Source: Thermoproteota archaeon | Lineage (GTDB): Archaea; Korarchaeota; JAOZGF01; JAOZFZ01 | Reading direction: 5' to 3' | Length of the DNA stretch: 64,000 nucleotides | Assembly (NCBI GenBank): GCA_027492035.1 | Contig: JAOZFT010000004.1 | Location: 310,001-374,000, forward strand | In this document: one piece after another, positions 1 to 64,000 of the stretch | How positions within the stretch are numbered: position 1 is the first letter of the stretch | Layout of the letters: every line of letters begins with the position of its first letter | Program-made: the position numbers and the translations under genes | Notes under the pieces: generated by a model | Told to the model about the DNA's origin: nothing | What the model saw: only the letters and a program-made list of their open reading frames with translations | The model's database searches: none

Positions 1-778
1 CAGGTCATTTAGGAACCCTAGACCCCTACATAAAGGGGAGGGAAATCCTAACGTTACAGGGGTCTTACCTGTAGCCCTCGGTAAAGCCTGTAAAGTTGCT
101 GATTTATTGCTTAAAACAGAAAAGGAATATGTTGGAGTGATGAAGCTTCATCGAGATATTCCAGAAGAAAATGTACGTAATGTTTTTGAAGTGTTTAAAG
201 GGGAAATATATCAGGTTCCCCCCTCCAGGGCGGCTGTGAAAAGGAGTTTGCGCGTAAGAAAAATTCATGAACTGAAACTTTTACAGAAAAAGGGTAAATT
301 CGTTCTGTTTCAGGTGAACTGTCAATCAGGTACTTACGTAAGGAAACTCTGCGTCGATATCGGCAGGGTTTTGAAAGTAAGAGCTAACATGGTTAGTTTA
401 CGCAGAATAAAAACTGGAACATTTCACGAAGATCAATCCTTCACTTTACCACAAATAACCCTCGCTTATTATTTGTGGAAAACTAGGGGGGTAGAGGAGC
501 CGATAAGGGAAGTTGTTAAACCACTAGATTCAGTCCTTAACAATTTGTTACCTGCAATATTAATCAAAGACTCTGCAGTCGAACCTGTTAAGAACGGTTT
601 TCCGTTAATGATCCCAGGAATCATAGCTTTATCCAGTAAGGTTCCGAGAGGAGGCATTGTCTCTATTCAAAAATTAAACGGGGAAATAATTGCAGTTGCA
701 AAAACGGTTTTATCTTCTGAAGAAATTTACAAGAAGAAAAGGGGGGTTGCAGCGAAACCTATCAAAGTTCTTGTCTAA
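1..778 (+). CDS. cbf5: tRNA/rRNA pseudouridine synthase Cbf5 (5' truncated, intron-split)
   Basis: Catalytic subunit of H/ACA guide RNPs, which convert uridine to pseudouridine in rRNA; it works with Nop10, Gar1 and L7Ae. The 5' end lies outside the window. Bases 3-21 read GHLGTL plus the first base of an Asp codon in one frame, and the rest of the protein is in another frame from base 45. Removing 22-44 gives GHLGTLDPNVTGVLP, the TruB/Cbf5 catalytic motif with its Asp. Downstream are the RNA-binding part (SGTYVRKLCVDIG) and a C-terminal PUA domain (about the last 75 residues). Nop10 is elsewhere in the window (24.4 kb). The coding sequence is join(<3..21,45..778); the part from 107 alone would be a wrong call. 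Certain as family; the intron is inferred. Confidence 0.93.
   Translation, partial: RSFRNPRPLHKGEGNPNVTGVLPVALGKACKVADLLLKTEKEYVGVMKLHRDIPEENVRNVFEVFKGEIYQVPPSRAAVKRSLRVRKIHELKLLQKKGKFVLFQVNCQSGTYVRKLCVDIGRVLKVRANMVSLRRIKTGTFHEDQSFTLPQITLAYYLWKTRGVEEPIREVVKPLDSVLNNLLPAILIKDSAVEPVKNGFPLMIPGIIALSSKVPRGGIVSIQKLNGEIIAVAKTVLSSEEIYKKKRGVAAKPIKVLV
22..44 (+). other. Putative 23-nt BHB intron in cbf5 pre-mRNA
   Basis: Exon bases CCCT (16-19) pair with intron AGGG (39-42); 3-nt bulge AGA (20-22); inner hairpin CCCCT/AGGGG; second bulge AAA (43-45); outer pairing AGGA with TCCT. Cutting between the second and third base of each bulge removes 22-44 and gives the codon GAT for the catalytic Asp, restoring the frame. 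This is the geometry cut by the archaeal tRNA-splicing endonuclease. Splicing itself is not observed. Confidence 0.85.
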
Positions 779-858
779 AAAGAAATTTTAAAAACGTATA
801 CCTTACCCTTATTTCTTAAAGGGTAAAATGTTTTTGCTGCTTAATTTGTTGAAAGATT

Positions 859-962
859 GCCGGGGTACTCCAGCCAGGTAGGAGGCGGGCCTGGAGAAAT
901 TTCTTTTAAACAAAAAGCCCGTGGCTCTTGGAGCCTCGTGGGTTCAAATCCCACCCCCGGCG
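859..962 (+). tRNA. tRNA-Ser(GGA) with anticodon-loop intron
   Basis: Acceptor GCCGGGG/CCCCGGC with G73, long variable arm, T-arm GTGGG-TTCAAAT-CCCAC. Anticodon stem CGGGC/GCCCG encloses CTGGAG followed by extra bases; a 7-nt loop needs removal of about 19 nt after position 37. Outside the anticodon loop it is essentially identical to the intronless tRNA-Ser(GCU) at 37998. CCA is not encoded. Confidence 0.93.
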
Positions 963-966
963 TCTC

Positions 967-1371
967 TTATTTTTCCCTTTCTTTCTTAACAGCGAACTCT
1001 GGGAAGAAAAAAACTTCTCTGCCTACTTTCTCAACTTCCTCAAAATCTATGTAACATATCCCCTTACGTGCTAAATTGGTAAGTAGGTCTTTTGCGTCAT
1101 CGATGGGTATTTGCAGCTCTTCAGCAACTGTTGAAACAGTTAATTTTCCATTGTAGGCTTCCGCTAATCTAAGTACTGGACTTTCAAGTCTTAAACTTTT
1201 AGGTTTCCTTGTTCCAAAAAATAGGGTTAGTCCTGCTAAAGCGAAGAAAACAAAACCTGTCAGGATTCGTTGAGGTGCAAAAACAGAGGCAATTATAAAA
1301 AGAATACCTAAGAAGGCAAGTATTGTAGAGGATATGTACAATAACGCCTTAATTACTTGTCTCTGTTTCAT
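967..1371 (-). CDS. Two-TM membrane protein with C-terminal winged-helix-like domain
   Basis: About 134 residues. Two hydrophobic segments lie near the N-terminus (ALLYISSTILAFLGILFII and the stretch ending FALAGLTLFF). A soluble C-terminal part of about 75 residues (SPVLRLAEAYNGKLTVSTVA...) reads like a winged-helix/HTH domain. It follows the PspA-like gene on the same strand, so the two probably share a transcript. The ORF opens further upstream (1431), but that start lies inside the PspA gene; the Met at 1371 removes the overlap and starts just before the first membrane segment. No family recognised; a membrane partner or sensor for the PspA-like protein is a guess. Confidence 0.65.
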   Translation of the reverse strand: MKQRQVIKALLYISSTILAFLGILFIIASVFAPQRILTGFVFFALAGLTLFFGTRKPKSLRLESPVLRLAEAYNGKLTVSTVAEELQIPIDDAKDLLTNLARKGICYIDFEEVEKVGREVFFFPEFAVKKEREK

Positions 1372-1396
1372 TTCTATTTTGCACGCTGCTTGATTT

Positions 1397-2089
1397 TTAG
1401 GTTTCGGCTTCAAGTTTTTTAATTTCTTCATCCACTCTACTTTTTATCCTTTCCTTCTCCAACTCTTTCTCTAATATATCTCTTTCTTCTTCGTCCATGT
1501 AGTTTATGGCCCCCCCTGTAGCTATTAACTCATCTATGGCTGCACTTTTGGCTTTTAAGTCATTTATTTTTTCTTCAGCCCTTCTCACTATTGCACCAGC
1601 GTTAGCGGCGTCGTTCGACAGTCCAGTCAGCGTTTCCTTTATTTCTTTCTGTGCTTCAGCGGTTTCATACTGGGCCTTCAACATCTCCTTTTTTGCAGCA
1701 AAGGAATCAACTTTAGTCCTTAAAGTTTCTCTTAATGTTTTCAGCTTCTCTTCATCTTTTTTCATCGATTCTATTTCTTCATTTAGTTTTCTCAGCTGCT
1801 CTTCCAGAAGTACCTTCCTCTCAATAGCCATCCTCGCTAAGTCTTTTCTCCCAAGTTTCATGGCTTCTTCTGCATTCTCCTCATTTTTCCTGATTTTCTC
1901 TTTTATCCTCTCTCTCCTGAACTCTAACTTTTTTCTGGCAGCAATAGCTGTTGTTAAGCTCATATCTACGTTATGGAGTTGTTGAATCATTTTTTCGTAA
2001 GCGTAGTCAAGTTGTTCACGTGGGTCTTCAAATGAAGAAAGTACTTTATTGATTTTTGAAGCTATAAGTGTTTTAACGCGTTCCAACAT
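1397..2089 (-). CDS. pspA: PspA/IM30 (Vipp1)-family coiled-coil protein
   Basis: 230 residues, almost entirely charged coiled coil after an amphipathic N-terminus (MLERVKTLIASKINKVLSSF), followed by the typical DPREQLDYAYEKM segment of the PspA family. PspA/Vipp1 proteins are ESCRT-III-like and assemble on membranes under envelope stress. It lies 36 bp downstream of ribosomal protein S11, on the same strand, where many archaea have rpoD/L18e. It is followed by a small two-TM protein. Family is clear; the role in this organism is inferred. Confidence 0.88.
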   Translation of the reverse strand: MLERVKTLIASKINKVLSSFEDPREQLDYAYEKMIQQLHNVDMSLTTAIAARKKLEFRRERIKEKIRKNEENAEEAMKLGRKDLARMAIERKVLLEEQLRKLNEEIESMKKDEEKLKTLRETLRTKVDSFAAKKEMLKAQYETAEAQKEIKETLTGLSNDAANAGAIVRRAEEKINDLKAKSAAIDELIATGGAINYMDEEERDILEKELEKERIKSRVDEEIKKLEAET

Positions 2090-2125
2090 TTTTTCTTCAT
2101 CACCTTCAAAAACACTTTAAATTTC

Positions 2126-2521
2126 CTACACCCTCCTTCCTCTTCTCCCTCCAGGTCTCCTTGTGCCGTCGTGAGGTATAGGTGTAACATCTTCTATCGA
2201 CTCAATTATTAACCCACTTCTAGCTAATGCCCTTATAGCCGCCTGTGCACCTGGACCTGGAGTTTTGGATTTATGTCCTCCTTGGGCTCTGACTTTAACA
2301 TGTATTCTTTTAATTCCTTTGTCAAGGGCTTCCTTAGCTGCTGCATAAGCTGTCTTCATGGCTGCAAAGGGGGTTCCTTCTTCACAATCTTTCCTCACAA
2401 ACATTCCTCCACTTTTTCTTGAAATTATTTCTGCACCTGTTAAGTCTGTTATTGTCACTATTGTGTTGTTGTAGCTTGAGTAGATGTGAGCTACTCCCTT
2501 CCTTCTTTTCGATTCTTTCAC
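2126..2521 (-). CDS. rps11: 30S ribosomal protein S11
   Basis: 131 residues. Platform protein of the small subunit that contacts the 16S 3' domain. Diagnostic sequences: [55 protein letters not shown] and the basic tail [11 protein letters not shown]. It is 1 bp downstream of S4 in the S13-S4-S11 order conserved in archaea. The stop is TAG. Length is normal for archaea. Confidence 0.99.
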
Positions 2522-2522
2522 G

Positions 2523-3020
2523 TTAACTCACCTTTCTCCCTGAACCTTTTTGAGTAAATGTTATAGTGTCTTCCTCTTCTCTTTTGACGATGTAACTCGG
2601 TTTCTTTATTCTTCTTCCTGCAACTGCAACGTGTCCATGTGTTATTAGTTGTCTTGCTTCATAAATTGTTTTTGCTAACCCTTTCTCAAAAACTATTGTC
2701 TGTAACCGCCTCCTTAGAAAGTCTTCAACTGTTAAGTTAAGTACAGCCTCCAACTTGGCGTTTTCACTAAGTACTTTCTCTCTTTTTAGTTTTTCTAGTA
2801 TCTTCTTCTCTAAAGCTCTATTTTTCTCGTTTGGAGGCATACCTATCAGCTTCCTAGCTATCACTCTGTATCTTCTAAGCACTGCCCTGGCTCTCCATAT
2901 TTCTCTTTTGTTTCTTAAACCATATTTTCCAAGCAGTTCTTGTTCCTGGACCAACCTTATTTTGTCCCAAGGTATCCTAGGCGGCTTATATTTTCTCCTA
3001 ACTCTTTTTATGTCTCCCAT
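2523..3020 (-). CDS. rps4: 30S ribosomal protein S4
   Basis: 165 residues. Primary 16S-binding protein. The archaeal N-terminus [18 protein letters not shown] and an S4 RNA-binding domain ([13 protein letters not shown]...[17 protein letters not shown]) are visible. Gene is 7 bp after S13 and 1 bp before S11, so translation of the three is probably coupled. Start Met matches the family N-terminus. Confidence 0.99.
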
Positions 3021-3027
3021 TTCTTTA

Positions 3028-3477
3028 TCACTTCCTTACTTCTCTCCTCTTAACCCCTACTGCTACTCCTTTCCTGCCTGTTGTTTTTGTCCTTTGTCCT
3101 CTCACTTTTAACCCTAAAGCATGTCTTATTCCTCTCCAGTTCTTGACTTTCTTTTGTCTATCTATATCCTCCTTAACTTTCAGTTCCAGGTCCGGCCCCA
3201 CTAAATGTAAATCCTTCCCTGTTTCAAGATCTTTTCTTCTGTTTAAAAGCCATGGGGGGGCAATTGTGGCGTCTATCTTTTTTATGAATTCCTCTATCTT
3301 TTCCACCTCCTTGTCTTTTAACTCCCCTATTTTGCTGTTGCTATCCAGTTTCAGCTTTGAAACTATGTATTGGGCTGTTGCGTAACTTACCCCCTTTATT
3401 TGAGCTAATCCATAAATTAATTTGTAGTTTCCTTGTATATCTGTCCTTGCTATCCTTACAATGTGTTTGAAAGACAT
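3028..3477 (-). CDS. rps13: 30S ribosomal protein S13
   Basis: 149 residues. Head protein contacting the P-site tRNA and L5. Contains IARTDIQGNYKLIYGLAQIKG, the helix-hairpin-helix region, and the C-terminal RGIRHALGLKVRGQRTKTTGRKG motif. First gene of S13-S4-S11; it starts 41 bp after the RNase HII gene on the same strand. Confidence 0.99.
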   Translation of the reverse strand: MSFKHIVRIARTDIQGNYKLIYGLAQIKGVSYATAQYIVSKLKLDSNSKIGELKDKEVEKIEEFIKKIDATIAPPWLLNRRKDLETGKDLHLVGPDLELKVKEDIDRQKKVKNWRGIRHALGLKVRGQRTKTTGRKGVAVGVKRREVRK

Positions 3478-3517
3478 TTTATCTCATCCTTTTCCAGGTT
3501 GAAAAAATTGTTTTATT

Positions 3518-4175
3518 TTAATTTATAAATTCTTCCAATTTCTTCTGTCCCTTCTTATTCCTGATTTTTTCTATTGTTTTCCATGTTTTTCTGATGTGTT
3601 TACCGAATGCTTCTCTGTTTTTTAAAGTTTTTTCTAAAAAATTAATTGTTGTTTTATCTGAAGGGTATCCTGAGCCTATCTCACCCATTTCTTCTTTTAT
3701 CTTCTCCATTAGTTCATCCCTGAAAACTTTTGCGATTATTGAAGCTGCTGCAACTACTAAATATTTCTGTTCTGCTTTGTTTTCTGAATGTATCACAACT
3801 TTCCCTTTAATTTCTTTGTTTAAGTATTTACTTATTTTTAAAGTGAATCTTTCTGTTTTTCTGTCAGGTGAATCAACGTAAACTTCATCTGGTTTTGTTT
3901 CGTTGATTATTTCAGCTATTTTTTTGGCTTCGAGCTCATTTAAATTTTTTCTTTTATCTATCTCCTGCGCTGTTACTTTTCTAAATGTGTAGTCACATTT
4001 TTTTATTATTTCTGTGAACAACTCCCTCCTCTTCTTGGCCGTTAATTTTTTGGAATCTTTCACCCCTATTTCCTGCAAAAAATTGATTTGTTTAGCGTTA
4101 ACCTTTACCCCGCAAATTATCATGGGTCCTAAGACAGGTCCTTTAGGCGGTTTATCCTCTACCTGCTTCATCCAC
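3518..4175 (-). CDS. rnhB: Ribonuclease HII (frame-split in catalytic motif)
   Basis: RNase HII nicks RNA in RNA-DNA hybrids and removes misincorporated ribonucleotides. The body is a good RNase HII: GPVLGPMIICGV, GVKDSKKLT, DEVYVDSPDRK, AEQKYLVVAAASIIAKVFRD, GSGYPSDKTTINFL. The catalytic N-terminal VDEAGRG (4175-4155) is in a different frame, separated from GPVLGPM by a 16-nt insertion at 4139-4154. Spliced reading: complement(join(3518..4138,4155..4175)). The unspliced ORF beginning at 4171 lacks the catalytic Asp-Glu pair. The start is uncertain: GTG at 4175, or an AUA at 4184 giving MLGVDEAGRG, which fits the family better. Intron, slipped reading or mutation are all possible. Confidence 0.85.
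4139..4154 (-). other. 16-nt frame-breaking insertion in rnhB (possible intron)
   Basis: The insertion is flanked by a GGA direct repeat and separates VDEAGRG from PVLGPM. Flanking exons can pair (GCAGGT with ACCTGT), and AGG/CCT can pair inside, but this is not a canonical bulge-helix-bulge. Deletion restores the exact family motif. The nature of the insertion is unresolved. Confidence 0.5.
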
Positions 4176-4212
4176 TCCTAATATTTTTTTTGAGTTTTTT
4201 CCTTCTCTTACT

Positions 4213-5310
4213 TTAAATCACCTTTTTAACATATTCTTCTGCATAATCGACTATTACCCTTTTATAACCCTTAAGTTTACGGTCAAGTTCAGGGTCGCCC
4301 GTATCTACATGGAAGAAAGGAGTTTCAATTACTTTGCTTTTTGTTGCAACTAAAATTATGTTTTTAATCCCCACCTTCTTTATAACTTCAGGGCTTATTT
4401 GCTGGTTTCCTCTTCCGAAAATGAACCCTTGCTTACCCAATGGACTAACCACAATTTTGGCCTTTTTATCGTTTATTATTTTCAACAGCTCCTTTTCGTT
4501 TAGATCTAACCCTATAACTCTCTTCTTGTACATTGCATCCACCCCTAAAAATGTTTTAGGTTGGTTAAGCATTTTTGTTATTGTTGAAACAGTTGATCCA
4601 GGCCCTAAAATATAAACTGAGTCGTTCATGTTGTCTATAACCCATTTAGCTATTGAGATTTTATTTTCTTCGTCGCTGGGAAGCAAAGTCTTGGAATTTT
4701 GTACTCGGCCCTTTACCACAGGCACCTTTAAGTAACCCTTGATTTCAAGAACTAAACGGTCTTCTCGGAAAGCTTGTTCATTTACTTCTACAACCTCCCT
4801 CTCTTCAAACTCAGTTTTTCCATCCAGGAATTCACTGAATATTTTAAAGGCTGAATCAATGTTTAGAGCAAAAACCCCACTGTACATTTTCACTCCTGAA
4901 GGAACCCCTATCACGGGGACTTTTGCATCTACTGTTTCACATAGATCCACAGCGGTTCCATCCCCCCCGAAAAAAATAATTAATTCAACTTTTTCTTTTA
5001 ACATTTGTTCAGCTATTTTTTTTGTGTCTTCTCTGGTTGTTTTTTCTTTCCTTAAACCTAAGGGCTTTATTTCAATATTTACTTTCTTCGCTTCTTCTTC
5101 ACCCATATTTCCAGCTCCTGTTAACAATTCAAACTCTTCCTTTCTGTTTTTTATTTTTTCAAGGAACTTCACTGCTTTACTTGGTGTTACTGGTTTTGCT
5201 CCGAGTTTTAAAGCTTTTTTCAGGGTTTCTTCTCCATCAGTGCCCTTTAACCCAACTCTCCCCCCCATGCCGGCAATCGGGTTCACAATTAACCCCACTT
5301 TCCTTTTCAT
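4213..5310 (-). CDS. ATP-NAD kinase-like protein (COG3199 type)
   Basis: About 365 residues. N-terminal KVGLIVNPIAGMGGRVGLKG and the kinase motif ELIIFFGGDGTAVDL mark the NAD kinase/diacylglycerol kinase superfamily; the length and the GLKGTDG segment match the archaeal COG3199 group rather than short NAD kinase. The substrate is unproven. I chose Met 5310 (MKRKVGLIVNP), three codons into the open frame, because it sits directly before the first beta strand. Same strand as the unknown gene upstream (5322-5723), almost no gap, so probably one transcript. Confidence 0.85.
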   Translation of the reverse strand: MKRKVGLIVNPIAGMGGRVGLKGTDGEETLKKALKLGAKPVTPSKAVKFLEKIKNRKEEFELLTGAGNMGEEEAKKVNIEIKPLGLRKEKTTREDTKKIAEQMLKEKVELIIFFGGDGTAVDLCETVDAKVPVIGVPSGVKMYSGVFALNIDSAFKIFSEFLDGKTEFEEREVVEVNEQAFREDRLVLEIKGYLKVPVVKGRVQNSKTLLPSDEENKISIAKWVIDNMNDSVYILGPGSTVSTITKMLNQPKTFLGVDAMYKKRVIGLDLNEKELLKIINDKKAKIVVSPLGKQGFIFGRGNQQISPEVIKKVGIKNIILVATKSKVIETPFFHVDTGDPELDRKLKGYKRVIVDYAEEYVKKVI

Positions 5311-5321
5311 TTTTTTCAACT

Positions 5322-5723
5322 CTACTCTTCAAACCAAAGAGAGGGAGATTGTTCATCTACATCTATACTTACCCACTTCTTTCCACTTTGTAAATCTGTT
5401 TCCACAGTAATCCTTATTATGGCTGATGAGTTGTGTTTAAAGGAGTAAACTTCAAACACTTTTCCTCTTAAAATTTTAAACTCTGGCTTTCCCATGTCAA
5501 GTATTTCTCCTGTGCTCAAAGTCAATTCAATTATTTCCCCCTCTGGACCTACATTGCTCTTTAAGGCCTTTTTGATTGCAGAAATTATTTTTTCGTATTT
5601 TTCCTTTTCATAAACAAGATTTGTGGATGAAATGATTAAGTTTCCTTTCTTTTTTGATTTCAGCTCTATTTCCTCTTTCCTTAATGCTTCCTTAACCTGG
5701 TAAGTAATGGATTCGTGGTGCAT
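5322..5723 (-). CDS. Hypothetical protein, 133 aa
   Basis: I do not recognise a family. The sequence is soluble and mixed alpha/beta, with a charged helical N-terminus (residues 1-50) and a beta-rich second half (ELTLSTGEILDMG...IIRITVETDL...WVSIDVDE). A purine-rich GGGAGAGG lies about 11 nt before the ATG at 5723. It is 11 bp upstream of the NAD-kinase-like gene on the same strand, so probably cotranscribed. Confidence 0.7.
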   Translation of the reverse strand: MHHESITYQVKEALRKEEIELKSKKKGNLIISSTNLVYEKEKYEKIISAIKKALKSNVGPEGEIIELTLSTGEILDMGKPEFKILRGKVFEVYSFKHNSSAIIRITVETDLQSGKKWVSIDVDEQSPSLWFEE

Positions 5724-5869
5724 CTGCGGCTTCCTCTCCCTTAAAGGTTTTCTTTGAAAAATTTTTTAGGATGAAATGATTAAGTTTAAAATTAAGGTAA
5801 ACGTTAAATTTTAAAAGGGCTTGCTTTGGAATATATATAGGTTTTCTCTGTGAAGAATAAGCCTCAACT

Positions 5870-5942
5870 AGCCCCGTGGTGTAGCGGTCAAGCATGACGG
5901 ACTTTGGATCCGTCGACCTCGGTTCGAATCCGAGCGGGGCTA
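5870..5942 (+). tRNA. tRNA-Gln(UUG)
   Basis: Acceptor AGCCCCG/CGGGGCT, anticodon arm ACGGA-CTTTGGA-TCCGT, T-arm CTCGG-TTCGAAT-CCGAG. No intron, one of only three uninterrupted tRNA genes here. CCA is not encoded. First of a three-tRNA run. Confidence 0.96.
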
Positions 5943-5947
5943 TAAAA

Positions 5948-6068
5948 GGGCCCGTGGCTTAGCCTGGCTGGAGCGCTTGCCTTATAACGACGTTTATCGT
6001 CTTTTGAAGGCGGCGTTTTCCTTTCATGAGAAAGCAAGAGGTCGCGGGTTCGAATCCCGCCGGGCCCA
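5948..6068 (+). tRNA. tRNA-Ile with long intron, apparent anticodon UAU
   Basis: Acceptor GGGCCCG/CGGGCCC, D-arm and T-arm match the tRNA-Ile(GAU) at 20206. Anticodon stem CTTGC/GCAAG encloses 53 nt starting CTTATAA. Keeping a 7-nt loop gives anticodon TAT and an intron of about 46 nt that contains two hairpins, so it could be two introns. If real, AUA is read by UAU rather than by a modified CAU. Confidence 0.8.
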
Positions 6069-6163
6069 TATGTTTCTTTACTTTCCTGAGGAATATGTTT
6101 CCAAGGAAAAGTTTAAATATTTCTTTGTGGAATTTAGAAGTAATTTTTGGGTTGTTAACATGC

Positions 6164-6238
6164 AGCGGGGTGGGGAAGTCAGGTTATCCCGCGGGGCTCA
6201 TAACCCCGAGGTCGGTGGTTCAAATCCACCCCCCGCTA
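6164..6238 (+). tRNA. Initiator tRNA-Met(CAU)
   Basis: Acceptor AGCGGGG/CCCCGCT with A1:U72, anticodon stem CGGGG/CCCCG carrying the initiator G-C pairs, loop CTCATAA. No intron. The last tRNA before the PAC2-family gene. Confidence 0.96.
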
Positions 6239-6272
6239 TGTTTTTACTGTTTTTGAGAAAAGGGTTGGGTTG

Positions 6273-7055
6273 ATGCGTAAGCTTAACGGGTTCTTTTTTA
6301 CTTGGTTTTTTAAACCTAAACCTGTCCATCCCATTCTTGTTGAGGGGTTGCCTGGTATAGGTTTGGTTGGTAAAATTTCTGCTGATTACTTAATAAACAC
6401 TTACGATGCTGAAAAATTTTTGGAGATACATTCTCAGCACTTTGTTGAACCTGGATACGTTGATGAGTCTTCAGGAGTAAGTAAATTGCCTGTTAATGAA
6501 CTCTTCCTTTTGAAGGGTGAAAAAATAGGGATTGACAGGGACTTCTTTGTTCTTACAGGCGATTGTCAACCTTCCATAAGGGATACTTATGGACATTTTG
6601 TTTTGTCTTATACTTTAGTTAAGCTCTTAAGTGACTTTTCAGGGGATTTGGTTATAACTTTGGGAGGTTTGCAAACTCAATCAATAACTATTCCTCCTTT
6701 AGTGTATGTAAGCACATCTGACAGTTCAGTTTTCTCTCTTTTCAACTTTAAAAAAGCTAATTGTCTCGTTAGTAACTTCGGCAGAATCTACGGAGCAGCT
6801 GGTTTACTTTTGGCTTTCGCTAAAATTTTCGATTTGAAGGGGGTTTCTCTCTTGGGGACAACTCCTGGGAACTTACCTGATTACTACGCAGCCTACACAG
6901 TCCTTGTTTCATTTTCAAAACTTTTTAATTTGTCCTTGGATTTTTCCACTATTCAAGAGATGACTGAGAAAACCAAAAAAATACTTACTTCTTTCAGGGA
7001 AGAATTTAGGAAAAAGAAGGAGGAAAAGAAACCTAAAGGAACAGGGTACATGTAA
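6273..7055 (+). CDS. PAC2-family protein (proteasome assembly chaperone type)
   Basis: 260 residues. HPILVEGLPGIGLVGKISADYL near residue 20 and LVITLGGLQ... near 130 are typical of the archaeal PAC2/COG2047 family, related to proteasome assembly chaperones PbaA/PbaB. A lysine-rich C-terminal helix ends in GTGYM, with Tyr second from last as in HbYX tails, but the hydrophobic residue is replaced by Gly. TTG at 6270 directly precedes ATG 6273; I chose ATG. Stands alone after the tRNA run. Proteasome role is inferred from family. Confidence 0.85.
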   Translation: MRKLNGFFFTWFFKPKPVHPILVEGLPGIGLVGKISADYLINTYDAEKFLEIHSQHFVEPGYVDESSGVSKLPVNELFLLKGEKIGIDRDFFVLTGDCQPSIRDTYGHFVLSYTLVKLLSDFSGDLVITLGGLQTQSITIPPLVYVSTSDSSVFSLFNFKKANCLVSNFGRIYGAAGLLLAFAKIFDLKGVSLLGTTPGNLPDYYAAYTVLVSFSKLFNLSLDFSTIQEMTEKTKKILTSFREEFRKKKEEKKPKGTGYM

Positions 7056-7093
7056 TTCTTTTAGGGAGGAGGGCTTAACTGAAAAATTTTTGT

Positions 7094-7327
7094 TTAAATG
7101 GAGTGGATGGTTATTAAAGTTTGGGTGCTTCTTATTCCTTCTATGGCCCTAACTCTCTCAACCACGTTTTTAAGGGACCCCTTCTCTTCAGTATTTACTT
7201 CAAGCACTATGTCATACATGCCCGTTACTAAATGGGCTACCTTCACTCCCTCTATTTTCCTGGATTCCTTAAGAATGTAATCTTCCCTTCCAGGTTCAAC
7301 CTCTAAAAGCATGAAAGCCTTATACAT
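7094..7327 (-). CDS. Stand-alone Lrp/AsnC ligand-binding (RAM) domain protein
   Basis: 77 residues matching only the C-terminal RAM domain of Lrp/AsnC regulators (ending EGIRSTQTLITIHSI; GVKVAHLVTGMYDIVLEV). No DNA-binding HTH. Such single-domain proteins bind amino acids or modulate full-length Lrp partners. It starts 45 bp downstream of the RNase P RNA on the same strand, so it may be reached by read-through from the rRNA operon. Confidence 0.92.
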   Translation of the reverse strand: MYKAFMLLEVEPGREDYILKESRKIEGVKVAHLVTGMYDIVLEVNTEEKGSLKNVVERVRAIEGIRSTQTLITIHSI

Positions 7328-7371
7328 TTTTGTTCTTCTCCCTCCTCCCCTTTTCTGTATCTTCTCTATTT

Positions 7372-7669
7372 CGCCAAGTTGGCTGTAATCCGCCTTCTAT
7401 TTATAGTTGGCATTCAACTGAGCGGATTGTTCCCTTCGCTGCAAGTCCTCATAAGGGCCTCCAATCCTTAGGCTTCAAGCACAGCCGTTTCACTAAATCT
7501 TACGGGGTCTTCTGGAAGTCCACTTCCTTCATCACCACCTCCCGTAAGGTATATCGTTTCTGTGCTGGAGGAGGTTTCTCAACCTGTGCCTTTCGGCACC
7601 TTGAACTTGCAGACGCCGGCGGATTTCTTCAGTGCATAGACCGTAAGCCAACCGCCAACTTGGCTTCCA
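7372..7669 (-). ncRNA. rnpB: RNase P RNA, directly downstream of 23S rRNA
   Basis: Catalytic RNA of RNase P, which matures tRNA 5' ends. Both P1 strands are visible and complementary: GCCAAGTTGGC (7664-7654) and GCCAACTTGGC (7383-7373). Conserved blocks on the minus strand: GAAGAAATCCGCC (CR-I), CACAGAAACGA (CR-II/III), GTGAAACGG (CR-IV), CCGCTCAGTTGAATGC, and AGAAGGCGGATTACAGCC (CR-V). The 5' end lies within a few bases of the 23S processing stem, with no room for a promoter, so it is probably cut out of the rRNA transcript. The protein subunit Rpp21 is encoded at 46337. Confidence 0.92.
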
Positions 7670-7689
7670 AGCAAATGCTCCTTTACGCT

Positions 7690-7703
<14 letters not shown>
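7670..7703 (-). other. 23S processing stem, 3' strand
   Basis: AGCAGCATAAACCT and GGAGCATTTGCT on the minus strand pair with their complements at 10768-10801, leaving an unpaired middle (AGCGTAAA opposite ACGTTAAT) as expected for a bulge-helix-bulge cut by splicing endonuclease to release pre-23S. Confidence 0.85.
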
Positions 7704-10767
<3,064 letters not shown>

Positions 10768-10782
<15 letters not shown>

Positions 10783-10801
10783 TTAACGTGGAGCATTTGC
10801 T
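10768..10801 (-). other. 23S processing stem, 5' strand
   Basis: Minus-strand AGCAAATGCTCC and AGGTTTATGCTGCT pair with 7670-7703. Together the strands bracket the 23S gene. Confidence 0.85.
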
Positions 10802-10836
10802 CGGCATCACAGGTTACTTTCAACCTTCGCCCTTCG

Positions 10837-10860
10837 CCTTAAAGAAGAGACTCTTTAAGG
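10837..10860 (-). other. 16S-23S spacer hairpin
   Basis: Perfect 9-bp inverted repeat (CCTTAAAGA/TCTTTAAGG, 6-nt loop) in the short spacer. The spacer has no tRNA-Ala, unlike most Euryarchaeota. May help separate the two processing domains. Confidence 0.7.
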
Positions 10861-10930
10861 CTGCATCAAGGAGTAATAACAAAGAATAAACTAAAACAAC
10901 TTTAATACGTGTTGTATAAGGAGAGATAGA

Positions 10931-10947
10931 ATGGAGGTTCTTAGTGC
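10931..10947 (-). other. 16S processing stem, 3' strand
   Basis: 17-nt minus-strand GCACTAAGAACCTCCAT, perfectly complementary to 12469-12485, just beyond the 16S 3' end. Brackets 16S for processing. Confidence 0.9.
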
Positions 10948-10959
10948 AAAGTGGCTTAT

Positions 10960-12450
<1,491 letters not shown>

Positions 12451-12468
12451 CGCAAGGCTTTAAAAGAA

Positions 12469-12485
12469 GCACTAAGAACCTCCAT
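12469..12485 (-). other. 16S processing stem, 5' strand
   Basis: Minus-strand ATGGAGGTTCTTAGTGC pairs over 17 bp with 10931-10947, about 20 nt upstream of the 16S 5' end. Confidence 0.9.
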
Positions 12486-12604
12486 CAGATTTAAACCGCA
12501 TGGTTTAAATCCTCCTTTTCTTGTGTCCATGCGTGGATTAAGTCTTTCATTAATCAGGTTTTCTCCTTCATTTTTCCGACTTTAACGCCACATGGACCGC
12601 CAAG

Positions 12605-12614
12605 CTTATATAAA
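12605..12614 (-). promoter_or_regulatory. rRNA operon promoter (TATA box)
   Basis: Minus-strand TTTATATAAG is a strong archaeal TATA box about 155 nt upstream of the 16S 5' end. Transcription would begin about 25 nt downstream, near 12580, giving a leader that contains the 16S stem. Confidence 0.75.
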
Positions 12615-12639
12615 GCCTTTTGTCATTTAAAAATTTTAC

Positions 12640-13855
12640 TATAAAAGGGTTTTATTAATTTATTGTGAGTTAAACGAAAAATAAAAAAGCGTTGCTTCTA
12701 TACCTTCGTTTCGTTGAAAACAAGCCCTGTCAGCTTAGTTTGACAATATATCCCTTCCTTTATCAAATCCCCCAGCCTTTTTCTATTTCCAAATTAATTC
12801 CATAGCGTAAGCAGAGATTCCACCTCTAAACTGAAGTGAGGTTTCAAGAAGTTATATAGTAAAACAAATCAACCGTTTTAACCAAATTTTAGCTTAAATA
12901 AATGAACTTTGCAATTTTCTTGTAAGTATGGAAACCAATACTGTAAAAAAGAGGAGAGAAATGGTGAAGGAGTCCAATAACCCAAAAATTCCTTTTATAA
13001 GTGTATACCCCAGGCTTCTCTGAACATTTTAATCGCTTAAAAGTAAATTAGCAAAATTTTTTGATATCTTTACTTGCAATCTGTATCCTTAAGTTGTTCT
13101 CAGCTTTTACATCCAAGCAACTACTAAATGCACCTTATACAGGCACTAGTTTCAAGTAAATGAGTTGCAAGGCTATGTTTTAACCATGAGGAGTAACCTC
13201 CTTATTTGCAGCTTTTTCAACTGTTTGTTAAATTCCTCCTTTACCGTATTCTCAAAAATAAAACCAGTATCTGTGGATGAATGGAATGCTTACCTTCCCT
13301 CGGGTATGCAGTGATTTATTAAGGATTTAACAGCGTAGCAGTCGCCCTTACGAAACTGTTAAATTTGATAGATAAATATAATACTTGGTAAGTAAAGATG
13401 GAAAGAGAACATATTAAAGGAGGAAAATAATATGATGGCTTAGTTACTCTTCAGTTCTTCACACTTTGTTCTTCAGGTTACTTAAATGGTGGACATACAA
13501 CTTCTCTAAGTTTATAACTGTTCAGGTATTTAACGATCCAATGAACAAAAGTGCTTTAGATATCTCAACCATTACAAAGGCAATCTACACCTCGTTTCGA
13601 TTTTTTCTCGAGTTTTCAGGTTCCACTGGAACTCGTCATAACCGCTATTTATTGTCTAGCAAGAAGGTAACAGAACCTACAAAGTATTTTTCAGGGAAGG
13701 TTAAAGAGTTTTAGTTTTAATTTCTGTCCTTTGTTTTCAAACGTGTCATGTGTTATTTTTTAGGTTTATCTTTTTCAAGTCCTCCTGTTTAAAGGAGAGA
13801 AGTAAAATTTTAAAAGGTATATACATTTGTTAGGTAGTAGTTCTTAAAAAAGGTT
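12640..13855. other. Long AT-rich gap upstream of orc1/cdc6; candidate origin region
   Basis: About 1.2 kb without a supportable gene. The 82-codon frame at 13466-13714 has no recognisable features and I do not call it. The gap lies between the rRNA promoter and a tRNA pair plus orc1/cdc6, a common place for an archaeal replication origin. One ORB-like palindrome (TTCCACTGGAACT, 13621-13633) and a long inverted repeat (13325-13364) are present; a full set of origin-recognition boxes is not evident by eye. Confidence 0.4.
13325..13364. repeat. Inverted repeat in origin-proximal gap
   Basis: Arms ATTTAACAG and CTGTTAAAT (9 bp) enclose a second pair CGTA/TACG, giving an extended hairpin or cruciform. 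Function unknown. Confidence 0.6.
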
Positions 13856-13954
13856 GCCGCCGTAGCTCAGCCGGTAGAGCGAGGGACTTGTAATCCCTTG
13901 GTCGAGGGTTCAAAAACCTGTGTGTTTCCCAGGTTGGGAATCCCTCCGGCGGCT
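13856..13954 (+). tRNA. tRNA-Thr(UGU) with T-loop intron
   Basis: Acceptor GCCGCCG/CGGCGGC, U73, anticodon arm AGGGA-CTTGTAA-TCCCT. The T-stem GAGGG/CCCTC encloses 33 nt instead of 7, so about 26 nt must be removed; the insertion holds an AACCTG/CAGGTT hairpin. The anticodon loop itself is uninterrupted. Confidence 0.92.
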
Positions 13955-13969
13955 GTCCCTATCTCTCCA

Positions 13970-14060
13970 GGGGCCGTGGGGTAGCTAGGTCTAGCCTTCG
14001 AGACTTGGGCTCTCGAGAGTGTTCATCCGAGAAACCCCGGTTCAAATCCGGGCGGCCCCA
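13970..14060 (+). tRNA. tRNA-Pro(UGG) with variable-region intron
   Basis: Acceptor GGGGCCG/CGGCCCC, anticodon arm CGAGA-CTTGGGC-TCTCG, T-arm CCCGG-TTCAAAT-CCGGG. Between anticodon stem and T-stem are 20 nt instead of about 5, so an intron of about 15 nt near position 45 is inferred. D-stem has one G-G mismatch. Confidence 0.85.
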
Positions 14061-14188
14061 CCTATCTTCTTTTTGTAACTCCTTTGTACTTATTAATGTA
14101 TTACCGCGCTTTCCTATGGATTTTTAAACTCTACAACACCCTTTTTTATTGTCTCCTTGAACCTTGTAACTTTTTAAAGGGGTTTTTG

Positions 14189-15373
14189 ATGTCTCTGGAA
14201 GAAGGTGTAGAGAACGTTTTTGACAGGATTCCTTTGCAATCAAGCATTTTTAAAAGAAGAGAAGTAGTTAGGTTTGACTATGTTCCTTCACAGCTTCCTT
14301 ACAGGGATGCTGAGATAATGAAAATGGCACTTATCCTTTCATCTATTTTTAGAGAAGCTGTTCCCTCAAATATATTTATTTACGGAAAAACTGGGACAGG
14401 CAAAACCGCCGTTTCCATGTTTGTTAAAGATCAGTTGATAAAGAAAGCTAACCAACTTAAAAAACCTGTAATAGTGAATTACATAAATTGTAGGATAAGC
14501 GATACAAGCTATAGAATACTTACTCAGTTGACGCGTTTCTTGGACCCAAAAGTCCCCTTTATAGGTTTACCTTACGATGAAATTTATGAGAGGTTTATTT
14601 CAAAACTTGCTGAACATAACCTTTTCTTTGTTGTTTTTTTGGATGAAATTGATCAGCTGGCTGGGAAAGGGGACGATAAAATACTGTACTCCTTAATCAG
14701 GATAAACTCTGAGCTTTCAAATGGAGGCTTAAGCATAGTTGGAATAACTAATGATTTGAAATTTAAAGAAACTCTTGACCCAAGGATAGTAAGTGCTTTA
14801 AGTGATGAAGAAATCTTTTTTGAACCATATAATGCTGAGCAGCTCCTCCGCATCTTAAAAGACAGGGCTGAGGAAGCTTTCGTGGACGGGGCAATTGATG
14901 ATTCAATTTTACAGGTAATTGCTGCATATGCTGCTAGAGAAGGAGGTGATGCAAGAACTGCCATTGACTTGTTAAGGTTAGCTGGCGAATTAGCTGAAAG
15001 AGAAGGGGATGTTAAAGTCAAAATGAGACACGTTGAAAGGGCAAGAGTGAAAATGAAAGACGATCTGTTCTACAGAGCAATAACAACTCTTTCTCTGCAA
15101 AGTAAACTTGTTCTTTACTCTATAGCTCTGTTAACGAAAATAAATGAAGAAGTAATTACAACAGGGAAAGTTTACTCTACTTACTCCAGAATTTGTGAGA
15201 AAATCAATGTTGACAAGCTCTCCAAAAGAAGAGTTAGTGACATAATCAGGGAACTGGACATGATAGGATTAATTAGTTACAGAATCGGTCATGTGGCGCG
15301 TGGAAGAACAAAGAAAATTCATCTTGAATACAACCACAAAAAGATCTTAGAGCTGCTTAATGAGACAATTTAG
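14189..15373 (+). CDS. orc1: Orc1/Cdc6 replication initiator
   Basis: About 394 residues. AAA+ ATPase that binds origins and loads MCM. Walker A GKTGTGKT, Walker B VVFLDEID, sensor region ISIVGITNDL-like, then a C-terminal winged-helix domain. I chose ATG 14189 (MSLEEGVENVFDR): AAAGGGG lies 6-7 nt upstream, and the longer frame from 14084 adds a non-conserved hydrophobic stretch. Neighbours: a long AT-rich gap, two tRNAs, and DP1 convergent downstream. Confidence 0.97.
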   Translation: MSLEEGVENVFDRIPLQSSIFKRREVVRFDYVPSQLPYRDAEIMKMALILSSIFREAVPSNIFIYGKTGTGKTAVSMFVKDQLIKKANQLKKPVIVNYINCRISDTSYRILTQLTRFLDPKVPFIGLPYDEIYERFISKLAEHNLFFVVFLDEIDQLAGKGDDKILYSLIRINSELSNGGLSIVGITNDLKFKETLDPRIVSALSDEEIFFEPYNAEQLLRILKDRAEEAFVDGAIDDSILQVIAAYAAREGGDARTAIDLLRLAGELAEREGDVKVKMRHVERARVKMKDDLFYRAITTLSLQSKLVLYSIALLTKINEEVITTGKVYSTYSRICEKINVDKLSKRRVSDIIRELDMIGLISYRIGHVARGRTKKIHLEYNHKKILELLNETI

Positions 15374-15405
15374 TTTCTCCCTCCCATAAAGAAGTTTATT
15401 TGAAG

Positions 15406-16938
15406 CTACAGGAACCTCTTCCTAAAAATTTGTTGATTACCCATGTTAACTAGTTGCACTATTCCAGGGGTAGGGTTAATGTTCATTTCAGCTTGGTAAA
15501 TTGTTTTACGTTGCCATGTTCCGGAGGCTATACATGTTATCCCATTCACTCTCTTCTCTCCATTTATGTGTAGATGTCCCGTTTGCACAATGTCAGGAGG
15601 GTCCTCTATCAAATGAAAATCAAAACTTTCAGGAGCTAATGGTACATTAGAGCCGTAAAGAGGAGATAAGTGCCGGCTTATTAACATTTCATGAATAGCT
15701 TCCTCCGGCTTATTCCTTTTTCTTCTGGGTAAAACTGTGTTCCAATCCTCCAAACTCTTTCCGTGGTAAATAAGTACTTTATAACCGTCAATTACTACTC
15801 TTGAAGGGTTACCTAAAGAATATATTCGTCTCTCCTCCTTTAAAGGTTCGATGTAGTGGTGAATAATTGATGGTTGAGGTTCAGAAAGCCTAGTAGCGTC
15901 GTGGTTCCCAGGAACAAAAATTATATCCAAGTAATTAGGCACTTTCTTCATATATTTTATGAAAAGGTCATACTGCTTACCTATATCCCTCTCCATTAAT
16001 TCATTTTCTTGCCCAGGGTAAACACCCACTCCATCCACTAAATCCCCAGCAATTATTAAATATTTGATTTTAGAAACAATCCTTTTCTCTTTTTCGTTTC
16101 CCCTTTTCAGATTTAACCATTCTAAAAATTTTTGAAATTCTTTCTGAAGAAACGCTTTGCTTCCTATGTGTAGATCAGAAATAAAGGCCATATAAATTTC
16201 CCTCTCAAAAGTTTTCGGTTTGGTTCTAGGAGGCCCTGGAAAATAAATTACTTCAGCATTCAACACCCCCTTCTTCCATACCCTACCCTTAACCCCTATC
16301 ACTTGGTCAGGTATAATATGTGCTGCCTCAGCCATGTTCTTGTTTACTATGACTTTAATTGAACCAGTTAAATCTTCAAGTTCCAAGATATAGTTCCCTT
16401 TTAGGCTCTTCCTTTTTGAAAAAACCATTCCCACAATGGTTACTTGTTTTCTCTCCTGTGAGCTGTATTTCTGTATGTCTTCTATGTCTTCAACTTCTCT
16501 CCCTTCAATTTTAGACTCAATTATTTTTCTTAACCTAATGTATCTGTTAATAAATAACCGAATAAAATCTGTTATTTTCTCTCCTCGGTTTATGTACCTA
16601 CTTGGGTCAAGCTCAACCTCTATTTTCCCATCCCAATCCTTAGCAGTCTCTTCTTGCAAAAAACCTTCAGGTAAAAATGTTTCAATTTCCTCTCTACCCT
16701 TTTCTTTCCTTTCTTCTCTGTTTTCCTTCTTCAAAAGGTTTAGAATCTTTTCCACCAGTTCTATCTTAACCACTACACCCCTACTCTGCGACTCCTGCAG
16801 TTTTTCTATGAAGAAATCAATTATAGACTTTAGGTTCATTTCGGAAAAATTTTTTAGGAGAGGTAATGCTTCAGAAGGGAGTAAGTACCCTTTTTCAGCA
16901 GTTTTAGCAAGTAATTCCTTGATCTCTTTGTTTTGCAT
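15406..16938 (-). CDS. polB: DNA polymerase D small subunit DP1
   Basis: About 510 residues. 3'-5' proofreading exonuclease subunit of archaeal family D polymerase. An OB-fold region (KQVTIVGMVFSKR...LEDLTGSIKVIV) precedes a calcineurin-like phosphoesterase with all metal motifs: FISDLHIGSKAF, AGDLVDGVGVYPGQ, VPGNHDATR, YHGKSLEDW, QTGHLHI. Start Met 16938 (MQNKEIKELL); the frame upstream runs through the tRNA-Leu gene and is not coding. Convergent with orc1. The large subunit DP2 is not in the window. Confidence 0.97.
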   Translation of the reverse strand: MQNKEIKELLAKTAEKGYLLPSEALPLLKNFSEMNLKSIIDFFIEKLQESQSRGVVVKIELVEKILNLLKKENREERKEKGREEIETFLPEGFLQEETAKDWDGKIEVELDPSRYINRGEKITDFIRLFINRYIRLRKIIESKIEGREVEDIEDIQKYSSQERKQVTIVGMVFSKRKSLKGNYILELEDLTGSIKVIVNKNMAEAAHIIPDQVIGVKGRVWKKGVLNAEVIYFPGPPRTKPKTFEREIYMAFISDLHIGSKAFLQKEFQKFLEWLNLKRGNEKEKRIVSKIKYLIIAGDLVDGVGVYPGQENELMERDIGKQYDLFIKYMKKVPNYLDIIFVPGNHDATRLSEPQPSIIHHYIEPLKEERRIYSLGNPSRVVIDGYKVLIYHGKSLEDWNTVLPRRKRNKPEEAIHEMLISRHLSPLYGSNVPLAPESFDFHLIEDPPDIVQTGHLHINGEKRVNGITCIASGTWQRKTIYQAEMNINPTPGIVQLVNMGNQQIFRKRFL

Positions 16939-16973
16939 TTCTTTTTCCGCTTTCCTCTGTTTAAAAGAGCTTA

Positions 16974-17066
16974 TGCGGGGGGAGGGATTTGAACCCTCGC
17001 AGGACTGAACCACCAGATCTCTAATCCTTGAGTCTGGCGCCTTTAACCTGGCTCGGCAACCCCCGC
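16974..17066 (-). tRNA. tRNA-Leu(CAA) with very short insertion
   Basis: Acceptor GCGGGGG/CCCCCGC, A73, variable arm of about 14 nt, T-arm GAGGG-TTCAAAT-CCCTC. Anticodon stem CCAGA/TCTGG encloses 15 nt (CTCAAGGATTAGAGA); a normal loop leaves an 8-nt insertion after position 37. If an intron, it is shorter than usual. Confidence 0.85.
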
Positions 17067-17068
17067 TT

Positions 17069-17623
17069 TCACTTCAAAATATCTAATAAAGCCACTTTTT
17101 CAATTAAAAATTTTAGGGTTTTATCCTTTAAAGTTTTACCCGAGAAGCCACTTCTTTCTAACTCCCCCTTCTTCACTTTAAACTCATTAAAGATTTCCTT
17201 TAAATCCCCTTTAAACTTTCTTTCAATTTTTGCTCCCTCATTTTCCAGAATCCTCTTGATTGTTTTGTTTTCCTTATTAGATAACGCCTCTTCCTTTGTC
17301 AGAAACACTATTCCAAGTGTTTCATTAAAGATTTTATTCTTCATTTTCGCTTCTTTTATTTGTCTCTCGCCGAATAAGTAACAAATAAACTCTATTTCCA
17401 TGTTTCTAGAAACGTTTGTTCCATCCTTAAAAGCTCTTAAGGTATGTAAAATTGAAGTTTCCACTTGTTTTTGGGACAAAACTATTTTAGGGTTTAAAAA
17501 AACTACTTTGCAATCAGTCCTCTTCTCTATTTCCTCTTTAACTTTAAACATTCTTTTCTCTAATTCTTCTTGTTGTTTTTCTAAGCTGAAAACAATATAT
17601 TCAGGTGCATTAGAGAAGGGTAT
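17069..17623 (-). CDS. cgi121: KEOPS complex subunit Cgi121
   Basis: KEOPS makes the tRNA t6A37 modification; Cgi121 binds the tRNA 3' end. Diagnostic: ETSILHTLRAFKDGTNVSRNMEIEF...GERQI and a C-terminal FLIEKVALLDI. ATG at 17551 drops the first beta strand of the family. In-frame codons further upstream read IPFSNAPEYIVFSLE, with AAGGAGGAGG placed correctly before an AUA at 17623. No ATG, GTG or TTG exists between the upstream stop and 17551, so I propose an AUA start; ATG 17551 (160 aa) is the conservative alternative. Confidence 0.85.
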   Translation of the reverse strand: MPFSNAPEYIVFSLEKQQEELEKRMFKVKEEIEKRTDCKVVFLNPKIVLSQKQVETSILHTLRAFKDGTNVSRNMEIEFICYLFGERQIKEAKMKNKIFNETLGIVFLTKEEALSNKENKTIKRILENEGAKIERKFKGDLKEIFNEFKVKKGELERSGFSGKTLKDKTLKFLIEKVALLDILK

Positions 17624-17653
17624 TCTTACCTCCTCCTTTCAAATATAATTAAA

Positions 17654-17747
17654 CGGGCCCGGCGGGATTTTCATCCATTATAGAATTTTGAACCCGCAAT
17701 CTTCGGCTCCGGAGGCCGAAATGTTGTCCTTTTTACACCACGGGCCC
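17654..17747 (-). tRNA. tRNA-Arg(CCG) with T-loop intron
   Basis: Acceptor GGGCCCG/CGGGCCC, G73, anticodon arm TCGGC-CTCCGGA-GCCGA, D-stem GTGT/ACAT. The T-stem GCGGG/CCCGC encloses 26 nt, leaving an intron of about 19 nt after TTCAAA, the same place as in Thr(UGU), eMet and Gly(UCC). Confidence 0.9.
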
Positions 17748-17770
17748 ATAGGAAAAAGAGGAAATGGACG

Positions 17771-18544
17771 CTAAGTCACTTCAGTACCTACCTCCTTCTT
17801 CTCTAAAAGAATTTTTAAAATGTTTGTGGGGAAAGAACCGTTACAAATATGCAGCTTTATGGTTGATCTTTCCAGTACTTTTAAGGCTACCGGATCTAGA
17901 AGTTCATAACTTCCCGGTTGGAACTTTAGTTTTTCAAGAAGCAGTTTCAGGTCTTTATAAGTTATCTTACTTATTTTTTCAGCATTTTTCACTCTTCTAG
18001 GATCAGCTGTATAAACTCCATCGACGCTTGTACACTTTACAACGATATCAGCACCTAAAGCTTCCGCTAAAATAGCTGCTACAGCGTCTGTAGATTGTCC
18101 AGGGAACATTCCACCTGCAAAGCATATTTCGAAGCTTTTAAGTGCTAATTTCGCCTCCTCTATACTTTCAATATATTTCGGGTATACGTGATGCTTCAAG
18201 GCTGCTATGAAAACCATTGAATTCAATTTTGCTGCCTCCATACCTATTAAATCACAAAAAAAATTGTTTGCACCCAGTTTTTCAGCCATTTCTATTCTTT
18301 CACGTGCCAAACGTCCTCCACCCACTACAACAGCTATTTTCCATTTCTTTTTAATTAATTCATAAAATACCTCCACGTACCCTCTCAGAATTTCTGAGGC
18401 ATCTCTTTCTGAAAAAATGAAACCTCCAATCTTGACTACAGCTTTCAAATAGGGCCTCCTCTTCAAAACCTTTTTATAAAGGAAGTACTTTTTAATTTCT
18501 TTTTTTCTTATTTCACTATATCTCATAAATTTTTTAAAAGGCAC
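17771..18544 (-). CDS. pyrH: UMP kinase
   Basis: 257 residues. Phosphorylates UMP to UDP. Amino acid kinase fold: AVVKIGGFIFSE, VVVGGGRLARERIEMAEKLGA, CFAGGMFPGQSTDAVAAILAE, DIVVKCTSVDGVYTADPRR. The N-terminus has about 30 extra basic residues; the start is GTG 18544, or ATG 18526. Divergent from aRF1 across a 56-bp gap. Confidence 0.94.
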   Translation of the reverse strand: MPFKKFMRYSEIRKKEIKKYFLYKKVLKRRPYLKAVVKIGGFIFSERDASEILRGYVEVFYELIKKKWKIAVVVGGGRLARERIEMAEKLGANNFFCDLIGMEAAKLNSMVFIAALKHHVYPKYIESIEEAKLALKSFEICFAGGMFPGQSTDAVAAILAEALGADIVVKCTSVDGVYTADPRRVKNAEKISKITYKDLKLLLEKLKFQPGSYELLDPVALKVLERSTIKLHICNGSFPTNILKILLEKKEVGTEVT

Positions 18545-18600
18545 CCTTTAGGGGGAATGTAAAGATTTCCTCCCTGAGAAACTTTATAAGAGGTTTTGCA

Positions 18601-19848
18601 ATGAACAATTCCAAAGCAGAGAATGAGAGGTTGTTCAAGAAAAGAATAAAGGAGCTTTCAAAAATTAAGGGGTGGGGTACTGAATTAATTTCTCTCTATA
18701 TCCCTCCAGAAAAAAATTTAGCTGAAGTAACAAATTACTTAAAAAGGGAGTATAGTCAAGCTAGCAATATAAAGGACAAAATTACAAACAAAAACGTAAG
18801 AGCTTGCATAAAAACGATAATGCAAAGATTGAAAACCATCAATAAACCCCCTAAAAACGGTTTAGCTATATTTTGTGGAGCAATTCCAACTTCCAACTCC
18901 AGGGGAACGGAAAAAATAGAAATTTTTCTTATTGAACCCATAATGCCTATTAAAGCCTTCATTTATAGATGTGGAGGTTCATTTTTCCTTGAACCACTGG
19001 AAAAAATGGTTTTACCTAAAGAAATTTACGGCTTCATCGTCATAGACAGGGAAAAAGCTGTTATAGGATTAATTAAAGATGTTTATGTCCAGTTGCTTGG
19101 CAAATACACGTCAGGTGCTCCAGGGAAGCATAGTAAGGGAGGGCAATCCCAGCAAAGATTCAACAGGTTAAGGGAAAAAATAATTCTTGAATACTTTAGA
19201 AGAGTAGGGGAACATGCCACTTCCTTCTTTAGAGGAACCCCTAACTTGAAAGGGATCATAATAGGAGGACCTGGTTTTGCAAAACAGGACTTTCTTAGAG
19301 CAGATGCCTTACCTTCAGATTTAGAAAATAAAGTGGTTGGATTAATAGATATAGGTTACGGTGGTGAGGAAGGAGTTCGTGAACTGGTTTCAAAAGTTGG
19401 TGAAGTATTATCTGGCCTAGTAATTGTCAAGGAAAAGAAGTTAGTTCAAGATTTCTTCAAAAAAGTTGTTGAAGAACCAAATTTGGTAACTTACGGATTT
19501 AATAACGTGTTTGAGGCGTTGAGGAGAGAAGCAGTTGCCACTTTACTTCTTTCAGAAAATTTAAGCCTGCATAGAGTTAAGCTTACCTGTAGAACCTGTG
19601 GATACATAGATGAAAAAATATTAAATGGGAAAGAAATTAATGAAATCGTTACGAAGGGTGTACCCTGTCCAAAATGCAACAGTCCTCTCTATATAGAAGA
19701 AGAAAAGGACTTATTTGAAGAATTAATTGAAGAAGCTGGTAAACATAACGCTGAAGTGTTTATTGTATCTGCAGAAACAGAAGAAGGGAAACAATTTGCT
19801 TCAGCCTTCAATGGGGTTGGTGCTCTACTTAAATACCCCCTAACCTAA
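18601..19848 (+). CDS. prf1: Peptide chain release factor aRF1
   Basis: 415 residues. Recognises all three stop codons and triggers peptide release. GGQ motif at about 180-182 (SKGGQSQQRF), YxCxxxF motif at 122-128 (YRCGGSF), and C-terminal zinc-ribbon-like CRTCGY...CPKCN. The decoding motif NIKS reads NIKD at 56-59. TAA, TAG and TGA all end genes in this window, so no reassignment is suggested. A TATAAG element sits only about 15 nt before the ATG, so the transcription start is unclear. Confidence 0.98.
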   Translation: MNNSKAENERLFKKRIKELSKIKGWGTELISLYIPPEKNLAEVTNYLKREYSQASNIKDKITNKNVRACIKTIMQRLKTINKPPKNGLAIFCGAIPTSNSRGTEKIEIFLIEPIMPIKAFIYRCGGSFFLEPLEKMVLPKEIYGFIVIDREKAVIGLIKDVYVQLLGKYTSGAPGKHSKGGQSQQRFNRLREKIILEYFRRVGEHATSFFRGTPNLKGIIIGGPGFAKQDFLRADALPSDLENKVVGLIDIGYGGEEGVRELVSKVGEVLSGLVIVKEKKLVQDFFKKVVEEPNLVTYGFNNVFEALRREAVATLLLSENLSLHRVKLTCRTCGYIDEKILNGKEINEIVTKGVPCPKCNSPLYIEEEKDLFEELIEEAGKHNAEVFIVSAETEEGKQFASAFNGVGALLKYPLT

Positions 19849-19969
19849 AAACTCCTTATTGAGTTAAAGTAAGCCTACAAAATCTAGCTGGAAAAAGTAC
19901 AGGAACCGTAAAATTTAACTTTCCACAACAAAACCTCTCGCAACCGAAATACGGTTTTAAGACTCTATG

Positions 19970-20052
19970 TGGACCGGGCGGGATTCGAACCCGCGTTCAC
20001 TGCCTCTTTCTTCTATGCGAAGGCAGCGTGTTTCCACCTGCACCACCGGCCC
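19970..20052 (-). tRNA. tRNA-Ala(CGC) with short intron
   Basis: Acceptor GGGCCGG/CCGGTCC with the alanine identity pair G3:U70, A73. Anticodon stem CTGCC/GGCAG encloses 17 nt starting TTCGCA, leaving a 10-nt intron. Confidence 0.92.
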
Positions 20053-20205
20053 AACGAAAACATGCTAAAATAATGAATAACAAATTACGTTTTTAAACTT
20101 TGTCGCAAGGTTTTTAAAGCTAAAGCCTTTAATAAAAGAATGTATCTTCATCCTTATTAGGTACCTTTTACTTGCTACGTCAGTTCTAAAGATTCTTTTT
20201 TTCAT

Positions 20206-20299
<94 letters not shown>

Positions 20300-20462
20300 T
20301 TTTTCATTTTCATTTTTTTCAACGTTTTCAAACTTCTCCTTTACATCTCCATTTTTATATTTTTCTTTCTCTTTTAGAAAGTTCGGGGAAGGCAATAGTT
20401 TACCTTTCGTGATTTTCAGCCTTTCCTTTACAAAGGAGAGAACATGTAGGGAAAATGAAGCC

Positions 20463-21629
20463 ATGAACAGGGAAAACTTTACCGTTTGGTTTGATGTGGT
20501 GAATGCCCCTCATGCTTTACTTTTCTACCCCTTAATAAAGCTATTTTCTGAAACAGGGTTTAAAGTGCTTGTTACTACCAGGGAATATGGTTACTTAACG
20601 GGTTTACTTGATAACCTCGGTTTAGAGTATCACGTATTCTCCTGTCATGGTGGAAAGCAAAGGGGAAGGAAACTAGTTTTAAGTATGGAAAGAACGAGGG
20701 CATTGGGGAACTTCATAAAGAGTTACATGAGGGAAAGCGGTGAAATAAAGGTTTTGGTTTCAAAATCTTCACCGGAAGCAGTAGTCGCCGCTTCTGTTTT
20801 TAAAACCCCAATTGTGACAGCTTACGAGAACGAACATAACAGATACCAGTGTAAATTAACTTTCCCCCTTTCCAACTGTTTAGTTATTCCCTCCGTATTT
20901 CCTGTTGAAAAACTAATGGAGTTCGGGGCTGACGGCTACCAGGAAATCCATAAATTCTATGGAACATTTGAAGTTTCCCATGTGAAGTATTTCACTCCCT
21001 CTACTGAAGTTTTGCAGAGACTTAATCTTTCAGGGAAAGAAAAAATCGTGGTTGTGAGACCTGAACCGTACCAAAGCTCTTACTTCTCCATCGAAAAGAG
21101 GCCTCTCCTCGTTCCTCTTCTGAAAAAAATCCTTCCGATCCTGAAGGAATATGAAGCGGAGGTTTTTGTGTTTCCAAGGTCTCCCTCACAAGCTAAGCAA
21201 GTTAAAAACCTTTTTAAGGAAAGCGTTAAAGTGTTGAACAAACCTGTTGATTCATTAAGCTTAATGAATTATTCCAGTTTATTCTTGGGTGGAGGGGGAA
21301 CGATGACTCGTGAAGCTGCCTTATTAGGGGTCCCCACTCTCTCCTTTTACCCAGGCCCTCTCTTATCTGTGGACAAGTTGTTAATCAATGAAAAATTGGT
21401 ATTTCATTCAACTGAACCGAAGCAAATAATTTCCTTTACAAGAAGAGCTTTAGATGAAGGGAAGAAACGTAAACCTAACTTAGCTAAATTCACGGATCCT
21501 CTACAAATAATTAAAGATAAAATTTTGCAATATCTTTCACTTGGAGGAATTGAAGTAATGTTTGAAAAGAATTTACCTTCGTTTCCTTTTCTTCTCAAAA
21601 AACCTCTTCGTAACGTAATACCAAGTTGA
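20463..21629 (+). CDS. DUF354 family glycosyltransferase-like protein
   Basis: About 388 residues. N-terminal FTVWFDVVNAPHALLFYPLI and a C-terminal LFLGGGGTMTREAALLGVP...SFYPGP are typical of DUF354, related to GT-B glycosyltransferases (MurG/WecB fold). Such genes often sit in surface-polysaccharide or S-layer glycosylation loci, consistent with two GlcNAc-1-P-transferase-like genes next door. Start ATG 20463 (MNRENFTVWF); the longer frame from 20409 is unsupported. Its end overlaps a small convergent membrane gene by 57 bp. Substrate unknown. Confidence 0.88.
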   Translation: MNRENFTVWFDVVNAPHALLFYPLIKLFSETGFKVLVTTREYGYLTGLLDNLGLEYHVFSCHGGKQRGRKLVLSMERTRALGNFIKSYMRESGEIKVLVSKSSPEAVVAASVFKTPIVTAYENEHNRYQCKLTFPLSNCLVIPSVFPVEKLMEFGADGYQEIHKFYGTFEVSHVKYFTPSTEVLQRLNLSGKEKIVVVRPEPYQSSYFSIEKRPLLVPLLKKILPILKEYEAEVFVFPRSPSQAKQVKNLFKESVKVLNKPVDSLSLMNYSSLFLGGGGTMTREAALLGVPTLSFYPGPLLSVDKLLINEKLVFHSTEPKQIISFTRRALDEGKKRKPNLAKFTDPLQIIKDKILQYLSLGGIEVMFEKNLPSFPFLLKKPLRNVIPS

Positions 21630-21812
21630 AAGCCAAAGAACAAACACTCCTCCCGCCATTAAAAGTTTAATTAAGCTATAAATTAAGAGAGGAAAGTAAC
21701 CCTTTGCATTACTCCCTAAGGGCACAATATACATATAAAGGAAGTAAACTCCCAAAAGCAAACTCAACCACACATACAACACAATAAAGAAAAGACTTAC
21801 CCAAGCCTTCAA
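21573..21812 (-). CDS. Small two-TM membrane protein
   Basis: 79 residues, two hydrophobic helices (about 5-28 and 42-64) and a basic tail KRFFEKKRKRR, as expected for an inside C-terminus. It begins 14 bp after the PNPT gene on the same strand, suggesting one transcript. No family recognised. The tail-to-tail overlap with DUF354 is unusual, but composition and context favour a real gene. Confidence 0.6.
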   Translation of the reverse strand: MKAWVSLFFIVLYVWLSLLLGVYFLYMYIVPLGSNAKGYFPLLIYSLIKLLMAGGVFVLWLSTWYYVTKRFFEKKRKRR

Positions 21813-21826
21813 TTGTTTTCCCCTTT

Positions 21827-22810
21827 TTAAAGAAAAATAGATAGTACCCCTAAAGCAGAAGAGAACAAAATCAAGGAATCAATTCTTTTCACAATTTGTG
21901 GTTCAAATAAGGGAGTGTCGCTCACCACCAAACTAACAAGAGTCATAGGTATATCCCTATCTTTTGAAACAGAAATTTTGCCTTCATTAGTTAGAAAAGT
22001 AGGCCTTCTAACCTTGCTTTTCTCTTTAAAGCCTGAACTGCTTATTATATAGAAACCGTTCATTATAAAGGGAATGAATGCTATTAAGAACTGGAACTCA
22101 ACTTTATTTATTACGGCTAAACCGGTTAAGATTGCCCCTGTGGCCAATGAACCGGTGTCTCCGCCAAAAATCTTCGACGGAAACCAGTTGTACCTTAGGT
22201 ACACCAATAAAGCCACAATAATTGGTAGAAACAACAAAGAATCTGCAACCCCTCCCAAAATGAGTTTGGAAACCATTAAAGAAAAAAGGATTATTAGCGA
22301 GGCAGATGGCATTAAACCGTTTAAAACATCTAACTGATTAACGGCGTTTGCACCTACACTAAAAATTGGGAGAAGCAGTAGGGGGTAAACAATAAACAGT
22401 CGTGTGTAGCCAATAAAAGGTAATCTTACTCGAGGAACAAAAACAGGTGAGAAAAGTAAGGGTAAGGCGCATAATGTCGCAAGTAAAGGCTTCTCTCTTC
22501 CCCCTAAAACCGATAAATCATCTATTAAACCTATTACTGCAGCAGTGATCGCTACAGCTATTAACGTAAAAGATTTAGGTATTTCCGAAGGGTAAATGGC
22601 GCAAAGGAAAATTAAACCCAGGATGTAACTAATGATAAGTGGAACCCCCCCTACTTCAGCTACCTCAGGCTTACCTGTTTTATGCACATCTAAACCTACG
22701 ATTTTCCTTCTTTTAACTCTTTCAATATACCTTTGAAACAGTTTGTTAGAGAGAAAGAACTGTAAAATTAAGAGAAAACAGAAAAATAAAACATGTAGAA
22801 TTTCCAGCAT
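21827..22810 (-). CDS. Polyprenyl-phosphate GlcNAc-1-phosphate transferase-like (PNPT family)
   Basis: 327 residues, about ten hydrophobic segments. Loop motifs of the MraY/WecA/Alg7 family: DVHKTGKPEVAEVGG, GLIDDLSVLGG, NAVNQLDVLNG, FGGDTGSLATG. The family moves a sugar-1-phosphate onto a lipid phosphate carrier in the membrane, the first step of glycan assembly. Divergent paralogue at 22967. Likely starts N-glycosylation or a surface glycan; sugar unknown. Confidence 0.93.
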   Translation of the reverse strand: MLEILHVLFFCFLLILQFFLSNKLFQRYIERVKRRKIVGLDVHKTGKPEVAEVGGVPLIISYILGLIFLCAIYPSEIPKSFTLIAVAITAAVIGLIDDLSVLGGREKPLLATLCALPLLFSPVFVPRVRLPFIGYTRLFIVYPLLLLPIFSVGANAVNQLDVLNGLMPSASLIILFSLMVSKLILGGVADSLLFLPIIVALLVYLRYNWFPSKIFGGDTGSLATGAILTGLAVINKVEFQFLIAFIPFIMNGFYIISSSGFKEKSKVRRPTFLTNEGKISVSKDRDIPMTLVSLVVSDTPLFEPQIVKRIDSLILFSSALGVLSIFL

Positions 22811-22966
22811 AAAAAGGAACCCCCACCATCTTCCTTTTTTAAAAAGCGATTAATCTTTAAAAATTTTAAAAACTTTGTATTCAAAGGAATCCCTTGCTGA
22901 AATTTTTCAGCTTCTTTGGTTCCTAAATAATTTAAATAAAGGTTTGAAAAGGAACAGCTGACACTT

Positions 22967-23974
22967 ATGTCTCTACTGAATTTGGTTTTGATTCCTGAAG
23001 AAGTCTTCTATGTTTTAATAAATGTCCTCCTTTTCCTTTGTTCCTTCATTGCCTCCTTTCTTTTATCTATTTATTTGTCACGGAAGATTAAGAAATTCGG
23101 CTTTTTAAAACCGGATCTACATAAAAAAGGAAAACCTTTGATTCCTACTTTAGGCGGCCTTTCCCCTCTCCTATCTTTCCTCTTAACAAGTATTCTTTAC
23201 ATTAATTTATTCAAGTTAAAGCCTTCTAAACTTATTGCTGCAGTGTTTCCTGCATTTTTTGGTTTAACAGGTCTCTATGACGACTTCACCTCACTGAACA
23301 AATACGAAAAAGTATTGCTTGGTTTTTTAGCCACTGCAATCTTGTTGACGTTTCAGATACTCAGAAACTCTAAAGTTCCTTTACAGAGCCTTATTCTCCC
23401 TTTCATTTTCACTTGTTTAAGCGGCAGCTTCATAGTCAATGCAACTAACACCTTAGCCGGTTTTAACGGTTTAGAAGCAGGTTTATCGCTGATAGTTTCC
23501 TTGTATCTACTCCTCCTTTCTCTCATGAACAACAAACCAATTTTTTTGGTAGTTATTTTCATGGGGTGTTTACTAGGTTTCTTTCTCCTTAACTTTTACC
23601 CAGCTAAAATTTTTCCCGGAAACGTAGGCACCTTCTTTTTCGGGGGCTTCATTGTAACCTATGCAGTAACCACTAACGAAGTAATTTACGTTTTACCTTT
23701 GTTTATCCCTCATTTAATGGATTTCTTCCTGAAACTAAAAGTTAAACTTGAAAGCAAAACAGGGTCTCCTGCAAAAATAAGTGAGAAAGGGAAGCTGCAG
23801 CCTCCAAGTTACCCTTCCTTACTAGGCTTCCTTATTTCTAAAACGCAACCCACTGAAAAGGAACTTGTGGCTTTCACCCTTTTCCTGGAAGCATTGATTG
23901 CTTCTGCGTTGTTACTAATTTTTAAAACAGTGCCTTTACCTTCCTTCCTGCAGCTTCTTTTCTTATCCCCTTAG
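22967..23974 (+). CDS. Second PNPT-family sugar-phosphate transferase
   Basis: 335 residues, polytopic. Same motifs in weaker form: LHKKGKPLIPTLGG, GLYDDFTSL, NATNTLAGFNGLEAG, FPGNVGTFFFGG. The catalytic Asp of the FGGDTG motif in the neighbour is Asn here (GNVGT), so substrate or activity may differ. Divergent from the first paralogue, sharing a 156-bp intergenic region. Confidence 0.88.
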   Translation: MSLLNLVLIPEEVFYVLINVLLFLCSFIASFLLSIYLSRKIKKFGFLKPDLHKKGKPLIPTLGGLSPLLSFLLTSILYINLFKLKPSKLIAAVFPAFFGLTGLYDDFTSLNKYEKVLLGFLATAILLTFQILRNSKVPLQSLILPFIFTCLSGSFIVNATNTLAGFNGLEAGLSLIVSLYLLLLSLMNNKPIFLVVIFMGCLLGFFLLNFYPAKIFPGNVGTFFFGGFIVTYAVTTNEVIYVLPLFIPHLMDFFLKLKVKLESKTGSPAKISEKGKLQPPSYPSLLGFLISKTQPTEKELVAFTLFLEALIASALLLIFKTVPLPSFLQLLFLSP

Positions 23975-24078
23975 AACGGTAACTATTTAAGAAAAGAGAA
24001 ACCTTTAAAAACCATTGACGAAACTTAATATCCTAACCTTTAAGACTTAAAAATGTGTTTTGTTATCTTTTCCTGTAT

Positions 24079-24211
24079 GCCGGGGTGGCTCAGGCGGTTA
24101 GTTTTTAAAAGAAACTAAAGCGCCAGACTCATAAACCTAGACGGAAAAAGTCGAGACATCTGGAGGTCGCGGGTTCGAACGGTCAGCTGCCTGAAAAACC
24201 CGCCCCCGGCA
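24079..24211 (+). tRNA. Elongator tRNA-Met(CAU) with three introns
   Basis: Acceptor GCCGGGG/CCCCGGC, A73. D-arm: GGTTAG and AGCGCC are separated by about 17 nt. Anticodon stem CCAGA/TCTGG encloses 31 nt starting CTCATAA, so about 24 nt are extra. T-stem GCGGG/CCCGC encloses 25 nt starting TTCGAA, so about 18 nt are extra. Removing all three yields a standard elongator tRNA-Met. Confidence 0.93.
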
Positions 24212-24292
24212 CTTTTACTTCTTTACTTTCTGTTCGTTCCTTTTCTTTAAGCCTAAGCCTTAGCTTTTATCATAGGTTTTGGGAAGTTAATA

Positions 24293-24390
24293 AGCCCTGG
24301 GAGGGATTCGAACCCTCGGCCTGCTGCTTTCTAGTTCGTTACGAGGATCGGCTTCTTGAATCAGCCGCTCTACCGCTAAGCTACCAGGGC
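24293..24390 (-). tRNA. tRNA-Thr(CGU) with two introns
   Basis: Acceptor GCCCTGG/CCAGGGC with U73, as in the other tRNA-Thr. A normal cloverleaf needs two deletions: about 15 nt between positions 30 and 31 in the anticodon stem and about 11 nt after position 37. The product has stem GCTGC/GCAGC and loop CTCGTAA and aligns position by position with tRNA-Thr(UGU). Reading it without the first deletion gives no plausible tRNA. Confidence 0.75.
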
Positions 24391-24391
24391 T

Positions 24392-24595
24392 TTATTTCCA
24401 AATTTTTTCGTTAAAAAGTTTTAATAAATCCTTTTCATCCTGTTTCTCAATGAATAAAAGAATTTTTCTTTTTTCCTTTTCAAAACTAACTTTTGGAGGA
24501 ATAGGGTTTATTGTCTCACTTTTACACTCTTTACATTCCTTTTCCTCTAAATAATACCTCCCACATCTTGGGCATTTTGTTAAAAAATTACGCAC
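24392..24595 (-). CDS. nop10: Ribosome biogenesis/H/ACA protein Nop10
   Basis: 67 residues. Core H/ACA RNP subunit that stabilises Cbf5. Zinc-binding CPRCGRYYLEEKECKEC then the NPIPPKVSFE segment. Overlaps aIF2-alpha by 8 bp, at the end of the long replication/translation operon. Confidence 0.97.
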   Translation of the reverse strand: MRNFLTKCPRCGRYYLEEKECKECKSETINPIPPKVSFEKEKRKILLFIEKQDEKDLLKLFNEKIWK

Positions 24596-25397
24596 CCTTC
24601 CTAGCCTCCTTCCTTTCTAAAACTTTAATTATCAACTTATTCTCTTTGCCGTATTTAATAATTGAATTTATAATTTTCTTCATTCTTTCTTCAGCTTTCT
24701 TGAAATCGCTTGTTGTTACAGAAATTCTGTACCTAGGTGACCCCACGTTAGTTATCTCTATCTTAGCTTCATCCACTGAATTCTCCTCTTTTGCAGCAAT
24801 TAACGTTTGTTTAATCCTTTCAACCCCATTCGGAGCTATACTAACAAGTTCAACGTAATTTGTTAGGTTAACCACGGGAGACTCAATATTTGCTTCAGCA
24901 ACCCGAATCAATTCTTCCTTTAAGTCTCTCTCCAGCTTCATTTTATCTAAGAAACTAGTTCCTTCAAAAACTATGTTTTCAAAACCTGCTAAAACGTCTC
25001 CGAATTCTCTTTCAAATGGGTTTCCAATTTTCCTATAAACCTCTTCCAAGGATTTGTTTGTTTTCCTAGCTACTAATTGAAGGAGATACTTCCCCTTCCT
25101 CCTTCTTTTCCATTCTTGCAGGGTTTTTTTTGTTTCTTCTTCTCTAACAGCTTTTAATGAGAGATCAATTAACCCTTTACTTGGATTTACTCTAATTACT
25201 CTTGCTACAACCCTCTGTTTCTCTTTTATAAAATGTTTTATGTCTTTGACCCATACACTTGAAACTTCGGTCCTAGGTATGAAGCCCTCCTTCTCATACT
25301 CTGAAATATCTATGTAGGCACCGTATTCATCGATTTTTTTTATTTCCCCAACAACCAGTTCTCCTCTTCTAGGGTACATTTTACTTTTGTCCAACAT
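24588..25397 (-). CDS. Translation initiation factor aIF2 alpha subunit
   Basis: 269 residues. Part of the aIF2 trimer that brings initiator tRNA to the ribosome. N-terminal S1 domain (RRGELVVGEIKKIDEYGAYI...GFIPRTEVS), helical middle, C-terminal alpha/beta domain ending near KVLERKEARKG. 16 bp after S27e. Order L44e-S27e-aIF2alpha-Nop10 is widespread in archaea. Confidence 0.98.
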   Translation of the reverse strand: MLDKSKMYPRRGELVVGEIKKIDEYGAYIDISEYEKEGFIPRTEVSSVWVKDIKHFIKEKQRVVARVIRVNPSKGLIDLSLKAVREEETKKTLQEWKRRRKGKYLLQLVARKTNKSLEEVYRKIGNPFEREFGDVLAGFENIVFEGTSFLDKMKLERDLKEELIRVAEANIESPVVNLTNYVELVSIAPNGVERIKQTLIAAKEENSVDEAKIEITNVGSPRYRISVTTSDFKKAEERMKKIINSIIKYGKENKLIIKVLERKEARKGA

Positions 25398-25413
25398 GAA
25401 TTTTCTCCTTTTT

Positions 25414-25602
25414 TCACCCCATCACTTGAAGGACTCTTCCATAAATTTTAGCTTTACCTCCTCCTGGCTTCACTAATAAAGTGTTACAGATTCTACACTC
25501 CACTTTCATTTTTGAGTGATTGTAAACTATTTGTTCAGCGCCGCATTTTGGACATTTTACAAGTAAAAATTTACTTCTGGGCTTAAGTATGATTTCCTTC
25601 AT
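25414..25602 (-). CDS. rps27e: 30S ribosomal protein S27e
   Basis: 62 residues, four-cysteine zinc ribbon: VKCPKCGAEQIVYNHS...VECRICNTLLVKPGGGKA. Overlaps the end of L44e by 4 bp. Confidence 0.98.
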   Translation of the reverse strand: MKEIILKPRSKFLLVKCPKCGAEQIVYNHSKMKVECRICNTLLVKPGGGKAKIYGRVLQVMG

Positions 25603-25874
25603 TTCTCCACCTCTATCTTTTTCAGCCTAACCCCTTTCCTAACCATCGTGTATCCACAATCTTTACATGTTAACATTAACACTTGTTTCTTTGTGGTTTT
25701 TACAGTTCTTTGTTTTCCTCTAGGGCTTCCACCATATCCTTTTAATAGTTTTTCGTGTTGTCTCTGTCCCCAAGATAATGCTCTACTTTTCCCCTTCTTA
25801 TAGATCTTTATAGTGTGTTCTGTATGTGTTTTACATTTAGGGCAATAAACACGTAGAGTTTTAGGCACCTTCAT
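25599..25874 (-). CDS. rpl44e: 50S ribosomal protein L44e
   Basis: 91 residues, zinc-binding: TLRVYCPKCKTHTEHTI, GYGGSPRGKQ, LMLTCKDCGY. E-site protein of the archaeal/eukaryotic large subunit. Lies between GINS and S27e. Confidence 0.98.
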   Translation of the reverse strand: MKVPKTLRVYCPKCKTHTEHTIKIYKKGKSRALSWGQRQHEKLLKGYGGSPRGKQRTVKTTKKQVLMLTCKDCGYTMVRKGVRLKKIEVEK

Positions 25875-25887
25875 TTCTCTATCCCCT

Positions 25888-26394
25888 TTAAATGTTTACT
25901 ATTTCAGCTTTTCTTTTGGAAACTAAAGGTTTTATGTTTCCGTATTTTGTGTAAACTAAATCTCCCCCTTTAAACGGACCATAAATTTTTAAATCTACAG
26001 GACCTATAAAGGAAGCAGTTTCTTCAAGTATTTTCACGGTAACTTTATCTTCTCCTTTAAATTTTTCTTTTTCTATCCTTCCTTTGAAAATTCTTTCTTC
26101 AATACTTTGCAAAATTTCTTTCTCTTCCTTAACTAAAGAACTCCATTCCTCATTTAACCCCTTTTTAAGTCTTGTGATAAGTAAAGCCAGAACTAAATCA
26201 TGACATATTCCTTTTATTTCTTCAAACATTTTTTTTTCCAGTACCTCTTCAGTTTTCTCAATTTCTTCATTCAACTTCTTAATTTTATTCCTTACTAATT
26301 CATAAAATTCTTCTTTTAAGGGTTGTAAATCAACGCTACTTAACTCTTTTTTCAGCTGTTCATAAATTTCCTCTAAACTAATTTCTTGGCTCAC
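25888..26394 (-). CDS. GINS subunit (Gins15/51 type)
   Basis: 168 residues. Part of the CMG-like replicative helicase. Helical A domain (residues 1-105) followed by a beta-rich C-terminal B domain (VKILEETASFIGPVDLKIYGPFKGGDLVY), the order of the Gins15 type. Overlaps the primase small subunit gene by 17 bp, so coexpression with the primase is clear. A separate Gins23 is not in the window. Confidence 0.88.
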   Translation of the reverse strand: MSQEISLEEIYEQLKKELSSVDLQPLKEEFYELVRNKIKKLNEEIEKTEEVLEKKMFEEIKGICHDLVLALLITRLKKGLNEEWSSLVKEEKEILQSIEERIFKGRIEKEKFKGEDKVTVKILEETASFIGPVDLKIYGPFKGGDLVYTKYGNIKPLVSKRKAEIVNI

Positions 26395-27613
26395 TAAGCT
26401 TAGCCTCCCCTTTCAAAATAAACAACACAGCTGTTGAAAGAGGAACCTCTACTTCTTCAAACTTGTAAGGGCCTATTTTTTCCCCTTTCAAATCAATTTC
26501 AGGTATAATTCCAGTTTTAATTTTTACTGATTCATCTGTTTCCAGAACCGCTTCTTTCAGGGGGTTAAACATGTCTAGATCCTCAATTTGGACAGTTTTT
26601 ACTTGGAAACCTGTCTTTCCATGTAAAGTGTTGGGTATTCTTATCAGTTTTTTCAAGTCAAGTGCCACTGTTTCGTCTATGCTGCATCTGTTTTTCCTTA
26701 ACAAGCTTTCCACTATCTTCCCTATTTCTTTCTTGGTTAATTTAAATGATTCATTTGACCAGATGGCAGGTTTCTCTTGCAAATTGTTTTTAATCAGTGA
26801 CGATTTTTCCCTCATTTCCTCAATTTTCCTCTTACTTATTTCCAATTCAGTTAATTTTTCTTTCCTTGAAAGTAGTTCGGAGTAACTTCTTGCTATAATC
26901 CCTTTCCAGCCTGGGTCAAACACGCCGGGTCCATATACTACCTCTCCTCTCTTTCTAAACCATAAATCATATTTCCAACCTACCCCTTTCAAGTAATCAA
27001 GTATTTCTCTTCTTTCTTTCTGCTTAAGTTTGTAGAAGCTTTTCTTCTTCAAATGAATGTGGTATCCTCTCTGACCTGAAAAATTAACCAGTAAATCCTT
27101 TTCATTTAAGCCAAAATCTTCCATTAAGAAATTAAATAACACTTTCTCAGCTTCTTTCTTTGCTTCCCTTAAGTTTTTTGTGTTGGGCCAAAAAACAAGG
27201 GAAGTTGAATATGATCCGCAGGAGCTGCATTTCTCCTTTCTGCCGAATCCACTCTCTCCACATTTGTTGCATTTCCAGGTGAAAGAGAAGGCATCTTTAG
27301 GGATACTTAAATGGTCTGCATCAATGTCAAAGACTATCTCTGCACCAATCCACCCCTTTTTCTCCATTTCTCTTTCAGCTGGATTTTTAAAGAAAGCAGA
27401 AGAGTAATGTGAATTTATCGGTGTATTCCATTCAAGAAATTCAGTTAGTTCCTTCAAGGAATTAAAGGATATGTGCCTGTACATTCCCGGCTTTTGATAA
27501 AAAGTGAAACCGAACTCTCTCCTCTCAATTTCATCCGGATACTTTATTAATTTCTTATTCTTCTTGAAGTATTCATGAAAAAATTTCTTAATTAATTTTT
27601 TCTCTCCATTCAT
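26378..27613 (-). CDS. priS: DNA primase small (catalytic) subunit PriS
   Basis: 411 residues. Makes RNA/DNA primers. Catalytic AEIVFDIDADHL, zinc motif CNKCGESGFGRKEKCSSCGS, and SGQRGYHIHL. N-terminal HEYFKK...ERREFGF is typical. Same operon as PriL and PCNA upstream, GINS downstream. Confidence 0.98.
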   Translation of the reverse strand: MNGEKKLIKKFFHEYFKKNKKLIKYPDEIERREFGFTFYQKPGMYRHISFNSLKELTEFLEWNTPINSHYSSAFFKNPAEREMEKKGWIGAEIVFDIDADHLSIPKDAFSFTWKCNKCGESGFGRKEKCSSCGSYSTSLVFWPNTKNLREAKKEAEKVLFNFLMEDFGLNEKDLLVNFSGQRGYHIHLKKKSFYKLKQKERREILDYLKGVGWKYDLWFRKRGEVVYGPGVFDPGWKGIIARSYSELLSRKEKLTELEISKRKIEEMREKSSLIKNNLQEKPAIWSNESFKLTKKEIGKIVESLLRKNRCSIDETVALDLKKLIRIPNTLHGKTGFQVKTVQIEDLDMFNPLKEAVLETDESVKIKTGIIPEIDLKGEKIGPYKFEEVEVPLSTAVLFILKGEAKLSEPRN

Positions 27614-27688
27614 TCCTGTTCTTTTTCTCTTTTACTTTCCATTACCTTCCCATATCCCCGCATACCTACTTCTCTTTAGTTTGTAGTT

Positions 27689-28699
27689 TTACTTATACTG
27701 CAAAGGGTGTTTTACGTTCTTGCAGGATTCATCTTTTCTACAGATTCCGTAAGCCTTTAGTGTTTCACAGCTCGGAGGTGAATACTTCGTTTTTGACCCC
27801 TTTAATCCACTCAAATGTTCAACTTGGTACCTAGTTTTTTCTTCGCTGAAGTCTGGTAATTCAGAGAAAACTTTAACTGTTTCCTCTATGTCGTATCCTC
27901 TGTTCAAGAGGAAAGTAGCTATGACAAGCCTTTCTACATGGGACAGATCAAACCCTTTCTTTGCTTTTTCTAGCAACTCCTGTATACAAGGCGGTAGAGA
28001 CTTATCTCTCTTAATGAAATGCTTCGCTCCTTTCAAAAACTTTTCACGAGCGATTTTTTCTTTCAGTTCCGAGACCAGGGTTTCAAGTTCCTTTGGAACT
28101 TCAACGTTTCTCTCCCCTTCAATTATTTTAACTTTGTAGGCTTCACTTATCAACCTTATAAGCTCCCTTTTATTTAATTCAACAAACCCTTTCATTAAGT
28201 TCCTGTTAATAAGTTTCCAAGAGGTATCCCTGAATTTTTTGCTATATGCCAAATATTTTTCCATTGGCACATAATACTTCTTGGCAATGAATTTTTCTCC
28301 CCAATTTGTTTCTTGATCCCTTAAAACAGGTAAATTAAAAGTTTCGTTCGCCATTTTAAGAACTATTTCCTCTCTTTCATTCATCAATTTCAAAAAAAGC
28401 CTTTTCGATTCCGCCACAGCAAACTTTAGAAGGAGGTTTTCGTCATTAACTTTGTAAATCACAGCTAAAACTAAGGGATAACTCAAAAAATCAAGGTAAT
28501 TCTTTTCTTCTTCCCGGAAGTAAGCTCTTCCTCCATGAAGTACACTAAATATTTTCTCCCTTACCTTCCCAATTATTTCGGGGTAGTTAAGCAAAACTTC
28601 TTTTAAGGTTTTATTTTCATTTCTTAAAATTGCTTTTGCTTCTTTTGTGAAGGGATATTTCAACAAAAGCTCTGAAGTAACCTCCAATTTTGAAGTCAC
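27689..28699 (-). CDS. priL: DNA primase large subunit PriL
   Basis: 336 residues. Regulates and completes primer synthesis with PriS. C-terminal Fe-S domain with four cysteines: PPCIQEL, PPSCETL, GICRKDESCKNVKHP. 14 bp after PCNA. Confidence 0.95.
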   Translation of the reverse strand: MTSKLEVTSELLLKYPFTKEAKAILRNENKTLKEVLLNYPEIIGKVREKIFSVLHGGRAYFREEEKNYLDFLSYPLVLAVIYKVNDENLLLKFAVAESKRLFLKLMNEREEIVLKMANETFNLPVLRDQETNWGEKFIAKKYYVPMEKYLAYSKKFRDTSWKLINRNLMKGFVELNKRELIRLISEAYKVKIIEGERNVEVPKELETLVSELKEKIAREKFLKGAKHFIKRDKSLPPCIQELLEKAKKGFDLSHVERLVIATFLLNRGYDIEETVKVFSELPDFSEEKTRYQVEHLSGLKGSKTKYSPPSCETLKAYGICRKDESCKNVKHPLQYK

Positions 28700-28713
28700 T
28701 TTTCCTGTTTCCT

Positions 28714-29463
28714 TTACCCAATAAACGGGGCTAGATAGTATGTTAATTTTCCTCCTCCAGGGATTGTGAAATCAAGTTTTAAAGGCACATTGTTTCCAAG
28801 GTACATGTCTACAGTATCTGAAATTTTTGATGTTTTAGCTGCTATATCCTTCAATTTATCAAGTTTGTATTTAGAAGAAGCTTCGTTTTGGACATCAATA
28901 TCTAGCAGCCCCCCTTGTTCGCTATCAATTTTAGTTATTACTTCACCTGATTCACTTGCCCCCTTGGCTATAACCGTATTATCTTTTAAAGTAAAAATTA
29001 TCTCTGAAGAAACTATTTCTGCATCCAGAATCGTGTTGAGAAAAACTTTTGACAAAATTTTTGCTTTAGCTTCATATGGTGCAGTCGGGATTTTTTCAAA
29101 GTAGAATTCTTCCTCTAAAGGCCTAAACCTAAAAATTCTTTCTGAAACACCTTGGATAATAACTTCAACCATAGATAACTCTGTGTTATATCTGAGCGTT
29201 ACGGTATCGCTTGAACTTGTCCTTTTTAACCTTGTCCGTAACTCATTTAAATCTACTGTTACAAGGTACTCCTTTTCACATTCAAATTTAGCGAAGAAGT
29301 CTCTCGGAAGCATCAAATCAACAAGAGCAACTTTAGCTAAATCTACAGCTCTTGTTGAAATTCCTTCTTGGTTAACCTTCAGACTAACTTCTTCCACAAC
29401 AGCTTCTATACTTTCCAAAATACCTTTGAAAAGACCTATATCCTCTATCATAAAACTAAACAT
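28714..29463 (-). CDS. pcn: DNA sliding clamp PCNA
   Basis: 249 residues, normal length. Processivity clamp for polymerase and partners. MFSFMIEDIGLFKGILESIEAV, STRAVDLAKVALVDLMLP, and C-terminal LKLDFTIPGGGKLTYYLAPF. First recognised gene of the PriL-PriS-GINS operon. Overlaps the small upstream gene by 8 bp. Confidence 0.98.
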   Translation of the reverse strand: MFSFMIEDIGLFKGILESIEAVVEEVSLKVNQEGISTRAVDLAKVALVDLMLPRDFFAKFECEKEYLVTVDLNELRTRLKRTSSSDTVTLRYNTELSMVEVIIQGVSERIFRFRPLEEEFYFEKIPTAPYEAKAKILSKVFLNTILDAEIVSSEIIFTLKDNTVIAKGASESGEVITKIDSEQGGLLDIDVQNEASSKYKLDKLKDIAAKTSKISDTVDMYLGNNVPLKLDFTIPGGGKLTYYLAPFIG

Positions 29464-29815
29464 TTACTTCTCTCTCCATTCTTCTCCAAAAAGTTTTTTC
29501 ATACTTTAAAACAGTTTCATATATTTCTAACATGAAACCATTTAAATTTTTCACCAATTCAGCCTCTATTTCAAACTTTTCTTCCCCCACTTTTTTCAAA
29601 AACCCTATAACTAAAACCACTCTCCCCTCCCCTATTTCACCACCCTCTTTTCTTTCCCTCTCTTTACACTCAACTTTGACACAAGCTCCGTTGCTGTAAA
29701 CAAGTAAATAGCCATGTTCCACTTCCTTAATTCTCCCGATCAACAAAATCCTCTCCTTTTTCTTGACCTCTTCCCGGTTTAAAATAAACTCTGTTGCTCC
29801 TTTTGGAAAGCACAT
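29456..29815 (-). CDS. Small OB-fold-like protein heading the PCNA-primase operon
   Basis: 119 residues; family not recognised. Residues 22-85 read as alternating beta strands (ERILLIGRIKEVEHGYLLV, ACVKVECKE, GRVVLVIGFLKKVGEEKFEI), followed by a long helix, the layout of small RPA/Stn1-Ten1-type OB folds. It overlaps PCNA by 8 bp, so translation is coupled and a replication role is likely. ATG 29815 is preceded by AAGGG. OB fold is an inference from pattern only. Confidence 0.75.
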   Translation of the reverse strand: MCFPKGATEFILNREEVKKKERILLIGRIKEVEHGYLLVYSNGACVKVECKERERKEGGEIGEGRVVLVIGFLKKVGEEKFEIEAELVKNLNGFMLEIYETVLKYEKTFWRRMEREVNV

Positions 29816-29845
29816 TTGCTAAACCCTTCAAACAAATTCTAAACT

Positions 29846-29860
29846 AAGGTATTTTTATTT
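29846..29860 (-). promoter_or_regulatory. Promoter of the PCNA-primase operon
   Basis: Minus-strand AAATAAAAATACC resembles a TATA box about 30-40 nt upstream of the ATG at 29815, implying a short leader. A palindrome lies just upstream at 29870-29897. Confidence 0.5.
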
Positions 29861-29869
29861 CTATTTTTG

Positions 29870-29897
29870 AAAATCAGAGGTTTAACCTCCTGATTTT
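29870..29897. promoter_or_regulatory. Palindrome upstream of PCNA-primase operon promoter
   Basis: AAAATCAG/CTGATTTT and AGGTT/AACCT form a nearly perfect dyad with one unpaired C. Position directly upstream of the TATA element suggests a binding site for a dimeric regulator. Confidence 0.5.
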
Positions 29898-30036
29898 ACA
29901 GAATGAAAAGTAAAGGAAAAATTCAAGGAGGTAATTGGAAAAGTAAATTTTTTAAATAAATATCTTCAAAGGTAAGAAGTAGAGTTAAAGGGAAATTAAA
30001 AAAATTCTGTGGAGAAACAGAAAAACGTTGTAAAAT

Positions 30037-30169
30037 GGTGGGGTTAACGGCCATAGAAGCTAAGGAAACACCTGATCCCATTCCGAACTCAGAAGTTAAG
30101 CTTAGCTTCGTTTACTTCGGTACTGCGCTCCGAGAGGGCGTGGGAAAAAGTAAAGCTGTTAACCCCACC
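30037..30169 (+). rRNA. rrf: 5S ribosomal RNA
   Basis: Terminal helix GGTGGGGTTAAC/GTTAACCCCACC, conserved CACCTGATCCCATTCCGAACTC and TACTGCGCTCCGAGAGGGCG-type regions. Slightly long because of the extended helix I. Detached from the 16S-23S operon by about 17 kb and transcribed on the other strand. A T-run follows. Confidence 0.96.
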
Positions 30170-30210
30170 TTTTCCCCTCCTGCTTCCTTCCAAGAAAGGC
30201 TGGTGGCTCA

Positions 30211-31308
30211 ATGTTTCAATTAAATATGGATCAAAACTTCATTTATACAATGATATTCATAATTTTCATGATAATCATGACATTTTATGGCCAGAAAATT
30301 CAGTTACTTATCTGGATAGGTGAGATAGAGAAACAGCTTAGGAAACTTCAGAAACTATCTGAAGAAAGCAAGGAAAAACTTGCTGAGGCGCTTTCTAAAT
30401 ACGGAAGAACAAAAAAGGATTTACTGAAAGACATAGAAAAGTTCACAAAATTTTTCATAATCTCCCCCGTGGACTTAGACCCTGCAGGGGTGCTTAAAAG
30501 ACTTGAACATTTACTGGATGTAAGTAAAACTAAAATGGAGGAATATGTCCATATATTAGCCCCGAAAGCAGATGAAGTCCACAGTGACAATTATGAGAAC
30601 ATGTTCGAAGCATGTGCTGCATTGGATTACATCTACAGAATTGTTAGGCATTACCTAATTCTTGGCAAAAAAACCCAAAGCACAATAGTTATAATGCAAA
30701 TCCATATGCAACTTCCACAAATAATGGAAATAGCTAACTCCTACTTTAAAGCTTTAGATTCATTCTCTAAAGGGTTGCCTATAGGGGATGGGATAGGTCC
30801 CTTAGTGGCTTTCCACTTGGCACGTGGATACCCCTACAGAGAAATAGTTGAGGATACAGTAGTTTATGACGCTGCATTTAAGGATAGAAAGCTGTTTGTA
30901 ATTAAGGCTAAAGGTCCAGGGGGGAATGTTGGTAAGCCTGGAGAAGCAGTGAAAAAATTAATTAATGAATTTAAGAAAAAGATAAGTAGAGTTGTTATAA
31001 TTGATGCTGCAGCTAAACTGGAAGGCGAAACAACAGGAGAAATAGCTGAAGGGGTAGGAGCAGCTATAGGGGACCCAGGCCCTGAAAAATACAAAATAGA
31101 GGAATCAATTCGTAAATACAATATACCAATCGACGCTTTAATAATTAAACAGTCTCTCCCTGACGCCATCACAACCATGAAGAAAGAAATAGCTGAAACA
31201 GCTAAAAAGGTCGTTGACAAAGTGAAAGACATAATTCTCTCCAGAACAAAGGAAGGAAATATAGTACTTGTGATAGGGGTAGGTAACACAATCGGAATTG
31301 GGCAATGA
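30211..31308 (+). CDS. DUF1512 family membrane-anchored protein
   Basis: 365 residues. One N-terminal TM helix (about 10-30, TMIFIIFMIIMTFYG), a helical region, then a soluble alpha/beta part with glycine-rich motifs (GDGIGPLVAFHLARGYPY, AKGPGGNVGKPGEAV, GAAIGDPGPEKYKI) and a final LVIGVGNTIGIGQ. Matches the archaeal DUF1512 family of unknown function. 41 bp after 5S rRNA. Confidence 0.88.
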   Translation: MFQLNMDQNFIYTMIFIIFMIIMTFYGQKIQLLIWIGEIEKQLRKLQKLSEESKEKLAEALSKYGRTKKDLLKDIEKFTKFFIISPVDLDPAGVLKRLEHLLDVSKTKMEEYVHILAPKADEVHSDNYENMFEACAALDYIYRIVRHYLILGKKTQSTIVIMQIHMQLPQIMEIANSYFKALDSFSKGLPIGDGIGPLVAFHLARGYPYREIVEDTVVYDAAFKDRKLFVIKAKGPGGNVGKPGEAVKKLINEFKKKISRVVIIDAAAKLEGETTGEIAEGVGAAIGDPGPEKYKIEESIRKYNIPIDALIIKQSLPDAITTMKKEIAETAKKVVDKVKDIILSRTKEGNIVLVIGVGNTIGIGQ

Positions 31309-31330
31309 ACCCTTTTTAAAGCGCAAATAG

Positions 31331-31711
31331 GTGGTTGAAATTTCTAAACAAAAACAAAAAATTATGAATTCATTGTTTATAATGTTAATTCTAATCTTTA
31401 TTTTACTTCTCCTCATTCCCTTCCCTAAATTAGGGAATTTAGAGACCGGTCAGTTACAGTCCTTCCTTCTCCTATCAATTATGCTTCTTTTTTCATTTCT
31501 CTTTGTTTACCAAACCATGAATCCATTCAGGAGGAATAAAGAGAAAGAAAAAACAGTTTCCACCTTAAAATGCGTAAATTGCAAATACACTGAACAAACA
31601 GAGTTTGTTGAGGGGCAATACATAGGTGAAATCGTTAAAAAGTGCCCTAAATGCGGAGGCGACGTCATGGTTCAACTGATTTATGTCGAAACAGGAGAGA
31701 AAAAAAGGTAA
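31331..31711 (+). CDS. Membrane protein with C-terminal zinc ribbon
   Basis: 126 residues. Two TM helices (about 12-30 and 43-62) and a cytoplasmic-looking zinc ribbon, CVNCKYTEQ...CPKCGGDV. GTG 31331 or ATG 31364 could be the start. Same strand and 22 bp after DUF1512, so probably cotranscribed. Function unknown. Confidence 0.8.
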   Translation: MVEISKQKQKIMNSLFIMLILIFILLLLIPFPKLGNLETGQLQSFLLLSIMLLFSFLFVYQTMNPFRRNKEKEKTVSTLKCVNCKYTEQTEFVEGQYIGEIVKKCPKCGGDVMVQLIYVETGEKKR

Positions 31712-31721
31712 CATAATTTCT

Positions 31722-32609
31722 TTAAATAAATCTTACACAGCCTTGTTTAGTAACCATTATTGTTGTTTCCCTTTGAGCCACCACCCCCTTCCCGGCTTCA
31801 ACTAACACACCATATCTCTCAACAGCCCCCCTTTTAACAAGGTCCTTCAACACTAAATCAAGGAGCTGAGGCTCAAACTCTTTCTCTAACCAACGGAGAG
31901 CAAAAGGTAAAAAATTGTAACTTGAACGTATATAGTTCAAAACTTTTTCCTCCAATTTACTCCTTGGTTCCATCTTCTTCACCAATCTAAAAATTAAATA
32001 TTTACGAGTTTCTTTCACATATCCTTTACCCACAGTGGCGAAGGGCTCAATCGCATAAACCTCGTTTTCCTTTAATCGGTGAGAAAAAAAGGTTTTAACA
32101 TTAGGTATACTTTTTCCGCCATGAAGAGAGTATCTTTTCAGTAAATGGCCGCTCAAGTTCTGAACAGGCTTAAACCCTTTACTCTTAATTGTTTCTTCAA
32201 TCACCTCCCCAATTTTTCCACTCCGAACTTTAGCCTTAACCGTATCAACAGCTTTTTCAAGAGCTAAAGATGCAGCTTCGACAAGTTCCTTTAAATTGGA
32301 GTTAAAATTAAAGGTCCATGCTGAATCAATTATGTATCCATTAACGTGGGCTCCAATGTCTACTTTCACCACATCCCTTGGTTTAATAACGGTTTCGTCA
32401 TTTAGTGAGGGGGAATAATGGGCAGCGACTTCGTTTATTGAAATATTTACTGGAAAAGCAGGTTTCCCCCCTTCCTCAATGATCTTCTGTTCAATTCTTT
32501 CTGCAATGTCCAAAATCCTTGTGTTAGGCTTAATGTTTCTTTTTTCTTCTTCCAGAGAAACCTTAATTATCCTCGCAGCTTCTTTGTAATACCTTATCTT
32601 TTCAAGCAT
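31722..32609 (-). CDS. map: Methionine aminopeptidase, type II
   Basis: About 295 residues. Removes N-terminal Met. All metal ligands are visible: Asp pair in KVDIGAHVNGYIIDSAWT, His in NLSGHLLKRY, Glu in AIEPFATVG and VAQRETTIMV. The insert between them (about 60 residues, LEEKVLNYIRSSY...) defines type II. Convergent with the DUF1512 pair. Confidence 0.97.
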   Translation of the reverse strand: MLEKIRYYKEAARIIKVSLEEEKRNIKPNTRILDIAERIEQKIIEEGGKPAFPVNISINEVAAHYSPSLNDETVIKPRDVVKVDIGAHVNGYIIDSAWTFNFNSNLKELVEAASLALEKAVDTVKAKVRSGKIGEVIEETIKSKGFKPVQNLSGHLLKRYSLHGGKSIPNVKTFFSHRLKENEVYAIEPFATVGKGYVKETRKYLIFRLVKKMEPRSKLEEKVLNYIRSSYNFLPFALRWLEKEFEPQLLDLVLKDLVKRGAVERYGVLVEAGKGVVAQRETTIMVTKQGCVRFI

Positions 32610-32850
32610 CACTTCCTCACCGGCTCCAAGGAATACTAAAAAAAGTTTTTTAAGGAGGAGAAACTAAAAATTTATTAAATAGAATTCATTTTCTCCCTAA
32701 TAAAAGGAGTTTTTAAAAAGTTTGGAATCATGTAAAAACGTTTGGAAATTCTTTAAAATGTTTTGGAAGGAGCAGAAATTTCTCTCCTTTACTAACTTTT
32801 CCAACTTTCCGTTTAAGTTGTTTTTACAGTGAACAGGATAGTGGCGTGCG

Positions 32851-33342
32851 TTGAAAAAAACTAAAAACGAAGAAATTGAGGAGTTGCTTGAGTTCCTTCA
32901 GGAACTAAGGGAAGAAATAGTTGGGAAACAAGTTGTAATGGTAGTGGAAGGTAAAAAGGATAAGTTGTCTTTTGAAGAGATAGGGTTTAAAGGAACCTAT
33001 CTATTAACAAACGGCTCCTTCCACCGAACCAATTACCTCATGGAAAAGTACATAGAGAAGGGGTTCTCTTTCCTCATCCTTTCAGACTTTGATGAAGAGG
33101 GGGAGAAAATAAAAGAGGAAGTGATCAATTACATTGATTCCAGAGCTGAAGTAAGATTAGACCTGAGAAGAAAACTTAAGAAAGTAATTTTAAACGCAAA
33201 GGCTCCCTGTACAATAGAGTCCCTCTCCAACTGGTTAATTAAAAGAAGGGTTGGTGGAAGAAGCGAAGGAGGTAAAGGAACAAATAAAGGTGATGTTTAT
33301 GAACGAGTCATTTTCTACGGTGAAGTATGTAGCCAAATTTAA
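32851..33342 (+). CDS. Small Toprim-domain protein (RNase M5-like)
   Basis: 163 residues. Toprim fold: VVMVVEGKKDKLS with catalytic Glu, then FLILSDFDEEGEKI with the DxD. Related to archaeal stand-alone Toprim proteins/RNase M5; substrate unknown. Start TTG 32851 is the only one available, since an in-frame stop lies 12 nt upstream. It overlaps the start of dnaG by 44 bp in another frame, so the two are probably coupled. Confidence 0.82.
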   Translation: MKKTKNEEIEELLEFLQELREEIVGKQVVMVVEGKKDKLSFEEIGFKGTYLLTNGSFHRTNYLMEKYIEKGFSFLILSDFDEEGEKIKEEVINYIDSRAEVRLDLRRKLKKVILNAKAPCTIESLSNWLIKRRVGGRSEGGKGTNKGDVYERVIFYGEVCSQI

Positions 33343-34489
33343 CCTTAACGTTAACGGTGTAGTTGAAAAACCAGACGTTGTAGGAGCTATTTTTGGACAG
33401 CTTGAAGGGTTCCTAGGTAGGGAATTAGACTTAAGAGAGCTTCAAAGAACAGGAAGAATAGGCAGAATCGATGTTTTCCTACAGTCGAAAGGAGGAAAAA
33501 CGAAAGGAACAATAGTTATACCCTCAAGTCTGGGAAAAACAGAAACAGCTATAATTGCAGCTGCAGTTGAAATGGTGGACAAAATAGGTCCATGTCTGGC
33601 TCAAATAAAACTTGAAGAAATAGTGGATGTGAGGCAAGAAAAGAAGAACCTAATCAAAAAAAGAGCAATAGAAATTCTTGAACAATGGGAGAAAAAGGAA
33701 AAGGTGAAAATTGAAAATTTACTTCAAGAAATAGAGGACTCAATAAGGACACGTGAAATAATTTCTTATGGACCTGAAAAACTCCCTGCAGGACCAGACA
33801 TAGAAAACTCGAACGAAATAATAGTGGTTGAAGGAAGAGCAGACGTAATAAACCTTCTTAAACACGGGATAAGGAACACTGTAGCAGTGGAAGGAACAAG
33901 TATACCGAAAACGGTTCAAGAAATCACTAAGAGGAAGAGAACAACTGCTTTTCTCGATGGAGATAGAGGAGGAGAACTTATACTGAAAGAACTTCTTCAA
34001 GTGGCAAGTGTAGACTACGTAGCTTTCGCTCCTCCAGGAAAAATGGTTGAAGAATTATCAGAGAAAGAAATAATTTCATGTTTGAAAAACAGGATCCCAA
34101 TTGACCAGTACCTAAAACAAAAGGGGAAGACTCAGCTTAAAGCCTTAACAGAGAAACGTTTTAAAGGAGGCAAACCTACACATTTAAATAAATTAATAGA
34201 GAAGACAGTGGGAACCTTTAAACTCTTCTGTTTAAATAAAAACTTCCACATTTTAAAAGAAATCCCTATAGAACCTGATGAAATAGAGAAAGCTGTAAAT
34301 GAAACAAAACCAGCAGCAATATTTATCGACGGAATAATTACCCAAAGATTAGTTAATTTAGCGGCGCAAAACAGTGTAAAACTTGTTGCAGGGGTCAAGA
34401 AAGGGGACTTAACAAAAATCCCCTACCCCCTAAAAATATACACCTTTGATGAAATAGTGTCAAGAAATTTAGACCTAAAACTTGAGTGA
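33299..34489 (+). CDS. dnaG: DnaG-like Toprim protein (archaeal DnaG)
   Basis: About 396 residues. In archaea DnaG associates with the exosome and has primase activity in vitro. N-terminal VKYVAKFNLNVNGVVEKPDV, GAIFGQLEGFLG; Toprim motifs EIIVVEGRADVINLLKHGI and TTAFLDGDRGG. Start ATG 33299 with AAAGGTG about 6 nt upstream; the frame opens earlier within the small Toprim gene. Followed by Pelota. Confidence 0.95.
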   Translation: MNESFSTVKYVAKFNLNVNGVVEKPDVVGAIFGQLEGFLGRELDLRELQRTGRIGRIDVFLQSKGGKTKGTIVIPSSLGKTETAIIAAAVEMVDKIGPCLAQIKLEEIVDVRQEKKNLIKKRAIEILEQWEKKEKVKIENLLQEIEDSIRTREIISYGPEKLPAGPDIENSNEIIVVEGRADVINLLKHGIRNTVAVEGTSIPKTVQEITKRKRTTAFLDGDRGGELILKELLQVASVDYVAFAPPGKMVEELSEKEIISCLKNRIPIDQYLKQKGKTQLKALTEKRFKGGKPTHLNKLIEKTVGTFKLFCLNKNFHILKEIPIEPDEIEKAVNETKPAAIFIDGIITQRLVNLAAQNSVKLVAGVKKGDLTKIPYPLKIYTFDEIVSRNLDLKLE

Positions 34490-34513
34490 CAACCAAAAAA
34501 ATGAAGTAAGCCA

Positions 34514-35596
34514 GTGTCCCACTTGAAAATAATCAGCTTCGACGAAAAAGGGGGAGAAGTCACACTTAAACCTGAAACTTTAGAAGATTTTTTTCACTTG
34601 TATTTCATAATAGAGAAAGAGGACTTAGTAAGAGCTGAAACAAAAAGGAAAATTTCCCTAAACAAGGAAATTCAAAGGAAACCACAAACAAAAATAGTAT
34701 CCACAACTTTGTCGGTGAAAGTAGAAACAGTGGAATACCACGAATACATGAAAAGTTTAAGAATTAAAGGAAGGGTTGTTGAGGACCCGCAAAACCTGGG
34801 AATCAAGGGAGCCTACCACACTTTAAACCTTAAACTACATAAACCCTTAACGCTGAAAAAGAAGAAATGGTTCAATTACCAAATTGAAAGACTTAGGAAA
34901 GCTGAAAAAGAAACATTGGAGCAACCAATAATTATTTCAGTTGCTGACATGGACCAGTGCAACATAGGAATCCTAACAGGGAAAGGAATAAACCGGGTTT
35001 CAACAATTTATTCCCATCTTTCTCACAACAAAATGAACAAAGAAAGAGTAAGTGAAAAAAGGAAATACTTTTCAGAAATAAAGAAGGAAATAATGAAATT
35101 AATAAGTTCACATGACACTGAAAAAGTAGTAGTAGCTGGCCCCGGATTCGTTAAAGAGGAGTTAGCCTTCTACCTCAAAAAAGAAATCAAGGAAGTAAAG
35201 GTTTGGGTTTACTCAACAACCTCAGCAACCACTGCAGCCTTCCAAGAAATCCTTAAATCAAACTATTTACAAAAAATATTTAAAGAAATGAAAGTTTTTG
35301 AAGAAAACAAAGAAGTTCAGGAATTCCTGAAAGAACTGGTTAAAAGGGAAAAGAAAGTAACTTACGGGTTAAAACAAGTTAAAGAGGCAGCAAACCTGGG
35401 GGCAGTCAAGAAAATCCTTGTTTCAGAAACAATGTTTAGGAAGGGGGGGTTTGACTTCAGAGAAGAAATCGAAACATTAATTGAAAAAGTTGAGAAGAAA
35501 GGAGGTAAAGTTGTGATTATTAGTGAGGGACATGAAGCCTCAAACTACCTTAAAAGCCTGGGAGGAATAGCTGCTTTTCTCAGGTTTCCCGTCTAA
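34514..35596 (+). CDS. pelA: Ribosome rescue factor Pelota
   Basis: 360 residues. With aEF1A/ABCE1, Pelota splits stalled ribosomes. N-terminal Sm-like domain (IISFDEKGGEVTLKPETLEDFFHLYFII), middle KVVVAGPGFVKEE, C-terminal KGGKVVIISEGHEA...LGGIAAFLRFP. Lacks the GGQ of aRF1, as expected. GTG 34514 or TTG 34523 could be the start; TTG gives the common MKIISFDE-like N-terminus. Confidence 0.96.
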   Translation: MSHLKIISFDEKGGEVTLKPETLEDFFHLYFIIEKEDLVRAETKRKISLNKEIQRKPQTKIVSTTLSVKVETVEYHEYMKSLRIKGRVVEDPQNLGIKGAYHTLNLKLHKPLTLKKKKWFNYQIERLRKAEKETLEQPIIISVADMDQCNIGILTGKGINRVSTIYSHLSHNKMNKERVSEKRKYFSEIKKEIMKLISSHDTEKVVVAGPGFVKEELAFYLKKEIKEVKVWVYSTTSATTAAFQEILKSNYLQKIFKEMKVFEENKEVQEFLKELVKREKKVTYGLKQVKEAANLGAVKKILVSETMFRKGGFDFREEIETLIEKVEKKGGKVVIISEGHEASNYLKSLGGIAAFLRFPV

Positions 35597-35602
35597 AATT
35601 CC

Positions 35603-36616
35603 CTAGAGAGGCTCAGCTAAGTAAATTCCATCCTTATTAGTTAAAACCCTAACCCTTATTTTCTCCCCTACCTCTGCTTCACAATTAACCACACTTACAA
35701 CCCTACCTTTCCCGACAGCTATTACTTCCCCTCTAACCCAGCCAGGCCCTACAACTTCCACACTAACTTTTTCAAACCTTTTGAAAACAATAGGGACCCT
35801 CCATTTAGTTTTATGTATCCCAAAATCCTCTCTTCTCAAAACAAGTTTAGCCCCATATTTTTTTTCAAGAGTTCTTAAAACACGATAAAACTTAAACCAG
35901 CTCCAGGGTTTAACACCTTTAACTTTCCTCCCTAACTTATAAACCTCATACTTCTGAATACCTAACCCTGGCCACTTCTTTCCAGCCCCAACCTTTAAAG
36001 CATACTCTATTACCCTTTCTATTTCTGGATCATTTAATCCAGGAACCCAAACTGGTGCAATCAATAAATCAATTCCACTTTTAACTACTTCTTCAGCTAA
36101 ATCAAGAACTTTTCTTAAGTTGTAAACCTTGCTCCCCACCATCTTCTTGGCTAAATCCTCATTTAAGGAATCAATTGAAAGGTTCAGCCTGGACAAGCCA
36201 CTTTTATCTAGTTCCTCTACCTCGTCAACTTTAATTAATGTTCCACGGGTCTGGGCTGAAATAACCTTTACACCATCTATTCTGCTTATGTCCTTGATAA
36301 GTTTCTTTATTTCAGAGTAAAGAAATGGTTCTCCTGCACCGTCAATATGAACCTCTACATCCTCAACTCCTTTACACTTAACTACTTCCTCCACACCCTG
36401 AACCAAATACTCCCTATCAACCTCATAAATAGTTTGTCTAGTTTTTGAGAAGGGGCCTTCATCCACTGAACAAAATACACAGTTAAAAACACATCCAGAT
36501 CTAGGCCTCACTTGAATAAGGTTAGTTCCCCTATCTATTACACCAAAAGCTATTGCCCCATACAGAGGCACTCCATCTTCTTCCCTCACTCTGAAAAAGA
36601 ACCTTTTCTCCTTCAT
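35603..36616 (-). CDS. Radical SAM protein with C-terminal TRAM-like domain (COG2100 type)
   Basis: 337 residues. Cluster motif SGCVFNCVFCSVDEG (CxxxCxxC), GAGEPFLYSEI, TIM-barrel half, and a C-terminal beta-barrel (VEVVGPGWVRGEVIAVGKGRVV...GEKIRVRVLTNKDGIYLAEP) resembling a TRAM RNA-binding domain. An RNA-modifying role is a fair inference, but the reaction is unknown. Convergent with Pelota, 6 bp apart. Confidence 0.88.
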   Translation of the reverse strand: MKEKRFFFRVREEDGVPLYGAIAFGVIDRGTNLIQVRPRSGCVFNCVFCSVDEGPFSKTRQTIYEVDREYLVQGVEEVVKCKGVEDVEVHIDGAGEPFLYSEIKKLIKDISRIDGVKVISAQTRGTLIKVDEVEELDKSGLSRLNLSIDSLNEDLAKKMVGSKVYNLRKVLDLAEEVVKSGIDLLIAPVWVPGLNDPEIERVIEYALKVGAGKKWPGLGIQKYEVYKLGRKVKGVKPWSWFKFYRVLRTLEKKYGAKLVLRREDFGIHKTKWRVPIVFKRFEKVSVEVVGPGWVRGEVIAVGKGRVVSVVNCEAEVGEKIRVRVLTNKDGIYLAEPL

Positions 36617-36812
36617 CCCTCACCTTACCAACAAAACTTTCTACAAAGAAGGAAAAAAATGAAACAATTCCTTTCTGCAACACTAAACTTCCTTAAAAAT
36701 TAAAAATAAACATAAAATTGAAAAATCATTTTTTTCTAAAATGTTAAAGAACTTCAAAAACTCTTTTTACGAACAGGTATTTTAACCTTTTCAAACGGTT
36801 GGCTGCAGAGAA

Positions 36813-37625
36813 ATGATGTGTTCAATCTGCAAAAGAAGAAAAGCTGAAACAAAAATAAAATATTCAAACCTTCACTTATGTCCAGTTTGTTTCCGAAAAC
36901 TTATCGAGAAAAGAGCTAGGGAAACAATCAATAAATCAGAAAAACTGGAAAGAACAGACAAAATAAAACTGCTTCTACACCCAACAAAAAAGGCGCAAGC
37001 CCTACTCCGCTTAATCACTCCAATAGAGAAAAGATACTATAGGCAGTTTCCTCAACAAAAAATAGGGCAGAAAATAAAAGTGGATTTCATTTTCTTCACC
37101 AACCTAAGAAAAACAGATGGTCTTACCCAGAAAAAGATTTTTAATGAAGTGAAAAATTTTTGTTTAAGTGAAGGGTTAGAAATAAATTTACATTACAAAA
37201 AGAAACCAGTAAACCGGAAGAGTTTAAGGAAAAAGGTTATGGAGGTAAGTGAAGAAATAACTAGGGGCCCTAAAGAAAAACTGATGCTTCCCATAAACTT
37301 AGACGATGTAATTACAGACTTCCTATACTCTGCCTTTACCAACTCGGAAGAACCCTTTAAAACAACACTTGAAACATTAAAAATGGAAAAAATCATTCAT
37401 CCCATGTTGAAGATACCGGATGAAGAAATAGAGCAATACCTAAAAACACTCAACATAGAAACAGGGAAAGAATTAGAAACAGACAAGTTAACACAGAAAA
37501 TAAAGGACATAATAAATTATTTAGAGAAAGAAAAACCCGGAACAAAATTTTTAACCCTGAAAACACTGCAAGAAACATTTCTAAACCAGGAAAAGGGAAG
37601 AAACAAGGGAAGTAACAAAGATTAA
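36813..37625 (+). CDS. TtuA/Ncs6-like protein with degenerate PP-loop
   Basis: 270 residues. N-terminal zinc motif CSICKRRKAET...LCPVCF as in TtuA/Ncs6 tRNA thiolases, and PINLDDVITDFLYSAF corresponds to their GHNLDDE-type segment. The ATP-binding PP-loop SGGxDS is absent; the equivalent stretch reads VDFIFFTNLRKTDGL. So it resembles the inactive partner type (Ncs2/CTU2) rather than an active thiolase. Its C-terminal quarter is lysine-rich and unlike the family. Just upstream of the SRP RNA. Assignment is tentative. Confidence 0.6.
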   Translation: MMCSICKRRKAETKIKYSNLHLCPVCFRKLIEKRARETINKSEKLERTDKIKLLLHPTKKAQALLRLITPIEKRYYRQFPQQKIGQKIKVDFIFFTNLRKTDGLTQKKIFNEVKNFCLSEGLEINLHYKKKPVNRKSLRKKVMEVSEEITRGPKEKLMLPINLDDVITDFLYSAFTNSEEPFKTTLETLKMEKIIHPMLKIPDEEIEQYLKTLNIETGKELETDKLTQKIKDIINYLEKEKPGTKFLTLKTLQETFLNQEKGRNKGSNKD

Positions 37626-37635
37626 ATGGAAAAAA

Positions 37636-37645
37636 TTTATAAAAA
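37636..37645 (+). promoter_or_regulatory. SRP RNA promoter (TATA box)
   Basis: TTTATAAAAA about 27 nt before the predicted SRP RNA 5' end. Confidence 0.7.
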
Positions 37646-37664
37646 GGGGAAGGAATGAATAGAA

Positions 37665-37994
37665 AAGGGTGGAGAGACAGGGGATAGGTAGGGGGCTCGG
37701 GGTCCCCTGAACCGTAAACCCTCGAAACGACGGGCCGAATGCTGCTGCGGTGAATCCTTCGCCTGTACAAAGCATCAGCTTAGGAGAAATGAAAACAGTC
37801 ACCCTTGGGGGCAGCGGAGCTAACCCAGTTTCCGGAGGGAAACAAAAGGGTTAGTTGAGCTGAGGGGAAAAAGCCAGGCCTGGAAAGGAGCAACTTAAAC
37901 CCTCTAACGCTGCCGCTCAAGGGAGAGGCTGCAGATCTCCAAGTTGATGCCGAGTGCAGCTGAAGGTTTTGCTGCAGTAGAATCCCCTGCTCCA
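37665..37994 (+). ncRNA. ffs: Signal recognition particle (7S) RNA
   Basis: RNA core of SRP. Helix 8 has the conserved GCCAGGCCTGGAAAGGAGCA SRP54-binding element near 37873. Both ends pair: CAGGGG near the 5' end with CCCCTG near the 3' end, and the Alu-domain sequence lies at the 5' side. Ends are estimated from the TATA box and the tRNA start. tRNA-Ser(GCU) follows within a few bases, so they are probably one transcript, as known for 7S RNA in several methanogens. Confidence 0.93.
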
Positions 37995-37997
37995 AAA

Positions 37998-38082
37998 GCC
38001 GGGGTACTCCAGCCAGGTAGGAGGCGGGCCTGCTAAGCCCGTGGCTCTTGGAGCCTCGTGGGTTCAAATCCCACCCCCGGCG
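37998..38082 (+). tRNA. tRNA-Ser(GCU)
   Basis: Acceptor GCCGGGG/CCCCGGC, G73, anticodon arm CGGGC-CTGCTAA-GCCCG, long variable arm. No intron. Same sequence as tRNA-Ser(GGA) at 859 except in the anticodon loop. Confidence 0.97.
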
Positions 38083-38093
38083 TAAACTGCTTC

Positions 38094-38499
38094 TTAAAAC
38101 CTAAACAATATGCATGTTCTATGAGACTTAACATTTCCTATTCTCTCCCCCTTTCTTTCTTCTGGTTTCGTTAGAATGTTTTCGGGAACATAACTTGGCT
38201 TTTGAAGTTCATTTATGGAAGCCCCATCTGTAAAGTCTTCCATTCATCCTTTTCAAGTATCTAATTTCCCTTCTAATTTTTTTTGAGATTTTCCAACATT
38301 ATTATAGAACCTAGTTTCAAAGCTTCTTTAACACAAAAGCCACAACCTTACGGTAAATATACAAAATCCTATTTGTTTCCCTTCCACCATGCCTTAGACA
38401 GCAAATTTTTCCTCTTCTTTCCAACTTTAATTTCCCATTCCTTAATCCACTTCCAAAGTGTTCTATCAATTGTTTCTCAAAATCAGACATAATACACAT
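38094..38499 (-). pseudogene. Decayed ORF downstream of tRNA-Ser
   Basis: Minus strand: a 60-codon frame with protein-like sequence (SDFEKQLIEHFGSG, ICCLRHGGRETNRILYIYRK) ends at 38317. After a one-base shift, protein-like sequence continues (ETRFYNNVGKSQKK, then two stops, then NELQKPSYVPENILTKPEER). This suggests one gene with a frameshift and stops. Family unrecognised; a mobile-element remnant is possible given the tRNA neighbour. Confidence 0.35.
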
Positions 38500-39013
38500 A
38501 AAGAGATAAACAATCTTATAAACTTAGTTATTTCAACATTCCAAAACTGCTGACTTACCCTGAAAAGACTGTTCTTAAAGGCAAAACCTTTCCTCCCCTA
38601 AAAAATGAAAAATTAACCTCTTTAAAGTTCCCTTTTTTCCTTTTGCTTTTCCTTTCGCAATTCATTAACTGACTTACCATGTTTCGTCAAAAAACTAATA
38701 ATGAGCCTTTAAAACACAAAACCCCAGAAAGCCTCCACTTACTAAAAAAACATTTATTTTTCGCCGATTTAAACAATCCAAGTTTCTAAGGAACCAATCC
38801 ACTTTAATCAGTAATTCTTTCTCCTTAAAAAACATTAAGAAACATTAACAAACGACAAACTACTCCTTACCAAAAATATTACACAAAAAGAAATAATCGT
38901 TAAAAACAAAAAACAACAGCATAATTTAAAAAAGGAAAAGGGAAAAACTACAGTCAACTTTCCAAGGCCATAAATTTGGCTTTGGAAAGCCACTAAACAA
39001 AAAAGGTGGAAAC
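38500..39013. other. AT-rich gap before the S-layer gene
   Basis: No gene seen. A TTTAAAAAAG element near 38926 could be the S-layer promoter, and GGTGG precedes the ATG at 39014. Confidence 0.4.
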
Positions 39014-41662
39014 ATGAACAAAAAATTATTAGTTTTGATAAGTGCAGTAGTGTTGATGGTTTCAATTGCACCAGCAGCATTTGCACAGCCACCAATAAGT
39101 GAATTCCCGGCACCCTTCATCAAAAACGGTTCAATAGACTGGAACAACGACGGAGTACCTGACATCTCCATAATAATTGGGGAAGGAGGAGACGCAGCAG
39201 ACGTGATAGGAGCTTCAATGATAGCTGCAAAAATAGGAACCAACATGTATTGGTCAGCAGCAGACATAACACTCCATAAAGAAGCATTCGGAACAGCTGA
39301 ACCATTTAAAATAATAAATGGAACAGCAAACTTAACAGTTTACACTTGGGTAACCAACTCACCAATTGCTGACAAAACAGCAGACCGTGACTGGTTAGTT
39401 GCAGTAACGGGAGTAACAGGAGTACCTACCTCCGCTTGGTACAGCTACGCAGAGTTTGAGAAAGCAAGTTTTGGAGACCAGATTCAGTCACATACCTACC
39501 CTGACACAGACGCTGCAGATTGGGATGGCTCAGCAACCTTAACCAAACACATAATAGTGGATCAATACTACAGCCCAGGCGCCCAGGGCAGGCCAGCATT
39601 TATAGAGGTTAAGTGGTGCTACACTGAATACTCAACTGACAGCGTAGGATTACCTGACTACGCAATTTGGTGGTACCCTCCACGTAACCTTACAGTTACA
39701 AGTGAAATGACAGGGCAAAGCTACAAAGTACCAGGTGTCAATAGTACAAACAAGTCAGGAAGGTTCATGCTAAGAATATGGGGTGGTTACAAGTTAAATG
39801 AACCCATAAGTATACCTTTCCTCGGTTCAGGCTACACTTTAACCTTTACAAGCATAGACAATTTCGGGAACACAACACTAAATAGGACAGAGTGGCCTGA
39901 CCCATTCCTAGCAACAGAAATGAATAGATGGTTTGAACTGCCCCAAACAGGCGTAGGCAGAGTAACTTTCTGGTTAGAGAAAAACAGCGTAATTCTTGCA
40001 GCCTCCTCAATAGACCTCTTCAACTTCACCGTAATGCCCGTAATAGGCGGATTATACTCTGGCACAAGTATACATAACTTCTGGATACCTGTTAACAACA
40101 CTGAAAACATGTCGTGGATAGACCCTGACACAGGATTAAGGATGAGTCTAATAGTTGAAATAAAGGGTGTATTCCCAGATTATATGGGGGTGTGGGCTAA
40201 CATAACTTCGTGGCCACTGGAGAAACATTTCATCACTTACGACGTTGCAGGCACAGAAATGATAGTGGTTAACAGATCCTTCACCTCAAGTGACCTCCGT
40301 GTTCCAGTAAATTCATTCCTCGATGTACCTTACACAGCCCCCACTGCTGCAGATTTACCTAGCGGGTTTGACACATACGGTGAAAACCTTTCATGGGTAA
40401 GTTCAGCTAACTTCTCATGGTACGTTGTTCCTCAAGATGTATTCTATGGTGCAAAAGAGGTGCAAGTGTTTGTAAGTTACCCTGACAATGCAACAGTGGA
40501 GAGAACATTTATAACTGAACCTTTCACCACAACCACTAGTGTAACTGCAACCTATGGAGGAGTTTCTCTCCAAACCTATTGGGGTGCAATAGTGCCCATT
40601 ACTGCTAATGTACCTTACTATTATGTGTGGCAACTAGATACTTACTGGAGTAACCACGAAGGCACTACGTACTTCTTCGGTGACCTCCACGACCTAGGTT
40701 TACCAAACCCTGAAATAGAGGATGTTGCTACTTTCTGGCTTGTACGCAACATTTCACTCTACAAACATGGCTGGGCTAAATATGTTGACATAGAAACTAC
40801 AATGTGGAAGATTTTCCTGAATGACAGCAGCCTCAAGACTGAAAACCACTACTATGCAGATGCTGCTCAAACAGTTGAAGACGTTGTTGGTTCAGGTAAA
40901 AGAGTGGTTGACTTTGCAGCCTACCTAATAGACCTTGAAGGAATAAATGTTTCAGGTGTCTATGCAGGGTACTTCGACAGGTTCACACCCGGCCCAGCTG
41001 GTGAATACACAGGAACAGTGGACTTAAGACCCAACGGAACAGATGTTACACCCCCAAGTGAACAAGACTCAACCTTTAACGGAGAAGACGTGTTCAGCAT
41101 ATTCCACAGGTTCATATACCTAGCAACTGAAGACGCAGCAGCCGACGCAGTTGAATCAACCTACCTGATACTTGTAGGTGGGCCACTAGTTAACAAATAT
41201 GTTAAACAGTTAAATGACTCAGGACTACTGCCAATTTCATTCCTAGGAAATGACAGATTAGTTGACTGGACAAACAAAGTCTGGACACTTGAAGATGCAT
41301 TAGCAACATTCCCTGCAGCTGAAGGATACCCTGTTGAATACGTGCCACACATAACAAGCGGCCTAGGAGTAGTTGAATACGCAACAAGCAACCCGTGGAA
41401 CTCAGACTCAACAGTTCCAGTGCTGGTGGTTGCTGGAACAGACAGGTACGGAACAATGTCTGCATCACTGGCGTTAAGTGACCCAACAAAAATAATAAGA
41501 TTAACAGCAGCCAACTGGTACAATGCAGGACGCAGCGGAAACCCCAACGCAGTGATAGTGGTAGGTATAATACCACAGGTAGGAGTAGCTGCAGCTGCAC
41601 CAGCAAACATAGTCTTCGTTAAAGTTGCAGGAGCTGGAGGAAGCCTTACACTAGGGCCATAA
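39014..41662 (+). CDS. S-layer protein
   Basis: 882 residues. Signal peptide (1-24, cleaved near AFA-QPP). Early mature part NNDGVPDISIIIGEGGDAAD then VIGASMIAAKIG is the pattern of archaeal S-layer proteins. Many NxS/T sequons (for example NGT, NTT, NKS), fitting the glycosylation genes at 20-24 kb. Near the C-terminus VGGPLVNKYVKQL and VPVLVVAGTDRYGTMSASLAL recall cell-wall-binding repeats. No C-terminal TM anchor; ends VAGAGGSLTLGP. A poly-T tract follows. Probably the main cell-surface lattice protein. Confidence 0.88.
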   Translation: MNKKLLVLISAVVLMVSIAPAAFAQPPISEFPAPFIKNGSIDWNNDGVPDISIIIGEGGDAADVIGASMIAAKIGTNMYWSAADITLHKEAFGTAEPFKIINGTANLTVYTWVTNSPIADKTADRDWLVAVTGVTGVPTSAWYSYAEFEKASFGDQIQSHTYPDTDAADWDGSATLTKHIIVDQYYSPGAQGRPAFIEVKWCYTEYSTDSVGLPDYAIWWYPPRNLTVTSEMTGQSYKVPGVNSTNKSGRFMLRIWGGYKLNEPISIPFLGSGYTLTFTSIDNFGNTTLNRTEWPDPFLATEMNRWFELPQTGVGRVTFWLEKNSVILAASSIDLFNFTVMPVIGGLYSGTSIHNFWIPVNNTENMSWIDPDTGLRMSLIVEIKGVFPDYMGVWANITSWPLEKHFITYDVAGTEMIVVNRSFTSSDLRVPVNSFLDVPYTAPTAADLPSGFDTYGENLSWVSSANFSWYVVPQDVFYGAKEVQVFVSYPDNATVERTFITEPFTTTTSVTATYGGVSLQTYWGAIVPITANVPYYYVWQLDTYWSNHEGTTYFFGDLHDLGLPNPEIEDVATFWLVRNISLYKHGWAKYVDIETTMWKIFLNDSSLKTENHYYADAAQTVEDVVGSGKRVVDFAAYLIDLEGINVSGVYAGYFDRFTPGPAGEYTGTVDLRPNGTDVTPPSEQDSTFNGEDVFSIFHRFIYLATEDAAADAVESTYLILVGGPLVNKYVKQLNDSGLLPISFLGNDRLVDWTNKVWTLEDALATFPAAEGYPVEYVPHITSGLGVVEYATSNPWNSDSTVPVLVVAGTDRYGTMSASLALSDPTKIIRLTAANWYNAGRSGNPNAVIVVGIIPQVGVAAAAPANIVFVKVAGAGGSLTLGP

Positions 41663-41695
41663 AACCCCCCTTTTTTCTTTTTTTCTTTTCCCAAT
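41663..41695 (+). terminator. Poly-T terminator after S-layer gene
   Basis: Pyrimidine run with stretches of 6 and 5 T directly after the stop codon, typical of archaeal intrinsic termination. Confidence 0.6.
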
Positions 41696-41699
41696 CTCG

Positions 41700-42033
41700 T
41701 CTAATTCTAACTTAGGAAAGATTCCCTTACATATTCGTTACATCTATGTTTCCGTAAAGAATTTCCCTGTTTAAACAATTTACAGATCAACCTTTATGTC
41801 TCCCTCTGTTAGTTTTATGCCTCCTATTTCTTTTCGTTTTCTGACGAAAACATTTTATTTTTTTAAACACCTAACTTTTAAAAAGGTTCCTTTTAAGGGG
41901 GAGAAGGGAAAGGTTTTAAATTAGCCTTTCTCCAAATTTTTTTTAAAGGGTTTCTTTAAAAGTTTCTTTGAACCTCTAAAACCCTTACATAGAGGTTTCT
42001 TTAAGAGAATTTTTTAAGGAGGAGTGTTTAGGG
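41700..42033. other. Intergenic region between S-layer and toroid-CARDB genes
   Basis: About 330 bp, AT-rich, several purine-rich GGAGAAGGG and TTTTAAA stretches but no gene. AAGGAGGAG near 42018 is the ribosome-binding site of the next gene. Confidence 0.5.
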
Positions 42034-44433
42034 TTGAATAAAGAAGAATTACTCTTTTTGATGTTGACATGTTTAATTTTTTCAAGTTTGTCACCTCTGA
42101 ACGTTTACGGTCAACAATTTGGGGAATTGGTAAAGGTACCTAAAGAATCACTTGATGTTTATTTAGCTGCTGTTAAGGGGAACACTTACTGGAGAAATAA
42201 CTGGTACTATGACCCCTCTAATAAGGTTATGCAAATTCCTACAATGCTTGGTAAAATGCCAAGTCCTCAAGCTACAGGTTTAGCTGGTCACCTTTATGCG
42301 TTATCTATTATTCACGCAACTGAACTCTCCCTCTCAGGTTCAAATTTGCAGGAAGTAAAAAATAGACTTAGACAAATAAGCAGTTACTTCTTAACAAATT
42401 CAAGGGGTGGTTTATGGGCTAGTGAAATAACTCAAACCTATGTTGACGTTGCTTTCTCGTCTATGGTTGTGTGGTTTGAAAGTGAAGCTTACATGGTTAA
42501 CGTAATTAACAAATCTGATGTTCAAATGCATGTTCAGTCACTTTCAGCTTTACAGACAAGTTCTGGCGGATGGTTTGCCTCTACAGCACCCTACAGCCAA
42601 TGGAAACAACCACTGGTTACTTACACGTCACTGGCTTTAACAGCTTTGTTGAAAGCTGAAACAGCTGGGTTGTCTGTGGATAAATCCGTAATAAACAAAG
42701 CAATCAATTATTTACAATCAAAAGCTGTGAAAGGTGTTGGAACAGCTCACTGGGCTAGAGAAAACATGCCTGTCCCAACTGTTTTTGCGGATTCAACTTC
42801 CCCAAGTGAAGTAATAACTTCACTTGCACTCTATGCTTTATCGACAGCTAAAATGCAAGGTTACAACGTTGACACACAACTTCTTCAAAACGCTGCACAC
42901 TATCTCCTAGACAAGTTCCCTGCCCAAACCAATAAAGACGATAAACTTTTGTCATCTATGGCTTTAGCCGCAGCTGCCGGTGCAGGTGCAGTAGATATTT
43001 CAACCCTGGTGGGGAAAACATTCTCCTTCCTTTATGGTGTAGCTGAAAATTTTGACGTTGCTAAACCCCCCTTCCCATGGGAAGCGATCCCAACTTACTG
43101 CATTTACTTCTGGGAATACATTGAAACAGTTACTGTTGAAAACTCAATAACTACAGCCGTGGCACCGGCCAAAGCTGTTTTAACAGAGAAGGAAGTAACT
43201 AAAGTCGTTAGAGGAGCAACTGTTGAAGTTAATTTCCAAATAAGTAACATGGGTGCAAGTCAATTGAAGCTTTTCCTTGAACCCTACACTTCAGCATCTT
43301 TCAAAATAAATTCATCCTCAAGCAACCAAGTAACTCTTGAATCAGGTTCTCAAACAAGTTACAAGTTCAGTTTCAAAATACCTGAAGCAGCTACTCCTGG
43401 AGAATTAAAAATAGGGGTAAAAGTTTATAAGTTAGTGGAGGGAAAGAAAATACCTTCCAGGTGGTCGAAGGAAACGTCAATAGTAATAATAAAGAATGCT
43501 CAATTAACCCTCACAAGAAAAGTTACAGCTAAAAGTTTAAACTTAGGGGATAACTTAACAATCACTTTACAAATAAAGAACACAGGAGATGTTGAAGCTT
43601 CAAATATAGTAATCAGGGAGGATTTAAATGAAGGGTTTGAAATTTCAAGTTACCTATCATCAGATCAAGCAATGTTCACATCCACAGGCTTAAACCTTGT
43701 TTCAATAAAGCCTCAGGAGGAAAAGGTTTATACATACAGTGTAGTGGCAGAAAAAGCAAATGCAGGTAACCAAACCCTTTCAACAACCACCCTAACCTAC
43801 CTTGACGTCTTCAATAAACCACATACGATAACTCAAAAAACAGATGTAATAGTCCATAGGCCAAAAATCACATTGAAGGGATCCTTAAAAGTGGGGGAGG
43901 AAGAAAGCCAGAAAGAAATAGAAGCTCCATGGGGGAGCAAAGTTAAATTAACAATAACACTTAAAAACGAAGGAAATTTAGAGGCTAAAAACATAGAGTT
44001 AAATGCAGTAATACCTAAACAGCTTCAAATAATCAGCGATGAAACAGAGGGGGCAATTTCAAAAGACACAGTCGTAATAGAGCTGGAAAATCTTAAACCG
44101 AATGAACAGAAATCATTTAAAATAACCACTAAAACAGCGAACTTTTACATGTCCCTTAAACAAAAGGCACCTATTTTCCTAGATTTAAAATACACAGATT
44201 TAAACGGCAGATTCGTAGAAGGTGCATACAAGAGCTCAACAGATTTCCAAGTAAACATAACAGTACCTATGTGGCTGGAAATCTCAGTGGCAGCATCCAT
44301 TATTGCATTAATACTCCTTGTTTCAGCTTTATTAATAAGAAAAGCTAGGAAGGAAAAGAGAAGGAAAGTTTACTCTCCAAAACACTTAATAATGAAGGAG
44401 AGAAGAAAGAAGAGGAGTGAAAGACTTGGTTAA
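42034..44433 (+). CDS. Secreted alpha/alpha-toroid protein with CARDB/DUF11-type repeats
   Basis: 799 residues. TTG start with AAGGAGGAG 9 nt upstream. Signal peptide (1-27). Residues about 50-365 form prenyltransferase/terpenoid-cyclase-type toroid repeats (SLSALQTSSGGWFAS, SEVITSLALYALSTA). Then three beta-sandwich modules: about 385-480, 490-610 (LGDNLTITLQIKNTGDVEASNI) and 625-745 (KVKLTITLKNEGNLEAKNI). TM helix at about 755-778 and a basic cytoplasmic tail. Large cell-surface protein; ligand or enzyme activity unknown. Overlaps the next gene. Confidence 0.82.
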   Translation: MNKEELLFLMLTCLIFSSLSPLNVYGQQFGELVKVPKESLDVYLAAVKGNTYWRNNWYYDPSNKVMQIPTMLGKMPSPQATGLAGHLYALSIIHATELSLSGSNLQEVKNRLRQISSYFLTNSRGGLWASEITQTYVDVAFSSMVVWFESEAYMVNVINKSDVQMHVQSLSALQTSSGGWFASTAPYSQWKQPLVTYTSLALTALLKAETAGLSVDKSVINKAINYLQSKAVKGVGTAHWARENMPVPTVFADSTSPSEVITSLALYALSTAKMQGYNVDTQLLQNAAHYLLDKFPAQTNKDDKLLSSMALAAAAGAGAVDISTLVGKTFSFLYGVAENFDVAKPPFPWEAIPTYCIYFWEYIETVTVENSITTAVAPAKAVLTEKEVTKVVRGATVEVNFQISNMGASQLKLFLEPYTSASFKINSSSSNQVTLESGSQTSYKFSFKIPEAATPGELKIGVKVYKLVEGKKIPSRWSKETSIVIIKNAQLTLTRKVTAKSLNLGDNLTITLQIKNTGDVEASNIVIREDLNEGFEISSYLSSDQAMFTSTGLNLVSIKPQEEKVYTYSVVAEKANAGNQTLSTTTLTYLDVFNKPHTITQKTDVIVHRPKITLKGSLKVGEEESQKEIEAPWGSKVKLTITLKNEGNLEAKNIELNAVIPKQLQIISDETEGAISKDTVVIELENLKPNEQKSFKITTKTANFYMSLKQKAPIFLDLKYTDLNGRFVEGAYKSSTDFQVNITVPMWLEISVAASIIALILLVSALLIRKARKEKRRKVYSPKHLIMKERRKKRSERLG

Positions 44434-45094
44434 AAAAAGGGGGAAAGTAATTCTTACCTTGGCTGCAATTTTTTTAGTTGCAGCTTCAACCTACTACCTC
44501 ACTTACAAACACAACATGAACCCTCTAAACAATCCTCCATCAAAAATAGAGAAAATAATTATTTTAATAAACGAAAAAGATGCCACTGAATCAATGGGGA
44601 AAGAAAAACTAAACTACACATTAGCTGTTTCAAGCATAAGTTACATACTGCCTTTTGCCTCCAATCTAAAATACACTGTGGAGGAAGGAACCCTACTCAT
44701 AAACAGTTCAAAAGATATAAACATAAGCAAGGCAAATGAAACAACTCCCATAATTTACTTAATAGGGCCGATAGGAGGAGCGAAACAGACAGGCATAATA
44801 TTAAGGGAACATTCAGTAGTAGTTGAAGGGGAAACCTACACAAAACTCTTCTCAGCTACAGACCTGCTAAACTACTTCCTTCTGAAAAACCTAAAGCCAA
44901 AAATTGTCTACAGCACAAAACATCAATCATACGCCCTATATTTCCAACATCCACTCTCAGGGAAAATAATACCTGCTCCCTGGTACTCTAACAAACCACT
45001 ACAAGAACTAATGAACACTGTTTCCCTGGAACACGAAAACGGAACACCTGCTTCAGCAAATGAGGTAAGAGCACTAATTTTAGGTGAAAAATAA
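44417..45094 (+). CDS. Membrane-anchored extracellular protein, unknown
   Basis: 225 residues. TM helix at about 10-29 after a basic start (KKRGK), the rest outside with several NxS/T sequons (NYT, NSS, NIS, NET, NGT). IIYLIGPIGGAKQTGIIL is the most ordered part. It overlaps the toroid-CARDB gene by 17 bp and is translationally coupled, so the two products probably work together at the surface. No family recognised. Confidence 0.75.
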   Translation: MKDLVKKRGKVILTLAAIFLVAASTYYLTYKHNMNPLNNPPSKIEKIIILINEKDATESMGKEKLNYTLAVSSISYILPFASNLKYTVEEGTLLINSSKDINISKANETTPIIYLIGPIGGAKQTGIILREHSVVVEGETYTKLFSATDLLNYFLLKNLKPKIVYSTKHQSYALYFQHPLSGKIIPAPWYSNKPLQELMNTVSLEHENGTPASANEVRALILGEK

Positions 45095-45135
45095 ACTTTT
45101 AAAAAACATTAACAAAGATATAGAAATGTAGCGGT

Positions 45136-45224
45136 GCAGCCGTGGTCTAGCCAGGTAGGACGGGAGATTCATTGAACCCAAGCCCCCCAAGCTCCCAACG
45201 CGGGTTCAAATCCCGCCGGCTGCA
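45136..45224 (+). tRNA. tRNA-Gly(CCC) with anticodon-stem intron
   Basis: Acceptor GCAGCCG/CGGCTGC, A73, D-arm GTCT...GGAC typical of Gly, T-arm GCGGG-TTCAAAT-CCCGC. Removing about 16 nt between positions 30 and 31 gives stem GGAGC/GCTCC and loop CCCCCAA, anticodon CCC with C33. An alternative cut keeps U33 but leaves an A31-G39 mismatch; the anticodon is CCC either way. Confidence 0.82.
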
Positions 45225-45430
45225 TTTTTTCATACACATGAAAAAGGTTTTTTAGGTGGAAAAGCCTTAAATTGCTGCTTCAGCCCTTGGAACCTAGTTT
45301 TTTTCAGAATTGATTCCTTAAGGAAAACGTAAAGCTTTAAAAATTCAAGGCTATTCTTTATTGTTGAGAAAGGGTGGAGAGCTTAAAAATCTTTACAGAA
45401 AAGGCCTTTTCAGTTTGAGTTTTTAAAAAA

Positions 45431-45549
45431 GCGCCCGTCGTCTAGTCATGGCTTAAAATGTTTTTAAGCCGCTAAGGGACTAGGACACAGGCCCTCCAAG
45501 CCTGTAACGCGGGTTCAAATGAAGTAATCTGAAAATCCCGCCGGGCGCA
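45431..45549 (+). tRNA. tRNA-Gly(UCC) with D-loop and T-loop introns
   Basis: Acceptor GCGCCCG/CGGGCGC, A73, anticodon arm CAGGC-CCTCCAA-GCCTG, so position 33 is C rather than U. The D-loop carries about 29 extra nt with a 9-bp GGCTTAAAA/TTTTAAGCC hairpin. The T-loop carries about 16 extra nt after TTCAAA. Confidence 0.9.
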
Positions 45550-45578
45550 TCTACTCCTTTCGAAAAGGGTGCAATGTT

Positions 45579-46256
45579 TTGCTGCATCTTGTTTTGGCTG
45601 AAGCCTCCCTTGAAAAGGTACCTCTCTCCCTTTTCAACCATCCTCAAGTTGTTAGTTATTGTAGGAAAAGGAAAATCAAGCCTAAAGAAGCTATTTTAGA
45701 TACAAGCTATCATTTCGAAGCTGTTAAAAAACTCCCTTTTAAACATAAAAGAGGCAGACCTGACATTGTCCATTTCTTCCTCCTTTTAACACAAGATAGT
45801 TTAGTGAATAAAGTGGGAAAATTAAGAACTTACATACATACCTTAAACAACGAAGTAATATATGTAAACCCGGGAACTAGGCCACCTAAACATTACGACA
45901 GATTTTTGGGGTTGATGCAGCAGCTTTTCAAAGAAGGACAAGTCCCCCCAAAAAAAGAAGCTTTATTTTTAATCAAGAAAAAGAATTTGGCAGATTTAAA
46001 AAAGGAGATCAACCCAGACATAACTATCGGTCTATCCCGGAAAGGAAAAGTTATTAATCCCTTCAAATACTTTGGAAAGATAAATAAGGAAAAAAGCGTA
46101 GCTGTAATTGTTGGGGGATTTCCTCACGGCAACTTCTGCAGCGAAACCTTGGAAGTAATAGATCAATTATTTAGTTTAGGCAATTACCCCCTGCAAACCT
46201 GGACAGTAACTTCTTTAGTGCTTTGCTCCTACTGCCAATCCTTACTCCACTACTAA
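45579..46256 (+). CDS. nep1: rRNA pseudouridine N1-methyltransferase Nep1 (Emg1)
   Basis: 225 residues. SPOUT enzyme that methylates a pseudouridine in 16S helix 35. LVLAEASLEKVP, ILDTSYHFEAVKKL, RGRPDIVHFFLL, EVIYVNPGTRPPKHYDRF, VGGFPHGNF and the C-terminal knot are present. TTG start with AGGGTG 8 nt upstream. Overlaps open frame of Rpp21; 30 bp after tRNA-Gly. Confidence 0.96.
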   Translation: MLHLVLAEASLEKVPLSLFNHPQVVSYCRKRKIKPKEAILDTSYHFEAVKKLPFKHKRGRPDIVHFFLLLTQDSLVNKVGKLRTYIHTLNNEVIYVNPGTRPPKHYDRFLGLMQQLFKEGQVPPKKEALFLIKKKNLADLKKEINPDITIGLSRKGKVINPFKYFGKINKEKSVAVIVGGFPHGNFCSETLEVIDQLFSLGNYPLQTWTVTSLVLCSYCQSLLHY

Positions 46257-46336
46257 CAATTTATCCACTTTTTAGAAAAGGATTAATTAAAAGAGGAAAA
46301 CCCGAAAATCTTTTAGAAAGGGGGAAGTGGATAAGA

Positions 46337-46654
46337 TTGAGTTTACGAACAAGAAAGATAGCGAAGGAAAGAATAAATATTTTAATGAAATTAGCAGAGG
46401 AAATACATAAAACAAAGCCTCACCTTGCTCAAAAATACTACAAGGCAGCTTGGAAAATCTCTTTAAAGGCACGAGTACCCTTCCCCAAGAAGTGGAAAAA
46501 AAGAATTTGTAAACATTGCAAAAAATTCCTTTTTCTAGGTTTCAACGCAACCGTGAGACTGAACCAGAACAGGTTTCCACATGTTACAATTAAATGCCTA
46601 GAATGTGGTGGCTACACACGATACCCTTACAAGAAAAAAGGTAGTAAAAAGTGA
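46337..46654 (+). CDS. rnp4: RNase P protein component Rpp21 (Rnp4)
   Basis: About 105 residues. Zinc-ribbon protein of archaeal RNase P, partner of Rpp29 and of the RNA at 7372. RTRKIAKERINILMKLAEEI, AQKYYKAAWKISLKARVPFP, CKHCKKFLFLGFNATVRL, IKCLECGGYTRYPY. I start at TTG 46337, with AAAGGGGAAG upstream; the open frame reaches back to 46223 but that part is not conserved. Confidence 0.93.
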   Translation: MSLRTRKIAKERINILMKLAEEIHKTKPHLAQKYYKAAWKISLKARVPFPKKWKKRICKHCKKFLFLGFNATVRLNQNRFPHVTIKCLECGGYTRYPYKKKGSKK

Positions 46655-46755
46655 AGGAAGAAAAGCATAAGGCTCTAAACCCTCTATGCCTTTAACACAT
46701 TTTTGAAAAATTTTTAAAAAGAAAAAGAGTTTTAAATGGAAAAGGGGATTAGAAA

Positions 46756-47220
46756 ATGGTGAAAATTACAGATGTACCTGCAGACCTACTGATCAAGAAA
46801 TTAGCTGAGAAATTGAAGGAAATCCCAGAAATAAAGCAGCCTGAATGGAGTCTCTTTGTCAAGACAGGCGTTTCTAAGGAAAGGAGGCCTTCAAACCCGG
46901 ATTGGTGGTACATACGCGCAGCTTCAATTCTGCGGAAACTCTACTTAAAGGGGCCTATGGGAGTTTCAAGGCTGAGATCTTTGTATGGAGGAAGGAAAAA
47001 CAGAGGCTCTAAACCTGAACACTTCTACAAAGGAAGTGGAAAAATTATAAGGACGATTCTTCAACAATTAGAGGCTGCAGGGTTCTTAAAACTCAAAGAA
47101 GTAAATGGGAGAAAACTAGGGAGAACAATAAGTGACAAGGGAAAATCTTTCGTTGACTCAAGTTCTTACCTGGTAATGAAAGAACTCACCAGCAGAAAAA
47201 AGATGGAATACACTATCTAA
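46756..47220 (+). CDS. rps19e: 30S ribosomal protein S19e
   Basis: 154 residues. PADLLIKKLAEKLKE, PDWWYIRAASILRKLYLKGP, GVSRLRSLYGGRKNRGSKPEH, and the winged-helix end GRTISDKGKSFVD. First of the S19e-PDCD5-L39e-L31e-aIF6-LX-prefoldin run conserved in archaea. Confidence 0.98.
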   Translation: MVKITDVPADLLIKKLAEKLKEIPEIKQPEWSLFVKTGVSKERRPSNPDWWYIRAASILRKLYLKGPMGVSRLRSLYGGRKNRGSKPEHFYKGSGKIIRTILQQLEAAGFLKLKEVNGRKLGRTISDKGKSFVDSSSYLVMKELTSRKKMEYTI

Positions 47221-47293
47221 ATTTCAACGCAAAAAATGTTTTGGAAATAAAGATTTAAAGTGTTTAAGAAGCGCTTAGGAGGGTGTGTTGAGA

Positions 47294-47620
47294 ATGAGCG
47301 ACGAACTTGAGGAGCTTAAGAAGAGGAAACTAATTGAACTTCAACAAAAACTGATTGAAGAAGAAAGAAAAAAGGAGTTGCAGAAACAAATCGAGCAGCA
47401 GAAAAGGATGATCTTGAAAATAATTTTGACACCTGAAGCTAGGCAAAGATTGGCTAACGTGAAAATGGTTAAGCCTGAAATAGCTGAAACAATAGAATCC
47501 CAACTAATTCAGCTCTACTCAATTGGTAAATTAAGAAATAGGGTTTCAGATGAACAATTAAAAAGAATCCTTCACTCTATCCAAAAACAGAGGAAAGAAG
47601 TTAAGATCAAATACAAATAA
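47294..47620 (+). CDS. PDCD5-family DNA-binding protein
   Basis: 108 residues, helical: charged N-terminal helix, then [36 protein letters not shown], and [21 protein letters not shown] 47294, 10 nt after AGGAGGG; GTG 47285 is an alternative. Archaeal members bind nucleic acid; cellular role unsettled. Confidence 0.95.
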
Positions 47621-47670
47621 AAAGGGTCCTAAATTACCCTTTCTTATTCAAAAATGTGGAGGTGTTACTT

Positions 47671-47826
47671 TTGTCCAGAAATAAACCTTTAGGGAAGAAG
47701 CTGAGGCTACTGAAAAAGGAGAGACAAAACAGCAGAGTCCCTATTTGGGTAATCCTTAAAACAAATAGGAGAGTAACAACAAATTATAAAAGGAGACAGT
47801 GGAGAAGGTCAAGGTTAAAAGTTTGA
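47671..47826 (+). CDS. rpl39e: 50S ribosomal protein L39e
   Basis: 51 residues, TTG start after [50 protein letters not shown]. Full-length match to the family; lines the exit tunnel. Ends TGA just before L31e. Confidence 0.97.
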
Positions 47827-47849
47827 ACAAAGGGAAAAGGTTGAAAAAA

Positions 47850-48164
47850 ATGAGTAAAGGAGAGGAGAAAGAAATAATTATTTCCTTAAAAATACCTCGA
47901 AACCCGAGAAGTAACAGGGCTGAAAGGGCAGTTTCATACCTTAAAAAATCACTTGAGCGACATTTAAGGAAACATTTAAAGGAAAAGAGTGAAGAAGAGG
48001 AAGAAGAGGAAAAAATAAAAATAGATCCTGCCCTTAACGAATATCTTTGGAAAAGGGGAATAAGGAACATTCCAAGAAAAGTAAAGGTTTCAGTTAAACT
48101 CAGTAAAGGAAAAAAAGAGAAAGAAGAAGAGGAAGGGGTAACAGTTAAACTTGCTGAAAAATAA
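47850..48164 (+). CDS. rpl31e: 50S ribosomal protein L31e
   Basis: 104 residues from ATG 47850 (MSKGEEKEIIISLKIPR). IPRNPRSNRAERAVSYLKK and IDPALNEYLWKRGIRNIPRK match L31e. Two acidic/basic low-complexity stretches (EEEEEEEKIK, KGKKEKEEEEG) are added. The frame opens earlier (47799) but overlaps L39e. Confidence 0.95.
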   Translation: MSKGEEKEIIISLKIPRNPRSNRAERAVSYLKKSLERHLRKHLKEKSEEEEEEEKIKIDPALNEYLWKRGIRNIPRKVKVSVKLSKGKKEKEEEEGVTVKLAEK

Positions 48165-48185
48165 TTCAAAGGTAGCTTACTCGCC

Positions 48186-48851
48186 ATGATCAGCCAAACG
48201 CATTTCCACGGTGAACCTTACGTGGGGGTTTTCTTCTCCACAAATGAAGATTATACACTCATCCCCCCCACCACAAGTGAGAAAACAAAGAAATTAATTG
48301 AAAAAACCTTGAAAACACAGGTGGTTGAAGCAACAATCATGGAAACTTACTTATTAGGTATATTAACTGTTTCAAACTCTTACGGATTCATTCTACCCCA
48401 CCTTGTAACTGAACATGAAGTTGAAAACATAAAGAAAGAAACCGACAGCAAAATACTTGTTTTAAACACTAAATACACTGTTCTCCGTAACCTCATAATC
48501 TTGAACAATTCCCATCTAATTATTTCCAATGTACTGAAAAGGAAAGTAAATGAAATATTGAATTTCTTAGGAATGGAGACTTTCTTAATCTGGGAAGAAA
48601 GAGATCAGCCACTAATAGGGTCCATGGTTGTTGTAACCGACAAAGGAGGAGTGGTTTCTCCCTTAATTACTTTAGACAACGAAAAAAAATTAGAATCTTT
48701 CCTAGGTTTCGCTTTACCTAAATGCACAGTTAATTCAGGAGGAAATTTCCCTTCTTTAGGGTTAGTGGCTAACTCTAAAGGTGGATTAACCAGTTTCAAA
48801 ACAACTGGTTACGAACTCTCCCTTCTGGAGAAGGGTTTATCATTTCTATAG
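48186..48851 (+). CDS. Translation initiation factor aIF6
   Basis: 221 residues. Anti-association factor on the large subunit. Five-fold pentein repeats: YVGVFFSTNEDYTLIPP, VSNSYGFILPHLVTEHE, TVLRNLIILNN, VVTDKGGVVSPLI, NSGGNFPSLGLVANSKGGL. Confidence 0.96.
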   Translation: MISQTHFHGEPYVGVFFSTNEDYTLIPPTTSEKTKKLIEKTLKTQVVEATIMETYLLGILTVSNSYGFILPHLVTEHEVENIKKETDSKILVLNTKYTVLRNLIILNNSHLIISNVLKRKVNEILNFLGMETFLIWEERDQPLIGSMVVVTDKGGVVSPLITLDNEKKLESFLGFALPKCTVNSGGNFPSLGLVANSKGGLTSFKTTGYELSLLEKGLSFL

Positions 48852-48877
48852 TTTTTAAAAGTGAAGAGGGGATCTCA

Positions 48878-49117
48878 ATGAAGGAAGTAAAGTTTTATCG
48901 AATAGAAGGGTATTTTGAAAAAAATAAAGAGAAGGTTTTTTTCAGAAAAGAGGTAAGTGCTGTTTCAGAAGAAAAAGCAGTAGAGAAACTGTGTTTCAAT
49001 ATCGGAAGTAAACACAGGGTTAAAAAGCCAGTGATTAAAATCAAAAAGGTTGCTGTTATAAGTGGAGAGGAGTTAACTGACCCTGTTCTTAAAGAGTTGC
49101 TTCTGAGAAGGGAATAG
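48878..49117 (+). CDS. rplX: 50S ribosomal protein LX (L18a/L20e)
   Basis: 79 residues. KFYRIEGYFEKNKEKVFFRKE, AVEKLCFNIGSKHRVKKPVI, and KVAVISGEELTDPVLKELL match archaeal LX. Follows aIF6 as usual. Confidence 0.95.
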   Translation: MKEVKFYRIEGYFEKNKEKVFFRKEVSAVSEEKAVEKLCFNIGSKHRVKKPVIKIKKVAVISGEELTDPVLKELLLRRE

Positions 49118-49142
49118 AAAAAAGAGGGTTGAGGAAGCTTTT

Positions 49143-49550
49143 ATGGCCGAAAAATTAGCAGAAAGGGAAATAATCCCACAAATCCAATATATACAAGCTT
49201 TGGTGGATTCCTTACAAGAAGAAATCCGAAGAATGAATATTCTAAGGAATCAGTTAAGCTTAACTTTGTTAGGTTTAAAAGAAGTGAAAATAAATAGAGA
49301 GACTCTGTCTTCAATAGGTTCAGGTGTTTACGCTTTCACTAAACCCCTCCATGAAGACAAGTTCCTAATAAATGTTGGAGCTAATGTTTATGTTACTAAG
49401 TCGAAAGAAAAAGCTTTGGAGTATCTTTCGAAACAATTAAATGAGGTAAATAAACTTATTCAAAAGTATCAAAGCCAACTTCTCAATTACATGAGCCTAC
49501 TGGATCAGTTGAACGCTAAACTTAGTCGATTGAGCCAGAAACAGACATAA
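49143..49550 (+). CDS. pfdA: Prefoldin alpha subunit
   Basis: 135 residues: two coiled-coil helices flanking the beta hairpin region (GSGVYAFTKPLHEDKFLINVGANVYV split by 50-95). Chaperone that delivers clients to the thermosome. Normally next to ftsY; here ftsY is convergent, 11 bp away. Confidence 0.95.
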   Translation: MAEKLAEREIIPQIQYIQALVDSLQEEIRRMNILRNQLSLTLLGLKEVKINRETLSSIGSGVYAFTKPLHEDKFLINVGANVYVTKSKEKALEYLSKQLNEVNKLIQKYQSQLLNYMSLLDQLNAKLSRLSQKQT

Positions 49551-49561
49551 AGTGTTTCCTT

Positions 49562-50464
49562 TCAAATAATCTCTTCAATTATTTTTTCAGGTTCATAACG
49601 GATAAAGTCCATATATCCCTGTCCACACCCTAAAAACAAAATAGGTTTCTTTAGCGTATTTGCAACTGTGAGAATAACTCCTCCCTTGTCAGTGGCATCT
49701 ATTTTGGTAATTACTGCACAGTCTACTTGGATAGCTTCATCGAAAAATTTGCACTGTACCTCTGCATCGTTTCCCGCTAACCCGTCAATAACCAAAACTT
49801 TTAAATCTGGATTGTTAACTCTGACAACCTTTTTCAGTTCTTCAAGTAAGTTCTCGTTTGAATGAGCTCTACCCGCTGTATCAGCACATACAACATCAAA
49901 TCTTTTAGTCCTGGCTCTTTCTATAGCGTCATATATAACAGCTGCACTGTCCGACCCTCTTCTTTGTTTAACAACTTGTACTTTGACGGCTTCTGCATAT
50001 TTACACATCTGTTCTATCCCTGCAGCACGGAATGTGTCAGCTGCTGCAATTAACACCCTGAACCCCTTCTCTTTCAGGTATTTTGCTGTTTTCGCTACAG
50101 ATAATGATTTCCCTACTCCATTGAAGCCTACAAAAATAATTACGTAAGGTTTTCCCCCCTTTTTACCCACTTCACTAGGTAAATCTATCTCTGGTGTTTG
50201 TAGAATCCTTAACAGCTCCTCCCTCATAATATTAAAAACAGCTTTTTCTCTTTTACCCCTGGGAACCTTCAAATCCACAATCTTTCTTTTTAAACACTCT
50301 CTTAATTCTTTACATGTACCATAGGAGACCCCTGCTGAATAAAGTTTTATTTCCACTTCATCAAATATTTCCTCAAATTTCTTTTCAGTAATTTTCTCTT
50401 CTAGTAAAACCTTAATCAGTTTCTCTTTGAATGAAATTAAGGGATTCTTTAACTCTTTCCACAA
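49562..50464 (-). CDS. ftsY: Signal recognition particle receptor FtsY
   Basis: 300 residues. NG domain GTPase. Helical N domain (1-90), G1 VGFNGVGKSLSVAKTA, AADTFRAAGIEQM, DVVCADTAGRAHSN, ITKIDATDKGG, FLGCGQGYMDF. The standard G1 has KTT where this has KSL. No acidic A domain. It is on the opposite strand from prefoldin, a reversal of the common arrangement. Confidence 0.97.
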   Translation of the reverse strand: MWKELKNPLISFKEKLIKVLLEEKITEKKFEEIFDEVEIKLYSAGVSYGTCKELRECLKRKIVDLKVPRGKREKAVFNIMREELLRILQTPEIDLPSEVGKKGGKPYVIIFVGFNGVGKSLSVAKTAKYLKEKGFRVLIAAADTFRAAGIEQMCKYAEAVKVQVVKQRRGSDSAAVIYDAIERARTKRFDVVCADTAGRAHSNENLLEELKKVVRVNNPDLKVLVIDGLAGNDAEVQCKFFDEAIQVDCAVITKIDATDKGGVILTVANTLKKPILFLGCGQGYMDFIRYEPEKIIEEII

Positions 50465-50575
50465 TTTTCAGTCCTCTTTTCCTTTTTCTTTAAATTTTTA
50501 GAAAGGTATACTGAGAGGAGGAAAAATTTAAAAATTTTGTAACATTACCTCTCCATTTAAAGGGTGTTTCAATCT

Positions 50576-51505
50576 ATGTTGAAAGGAAAAGATTTTCTTT
50601 CTTTAAAAGATTTTTCAATAGAAGAAATCACTAAGCTATTGAGGTTATCAATCTCTTTTAAGCAAGAATTCCTAACCGGTAAAAGAGTAAGTAACATCTT
50701 AAAAAATAAATCTTTAGCTTTAGTTTTTGAAAAACCCTCTACCCGGACAAGGGTTTCCTTTCAAGTTGCAATAAATCAGCTTTCTGGTTACTCAATTTAT
50801 TTAGATAAGTCTTCCACCCAGTTGAGCAGGGGTGAAACGGTCAGCGACACAGGGAAGGTTTTAAGTAGGTACGTAGACGGCATAATAGCTAGGGTCTATA
50901 GTCACCAAACACTACTTGAATTGGCTAATTCTTCCACTGTGCCTGTGATAAATGCTTTATCAGATCTTTACCACCCCTGTCAAGCTTTAGCCGACTTGTT
51001 AACAATTATTGAAAAAAAGGGGAGGACGAAAGGAATAAAAATGGCTTATGTGGGGGACGGTAACAACGTTTGCAACTCTTTAATGATAGCTTCCTCTAAA
51101 ACAGGTATAAACTTAATGGTAGCCACTCCCCCCGGCTATGAACCTAAACAAGAAGTTATTGAGTTAGCAAATAAATTCTCAAGCGAGACAGGATCTAAAA
51201 TTAAGGTATCAAATTCTCCAGAGGAGGCAGTTACTGATGCAGAAGTGATTTACACAGATGTATGGGTAAGCATGGGTCAAGAAGAAGAAAAAGATAAAAG
51301 ATTGAGGGATTTTCAAGGGTTTCAGGTAAATAATGATTTGCTGAAATTTGCGAAAAAGGATTTTATTTTTATGCACTGCCTTCCAGCCCATAGAGGGTTA
51401 GAAGTGTCTTCAGACGTTTTAGACGACCCCTTACACTCTGTTGTTTTTGACCAAGCCGAGAACCGTCTACATACAGAAAAGGCAATTTTAAGTCTCTTGG
51501 TCTAG
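50576..51505 (+). CDS. argF: Ornithine carbamoyltransferase
   Basis: 309 residues. Makes citrulline from ornithine and carbamoyl phosphate. FEKPSTRTRVSFQVA, LYHPCQALADLLTI, YVGDGNNVCNSLM, YTDVWVSMGQEEE, MHCLPAHRGLEV. ATG 50576 is preceded by AAAGGGTG; the frame opens at GTG 50564. Stands alone between ftsY and ftsZ, with no other arginine gene nearby. Confidence 0.96.
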   Translation: MLKGKDFLSLKDFSIEEITKLLRLSISFKQEFLTGKRVSNILKNKSLALVFEKPSTRTRVSFQVAINQLSGYSIYLDKSSTQLSRGETVSDTGKVLSRYVDGIIARVYSHQTLLELANSSTVPVINALSDLYHPCQALADLLTIIEKKGRTKGIKMAYVGDGNNVCNSLMIASSKTGINLMVATPPGYEPKQEVIELANKFSSETGSKIKVSNSPEEAVTDAEVIYTDVWVSMGQEEEKDKRLRDFQGFQVNNDLLKFAKKDFIFMHCLPAHRGLEVSSDVLDDPLHSVVFDQAENRLHTEKAILSLLV

Positions 51506-51684
51506 AACTTTCTTTATGTCGAAAGAAACATAAACAATTGTCAACCTATAATCTGTTTGATACTTGTTAAAAATTTAAAAAGAAGCCAACCCTTAAAAGT
51601 TTGAAACGTTTCACTTTTTAAAAAGAAGTTTCAAGAACTGAAACTACAATTCGGAAACCGATGAATTTTTGATGGTGGAAAATA

Positions 51685-52746
51685 TTGAGAGAAAATCAGA
51701 AGAAATATGGTGTCACAAATAAAGAATTAGAGGAAATACTGAGTGAAAGCCGGGCGAAGCTGGTGGTTGTAGGTGTAGGAGGAGCAGGTGGAAACGTAGT
51801 TGACTTAATCAAAAAAAATAAACTGGAAGGGGTTGAAACAATCAGCATAAACACTGACGCACAAGACCTTCTTAAAATAAATGCTGACACTAAAATTTTG
51901 ATAGGGAAAAGAATAACTGGAGGTTTAGGAGCTGGCAGTGACCCAATTATTGGTGAAGCTGCGGTAAAGGAGGATGAAGAAGAAATAAGGGAGGCATTGG
52001 GAGGAGCAGACCTCACTTTCATAGTAGCTGGTTTAGGGGGTGGAACAGGCACAGGTGCAAGCCCTACAATTGCATCTTTAGCTAGGGAATCCGGTTCAGT
52101 TGTGATGACCATAGTTTTCTTCCCTTTCTCTGTAGAGGGAGCTAAAAGGCAGGAAATAGCTTTGAACAGTTTAAAAAACTTTTTAACAAATTCTGACACT
52201 TTCGTATTGATTCCCAACGACAAAATTCTTGAACTTAAACCAGGTATCTCCTTGAAAGAAGGCATCTACTACGCCAATAAAGCAGTGACAGACTTAATAA
52301 AAAACTTGGTTGAAATAATTGAAGCCCCCACCACCATAAATGTTGACTTCGCTGATTTAAGGACGGTGCTTGAAGAAGGGGGAATATCCACTTTTACTTC
52401 ACTTGAAATTAATGACTTTAATAAGTTAGAAGAAATAACTAAGCAAGTACTGATTAACCCCCTCATAGAAGTTGAAACCTCCGGAGGAAAAAAGGCGCTT
52501 TTATTTATTAAAACTTCGTCAAGTGTTGAAATAGAAAAAATCAGCAGTTTACTTGAAAGCGTAGTTTCCCAGCTTGATCCAAACGCCCAAGTAATATGGG
52601 GAGCAAACATCGTGGAAGATGACAGCTCCAAAACAAAAGTGTTCAGCATAATCACAGGCGTTAAACTTTTAAACATAAAGATTGAGGAGGTAGTTGCTAA
52701 ACCTAAACCTAGCATAGATTTAGGGATCGACCTTGAATCTCTTTAA
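51685..52746 (+). CDS. ftsZ: Cell division protein FtsZ
   Basis: 353 residues. Tubulin-like GTPase. VVGVGGAGGNVVDLIKK, AGLGGGTGTGASPTIA, ITGGLGAGSDP, NVDFADLRTVLEEGG. TTG start with GGTGG 8 nt upstream. Leads the FtsZ-SecE-Spt5-L11-L1-L10 run. Its presence excludes ESCRT-only crenarchaeal orders. Confidence 0.97.
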   Translation: MRENQKKYGVTNKELEEILSESRAKLVVVGVGGAGGNVVDLIKKNKLEGVETISINTDAQDLLKINADTKILIGKRITGGLGAGSDPIIGEAAVKEDEEEIREALGGADLTFIVAGLGGGTGTGASPTIASLARESGSVVMTIVFFPFSVEGAKRQEIALNSLKNFLTNSDTFVLIPNDKILELKPGISLKEGIYYANKAVTDLIKNLVEIIEAPTTINVDFADLRTVLEEGGISTFTSLEINDFNKLEEITKQVLINPLIEVETSGGKKALLFIKTSSSVEIEKISSLLESVVSQLDPNAQVIWGANIVEDDSSKTKVFSIITGVKLLNIKIEEVVAKPKPSIDLGIDLESL

Positions 52747-52767
52747 AAATTTAAGAGGGTTTTAAAG

Positions 52768-52956
52768 ATGTCTCTACCTAACAAAATTAAAGATTTCATT
52801 GTTCAATGTGAAAGAGCTCTGAAAAAAGCTTCTAAACCTGCAAGGAATGAATTTCTTAAAATTTCTGGGATTTGCCTTTTAGGATTAACTTTGCTTGGAG
52901 TGATAGGGTTAACTATTAGGTTAATAGCTAATTTACTTAGCGGTTCACCTGTGTGA
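52768..52956 (+). CDS. secE: Protein translocase subunit SecE
   Basis: 62 residues: amphipathic helix (KIKDFIVQCERALKKASKPARN) then one TM helix (about 31-57). Archaeal SecE/Sec61-gamma pattern, upstream of Spt5 as usual. Confidence 0.95.
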   Translation: MSLPNKIKDFIVQCERALKKASKPARNEFLKISGICLLGLTLLGVIGLTIRLIANLLSGSPV

Positions 52957-52963
52957 ATGTTCT

Positions 52964-53425
52964 ATGCCTAAAAAGAATAATTTTTATTTGGTAAGGGTAA
53001 CTAAGTCACAAGAAAACACAACTTCTTTAATACTTGCAAAAAGAGCTGAAAGAATGCGTGGAAAAATAAAATCCATAATTTCATTAGATGAGCTGCCGGG
53101 GTATGTCATAGTTGAAGCCAACTCCATAAACGAAGTTGATAAATTAATAACTAACGTTCCACACGTAAAAGGGAGAGTAGCCACCTTTCTTCAAGAGGAA
53201 GAAGTTGCTAAGTTATTAAAAAGAAAATCATACATTGAGGAACTGGAAATAGGGGATGTTGTTAAGTTAACAACTGGTCCATTTGAAGGTGAGAAGGCAA
53301 GAGTAGTGTCTATAAGTAAAAGTAGGGATGAGGTTACTGTGGAACTGTTTGAATCATTGGTTCCAGTCGCAATTACTGTGCCAGGTGACGCGGTCAAGAA
53401 GGAAAAACCTAAGGAGCAGGAATAA
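52964..53425 (+). CDS. spt5: Transcription elongation factor Spt5/NusG
   Basis: 153 residues. NGN domain (FYLVRVTKSQENTTSLILA, PGYVIVEA, PHVKGRV) and a KOW domain (LEIGDVVKLTTGPFEGEKARV). Processivity factor clamp on RNA polymerase. Lysine/glutamate-rich tail. Confidence 0.96.
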   Translation: MPKKNNFYLVRVTKSQENTTSLILAKRAERMRGKIKSIISLDELPGYVIVEANSINEVDKLITNVPHVKGRVATFLQEEEVAKLLKRKSYIEELEIGDVVKLTTGPFEGEKARVVSISKSRDEVTVELFESLVPVAITVPGDAVKKEKPKEQE

Positions 53426-53454
53426 TCCTTGTTTAAAATGTGAAGAAAATTTTT

Positions 53455-53494
53455 CTTCTCCTTTAAAAGGGGAATGCTTTTTTGAAAGGAGAAG
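53455..53494 (+). promoter_or_regulatory. Inverted repeat in the L11 leader
   Basis: CTTCTCCTTT and AAAGGAGAAG (10 bp, 20-nt loop) in the 160-nt space between Spt5 and L11. Could be a leader hairpin controlling the L11-L1-L10 genes. Confidence 0.45.
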
Positions 53495-53586
53495 ATTCAT
53501 TTTTTCCGGGATTTGGAAAATAAAAGGGTTCGTCAATAAATGGGAGTGTTTCGCAGGAGAGGAATTTTTAAGAAAGTGACTTGGGA

Positions 53587-54051
53587 ATGGAGAACATAAA
53601 AACAGTTAAATTGTTGGTGGAAGCAGGCAAAGCTTCAGCAGGTCCACCTTTAGGCCCTGCATTGGGCCAAATGAAACTAAACGTTAGTAAAGTAGTTGAA
53701 GAAATAAACAATAAAACAAAGAGTTTTCTGGGGATGAAGATCCCTGTCACTCTTTACGTAAATATGAAAACGCGTGAATATGAAATAGAAGTGGGTTTGC
53801 CTACCACTTCAGCTCTTCTCAAAAAAGAAATAAGTGAATCTGGTAAAGAAAAAAACGTTGAATTAAAGAAAGTAATTAAAATAGCTAAGGAAAAAATGGG
53901 GGACATGTTCGTTTCAGACTTAAAAGCGGCTGTTAAAACCGTGTTAGGTGTAGCTGTTTCAATGGGGGTTAAAGTTGACGGTAAATCCCCAAAGAAAGTT
54001 ATTAAAGAAATTAATGAAGGGTTACATGATTCTCTTCTAGAACTAGTTTAA
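53587..54051 (+). CDS. rpl11: 50S ribosomal protein L11
   Basis: 154 residues from ATG 53587 (TTG 53581 possible). VEAGKASAGPPLGPALGQMKLNV and the RNA-binding C-terminal domain (FVSDLKAAVKTVLGVAVSMG). GTPase-centre protein. 6 bp before L1. Confidence 0.98.
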   Translation: MENIKTVKLLVEAGKASAGPPLGPALGQMKLNVSKVVEEINNKTKSFLGMKIPVTLYVNMKTREYEIEVGLPTTSALLKKEISESGKEKNVELKKVIKIAKEKMGDMFVSDLKAAVKTVLGVAVSMGVKVDGKSPKKVIKEINEGLHDSLLELV

Positions 54052-54057
54052 ATCTAG

Positions 54058-54729
54058 GTGAGAAAAAAAATTGAGGTGTTAATTTTGAGCCTTGGCGAGG
54101 AAGCACTGAAAAATGCAGTGGAGGAGGCTAAGAAAAATTCAAAGGAAAGGAACTTCACCGAAAGCATCGACTTAACAGTGGTGCTTAAAGGGGTAGATAT
54201 GAGAAAGACCACCAATAGGTTAAGTCAAATCTTGGAACTTCCATACAAACTTAATAAGAAAGTTGAAATTTGTGTAGTGGCTAAAGGAGACTTGGCTTTA
54301 AGAGCAAAGAAAGCAGGAGTTTTTACTCTTGACCCTGACGAAATCTCTTCCCTAGCCTCTAACCCTAGAAAAGCCAAGGAATTTGTGAAAAAATTCAACT
54401 TCTTTATTGTTCAATCCAATTTTATGCCTACTATAGGGAAATACTTAGGTAGGTTCTTAGGCCCAAGAGGAAAAACACCCATACCTTTCCCACCCACAGG
54501 AGACATAGAAAAAAGAATAGAGTCTCTTAGAAAATCAGTCAATTTATCCCTTAAGAAACAACCAGTTCTTCATGTTCCAGTCGGAACAAAAAACATGAAA
54601 ACAGAGGAAATAGTCAAAAACATTAAAGCAGTGCTTTCTCTTCTATCCACTAAGTTCGATCTGAAACATAACTTAAGAACCGTTCTAGTTAAAACAACAA
54701 TGGGAAAACCTGTTAAAATCTACCCGTAA
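54058..54729 (+). CDS. rpl1: 50S ribosomal protein L1
   Basis: 223 residues, GTG start. LTVVLKGVDMRKTTNRL, LGRFLGPRGKTPIPFPPTGDI, and LHVPVGTKNMKTEEIVKN-like C-terminus. Two-domain L1 of the stalk; L1 represses its own operon in several archaea. Confidence 0.98.
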   Translation: MRKKIEVLILSLGEEALKNAVEEAKKNSKERNFTESIDLTVVLKGVDMRKTTNRLSQILELPYKLNKKVEICVVAKGDLALRAKKAGVFTLDPDEISSLASNPRKAKEFVKKFNFFIVQSNFMPTIGKYLGRFLGPRGKTPIPFPPTGDIEKRIESLRKSVNLSLKKQPVLHVPVGTKNMKTEEIVKNIKAVLSLLSTKFDLKHNLRTVLVKTTMGKPVKIYP

Positions 54730-54740
54730 GGTGAAAATTT

Positions 54741-55619
54741 TTGGAAAAAATCAAAAGAGAAATACTTAACAGAAAACACTCCCCACTTAAGGAAATGAAG
54801 GTAAAAGAACTTGAAAAATTAATCAACGAATATGATTCATTACTGATAGCAACTTATACAGGGTTCACTTCCAACTACTTTAAAGAAACAAGGAGAAGGT
54901 TAAAAGGTAAAGCTAGAATTAAGGTTTCAAAGAATACCCTGCTTCAAGTTGCGCTGTCCAAAGTTAAGCCTAATTATAAAGAAAAATTAAGTGAGTACAT
55001 GCATGGGCAGAATGTTTTTTTCTTCACAAATCTGCACCCCACTAAACTCTACTCTTACTTGAAAGAAAAACCAATGTCAATGCCTGTCAAAGCTGGGGAA
55101 ATAGCAACTGAAGACATCTCCGTGCCAGAAGGAATAACCGACCTTACACCCGGACCAATAATGACTAAACTAAGTGACCTAGGTGTAAAAACAAAAATTC
55201 AAGGGGGGAAAATATATGTTTTAGAGGAAAAAGTGATCGTGAGAAAGGGAGAAAAAGTTTCTAAGAATGCTGCAGATGTACTAGCTGCCCTGGGCATAAA
55301 GCCGGTGAAAGCTGTTTTTAAAGTTAAAGCAGCTATAGATAGAGAAGGAGTAATATATCCTCCTGAAGCAGTTGAAATAACCCCTGACTTGTTGAAGAAA
55401 AAAATACTGGAAGTTTTCAAAGAAAACTTAACTTTAGCTGTCTCTCAGGGAATACCCACCAAGTATTCAGCCCCTATACTAGTCTTCCAGGCATACCTTA
55501 AAAGCCTGAATCTTTCTGTCCAGCTTTCGATCCCTACAAAAAACAATGCTCCCTTCATAATAATGAAGGCGTTTGCCATAGCCAAAGAATTGGCTAGAAA
55601 CATACCCAGAAAGGAGTGA
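54741..55619 (+). CDS. rpl10: 50S ribosomal protein L10 (P0), short C-terminus
   Basis: 292 residues, TTG start. KEMKVKELEKLINEYDSLL, the rRNA-binding domain, MTKLSDLGVKTKIQGGKI insert, then spine helices (VFQAYLKSLNLSVQLSIPTK, IIMKAFAIAKELARNIP). It stops where other archaeal P0 proteins continue with the acidic hinge and GLGALFG tail, so it lacks that tail, and perhaps one L12-binding helix. The DNA after the stop has no coding for the tail in any frame I checked. Confidence 0.96.
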   Translation: MEKIKREILNRKHSPLKEMKVKELEKLINEYDSLLIATYTGFTSNYFKETRRRLKGKARIKVSKNTLLQVALSKVKPNYKEKLSEYMHGQNVFFFTNLHPTKLYSYLKEKPMSMPVKAGEIATEDISVPEGITDLTPGPIMTKLSDLGVKTKIQGGKIYVLEEKVIVRKGEKVSKNAADVLAALGIKPVKAVFKVKAAIDREGVIYPPEAVEITPDLLKKKILEVFKENLTLAVSQGIPTKYSAPILVFQAYLKSLNLSVQLSIPTKNNAPFIIMKAFAIAKELARNIPRKE

Positions 55620-55747
55620 ATCACGTGTTTTCCTCTTTTACTAAAAATTTCTCCTTTTAAAATTTCTTCAAAGTGCCTTCTATAAAGAAAAGTTTTTAAA
55701 TTCCTCTCCTGTGAAAGAAAAACAAGTAAGGAAATGGAGGTGAAAAA

Positions 55748-56059
55748 ATGAAGCAAAGTTATATTTACGCAGCTCTGCTACTTCACGAAGAAAAAAAGGA
55801 AATAACTCCAGACTCTATAATGGCTGTTTTGAAAGCTGCAGGAGCTGACCCGGAGGAAGCACTAGCAAAATCTGTAGCTGAATCCTTAAAAGACGTAGAT
55901 ATAGACAAAATAATAACTGAAGCTGCAACATTCACCCCTGTACAAGCCACTATGGCGACAACACCACAAGCCAAACCTGAAAAAACCGAGGAAAAAGAGA
56001 AAAAAGAGGAAAAGAAGGCTGAAGAATCAGTAGAGGGGTTAGCTGCCCTATTCGGGTAA
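55748..56059 (+). CDS. rpl12: 50S ribosomal protein L12 (P1)
   Basis: 103 residues. Dimerising N-terminus (YIYAALLLHEEKKEITPD, LKAAGADPEEA), charged hinge EKTEEKEKKEEKKAEES, and factor-binding tail GLAALFG. A 128-bp gap with a TTTTTAAAT element separates it from L10, so it may have its own promoter; GGAGGTGA precedes the ATG. Confidence 0.96.
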   Translation: MKQSYIYAALLLHEEKKEITPDSIMAVLKAAGADPEEALAKSVAESLKDVDIDKIITEAATFTPVQATMATTPQAKPEKTEEKEKKEEKKAEESVEGLAALFG

Positions 56060-56147
56060 AAAAAGTAAATCCTGTTAATGGATTTCCAGCAAGGCTTGCC
56101 TTTCCAAAAATTATTTAGTTCTTCATCTTTGCTGCGCCTATGAAAAA

Positions 56148-56234
56148 TGGGCCCGGCGGGATTTGAACCCGCGACCACCGGCTTTCCCCATTATTTAGAA
56201 GGCCGGTGCGCTATCCTGACTGCGCTACGAGCCC
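56148..56234 (-). tRNA. tRNA-Arg(UCU) with intron
   Basis: Acceptor GGGCTCG/CGGGCCC, A73, anticodon stem CCGGC/GCCGG enclosing 19 nt starting CTTCTAA, so a 12-nt intron. T-arm GCGGG-TTCAAAT-CCCGC. Confidence 0.93.
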
Positions 56235-56539
56235 TTTGGTTCCTTTGCTTTTTACATTTCTCGAAAATACTCCCCTCCAGTAATAACTAAAAACCCTCTT
56301 TAAAATTTGTTTTGTTTTTAGGAGGAACTTTGTATTTTAAAATTTTTATGCAGGCGGTTTCGGGGGTTACATATTTCGTTGTCTATCGAAAATGAATTTT
56401 TCAATTCATTAAATAACCTTTAAAAAGAGAAAGCGATTGTAAAGGTAACAACTTCTCACAAAGTTTAGAAGTTAAGAGAATAGTTTTAAGGTGTTGTTGG
56501 GGAAGATGTACCTTTTTAAAAAAATGACGGTGTTTAGTA
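56235..56539. other. Intergenic region before CARDB-type protein
   Basis: About 300 bp, AT-rich, no gene seen. Several TTTAAA elements could serve as a promoter for the gene at 56540. Confidence 0.4.
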
Positions 56540-58615
56540 ATGGTGTGCAATAAAAAACTATTTCTTTTCGTGATTGTCTTTATTTCCTTTTTTGCTTTTA
56601 TGCCCTACGAAGTTAAACCCTTAAGGGTTGAAAAAAGGGTTAATTATTTGAATGGAAACTACCCTTTAGCTTTTAAAATAGAACCCAATAGTTCAGTCTC
56701 ATTTTTCGGTTATCGTTTCACCTATGAAGCATACACCTCTCTTCCCAAATATTACTTGAAATATGGAGAAGAAGGAACAAGTTCTTTTCTCCAAATTGAA
56801 TGGCCTTCAATGCAGTACAGTTTCCCTTGGCTAGAGGATAAATGGGTCCCCAGTCAAACAGCAACTTGTAGATTTCATTTCCAAATAGCGAAGAACATAA
56901 CCCAAGTAGGTCCTGTCTACTCTATTTACATTTACAACATTTCATTTGTGGGCTGTGAGCCCCCTGTCTATGACGTAACCTTAACCGTGGATAAACCCTC
57001 TATAAATCTGAAAAACCCGGGTGACACAGAAACTGTGAAGTTTACAGTTACCAACACAGGTAACTTAAAAATTGAAAATGTAAAGTTTAATTTAGACTAC
57101 ACCCCACTAGGTTACATATTGGTTGAAGGGGAAAGTGACGCAACTAACGGCGTTATTTCTTCTCTTGATGCAGGAGCATCTAAAACCTTTAAATATACTT
57201 TTAAATGTATGGTGGAGACTCAGCAATTTGCTTCAGTTACTTTTAAAGTGACATATTCTGCTTATACAGAAACAGTCTCTGTTTTAAACCAAATGCTTGG
57301 GAAAGCTACTGTTTGTAAAATGCTGGGATCCACTTCTAAATCCAAAGACGTTTATATAGCTTTAGGTAAGGCTCCTCAGCCTTATGAAAGACCGAACATG
57401 CAAATAACAATTACTCCTGTACCTAACCTTAAACCTGGAGGTTCAGCCCAAGTCACTGCCACTTTTGAAAACGTAGGTAACGGTTCAGCTTACAATGCCA
57501 GCGTCTACGTTGACGCCGCCCCCTCTGAATTAACTTTTGAATGGCAGGGTGAAAAATCAAATGCTTTAGGTTACTCAACACCTATCAGAGTTCAAGGAAA
57601 CACCCCAATACCTACCGCTTACACTCTCACTTTACCTTTCACTGTTTACGTCCCCGAATTCTTTGAAGGCAACTCTAAAACCTACACCATAAACGTGAAG
57701 ATCCGTTACTACAATAATAGAGGAGACTTTTTTGAAAGCCAAAAAAACACAACAGTCACCGTTATAAAACCTGGAAAACCAATGATTACGGTTCAGAAAT
57801 ATTTGTCGGCTTCCCAAATAAGTCTAGGTTCAACTGTAACCGTCACAATAGAAGTAGATAATATCGGGGAGGGGCCGGCATTAAATGTTGAAGTTCTCGA
57901 CTCGATTCCTGGCCAGTTCCAATTAACTTCAGGTAAATATCAGCAATCTTTCAGCAACATCCCTGCTGGAGGCAAGGAATCGTTCAGTTATGTTATTAAG
58001 GCTGTTGATGAGTTTGCAGGCCAAATCCCTTCTGCTGTAGTGAATTATAAAGATTCAGAGGGACATTCCGCTACAGCTAAATCTAACATTGCAACCATAA
58101 AAGTTGTTAAAGCATCCGTAACTGTAACTAAGCAATCTGCACCTAAAGAAATGGAAGTAGATGAAATATTTACTTTAGAATATGACATAACGAACAAAGG
58201 GTCTGGAGACGCCCGGGATGTAGTTCTACAAATAAATTACTCAAGAGGACTTGAGTTAATAAATATTGAGGGGCCGGGGGAAGAGGAATTAGGTAGAACC
58301 GTTAATTTAAGCCTTAAAAGACTTGAACCAAACCAGATAGTGACTCTTAAACTAAGGTTTAGAGGCATGTTACCTGGAAATCAAACAATATCTGTGGTTA
58401 AGAAAACATATAAAAGCCCTGACGGGTCTGTTCAGTTTTCAATGGTGGGTGAGAACCTAAACCACTATATCATAATAAAAACACCGTTCATGGTGCGAAG
58501 TATGCTGGTTTTGATGCTTGGATTCATGGTTATGGTTATCGAATATGCTGTGCTTTCAGCAACGTTCAAAATTACACAAGCAAAAGGGAAAAAGAAAAGG
58601 TTTAAATTAGGGTAA
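56540..58615 (+). CDS. Secreted multi-domain CARDB/DUF11-type surface protein
   Basis: 691 residues. Signal peptide (about 1-28), a unique N-terminal domain (to about 145), then four beta-sandwich modules with the typical start TVTVTIEVDNIGEGPALNV (also VKFTVTNTGNLKIENV and FTLEYDITNKGSGDARDV). C-terminal TM helix (about 655-680) and basic tail KGKKKRFKLG. Many sequons. Followed 54-78 bp later by a similar, shorter protein. Likely a cell-surface adhesion or scaffold protein; ligand unknown. Confidence 0.82.
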   Translation: MVCNKKLFLFVIVFISFFAFMPYEVKPLRVEKRVNYLNGNYPLAFKIEPNSSVSFFGYRFTYEAYTSLPKYYLKYGEEGTSSFLQIEWPSMQYSFPWLEDKWVPSQTATCRFHFQIAKNITQVGPVYSIYIYNISFVGCEPPVYDVTLTVDKPSINLKNPGDTETVKFTVTNTGNLKIENVKFNLDYTPLGYILVEGESDATNGVISSLDAGASKTFKYTFKCMVETQQFASVTFKVTYSAYTETVSVLNQMLGKATVCKMLGSTSKSKDVYIALGKAPQPYERPNMQITITPVPNLKPGGSAQVTATFENVGNGSAYNASVYVDAAPSELTFEWQGEKSNALGYSTPIRVQGNTPIPTAYTLTLPFTVYVPEFFEGNSKTYTINVKIRYYNNRGDFFESQKNTTVTVIKPGKPMITVQKYLSASQISLGSTVTVTIEVDNIGEGPALNVEVLDSIPGQFQLTSGKYQQSFSNIPAGGKESFSYVIKAVDEFAGQIPSAVVNYKDSEGHSATAKSNIATIKVVKASVTVTKQSAPKEMEVDEIFTLEYDITNKGSGDARDVVLQINYSRGLELINIEGPGEEELGRTVNLSLKRLEPNQIVTLKLRFRGMLPGNQTISVVKKTYKSPDGSVQFSMVGENLNHYIIIKTPFMVRSMLVLMLGFMVMVIEYAVLSATFKITQAKGKKKRFKLG

Positions 58616-58693
58616 ACCATTTCTATAAAAAAATTTTAAAAGGAATTAAGACGTTCCTTAGGTTAACTTTTGCCTTTGAATAAAGGTGATCTT

Positions 58694-60052
58694 TTGATAA
58701 AGAAACTCAAGCTTTTACATGTTTCCTTTTTCTTTTTAATGCCTCTCTGTCTAGTTCTTTTTATGGCTTCATCAATGGAACCTATCTATTCCCAAGCATC
58801 TCCGCAAAACATTGTACTGATTAAATTCACTTCTGGAAATAGTTATAAAGGAACACTTTACTATTATACAGAGAAACCTGAATCTCTCACTAAGCCTTTT
58901 TGGGAGCGGGTTTTAGAGTATCATTACTTGCATGCAAATGAAACATTAAATGGGGTGTTTCTGAAACTGGTAAACGTAACAGAAATAACAATTGTTTATT
59001 CACCTACCCCTCACGTAATAGTTTCATGGATTGCTTCAAACGGTTTAAATGTAACCCCTTCTGTTATTAAATGGAAACTAGGAACAAAAATACCTAGCTT
59101 AATGTCACTGCTCTCTTTAACTGAAGTATATCTTCCCCAAGAATACATACCTCTTAAACTGAATTTTTCCGCTGAAACCCAACCTGTGTTGTCTGAAAAC
59201 AATACTTACCTTGTTAAGCTAAGTTGGGAAAAGGGGGTGCCGTTCACTCCTACAGCAAAGGCTTGTTTCGAGTTTATCAAAAGCTTAATTCTTCCTTCAT
59301 TAAATGTCACAGCTTCCCAGAAAGAATTTCTCCTTCACTTCTCTTTCTTCAAATTATTTAAATGCGAAAAACAGGTCCTTCTACATTTAACATTAACCAG
59401 TTTCGCACCCTCCTACAAAGTATATTCCACAACTCTTTATTTGCCATGTGATACAGGTCAACCTTCTAAATGGGTTGTGAAAACATTTCCTGTAAAGGAA
59501 CTTAACTTAAGCTTAGAACTTAACTACACCTGGGGTGGTGAAAAATACCACATAACTAAGAAATTTTTTCAAAGGGTTAAAGTAAACCTTCCACCTTACC
59601 TCACAGCTACTTTGACACCTAGCGTGATAAATGCTGAATCCCATTCGACAGTCTCTCTTATACTTAAAATTAAAAATGAAGGTTTAAGCGAAGCCAAATC
59701 AATTGATTTACAGCCTGTTCTACCTTCAGAAATAACTATTACCTACGGTACATCCCCTAAAACTAATTTGGGAGTTAATGAATCATCAACAGTTCCAATT
59801 AACTTACATCTTCCAGGTGAAGGAGTGTACAGTTTCTCAGTGAACGTAACTTACTTGGATAATATGAACAATCAATACTCTGTTGAATCTAACCAAGTAG
59901 TTTTGAATGTAACGTCTAGGTCTTTCATAAAATCCTTGCTAAACATGTTTTCAACCCTAAAAACTCTATTAGTTTTGCTTCTTTTGTTAATTGCAGCTAT
60001 AATAGGTATTTACTTTTACAAAAAAGTGAAGGGGAAGCCTAAGCTGGGTTGA
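58694..60052 (+). CDS. Membrane-anchored surface protein with one CARDB-like module
   Basis: About 453 residues. TTG 58694 with AAAGGTGA just upstream is preferred; the frame opens at 58670. Signal peptide (FFFLMPLCLVLFMA...), an unknown ectodomain with many sequons, a CARDB-like module at about 310-410 (STVSLILKIKNEGLSEAKSI), TM helix near the end, tail KKVKGKPKLG, similar to the tail of the upstream neighbour. ABCE1 follows after 18 bp. Confidence 0.75.
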   Translation: MIKKLKLLHVSFFFLMPLCLVLFMASSMEPIYSQASPQNIVLIKFTSGNSYKGTLYYYTEKPESLTKPFWERVLEYHYLHANETLNGVFLKLVNVTEITIVYSPTPHVIVSWIASNGLNVTPSVIKWKLGTKIPSLMSLLSLTEVYLPQEYIPLKLNFSAETQPVLSENNTYLVKLSWEKGVPFTPTAKACFEFIKSLILPSLNVTASQKEFLLHFSFFKLFKCEKQVLLHLTLTSFAPSYKVYSTTLYLPCDTGQPSKWVVKTFPVKELNLSLELNYTWGGEKYHITKKFFQRVKVNLPPYLTATLTPSVINAESHSTVSLILKIKNEGLSEAKSIDLQPVLPSEITITYGTSPKTNLGVNESSTVPINLHLPGEGVYSFSVNVTYLDNMNNQYSVESNQVVLNVTSRSFIKSLLNMFSTLKTLLVLLLLLIAAIIGIYFYKKVKGKPKLG

Positions 60053-60070
60053 AAACAGAGGAGTCCCTAA

Positions 60071-61837
60071 TTGATCAGAGTTGCTGTCCTTCACAGAGAA
60101 CTTTGCAAACCTGAGAAATGTGGTAGAGAGTGCATAAAATATTGTCCAGATGTAAGAATAGGCAAGAAAACCATTGAATTCACAGACAAATATCCAGTAA
60201 TCTCTGAAATTTTATGTTCAGGATGCGGTATATGTGTAAAAAAATGTCCATTCTCAGCTATTTCAATAGTTAACTTACCTGATGAACTAGAAACTCAATG
60301 TGTTCACTGCTTCGGTGAAAACATGTTTAAGCTTTACCGTTTACCAGTAATAAAGAAAGGTGCAGTTACTGGGTTAGTGGGTCAAAACGCTACAGGTAAA
60401 ACTACAGCCTTAAAAATTCTTTCAGGCAAAATTAAACCTAATCTATGTGATTTAGAAAAGGGGGCAAGTAATGAAGACATAATCAACTTTTTCAGAGGAA
60501 GTGAACTGCAAAGTTATTTCCAAAAACTTTACAGAGAAGGCAAAGTTTCCCTTAAGCCACAATATATTTCGGATATCCCGAAAACGTTCAAAGGAACTGT
60601 TTTGGAACTGCTTAAAAAATTCAATGAAAGAAAATGCTTAGATAAAGTGGTGGAAGAATTTGAACTAGGAGAAGTCTTGGATAGGAAAATAAGTGTTTTA
60701 AGCGGTGGAGAGCTTCAGAAAGTAGCTATAGCAGTCTCTTTTTTGAGGAACGTTGATATTTACTTGTTTGATGAACCAAGTAGTTACCTAGATGTGAAAG
60801 AAAGGTTTAATGCAGCTAAAAAAATAAAGAAACTGGCGGGTGAAAACAAAAGCGTAGTTGTTGTGGAACACGACCTTTCAATCCTCGATTACCTAAGCGA
60901 TTACATTTGTATATTTTACGGTAAACCAAACGTTTACGGAATAGTTTCTAATGTACATTCATCACGCACTGGTTTAAACATTTACTTGCACGGTTTTATT
61001 CCTGACGAAAACATAAGATTTAGAAGAGAGAAAGTAATCTTCTCTAAGAAAAGCTGGAAAGTTGAAGAAACTGGAAAGAAAGTGCTTGTTGAATACACGA
61101 ACTTAAAGAAAAAACTAGGTTCTTTTGGACTTAAAGTGAACAATGGAAGTTTTTTTGAGGGGGAAGTAATAGGGGTTATGGGTAGAAACGCTACTGGTAA
61201 AACAACTTTCTTGAAAATACTTGCAGGCTTAATTAAGCAAGATGAGGGGGAAGTAAAAGGGAACATAAAGGTAAGCTATAAACCTCAATACTTAAAGGCT
61301 GAAAGTGAAGATACTGTTCAAGTCTTCCTTAAGGAAACGTTAGGGAGGGAATTTAGATCTAAAACTTTCCATGACCAAGCAATTATCCCTTTAAACCTGG
61401 AGAAACTGTTTGACTTTAAATTATCTGAGTTAAGCGGTGGAGAGCTTCAGAAAGTAGCTGTTGTCGCGGCTTTATTTAGAGAAGTAGATGTTGTGCTTTT
61501 AGATGAGCCAAGTGCTTACCTTGATTCAGAAATCCGTTTAAAGTTAGCGAAAACAGTTAGAAAAATTATTGAAAACAGCCGTAAAGCAGCAGTGGTGATT
61601 GACCATGACATCCTGTTCCTTGACTCAATTAGCGACCGATTAATTGTCTTTTCAGGTATACCTGCCAGGCGAGGAGTTGCTTCTTCGCCTCTGCCTTTAG
61701 AAGAAGGAATGAATAAATTTCTTGCCTCCCTTGAAATAACTTTTCGGAGAGATTTGGATACTAACAGGCCTAGAATAAACAAACCAGGGAGTAAACTGGA
61801 CAGGTTGCAAAAGAAGCAAGGTAGGTATTACTACTAA
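60071..61837 (+). CDS. abcE1: Ribosome recycling ATPase ABCE1 (Rli1)
   Basis: 588 residues. Splits ribosomes after termination with aRF1 or Pelota, both encoded here. N-terminal 2x[4Fe-4S] domain (CKPEKCGRECIKYCP, CSGCGICVKKCPFSAI), then two ABC domains with Walker A GQNATGKTT (about 104-112) and GRNATGKTT, and two signatures LSGGELQKVA. The family usually has GxNGxGKST/GKTT; here Gly-4 is Ala and Ile/Met is Thr in both sites. TTG start with GAGGAG 9 nt upstream. Confidence 0.97.
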   Translation: MIRVAVLHRELCKPEKCGRECIKYCPDVRIGKKTIEFTDKYPVISEILCSGCGICVKKCPFSAISIVNLPDELETQCVHCFGENMFKLYRLPVIKKGAVTGLVGQNATGKTTALKILSGKIKPNLCDLEKGASNEDIINFFRGSELQSYFQKLYREGKVSLKPQYISDIPKTFKGTVLELLKKFNERKCLDKVVEEFELGEVLDRKISVLSGGELQKVAIAVSFLRNVDIYLFDEPSSYLDVKERFNAAKKIKKLAGENKSVVVVEHDLSILDYLSDYICIFYGKPNVYGIVSNVHSSRTGLNIYLHGFIPDENIRFRREKVIFSKKSWKVEETGKKVLVEYTNLKKKLGSFGLKVNNGSFFEGEVIGVMGRNATGKTTFLKILAGLIKQDEGEVKGNIKVSYKPQYLKAESEDTVQVFLKETLGREFRSKTFHDQAIIPLNLEKLFDFKLSELSGGELQKVAVVAALFREVDVVLLDEPSAYLDSEIRLKLAKTVRKIIENSRKAAVVIDHDILFLDSISDRLIVFSGIPARRGVASSPLPLEEGMNKFLASLEITFRRDLDTNRPRINKPGSKLDRLQKKQGRYYY

Positions 61838-61987
61838 ACCGGAAAATTTTTTAAGGAAAAAGGGGGGACTCTCAAAAAAGGGGAACCTTTTAAGGAAAAA
61901 AGAAACCTTATTTCCAGCTAAAATTTTGGAAAGAGAGAAAAGATTTTATTGTTTTCATAAAGCCAATAAAAACGAAGGTTGAAAAAG

Positions 61988-62170
61988 ATGAGTAAATGGA
62001 TCCTTTTAATGATTGGGTTAATAATCTTAGGGTCTGCATTTACCTCCTACTTTTTACTCTTATTCACTGAAGACATAGCTAAACAAATATTCTATTTCGG
62101 GTTGTTTATAATAGGTTTAGTGGTGGGGTTAGGTTTTTCGATATATGCTTTACACAAGGAAGAGTACTGA
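61988..62170 (+). CDS. Small two-TM membrane protein
   Basis: 60 residues, two TM helices (about 4-26 and 33-54) and a short charged tail HKEEY. ATG 61988 follows GAAGG by 9 nt. Between ABCE1 and the convergent ECF genes. No family recognised. Confidence 0.65.
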   Translation: MSKWILLMIGLIILGSAFTSYFLLLFTEDIAKQIFYFGLFIIGLVVGLGFSIYALHKEEY

Positions 62171-62196
62171 AGGTTTCTTCTTGAAGCCACTGCCCT

Positions 62197-62967
62197 TTAA
62201 AAAACCTTAATCAAACTATGTAAAGTAACTATTTCCTCTATTTTTAAGAAAGCAGCGGAATAAATCATTACCGCCAACGCTATACCCATCCCTATGGAGA
62301 ATAAGTAATCCAATTTGCTAAATTTTAATTTCTTTGAATATGTTCTTTTGTTACTGGCGCCGAAAGCTCTTGATTCAAGGGATTCTGCCAACTCTAAACT
62401 TCTTTGAACAGCGTTTACAATTAAAGGTATAAGGATAGGGATGTAGTTTTTTATTCTTTTAAGAAAACCCCCTTTATCAAGTTCAAGTCCCCTTGACCTC
62501 TGTGCATCAATTATTTCTTGAGCTTCTAAAGCAATTGTTGGAATAAATCTGGAGGCGGTTTCTAAAGCGAATGATAAACTGTACGGTAACTTGAAATAGT
62601 TAAAAATTAGCCCTAAATCTTCAGGAGGTGTTGAAGCAAAGAAAATAGAGGAAGAAACCATAAGAACCAAAAAACGTAAACCCATACCCAGTGACACATC
62701 AACGTCGCTGTAATAAAAATAATTTATTACAACAATTAAGGATGTGAAAATTAAGCTTCCTTTAACCATATCCTTAATTTTCTCTTTAAATCCAGAAATT
62801 AAACCTATCAAAACTAGGGAAGTGAAAAGGATAATTTGAATGATCATTCGGTTAAAGAGAAGCGTGGAAACCCAAAAGAAAGTAAGAAAAATAATTTTTG
62901 TGCGTGGGTCAAGTTTTGAAAATGTTTTAGTTTCTGGTTCGAAAAGGAAGGCTTTAACAAATGACAT
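62197..62967 (-). CDS. ecfT: ECF transporter T component EcfT
   Basis: 256 residues, about five TM helices. Couples the ATPases to a substrate-binding S component. Both coupling motifs are visible: AQRSRGLEL and ESRAFGA. 9 bp after the ATPase gene. The S component is not in the window, so the vitamin or metal is unknown. Confidence 0.94.
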   Translation of the reverse strand: MSFVKAFLFEPETKTFSKLDPRTKIIFLTFFWVSTLLFNRMIIQIILFTSLVLIGLISGFKEKIKDMVKGSLIFTSLIVVINYFYYSDVDVSLGMGLRFLVLMVSSSIFFASTPPEDLGLIFNYFKLPYSLSFALETASRFIPTIALEAQEIIDAQRSRGLELDKGGFLKRIKNYIPILIPLIVNAVQRSLELAESLESRAFGASNKRTYSKKLKFSKLDYLFSIGMGIALAVMIYSAAFLKIEEIVTLHSLIKVF

Positions 62968-62976
62968 CTCCCCTCC

Positions 62977-63798
62977 TTACCCCCTGACTCCATTTATGAA
63001 TTTGCGGCCCAAATCTTCCACATTATTTACCCAAACAGGCCTCCCAAATACTTTAGTGGATATTTCAATTAGTTGAGGGAAAAGTAAAGATGCCTTGTTA
63101 AGTATTTCCTCTTGACAAAGAATATCTTCTCTGTTCCCTTCAGCTATTTTTATTCCGTTATGTAGCACCACTACTCTGCATGGGATATCCATTAAAAAAT
63201 CTAAATCGTGAGTAACTATCAAAACAGTTTTTCCCTCATTTTTCAGCCTCTTAATTAAATCAACTAATTTAAGGCGTTGTAAGTAATCTTGCCCTATTGT
63301 TGGTTCATCAAGAACCAAAATTTTTGGGTCCATAGCAACTACAGAGGCTATAGTTAACTTTTTCTTCTCTCCCCCACTTAAACTGTGAGGCGAAGTTGTT
63401 CTATAAACTTCTAGTTCGAATTCTTTCAAGATTCTGTCTACTACCTCATTTCTAGCTCTTTCATCTAGTCCCAAGTTTTCTAATCCGAAATTTATCTCTT
63501 TTTCGACTGTTTCAGCAAAAATTTGATGATCAGGGTTTTGGAAAACTAGTCCGACGATTTTGGAGAGTTCAGCTACAGAATGTTTCTCCGTATCTTTTCC
63601 ATATATGAACACTTTCCCTTTTGTCGGCTTTAAAAGCCCATTTAAATGTTTAATAAGCGTGGTTTTTCCAGCCCCATTAGAACCTATTATTGCTAATATT
63701 TCCCCCTCTTCAACCTCTAAATTTAACCCTTTAATTACTTCCCCTCCAAAAGAATATTTAAAATGTAAATTTATGACTTGGATAACTTTTCCCGGCAT
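62977..63798 (-). CDS. ecfA: ECF transporter ATPase
   Basis: 273 residues. ABC ATPase: IGSNGAGKTTLIKHLNGLL, Q-loop VFQNPDHQIFAETV, signature SLSGGEKKKLTIAS, Walker B ILVLDEPTIGQD, switch His in IVTHDLDFL. Overlaps the upstream ATPase gene by 41 bp. Confidence 0.95.
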   Translation of the reverse strand: MPGKVIQVINLHFKYSFGGEVIKGLNLEVEEGEILAIIGSNGAGKTTLIKHLNGLLKPTKGKVFIYGKDTEKHSVAELSKIVGLVFQNPDHQIFAETVEKEINFGLENLGLDERARNEVVDRILKEFELEVYRTTSPHSLSGGEKKKLTIASVVAMDPKILVLDEPTIGQDYLQRLKLVDLIKRLKNEGKTVLIVTHDLDFLMDIPCRVVVLHNGIKIAEGNREDILCQEEILNKASLLFPQLIEISTKVFGRPVWVNNVEDLGRKFINGVRG

Positions 63799-64000
63799 CG
63801 TTGCTTCCTCTTAACAACTTAAAAGTTTCTTCTGCAGTAAGGGGTACAGTTGAGATGGGTTTCCAATTTAACGTTAGAAACTTATAAAGTTTCACGGGGA
63901 AGGGAACGAAAACACCAACCTCCTCTATTATTTCCTTCAGAAAAACTTCCCTCGGTGAGCCTTCAGAAATTTTTTCTCCCTTACTCATTACAACAACCCT
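63758..64000 (-). CDS. Second ECF ATPase (C-terminal fragment, cut by window edge)
   Basis: About 80 residues of the C-terminus: RVVVMSKGEKISEGSPREVF is the usual end region of CbiO/EcfA ATPases. The rest lies beyond the window. Two different ATPases followed by EcfT is the standard ECF order. Confidence 0.8.
   Translation of the reverse strand, partial: RVVVMSKGEKISEGSPREVFLKEIIEEVGVFVPFPVKLYKFLTLNWKPISTVPLTAEETFKLLRGSNDAGKSYPSHKFTF

Follow-up and report, generated by a model that had tools for sequence, protein, structure and literature searches.

A probable bulge-helix-bulge intron in the catalytic codon of korarchaeal cbf5 and its occurrence among TACK and Asgard archaea

Analysis of a 64,000 nt stretch of a korarchaeal genome (the window, G000:C9:310001-374000) revealed a 23 nt interruption of cbf5 that is very probably an enzymatically spliced, inherited archaeal bulge-helix-bulge (BHB) intron of the pre-mRNA, the same site-specific intron as that of the Sulfolobales and Desulfurococcales. 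From position, frame, fold, covariation, phyletic spread, and the genes for EndA and RtcB, all read directly in the sequences, we infer actual cutting and ligation as well as descent from one insertion. The intron of crenarchaeal cbf5 pre-mRNA was reportedly described by Watanabe in 2002 and by Yoshinari in 2006. Its published length is 16-44 nt (Yokobori 2009, PMC2738675), and the only korarchaeote in that 2009 survey, Ca. Korarchaeum cryptofilum, was without it. A 2020 study gave the cbf5 mRNA of crenarchaeota as the only reported location of such an intron (PMC7714728), a 2023 review of nuclear origins held that nothing points to eukaryotic-like introns in the protein-coding RNA of archaea (PMC10732040), and a full-text literature search that covered neither subscription papers nor preprints returned no report of a cbf5 intron outside the Crenarchaeota. 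The kind of intron is already known (PMC2738675) and its spread beyond the Crenarchaeota is likely new; published accounts understate the spread of the cbf5 intron and probably also its age.

Position, frame, and fold of the intron

The host genome is a draft of 1.87 Mb in 42 contigs (93% complete). The window begins within cbf5, with the start of exon 1 lying 190 bases before it and the end of the gene at window base 778. The full gene was readable in L002 (2812-3779, with the ATG at L002:2812), and cbf5 is located 3' of ORFs resembling cytidylate kinase (cmk) and ribosomal protein L14e (rpl14e). The following features were identified in the window:

1-21 (+): 3' end of cbf5 exon 1, up to base 1 of the Asp codon (sequence reading)
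22-44 (+): predicted 23 nt BHB intron (restored frame and motif, BHB fold, site common to 115 distinct introns)
45-778 (+): cbf5 exon 2, with the rest of TruB_N, TruB_C_2, and PUA, stop codon at 776-778 (domain and equivalog matches)
9-14 (+): 5' strand of the outer helix, UUAGGA, with partner UCCUAA at 46-51, both exonic (fold)
16-19 (+): 5' strand of the 4 bp central helix, CCCU, with partner AGGG at 39-42 (fold, covariation)
20-22 (+): 5' bulge, AG^A, predicted cut at 21/22 (fold)
23-38 (+): inner intron hairpin, 23-27 with 34-38, loop 28-33 (fold)
39-42 (+): 3' strand of the central helix, AGGG, on the intron side (fold)
43-45 (+): 3' bulge, AA^A, predicted cut at 44/45, opposite A15 as a 1x3 loop (fold)
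15409-17013 (-): DNA polymerase D (PolD) small subunit (PF04042, PF00149)
51685-52743 (+): FtsZ (PF00091, PF12327)

Direct reading of the whole gene placed bases 22-44 (ACCCCTACATAAAGGGGAGGGAA) in the catalytic Asp codon (GA^T), which is split after its first base, as an earlier note on this DNA had claimed. With the 23 nt removed, the frame runs GGA ACC CTA G/AT CCT AAC GTT ACA and encodes GHLGTLDPNVTGVLP; the boundary is ambiguous by one base, since positions 22 and 45 are both A, and the product is the same either way. The unspliced frame meets a stop after 87 codons. The spliced gene gave an uninterrupted, conserved frame for a 314 aa protein with TruB_N, TruB_C_2, and PUA domains, matching the NCBIfam equivalog NF003280 Cbf5 at 350 bits (cut-off 242) and TIGR00425 Cbf5 at 318 bits (cut-off 238), so that the proposed restoration of frame and motif was borne out. 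Taken alone, the downstream ORF scored 290 bits and the upstream ORF 54 bits against NF003280.

Folding of a 60 nt precursor gave -19.3 kcal/mol (z = -2.9 vs mononucleotide shuffles). The central helix (16-19/39-42) had pairing probabilities of 0.96-0.99, the inner helix (23-27/34-38) 0.94-0.99, and the outer helix (9-14/46-51) 0.77-0.99. A 4 bp central helix together with an inner helix of 4 bp or more was formed by 2 shuffled 23-mers per 100,000 trials. The cuts predicted between bases 2 and 3 of each bulge fell at 21/22 and 44/45, exactly as the frame demands. As modeled, the RNA is a near-canonical BHB: the 4 bp central helix, the inner hairpin, and the 5' bulge of 3 nt (20-22) described in the earlier note were recovered, whereas the second bulge it had described (43-45) is part of a 1x3 internal loop with unpaired A15 opposite.

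By sequence comparison the host is a korarchaeote in the same phylum as a named one. Its phylum was represented by 28 other genomes; among them was G022, which shares an identical cbf5 locus with Candidatus Methanodesulfokora sp. KUA_Bin04 (NCBI class Korarchaeia). This agrees with the claim of a BHB cbf5 intron in an archaeon outside the Sulfolobales and Desulfurococcales, and both PolD and FtsZ, named as present in this genome, were found in the window by domain matches. A tRNA gene with long intron-like insertions was also observed just 3' of cbf5 (window 859-962, +; 46 bits with Rfam, missed by ARAGORN). Further Rfam-positive and ARAGORN-negative tRNA genes, probably with introns or unusual arms, were located at window 5948-6068 (+), 24293-24390 (-), and 56148-56234 (-). 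Two tRNA-like matches without acceptor stem (model positions 8-63), at window 13863-13921 (+) and 20229-20291 (+), could possibly reflect an intron in the acceptor stem, a split or permuted tRNA, or remnants.

Occurrence among archaea and imprint on the coding exons

Presence of the intron was scored from protein matches and reading of cbf5 loci, in sampled groups that exclude the Nitrososphaeria. In the Korarchaeota, 9 of 26 scorable genomes carried it and 17 were without it, providing a large natural experiment on loss; in the eight other korarchaeal carriers the introns occupy the same phosphodiester and vary in sequence and length. Introns were likewise read in 22 of 30 Thermoproteia loci, 10 of 30 Methanomethylicia loci, 46 of 79 from the Bathyarchaeia (class of G053), all seven from a second bathyarchaeal class, and 12 of 184 cbf5-positive Asgard genomes in an even draw, plus Sigynarchaeota G041. 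Named Asgard carriers include Jordarchaeia, Freyarchaeota, and Sigynarchaeota, and the carriers from the Thermofilaceae were L053 and L082. Approximately 56 Thermoproteia and another 6 Methanomethylicia matches fall outside these base-by-base counts, most of them truncated or stop-containing as is typical of the intron. Outside the TACK and Asgard archaea no introns were detected, all 26 loci read (Euryarchaeota, DPANN, and similar) being intact though their cbf5 motif is the same.

All 115 distinct introns, from at least five classes, lie in one gene and start after the same base, with lengths of 15-42 nt, some of them multiples of three, plus two longer ones. The idea of an isolated oddity was therefore not borne out. 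Bathyarchaeia, Methanomethylicia, Thermofilaceae, and some Asgard genomes use the same site, which is also that of the known crenarchaeal cbf5 intron. The two longest introns, of 76 nt in L187 and 67 nt in L248, exceed the published 16-44 nt (PMC2738675). Compared with the crenarchaeal cbf5 intron, the korarchaeal one shares the gene, the insertion point after base 1 of the same Asp codon, the size range, and a BHB with cut sites at bulge base 2/3, but its host has PolD and FtsZ, and the host EndA has its two domains fused in a single chain in place of two subunits. Archaeal tRNA and rRNA BHB introns resemble it in structure and in the enzymes presumed to act on them, EndA followed by RtcB, whereas the korarchaeal intron interrupts a protein-coding gene, in which coding BHB exon arms impose a constraint on synonymous codon positions.

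The central pairs link bases -6 to -3 of exon 1 to bases -6 to -3 of the intron, and all four were formed in 109 of the 115 introns. Complete helices averaged 70 and never exceeded 80 with shuffled introns, and there were no more than two when the partner was slid by 1-3 bases. The third base of the Thr codon, free at the protein level, pairs with the intron as C-G (82), U-A (22), or A-U (8), and the first base of the Leu codon as C-G (101) or U-A (12); sign tests on independent gene-tree pairs gave a median p = 0.016 for each of these two bases. The covariation score over 56 representatives was 0.456 vs 0.173 for shuffled introns (0/500 as high) and at most 0.145 for slid partners. In the outer helix, the pair counter returned one invariant pair. 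Codon choice was also skewed: the Leu codon ended in A in 106 of 120 intron-bearing genes vs 45 of 162 intact genes (Fisher 1e-25, kinship ignored), the Gly codon was GGG in 80 of 120 vs 27 of 162, and ACG for Thr never occurred in the 120 intron-bearing genes. From this codon skew together with the covariation, it follows that the coding exons bear the imprint of the BHB.

Splicing machinery and alternatives to splicing

The splicing endonuclease, which the earlier note had left to be sought in the rest of the genome, was identified as a single-copy EndA of 378 aa, a fused single chain with two EndA domains (matches at G000:C9:443178-444005, +), and RtcB was also present in one copy (G000:C9:453481-454788, -). 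Fused EndA occurred in 9/9 Korarchaeota where EndA was found; among the genomes checked, the Asgard and a majority of both the Bathyarchaeia and the Thermoproteia have two separate single-domain genes. Alignments placed the active-site Tyr, His, and Lys in the C-terminal domain. The C-terminal half was nearest to crenarchaeal catalytic subunits (4e-35 vs 2e-15 for the Archaeoglobus enzyme) and has Lys-Pro-Lys where Aeropyrum has Lys44-Pro45-Arg46 of the crenarchaea-specific loop. Two-subunit EndA has been tied to relaxed BHB cleavage and cbf5 introns (PMC2738675, PMC6379350), and within the loop the Lys gives relaxed specificity while Pro and Arg matter for activity (PMC6379350, PMC12397907). 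Judged by these alignments, the korarchaeal EndA looks like a beta-alpha fusion: it resembles the fused alpha2-type EndA of Archaeoglobus and Thermoplasma in being one chain with two EndA domains but differs in a crenarchaeal-like C-terminal half with the Lys-Pro-Lys loop signature.

The Lys-Pro-Lys/Arg signature was kept in 8/8 intron-bearing Korarchaeota tested and absent from 13/14 intronless ones; G015, the one exception, branches deepest within its intronless clade. Over 86 genomes it was present in 39/39 intron-bearing and 31/47 intronless genomes, and 13 of the 16 intronless genomes without it were korarchaeotes. The association is one-directional and not significant, with only one or two independent contrasts within the Korarchaeota, and is suggestive of the EndA specificity loop eroding after intron loss.

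In the proposed mechanism, the last codons of exon 1 would form the central helix with the 3' end of the intron and the outer helix with the start of exon 2, EndA would cut each bulge between bases 2 and 3, and RtcB would ligate the exons, making the catalytic Asp codon whole again and yielding the complete 314 aa pseudouridine synthase; the intron would have been present in the ancestor of the Korarchaeota and passed on by descent. Counting against this explanation are the 1x3 loop on the 3' side and a fused EndA type that the literature does not connect with cbf5 introns.

A draft assembly might be expected to contain assembly or sequencing artefacts, and the interruption could likewise mark a decaying pseudogene, but eight other Korarchaeota and many other archaea, in independent assemblies, carry insertions at the identical base whose structure covaries, and the remainder of cbf5 is intact and well conserved; on the evidence of these related loci this candidate was rejected, its probability being negligible. 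Programmed frameshifting or translational bypass of the 23 nt, a length that is not a multiple of three, would give an identical product in place of splicing. It is nevertheless highly improbable, as what is conserved is a BHB, with cut sites of the EndA type and a nearly always complete central helix, common to introns of many lengths (15-76 nt) including multiples of three, and spliced cbf5 cDNA has been reported in related Crenarchaeota (PMC2738675). Compatible with splicing is a regulatory switch, by which unspliced mRNA would yield an 87 aa truncated protein and limit Cbf5 output. The early stop in the unspliced frame fits such a role, and Yokobori et al. proposed negative regulation by the cbf5 introns of crenarchaea (PMC2738675), but intron length and its effect on the frame vary freely and many clades are without the intron, such that a switch appears unlikely.

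Age and origin of the intron site

Within the Korarchaeota, two state changes suffice to explain the distribution of the intron. The intron-bearing lineages are basal and lie outside two nested intronless clades, and the intron is therefore most simply ancestral in the phylum and was lost at least twice. Of the older origin or independent gain offered in the earlier note, the former is thus clearly supported within the Korarchaeota, while one insertion for all groups was left undecided by the deep Cbf5 tree. The wider Cbf5 tree required 25 state changes on 161 sequences vs a shuffled mean of 53. In the deep trees (FastTree, 277 sequences; IQ-TREE, 161) classes were not reliably recovered and the window's own clade was long-branched; this poor resolution makes one vs many origins undecidable from Cbf5 alone.

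One ancient insertion with many losses is favoured over several gains but unproven. Independent gains at a predisposed site, which would rival shared descent and not splicing, are a possibility to be taken seriously, if not the expected one. The Gly-Thr-Leu-Asp-Pro motif fixes GGN ACN YTN GAY CCN, holding self-complementary outer arms (GGNA/YCCN), and the protein sequence largely dictates G-C pairing of the outer helix; a short insertion would then need only to end in the exon complement to be a spliceable BHB. On the gene tree the Asgard introns were spread over four distinct clades, and their central helices were of three types (CACU, CUCU, and CUUU); the number of state changes on the Cbf5 tree also favors repeated gain. 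Against it stand the use of one phosphodiester of one gene by all 115 introns, the intact loci outside TACK and Asgard despite the same motif, and the basal position of intron lineages in the Korarchaeota, with a similar arrangement in several subclades of Bathyarchaeia and Thermoproteia. A single insertion before the TACK/Asgard split, with repeated losses and, in some lineages, subsequent decay of the EndA relaxed-specificity loop, is put forward tentatively. If true, the site would be among the oldest traceable intron positions of any protein-coding gene and the intron would have existed close to the archaeal ancestor of eukaryotes. Given the spread over Korarchaeota, Bathyarchaeia, Methanomethylicia, and several Asgard groups, reconciliation can be used to test how old a protein-coding intron is.

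Gene callers will split or truncate cbf5 in these phyla, so its annotations there call for checking. Other irregular cbf5 loci included ORFs of ~800-870 aa with a ~490 aa insertion near GTYVRKL in Asgard L175, L176, L178, L179, and L180 and in Bathyarchaeia L285. The L175 insertion resembles an intein, with LAGLIDADG-type motifs and the end ...VSSNC, and L285 combines a BHB intron and an insertion of the ~490 aa type in one gene. In the Asgard bins G119:C131 and G150:C57, a second cbf5 match starting from residue 71-72 was found beside an intact copy, possibly a contaminant from an intron-bearing relative or a genuine second gene.

Follow-up and report, generated by a model that had tools for sequence, protein, structure and literature searches.

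A 133-nt locus in the draft genome of an uncultured archaeon of hot-vent type is very probably a real elongator tRNA-Met gene interrupted by three introns, which the splicing endonuclease EndA would cut out at BHB-type folds and whose flanking exons the RtcB ligase would join. The anatomy of the gene, the assembly's lack of any intact copy, the genes for both enzymes and the recurrence of the intron sites are established by direct observation, and the steps of maturation are proposed on that basis. The gene lies in a 64,000-nt stretch of DNA (hereafter the window), inside a 666-kb contig (C9) of a 42-contig, 1.87-Mb draft genome with a completeness of 93.3%.

Gene structure and detection

Both ARAGORN and the Rfam tRNA model proved blind to the unspliced gene: ARAGORN called no tRNA, and RF00005 gave no match even at E<=5. 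We therefore wrote a parser that fits DNA to a cloverleaf and allows for introns, provided that each has at least 3/4 core pairs between two 3-nt bulges. Applied to the gene, it clearly favoured one parse, which places introns of 17, 24 and 18 nt at sites 22/23, 37/38 and 59/60 (Table 1), all penalties coming from the intron terms and none from the mature tRNA. The spliced 74-nt sequence is a cloverleaf without mismatch and with all conserved bases present, and ARAGORN calls it tRNA-Met(cat). The first-pass annotation had proposed an elongator tRNA-Met with insertions of about 17, 24 and 18 nt in the D-loop, anticodon loop and T-loop, more than 40 percent of it intron; the parse bears out these sizes and positions, and introns make up 59/133 nt (44%) of the gene. 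Inside the score limit, the sole alternative parse puts the T-loop junction at 56/57 and ranks lower, and none of 4000 versions with the three inserts shuffled in place parsed as well as the real gene. Over both strands of the whole window, the parser gave 12 matches at threshold, every one with a full tRNA cloverleaf.

Table 1. Coordinates of the elongator tRNA-Met gene, its parts and its flanking signals in the window
Feature	Position	Strand	Description	Sequence or basis
Elongator tRNA-Met(CAU) gene	24079..24211	+	133 nt, three introns, 74-nt mature tRNA	parser; ARAGORN on spliced form
Exon 1	24079..24101	+	acceptor 5' strand, D-arm up to position 22	GCCGGGGTGGCTCAGGCGGTTAG
Intron 1	24102..24118	+	17 nt, site 22/23, D-arm	tttttaaaagaaactaa
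Exon 2	24119..24133	+	positions 23-37, anticodon CAT	AGCGCCAGACTCATA
Intron 2	24134..24157	+	24 nt, canonical site 37/38	aacctagacggaaaaagtcgagac
Exon 3	24158..24179	+	positions 38-59	ATCTGGAGGTCGCGGGTTCGAA
Intron 3	24180..24197	+	18 nt, site 59/60, T-loop	cggtcagctgcctgaaaa
Exon 4	24198..24211	+	positions 60-73: 3' T-stem, acceptor 3' strand, discriminator A	ACCCGCCCCCGGCA
Probable TATA box	24046..24054	+	ACTTAAAAA region, ~25-33 nt upstream of the gene	inferred from sequence
Possible transcription terminator	24212..24230	+	T-rich stretch downstream of the gene	inferred from sequence

An archaeal BHB intron is recognised by a 4-bp helix between 3-nt bulges, with the cut after the second bulge base. 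This arrangement is present at all three sites, at 37/38 in relaxed form only, and removal of the three introns restores a normal tRNA. The 22/23 intron has the core GGUU/AACU (4/4 pairs, one of them G-U) and the bulges AG^U and AA^A, and the 37/38 intron has the core CUCA/CGAG (3/4 pairs plus an A.C mismatch) and the bulges UA^A and AC^A. At 59/60, the core UUCG/UGAA (4/4 pairs, one G-U) and the bulges AA^C and AA^A are accompanied by an inner helix (GGU/GCC) and by the T-stem as outer helix, giving a full BHB. Energy evaluation of the bare RNA indicated that the 59/60 BHB stabilises the cloverleaf by 3.8 kcal/mol and the 37/38 BHB by 2.6 kcal/mol, and that the D-arm BHB is approximately neutral (-25.5 vs -25.8 kcal/mol with the D-arm open). 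Isolated minimum-energy folds do not contain the D-arm BHB, which loses to a 9-bp hairpin within and beside the intron; the D-arm intron is therefore the least certain of the three.

Isotype and copy number

Without the three G-C pairs of an initiator, the anticodon stem (CCAGA/UCUGG), together with the ARAGORN call, confirms the elongator isotype. The initiator tRNA-Met is a separate intronless gene (6164-6238) and the only other CAU tRNA found. Moreover, with tRNA-Ile(UAU) encoded at 5948-6068 (one intron of 46 nt), the genome has no need of a tRNA-Ile2(CAU), and a third CAU tRNA is thus not expected; the tRNA-Ile(UAU) situation has been described likewise for Korarchaeum cryptofilum (PMC8450103). 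With at most one mismatch, the 5' signature of the elongator tRNA-Met matches only once genome-wide, the intronless anticodon arm GACTCATAATC has zero matches across the genome, and the variable/T-arm string matches only its own gene and tRNA-Ile(UAU). A second intact elongator gene, which the first-pass annotation had named as the observation that would overturn its reading, was not found in this search of the 93.3%-complete assembly, and a copy hidden outside the assembly is unlikely.

Splicing machinery and proposed maturation

EndA is encoded by a single gene (C9:443 kb, ~379 aa) with two PF01974 repeats in one frame, and the genome holds no further PF01974 match that could represent a second subunit gene. 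Two PF01974 matches were likewise found in 27 of the 28 other genomes of the phylum set. The second half of the protein is a catalytic-type domain that aligns with the crenarchaeal catalytic subunit, and its residues K229-P230-K231 are aligned to the KPR of 3ajv/3p1z, at the Crenarchaea-specific loop (CSL) of the A. pernix EndA. The enzyme thus combines the Lys-Pro/Val-Lys/Arg pattern of the CSL with the alpha2 design (one gene, two fused PF01974 repeats) and is predicted to act as a homodimer; its sequence suggests that its specificity may be broad. CSL-type loops have been tied to relaxed specificity by engineering and structural work (PMC12397907), and an alpha2 endonuclease with a CSL has already been proposed for Korarchaeota (PMC4033280). 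The RtcB ligase gene lies at C9:453 kb (E = 5.5e-174).

We propose that the gene is transcribed as a single pre-tRNA, in which EndA would recognise a BHB-type fold at each site and cut after positions 22, 37 and 59 and at the matching 3' sites. RtcB would then join the exon ends, and the resulting 74-nt elongator tRNA-Met would decode internal AUG codons; maturation would take six EndA cuts and three RtcB joins in total. The BHB of the D-arm intron draws on bases of the D-loop and D-stem for both bulges and for the 5' strand of the core helix, so this intron probably must be removed before the D-stem can form.

Recurrence of the intron sites in other tRNAs and in relatives

Site 22/23 is reused in tRNA-Lys(CTT) of the same genome (core AGGU/GCCU) and in tRNA-Ala(GGC) of the nearest relative, a genome of the same family (G001; core UGGA/UCCA). 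Across the three genes, GGUU/AACU, AGGU/GCCU and UGGA/UCCA, the core helix changes on both strands in a compensatory manner, and the bulges AG^ and A[AG]^A recur in tRNA-Lys(CTT) and in the tRNA-Ala(GGC) of G001. Site 59/60 is also occupied in tRNA-Lys(TTT), Thr(TGT), Arg(CCG), Gly(TCC) and Gly(GCC) of the same genome, and introns of the same design interrupt several tRNAs of G001 and of another relative, G017. Recent transposition of one 59/60 intron is unsupported, as lengths range from 12 to 36 nt and the sequences differ wherever pairing in the core helix does not dictate the base.

The elongator tRNA-Met genes of related genomes carry different combinations of these sites. That of the K. 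cryptofilum-like genome G004 (L046) has the 37/38 intron only, as do those of other f3 genomes; that of G017 has introns at 37/38 and 59/60; and that of G001 has D-arm and 59/60 inserts with an unbroken anticodon arm. The D-arm of the G001 gene is ambiguous, holding either one 33-nt intron or two (18 + 12 nt) in addition to the intron at 59/60, and we do not claim it as a second three-intron tRNA-Met gene. Given these differing combinations, the 37/38 intron looks old, the 22/23 and 59/60 introns look like later gains, and the 37/38 intron appears to have been lost in G001. In a further related genome, G002, a tRNA-Lys(CUU) gene (L161, G002:C236:4209-4316) may hold three introns of ~16, 10 and 11 nt within 108 nt, with a poor parser score.

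Alternative explanations

The doubt about the D-arm can be put as a reading in which there are just two introns, in the anticodon loop and the T-loop, and the insert of the D-arm is retained as an extended D-loop hairpin or removed in some other way. The 9-bp hairpin of the insert and its flanks, which outcompetes the BHB in folding, speaks for such a reading; however, once the insert is removed the D-stem pairs perfectly (GCUC/GAGC) and closes a normal loop, AGGCGGUUA, whereas retention costs the D-stem the pair C13-G22. Site 22/23 is moreover a known archaeal intron site (PMC4090602), and its recurrence with compensatory core pairs in tRNA-Lys(CTT) and in the tRNA-Ala(GGC) of G001 argues for an intron here as well. 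We thus regard retention or another route of removal as improbable.

Rather less credible still is that the locus is a decaying pseudogene with an intact elongator tRNA-Met in the unassembled part of the genome. The assembly is incomplete and tRNA-Arg(TCG) likewise was not found in it, but decay would not be expected to leave every stem and conserved base of the 74-nt product intact, each of the three inserts occupies a known intron site and has a BHB core, and orthologues in the same phylum bear the same kinds of insert. That the introns are a sequencing or binning artefact can be almost entirely discounted: although the draft assembly behind the window is split into 42 contigs, the gene is internal to its 666-kb contig, ~36 of 45 tRNA genes are interrupted in like style, and separately assembled related genomes agree. 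A genuine gene with three introns remains the reading that we strongly prefer.

tRNA introns across the genome and its relatives

We compiled a tRNA inventory from searches and sequence stretches, with some genes read by eye. It comprises ~45 tRNA genes, ~36 of them interrupted, with ~50 introns in all (~1.1 per gene); ~13 genes have at least two introns, and tRNA-Met alone has three. The sole tRNA missing from the inventory of the 93.3%-complete assembly is tRNA-Arg(TCG). For comparison, Thermoproteales average 0.84 introns per tRNA gene and archaea overall 0.21 (PMC8450103). With the exception of tRNA-Cys on C26, every tRNA gene found maps to contig C9 (666 kb of 1.87 Mb); either tRNA genes are clustered in one part of the genome, or some other contigs may be foreign to it.

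Several further genes of the genome are interrupted as well. ARAGORN and Rfam both miss tRNA-Gly(UCC) (45431-45549, +), which has a 28-nt D-loop intron and 16 nt at 59/60, and ARAGORN misses tRNA-Thr(UGU) (13856-13954, +) and tRNA-Arg(CCG) (17654-17747, -), each with a lone 59/60 intron (26 and 19 nt, respectively). Adjoining the tRNA-Met gene, tRNA-Thr(CGU) (24293-24390, -) has introns of 15 nt in the anticodon stem (30/31) and 11 nt at 37/38. A likely 16-nt variable-loop intron with the core CUCG/CGAG is common to tRNA-Pro(UGG) (13970-14060, +) and Pro(CGG) (C9:276536-276626), and the apparent anticodon-loop intron of tRNA-Leu(CAA) (16974-17066, -) is unusually short at just 8 nt.

Relatives identified through EndA are MAGs titled 'Thermoproteota archaeon', namely Flange_M5_B4 (58% identity), INS_M21_B31 (47%) and B14_G2 ('Guay2' scaffold), and the comparisons point to a deep Korarchaeum-related lineage as the host. 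The same-phylum genome G004 is probably that of K. cryptofilum, with which its EndA design and Ile(UAU) feature agree. Most tRNA matches in this genome are 72-76 nt long, and its tRNA genes are hence largely intronless.

Discussion

Three introns also interrupt an elongator tRNA-Met gene of an alga, reportedly in a nucleomorph genome. As cited in PMC4090602, that gene (Kawach et al. 2005) shares isotype and intron number with ours but is eukaryotic, and some tRNA introns of the algal genome are given as only 3 nt long, with an unclear mode of splicing; the algal and archaeal genes are likely of independent origin. In the red alga Cyanidioschyzon merolae, tRNA-Ile(UAU) has one intron each in the D-, anticodon and T-arms, all of the hBHBh' type, and the D- and T-introns are thought to be removed ahead of the anticodon intron (PMC9602550). 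The layout is the same as in our tRNA-Met gene, whereas the isotype differs and the outer introns sit at 12/13 and 53/54 instead of 22/23 and 59/60.

Among archaea, three introns per tRNA are the known maximum in Thermoproteales (PMC4090602), as in tRNA-Glu(UUC) of Pyrobaculum calidifontis and tRNA-Pro(UGG) of P. islandicum (PMC4390854; PMC4090602). Like the gene described here, these are archaeal and combine one canonical with two non-canonical BHB introns, but they differ in isotype and sites (25/26, 37/38 and 56/57 in Pro(UGG)), and the two Pyrobaculum species use (alpha-beta)2 endonucleases whereas our host has a single-gene, two-repeat enzyme. Candidatus Korarchaeum cryptofilum, described as the sole alpha2 archaeon with non-canonical introns (PMC4033280), belongs to the same wider lineage and has the same EndA design (alpha2-type with CSL); in contrast, tRNA-Met of the K. 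cryptofilum-like genome G004 has the 37/38 intron alone, and long tRNA genes are few in that genome overall, against ~1.1 introns per gene here. Sites 22/23, 37/38 and 59/60 are each already known in archaea (PMC4033280; PMC4090602). Since multi-intron tRNA genes are known elsewhere, the tRNA-Met gene is a new example and not a new type. It comes from a lineage, and is accompanied by an enzyme type, for which the literature searched hardly documents multi-intron tRNAs; on tRNA introns of Korarchaeota MAGs, literature searches turned up nothing relevant.

On balance, we lean slightly towards the view that a deep Korarchaeum-related order reached Thermoproteales-like intron levels (~1.1 per gene, up to three) with a single-gene, two-repeat CSL endonuclease. 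If true, multi-intron tRNAs would not require a heterotetrameric endonuclease. The CSL-bearing EndA supports, beyond Thermoproteales, the published idea that acquisition of the loop is tied to the spread of introns. Because ARAGORN and RF00005 miss such genes, tRNA counts based on MAGs can be too low. The site combinations in relatives (37/38; 37/38 + 59/60; D + 59/60; all three) allow intron gain and loss to be traced within one isotype, and the tRNA-Met gene offers a compact test case, in which an essential tRNA depends on six cuts and three joins, presumably by one type of EndA.
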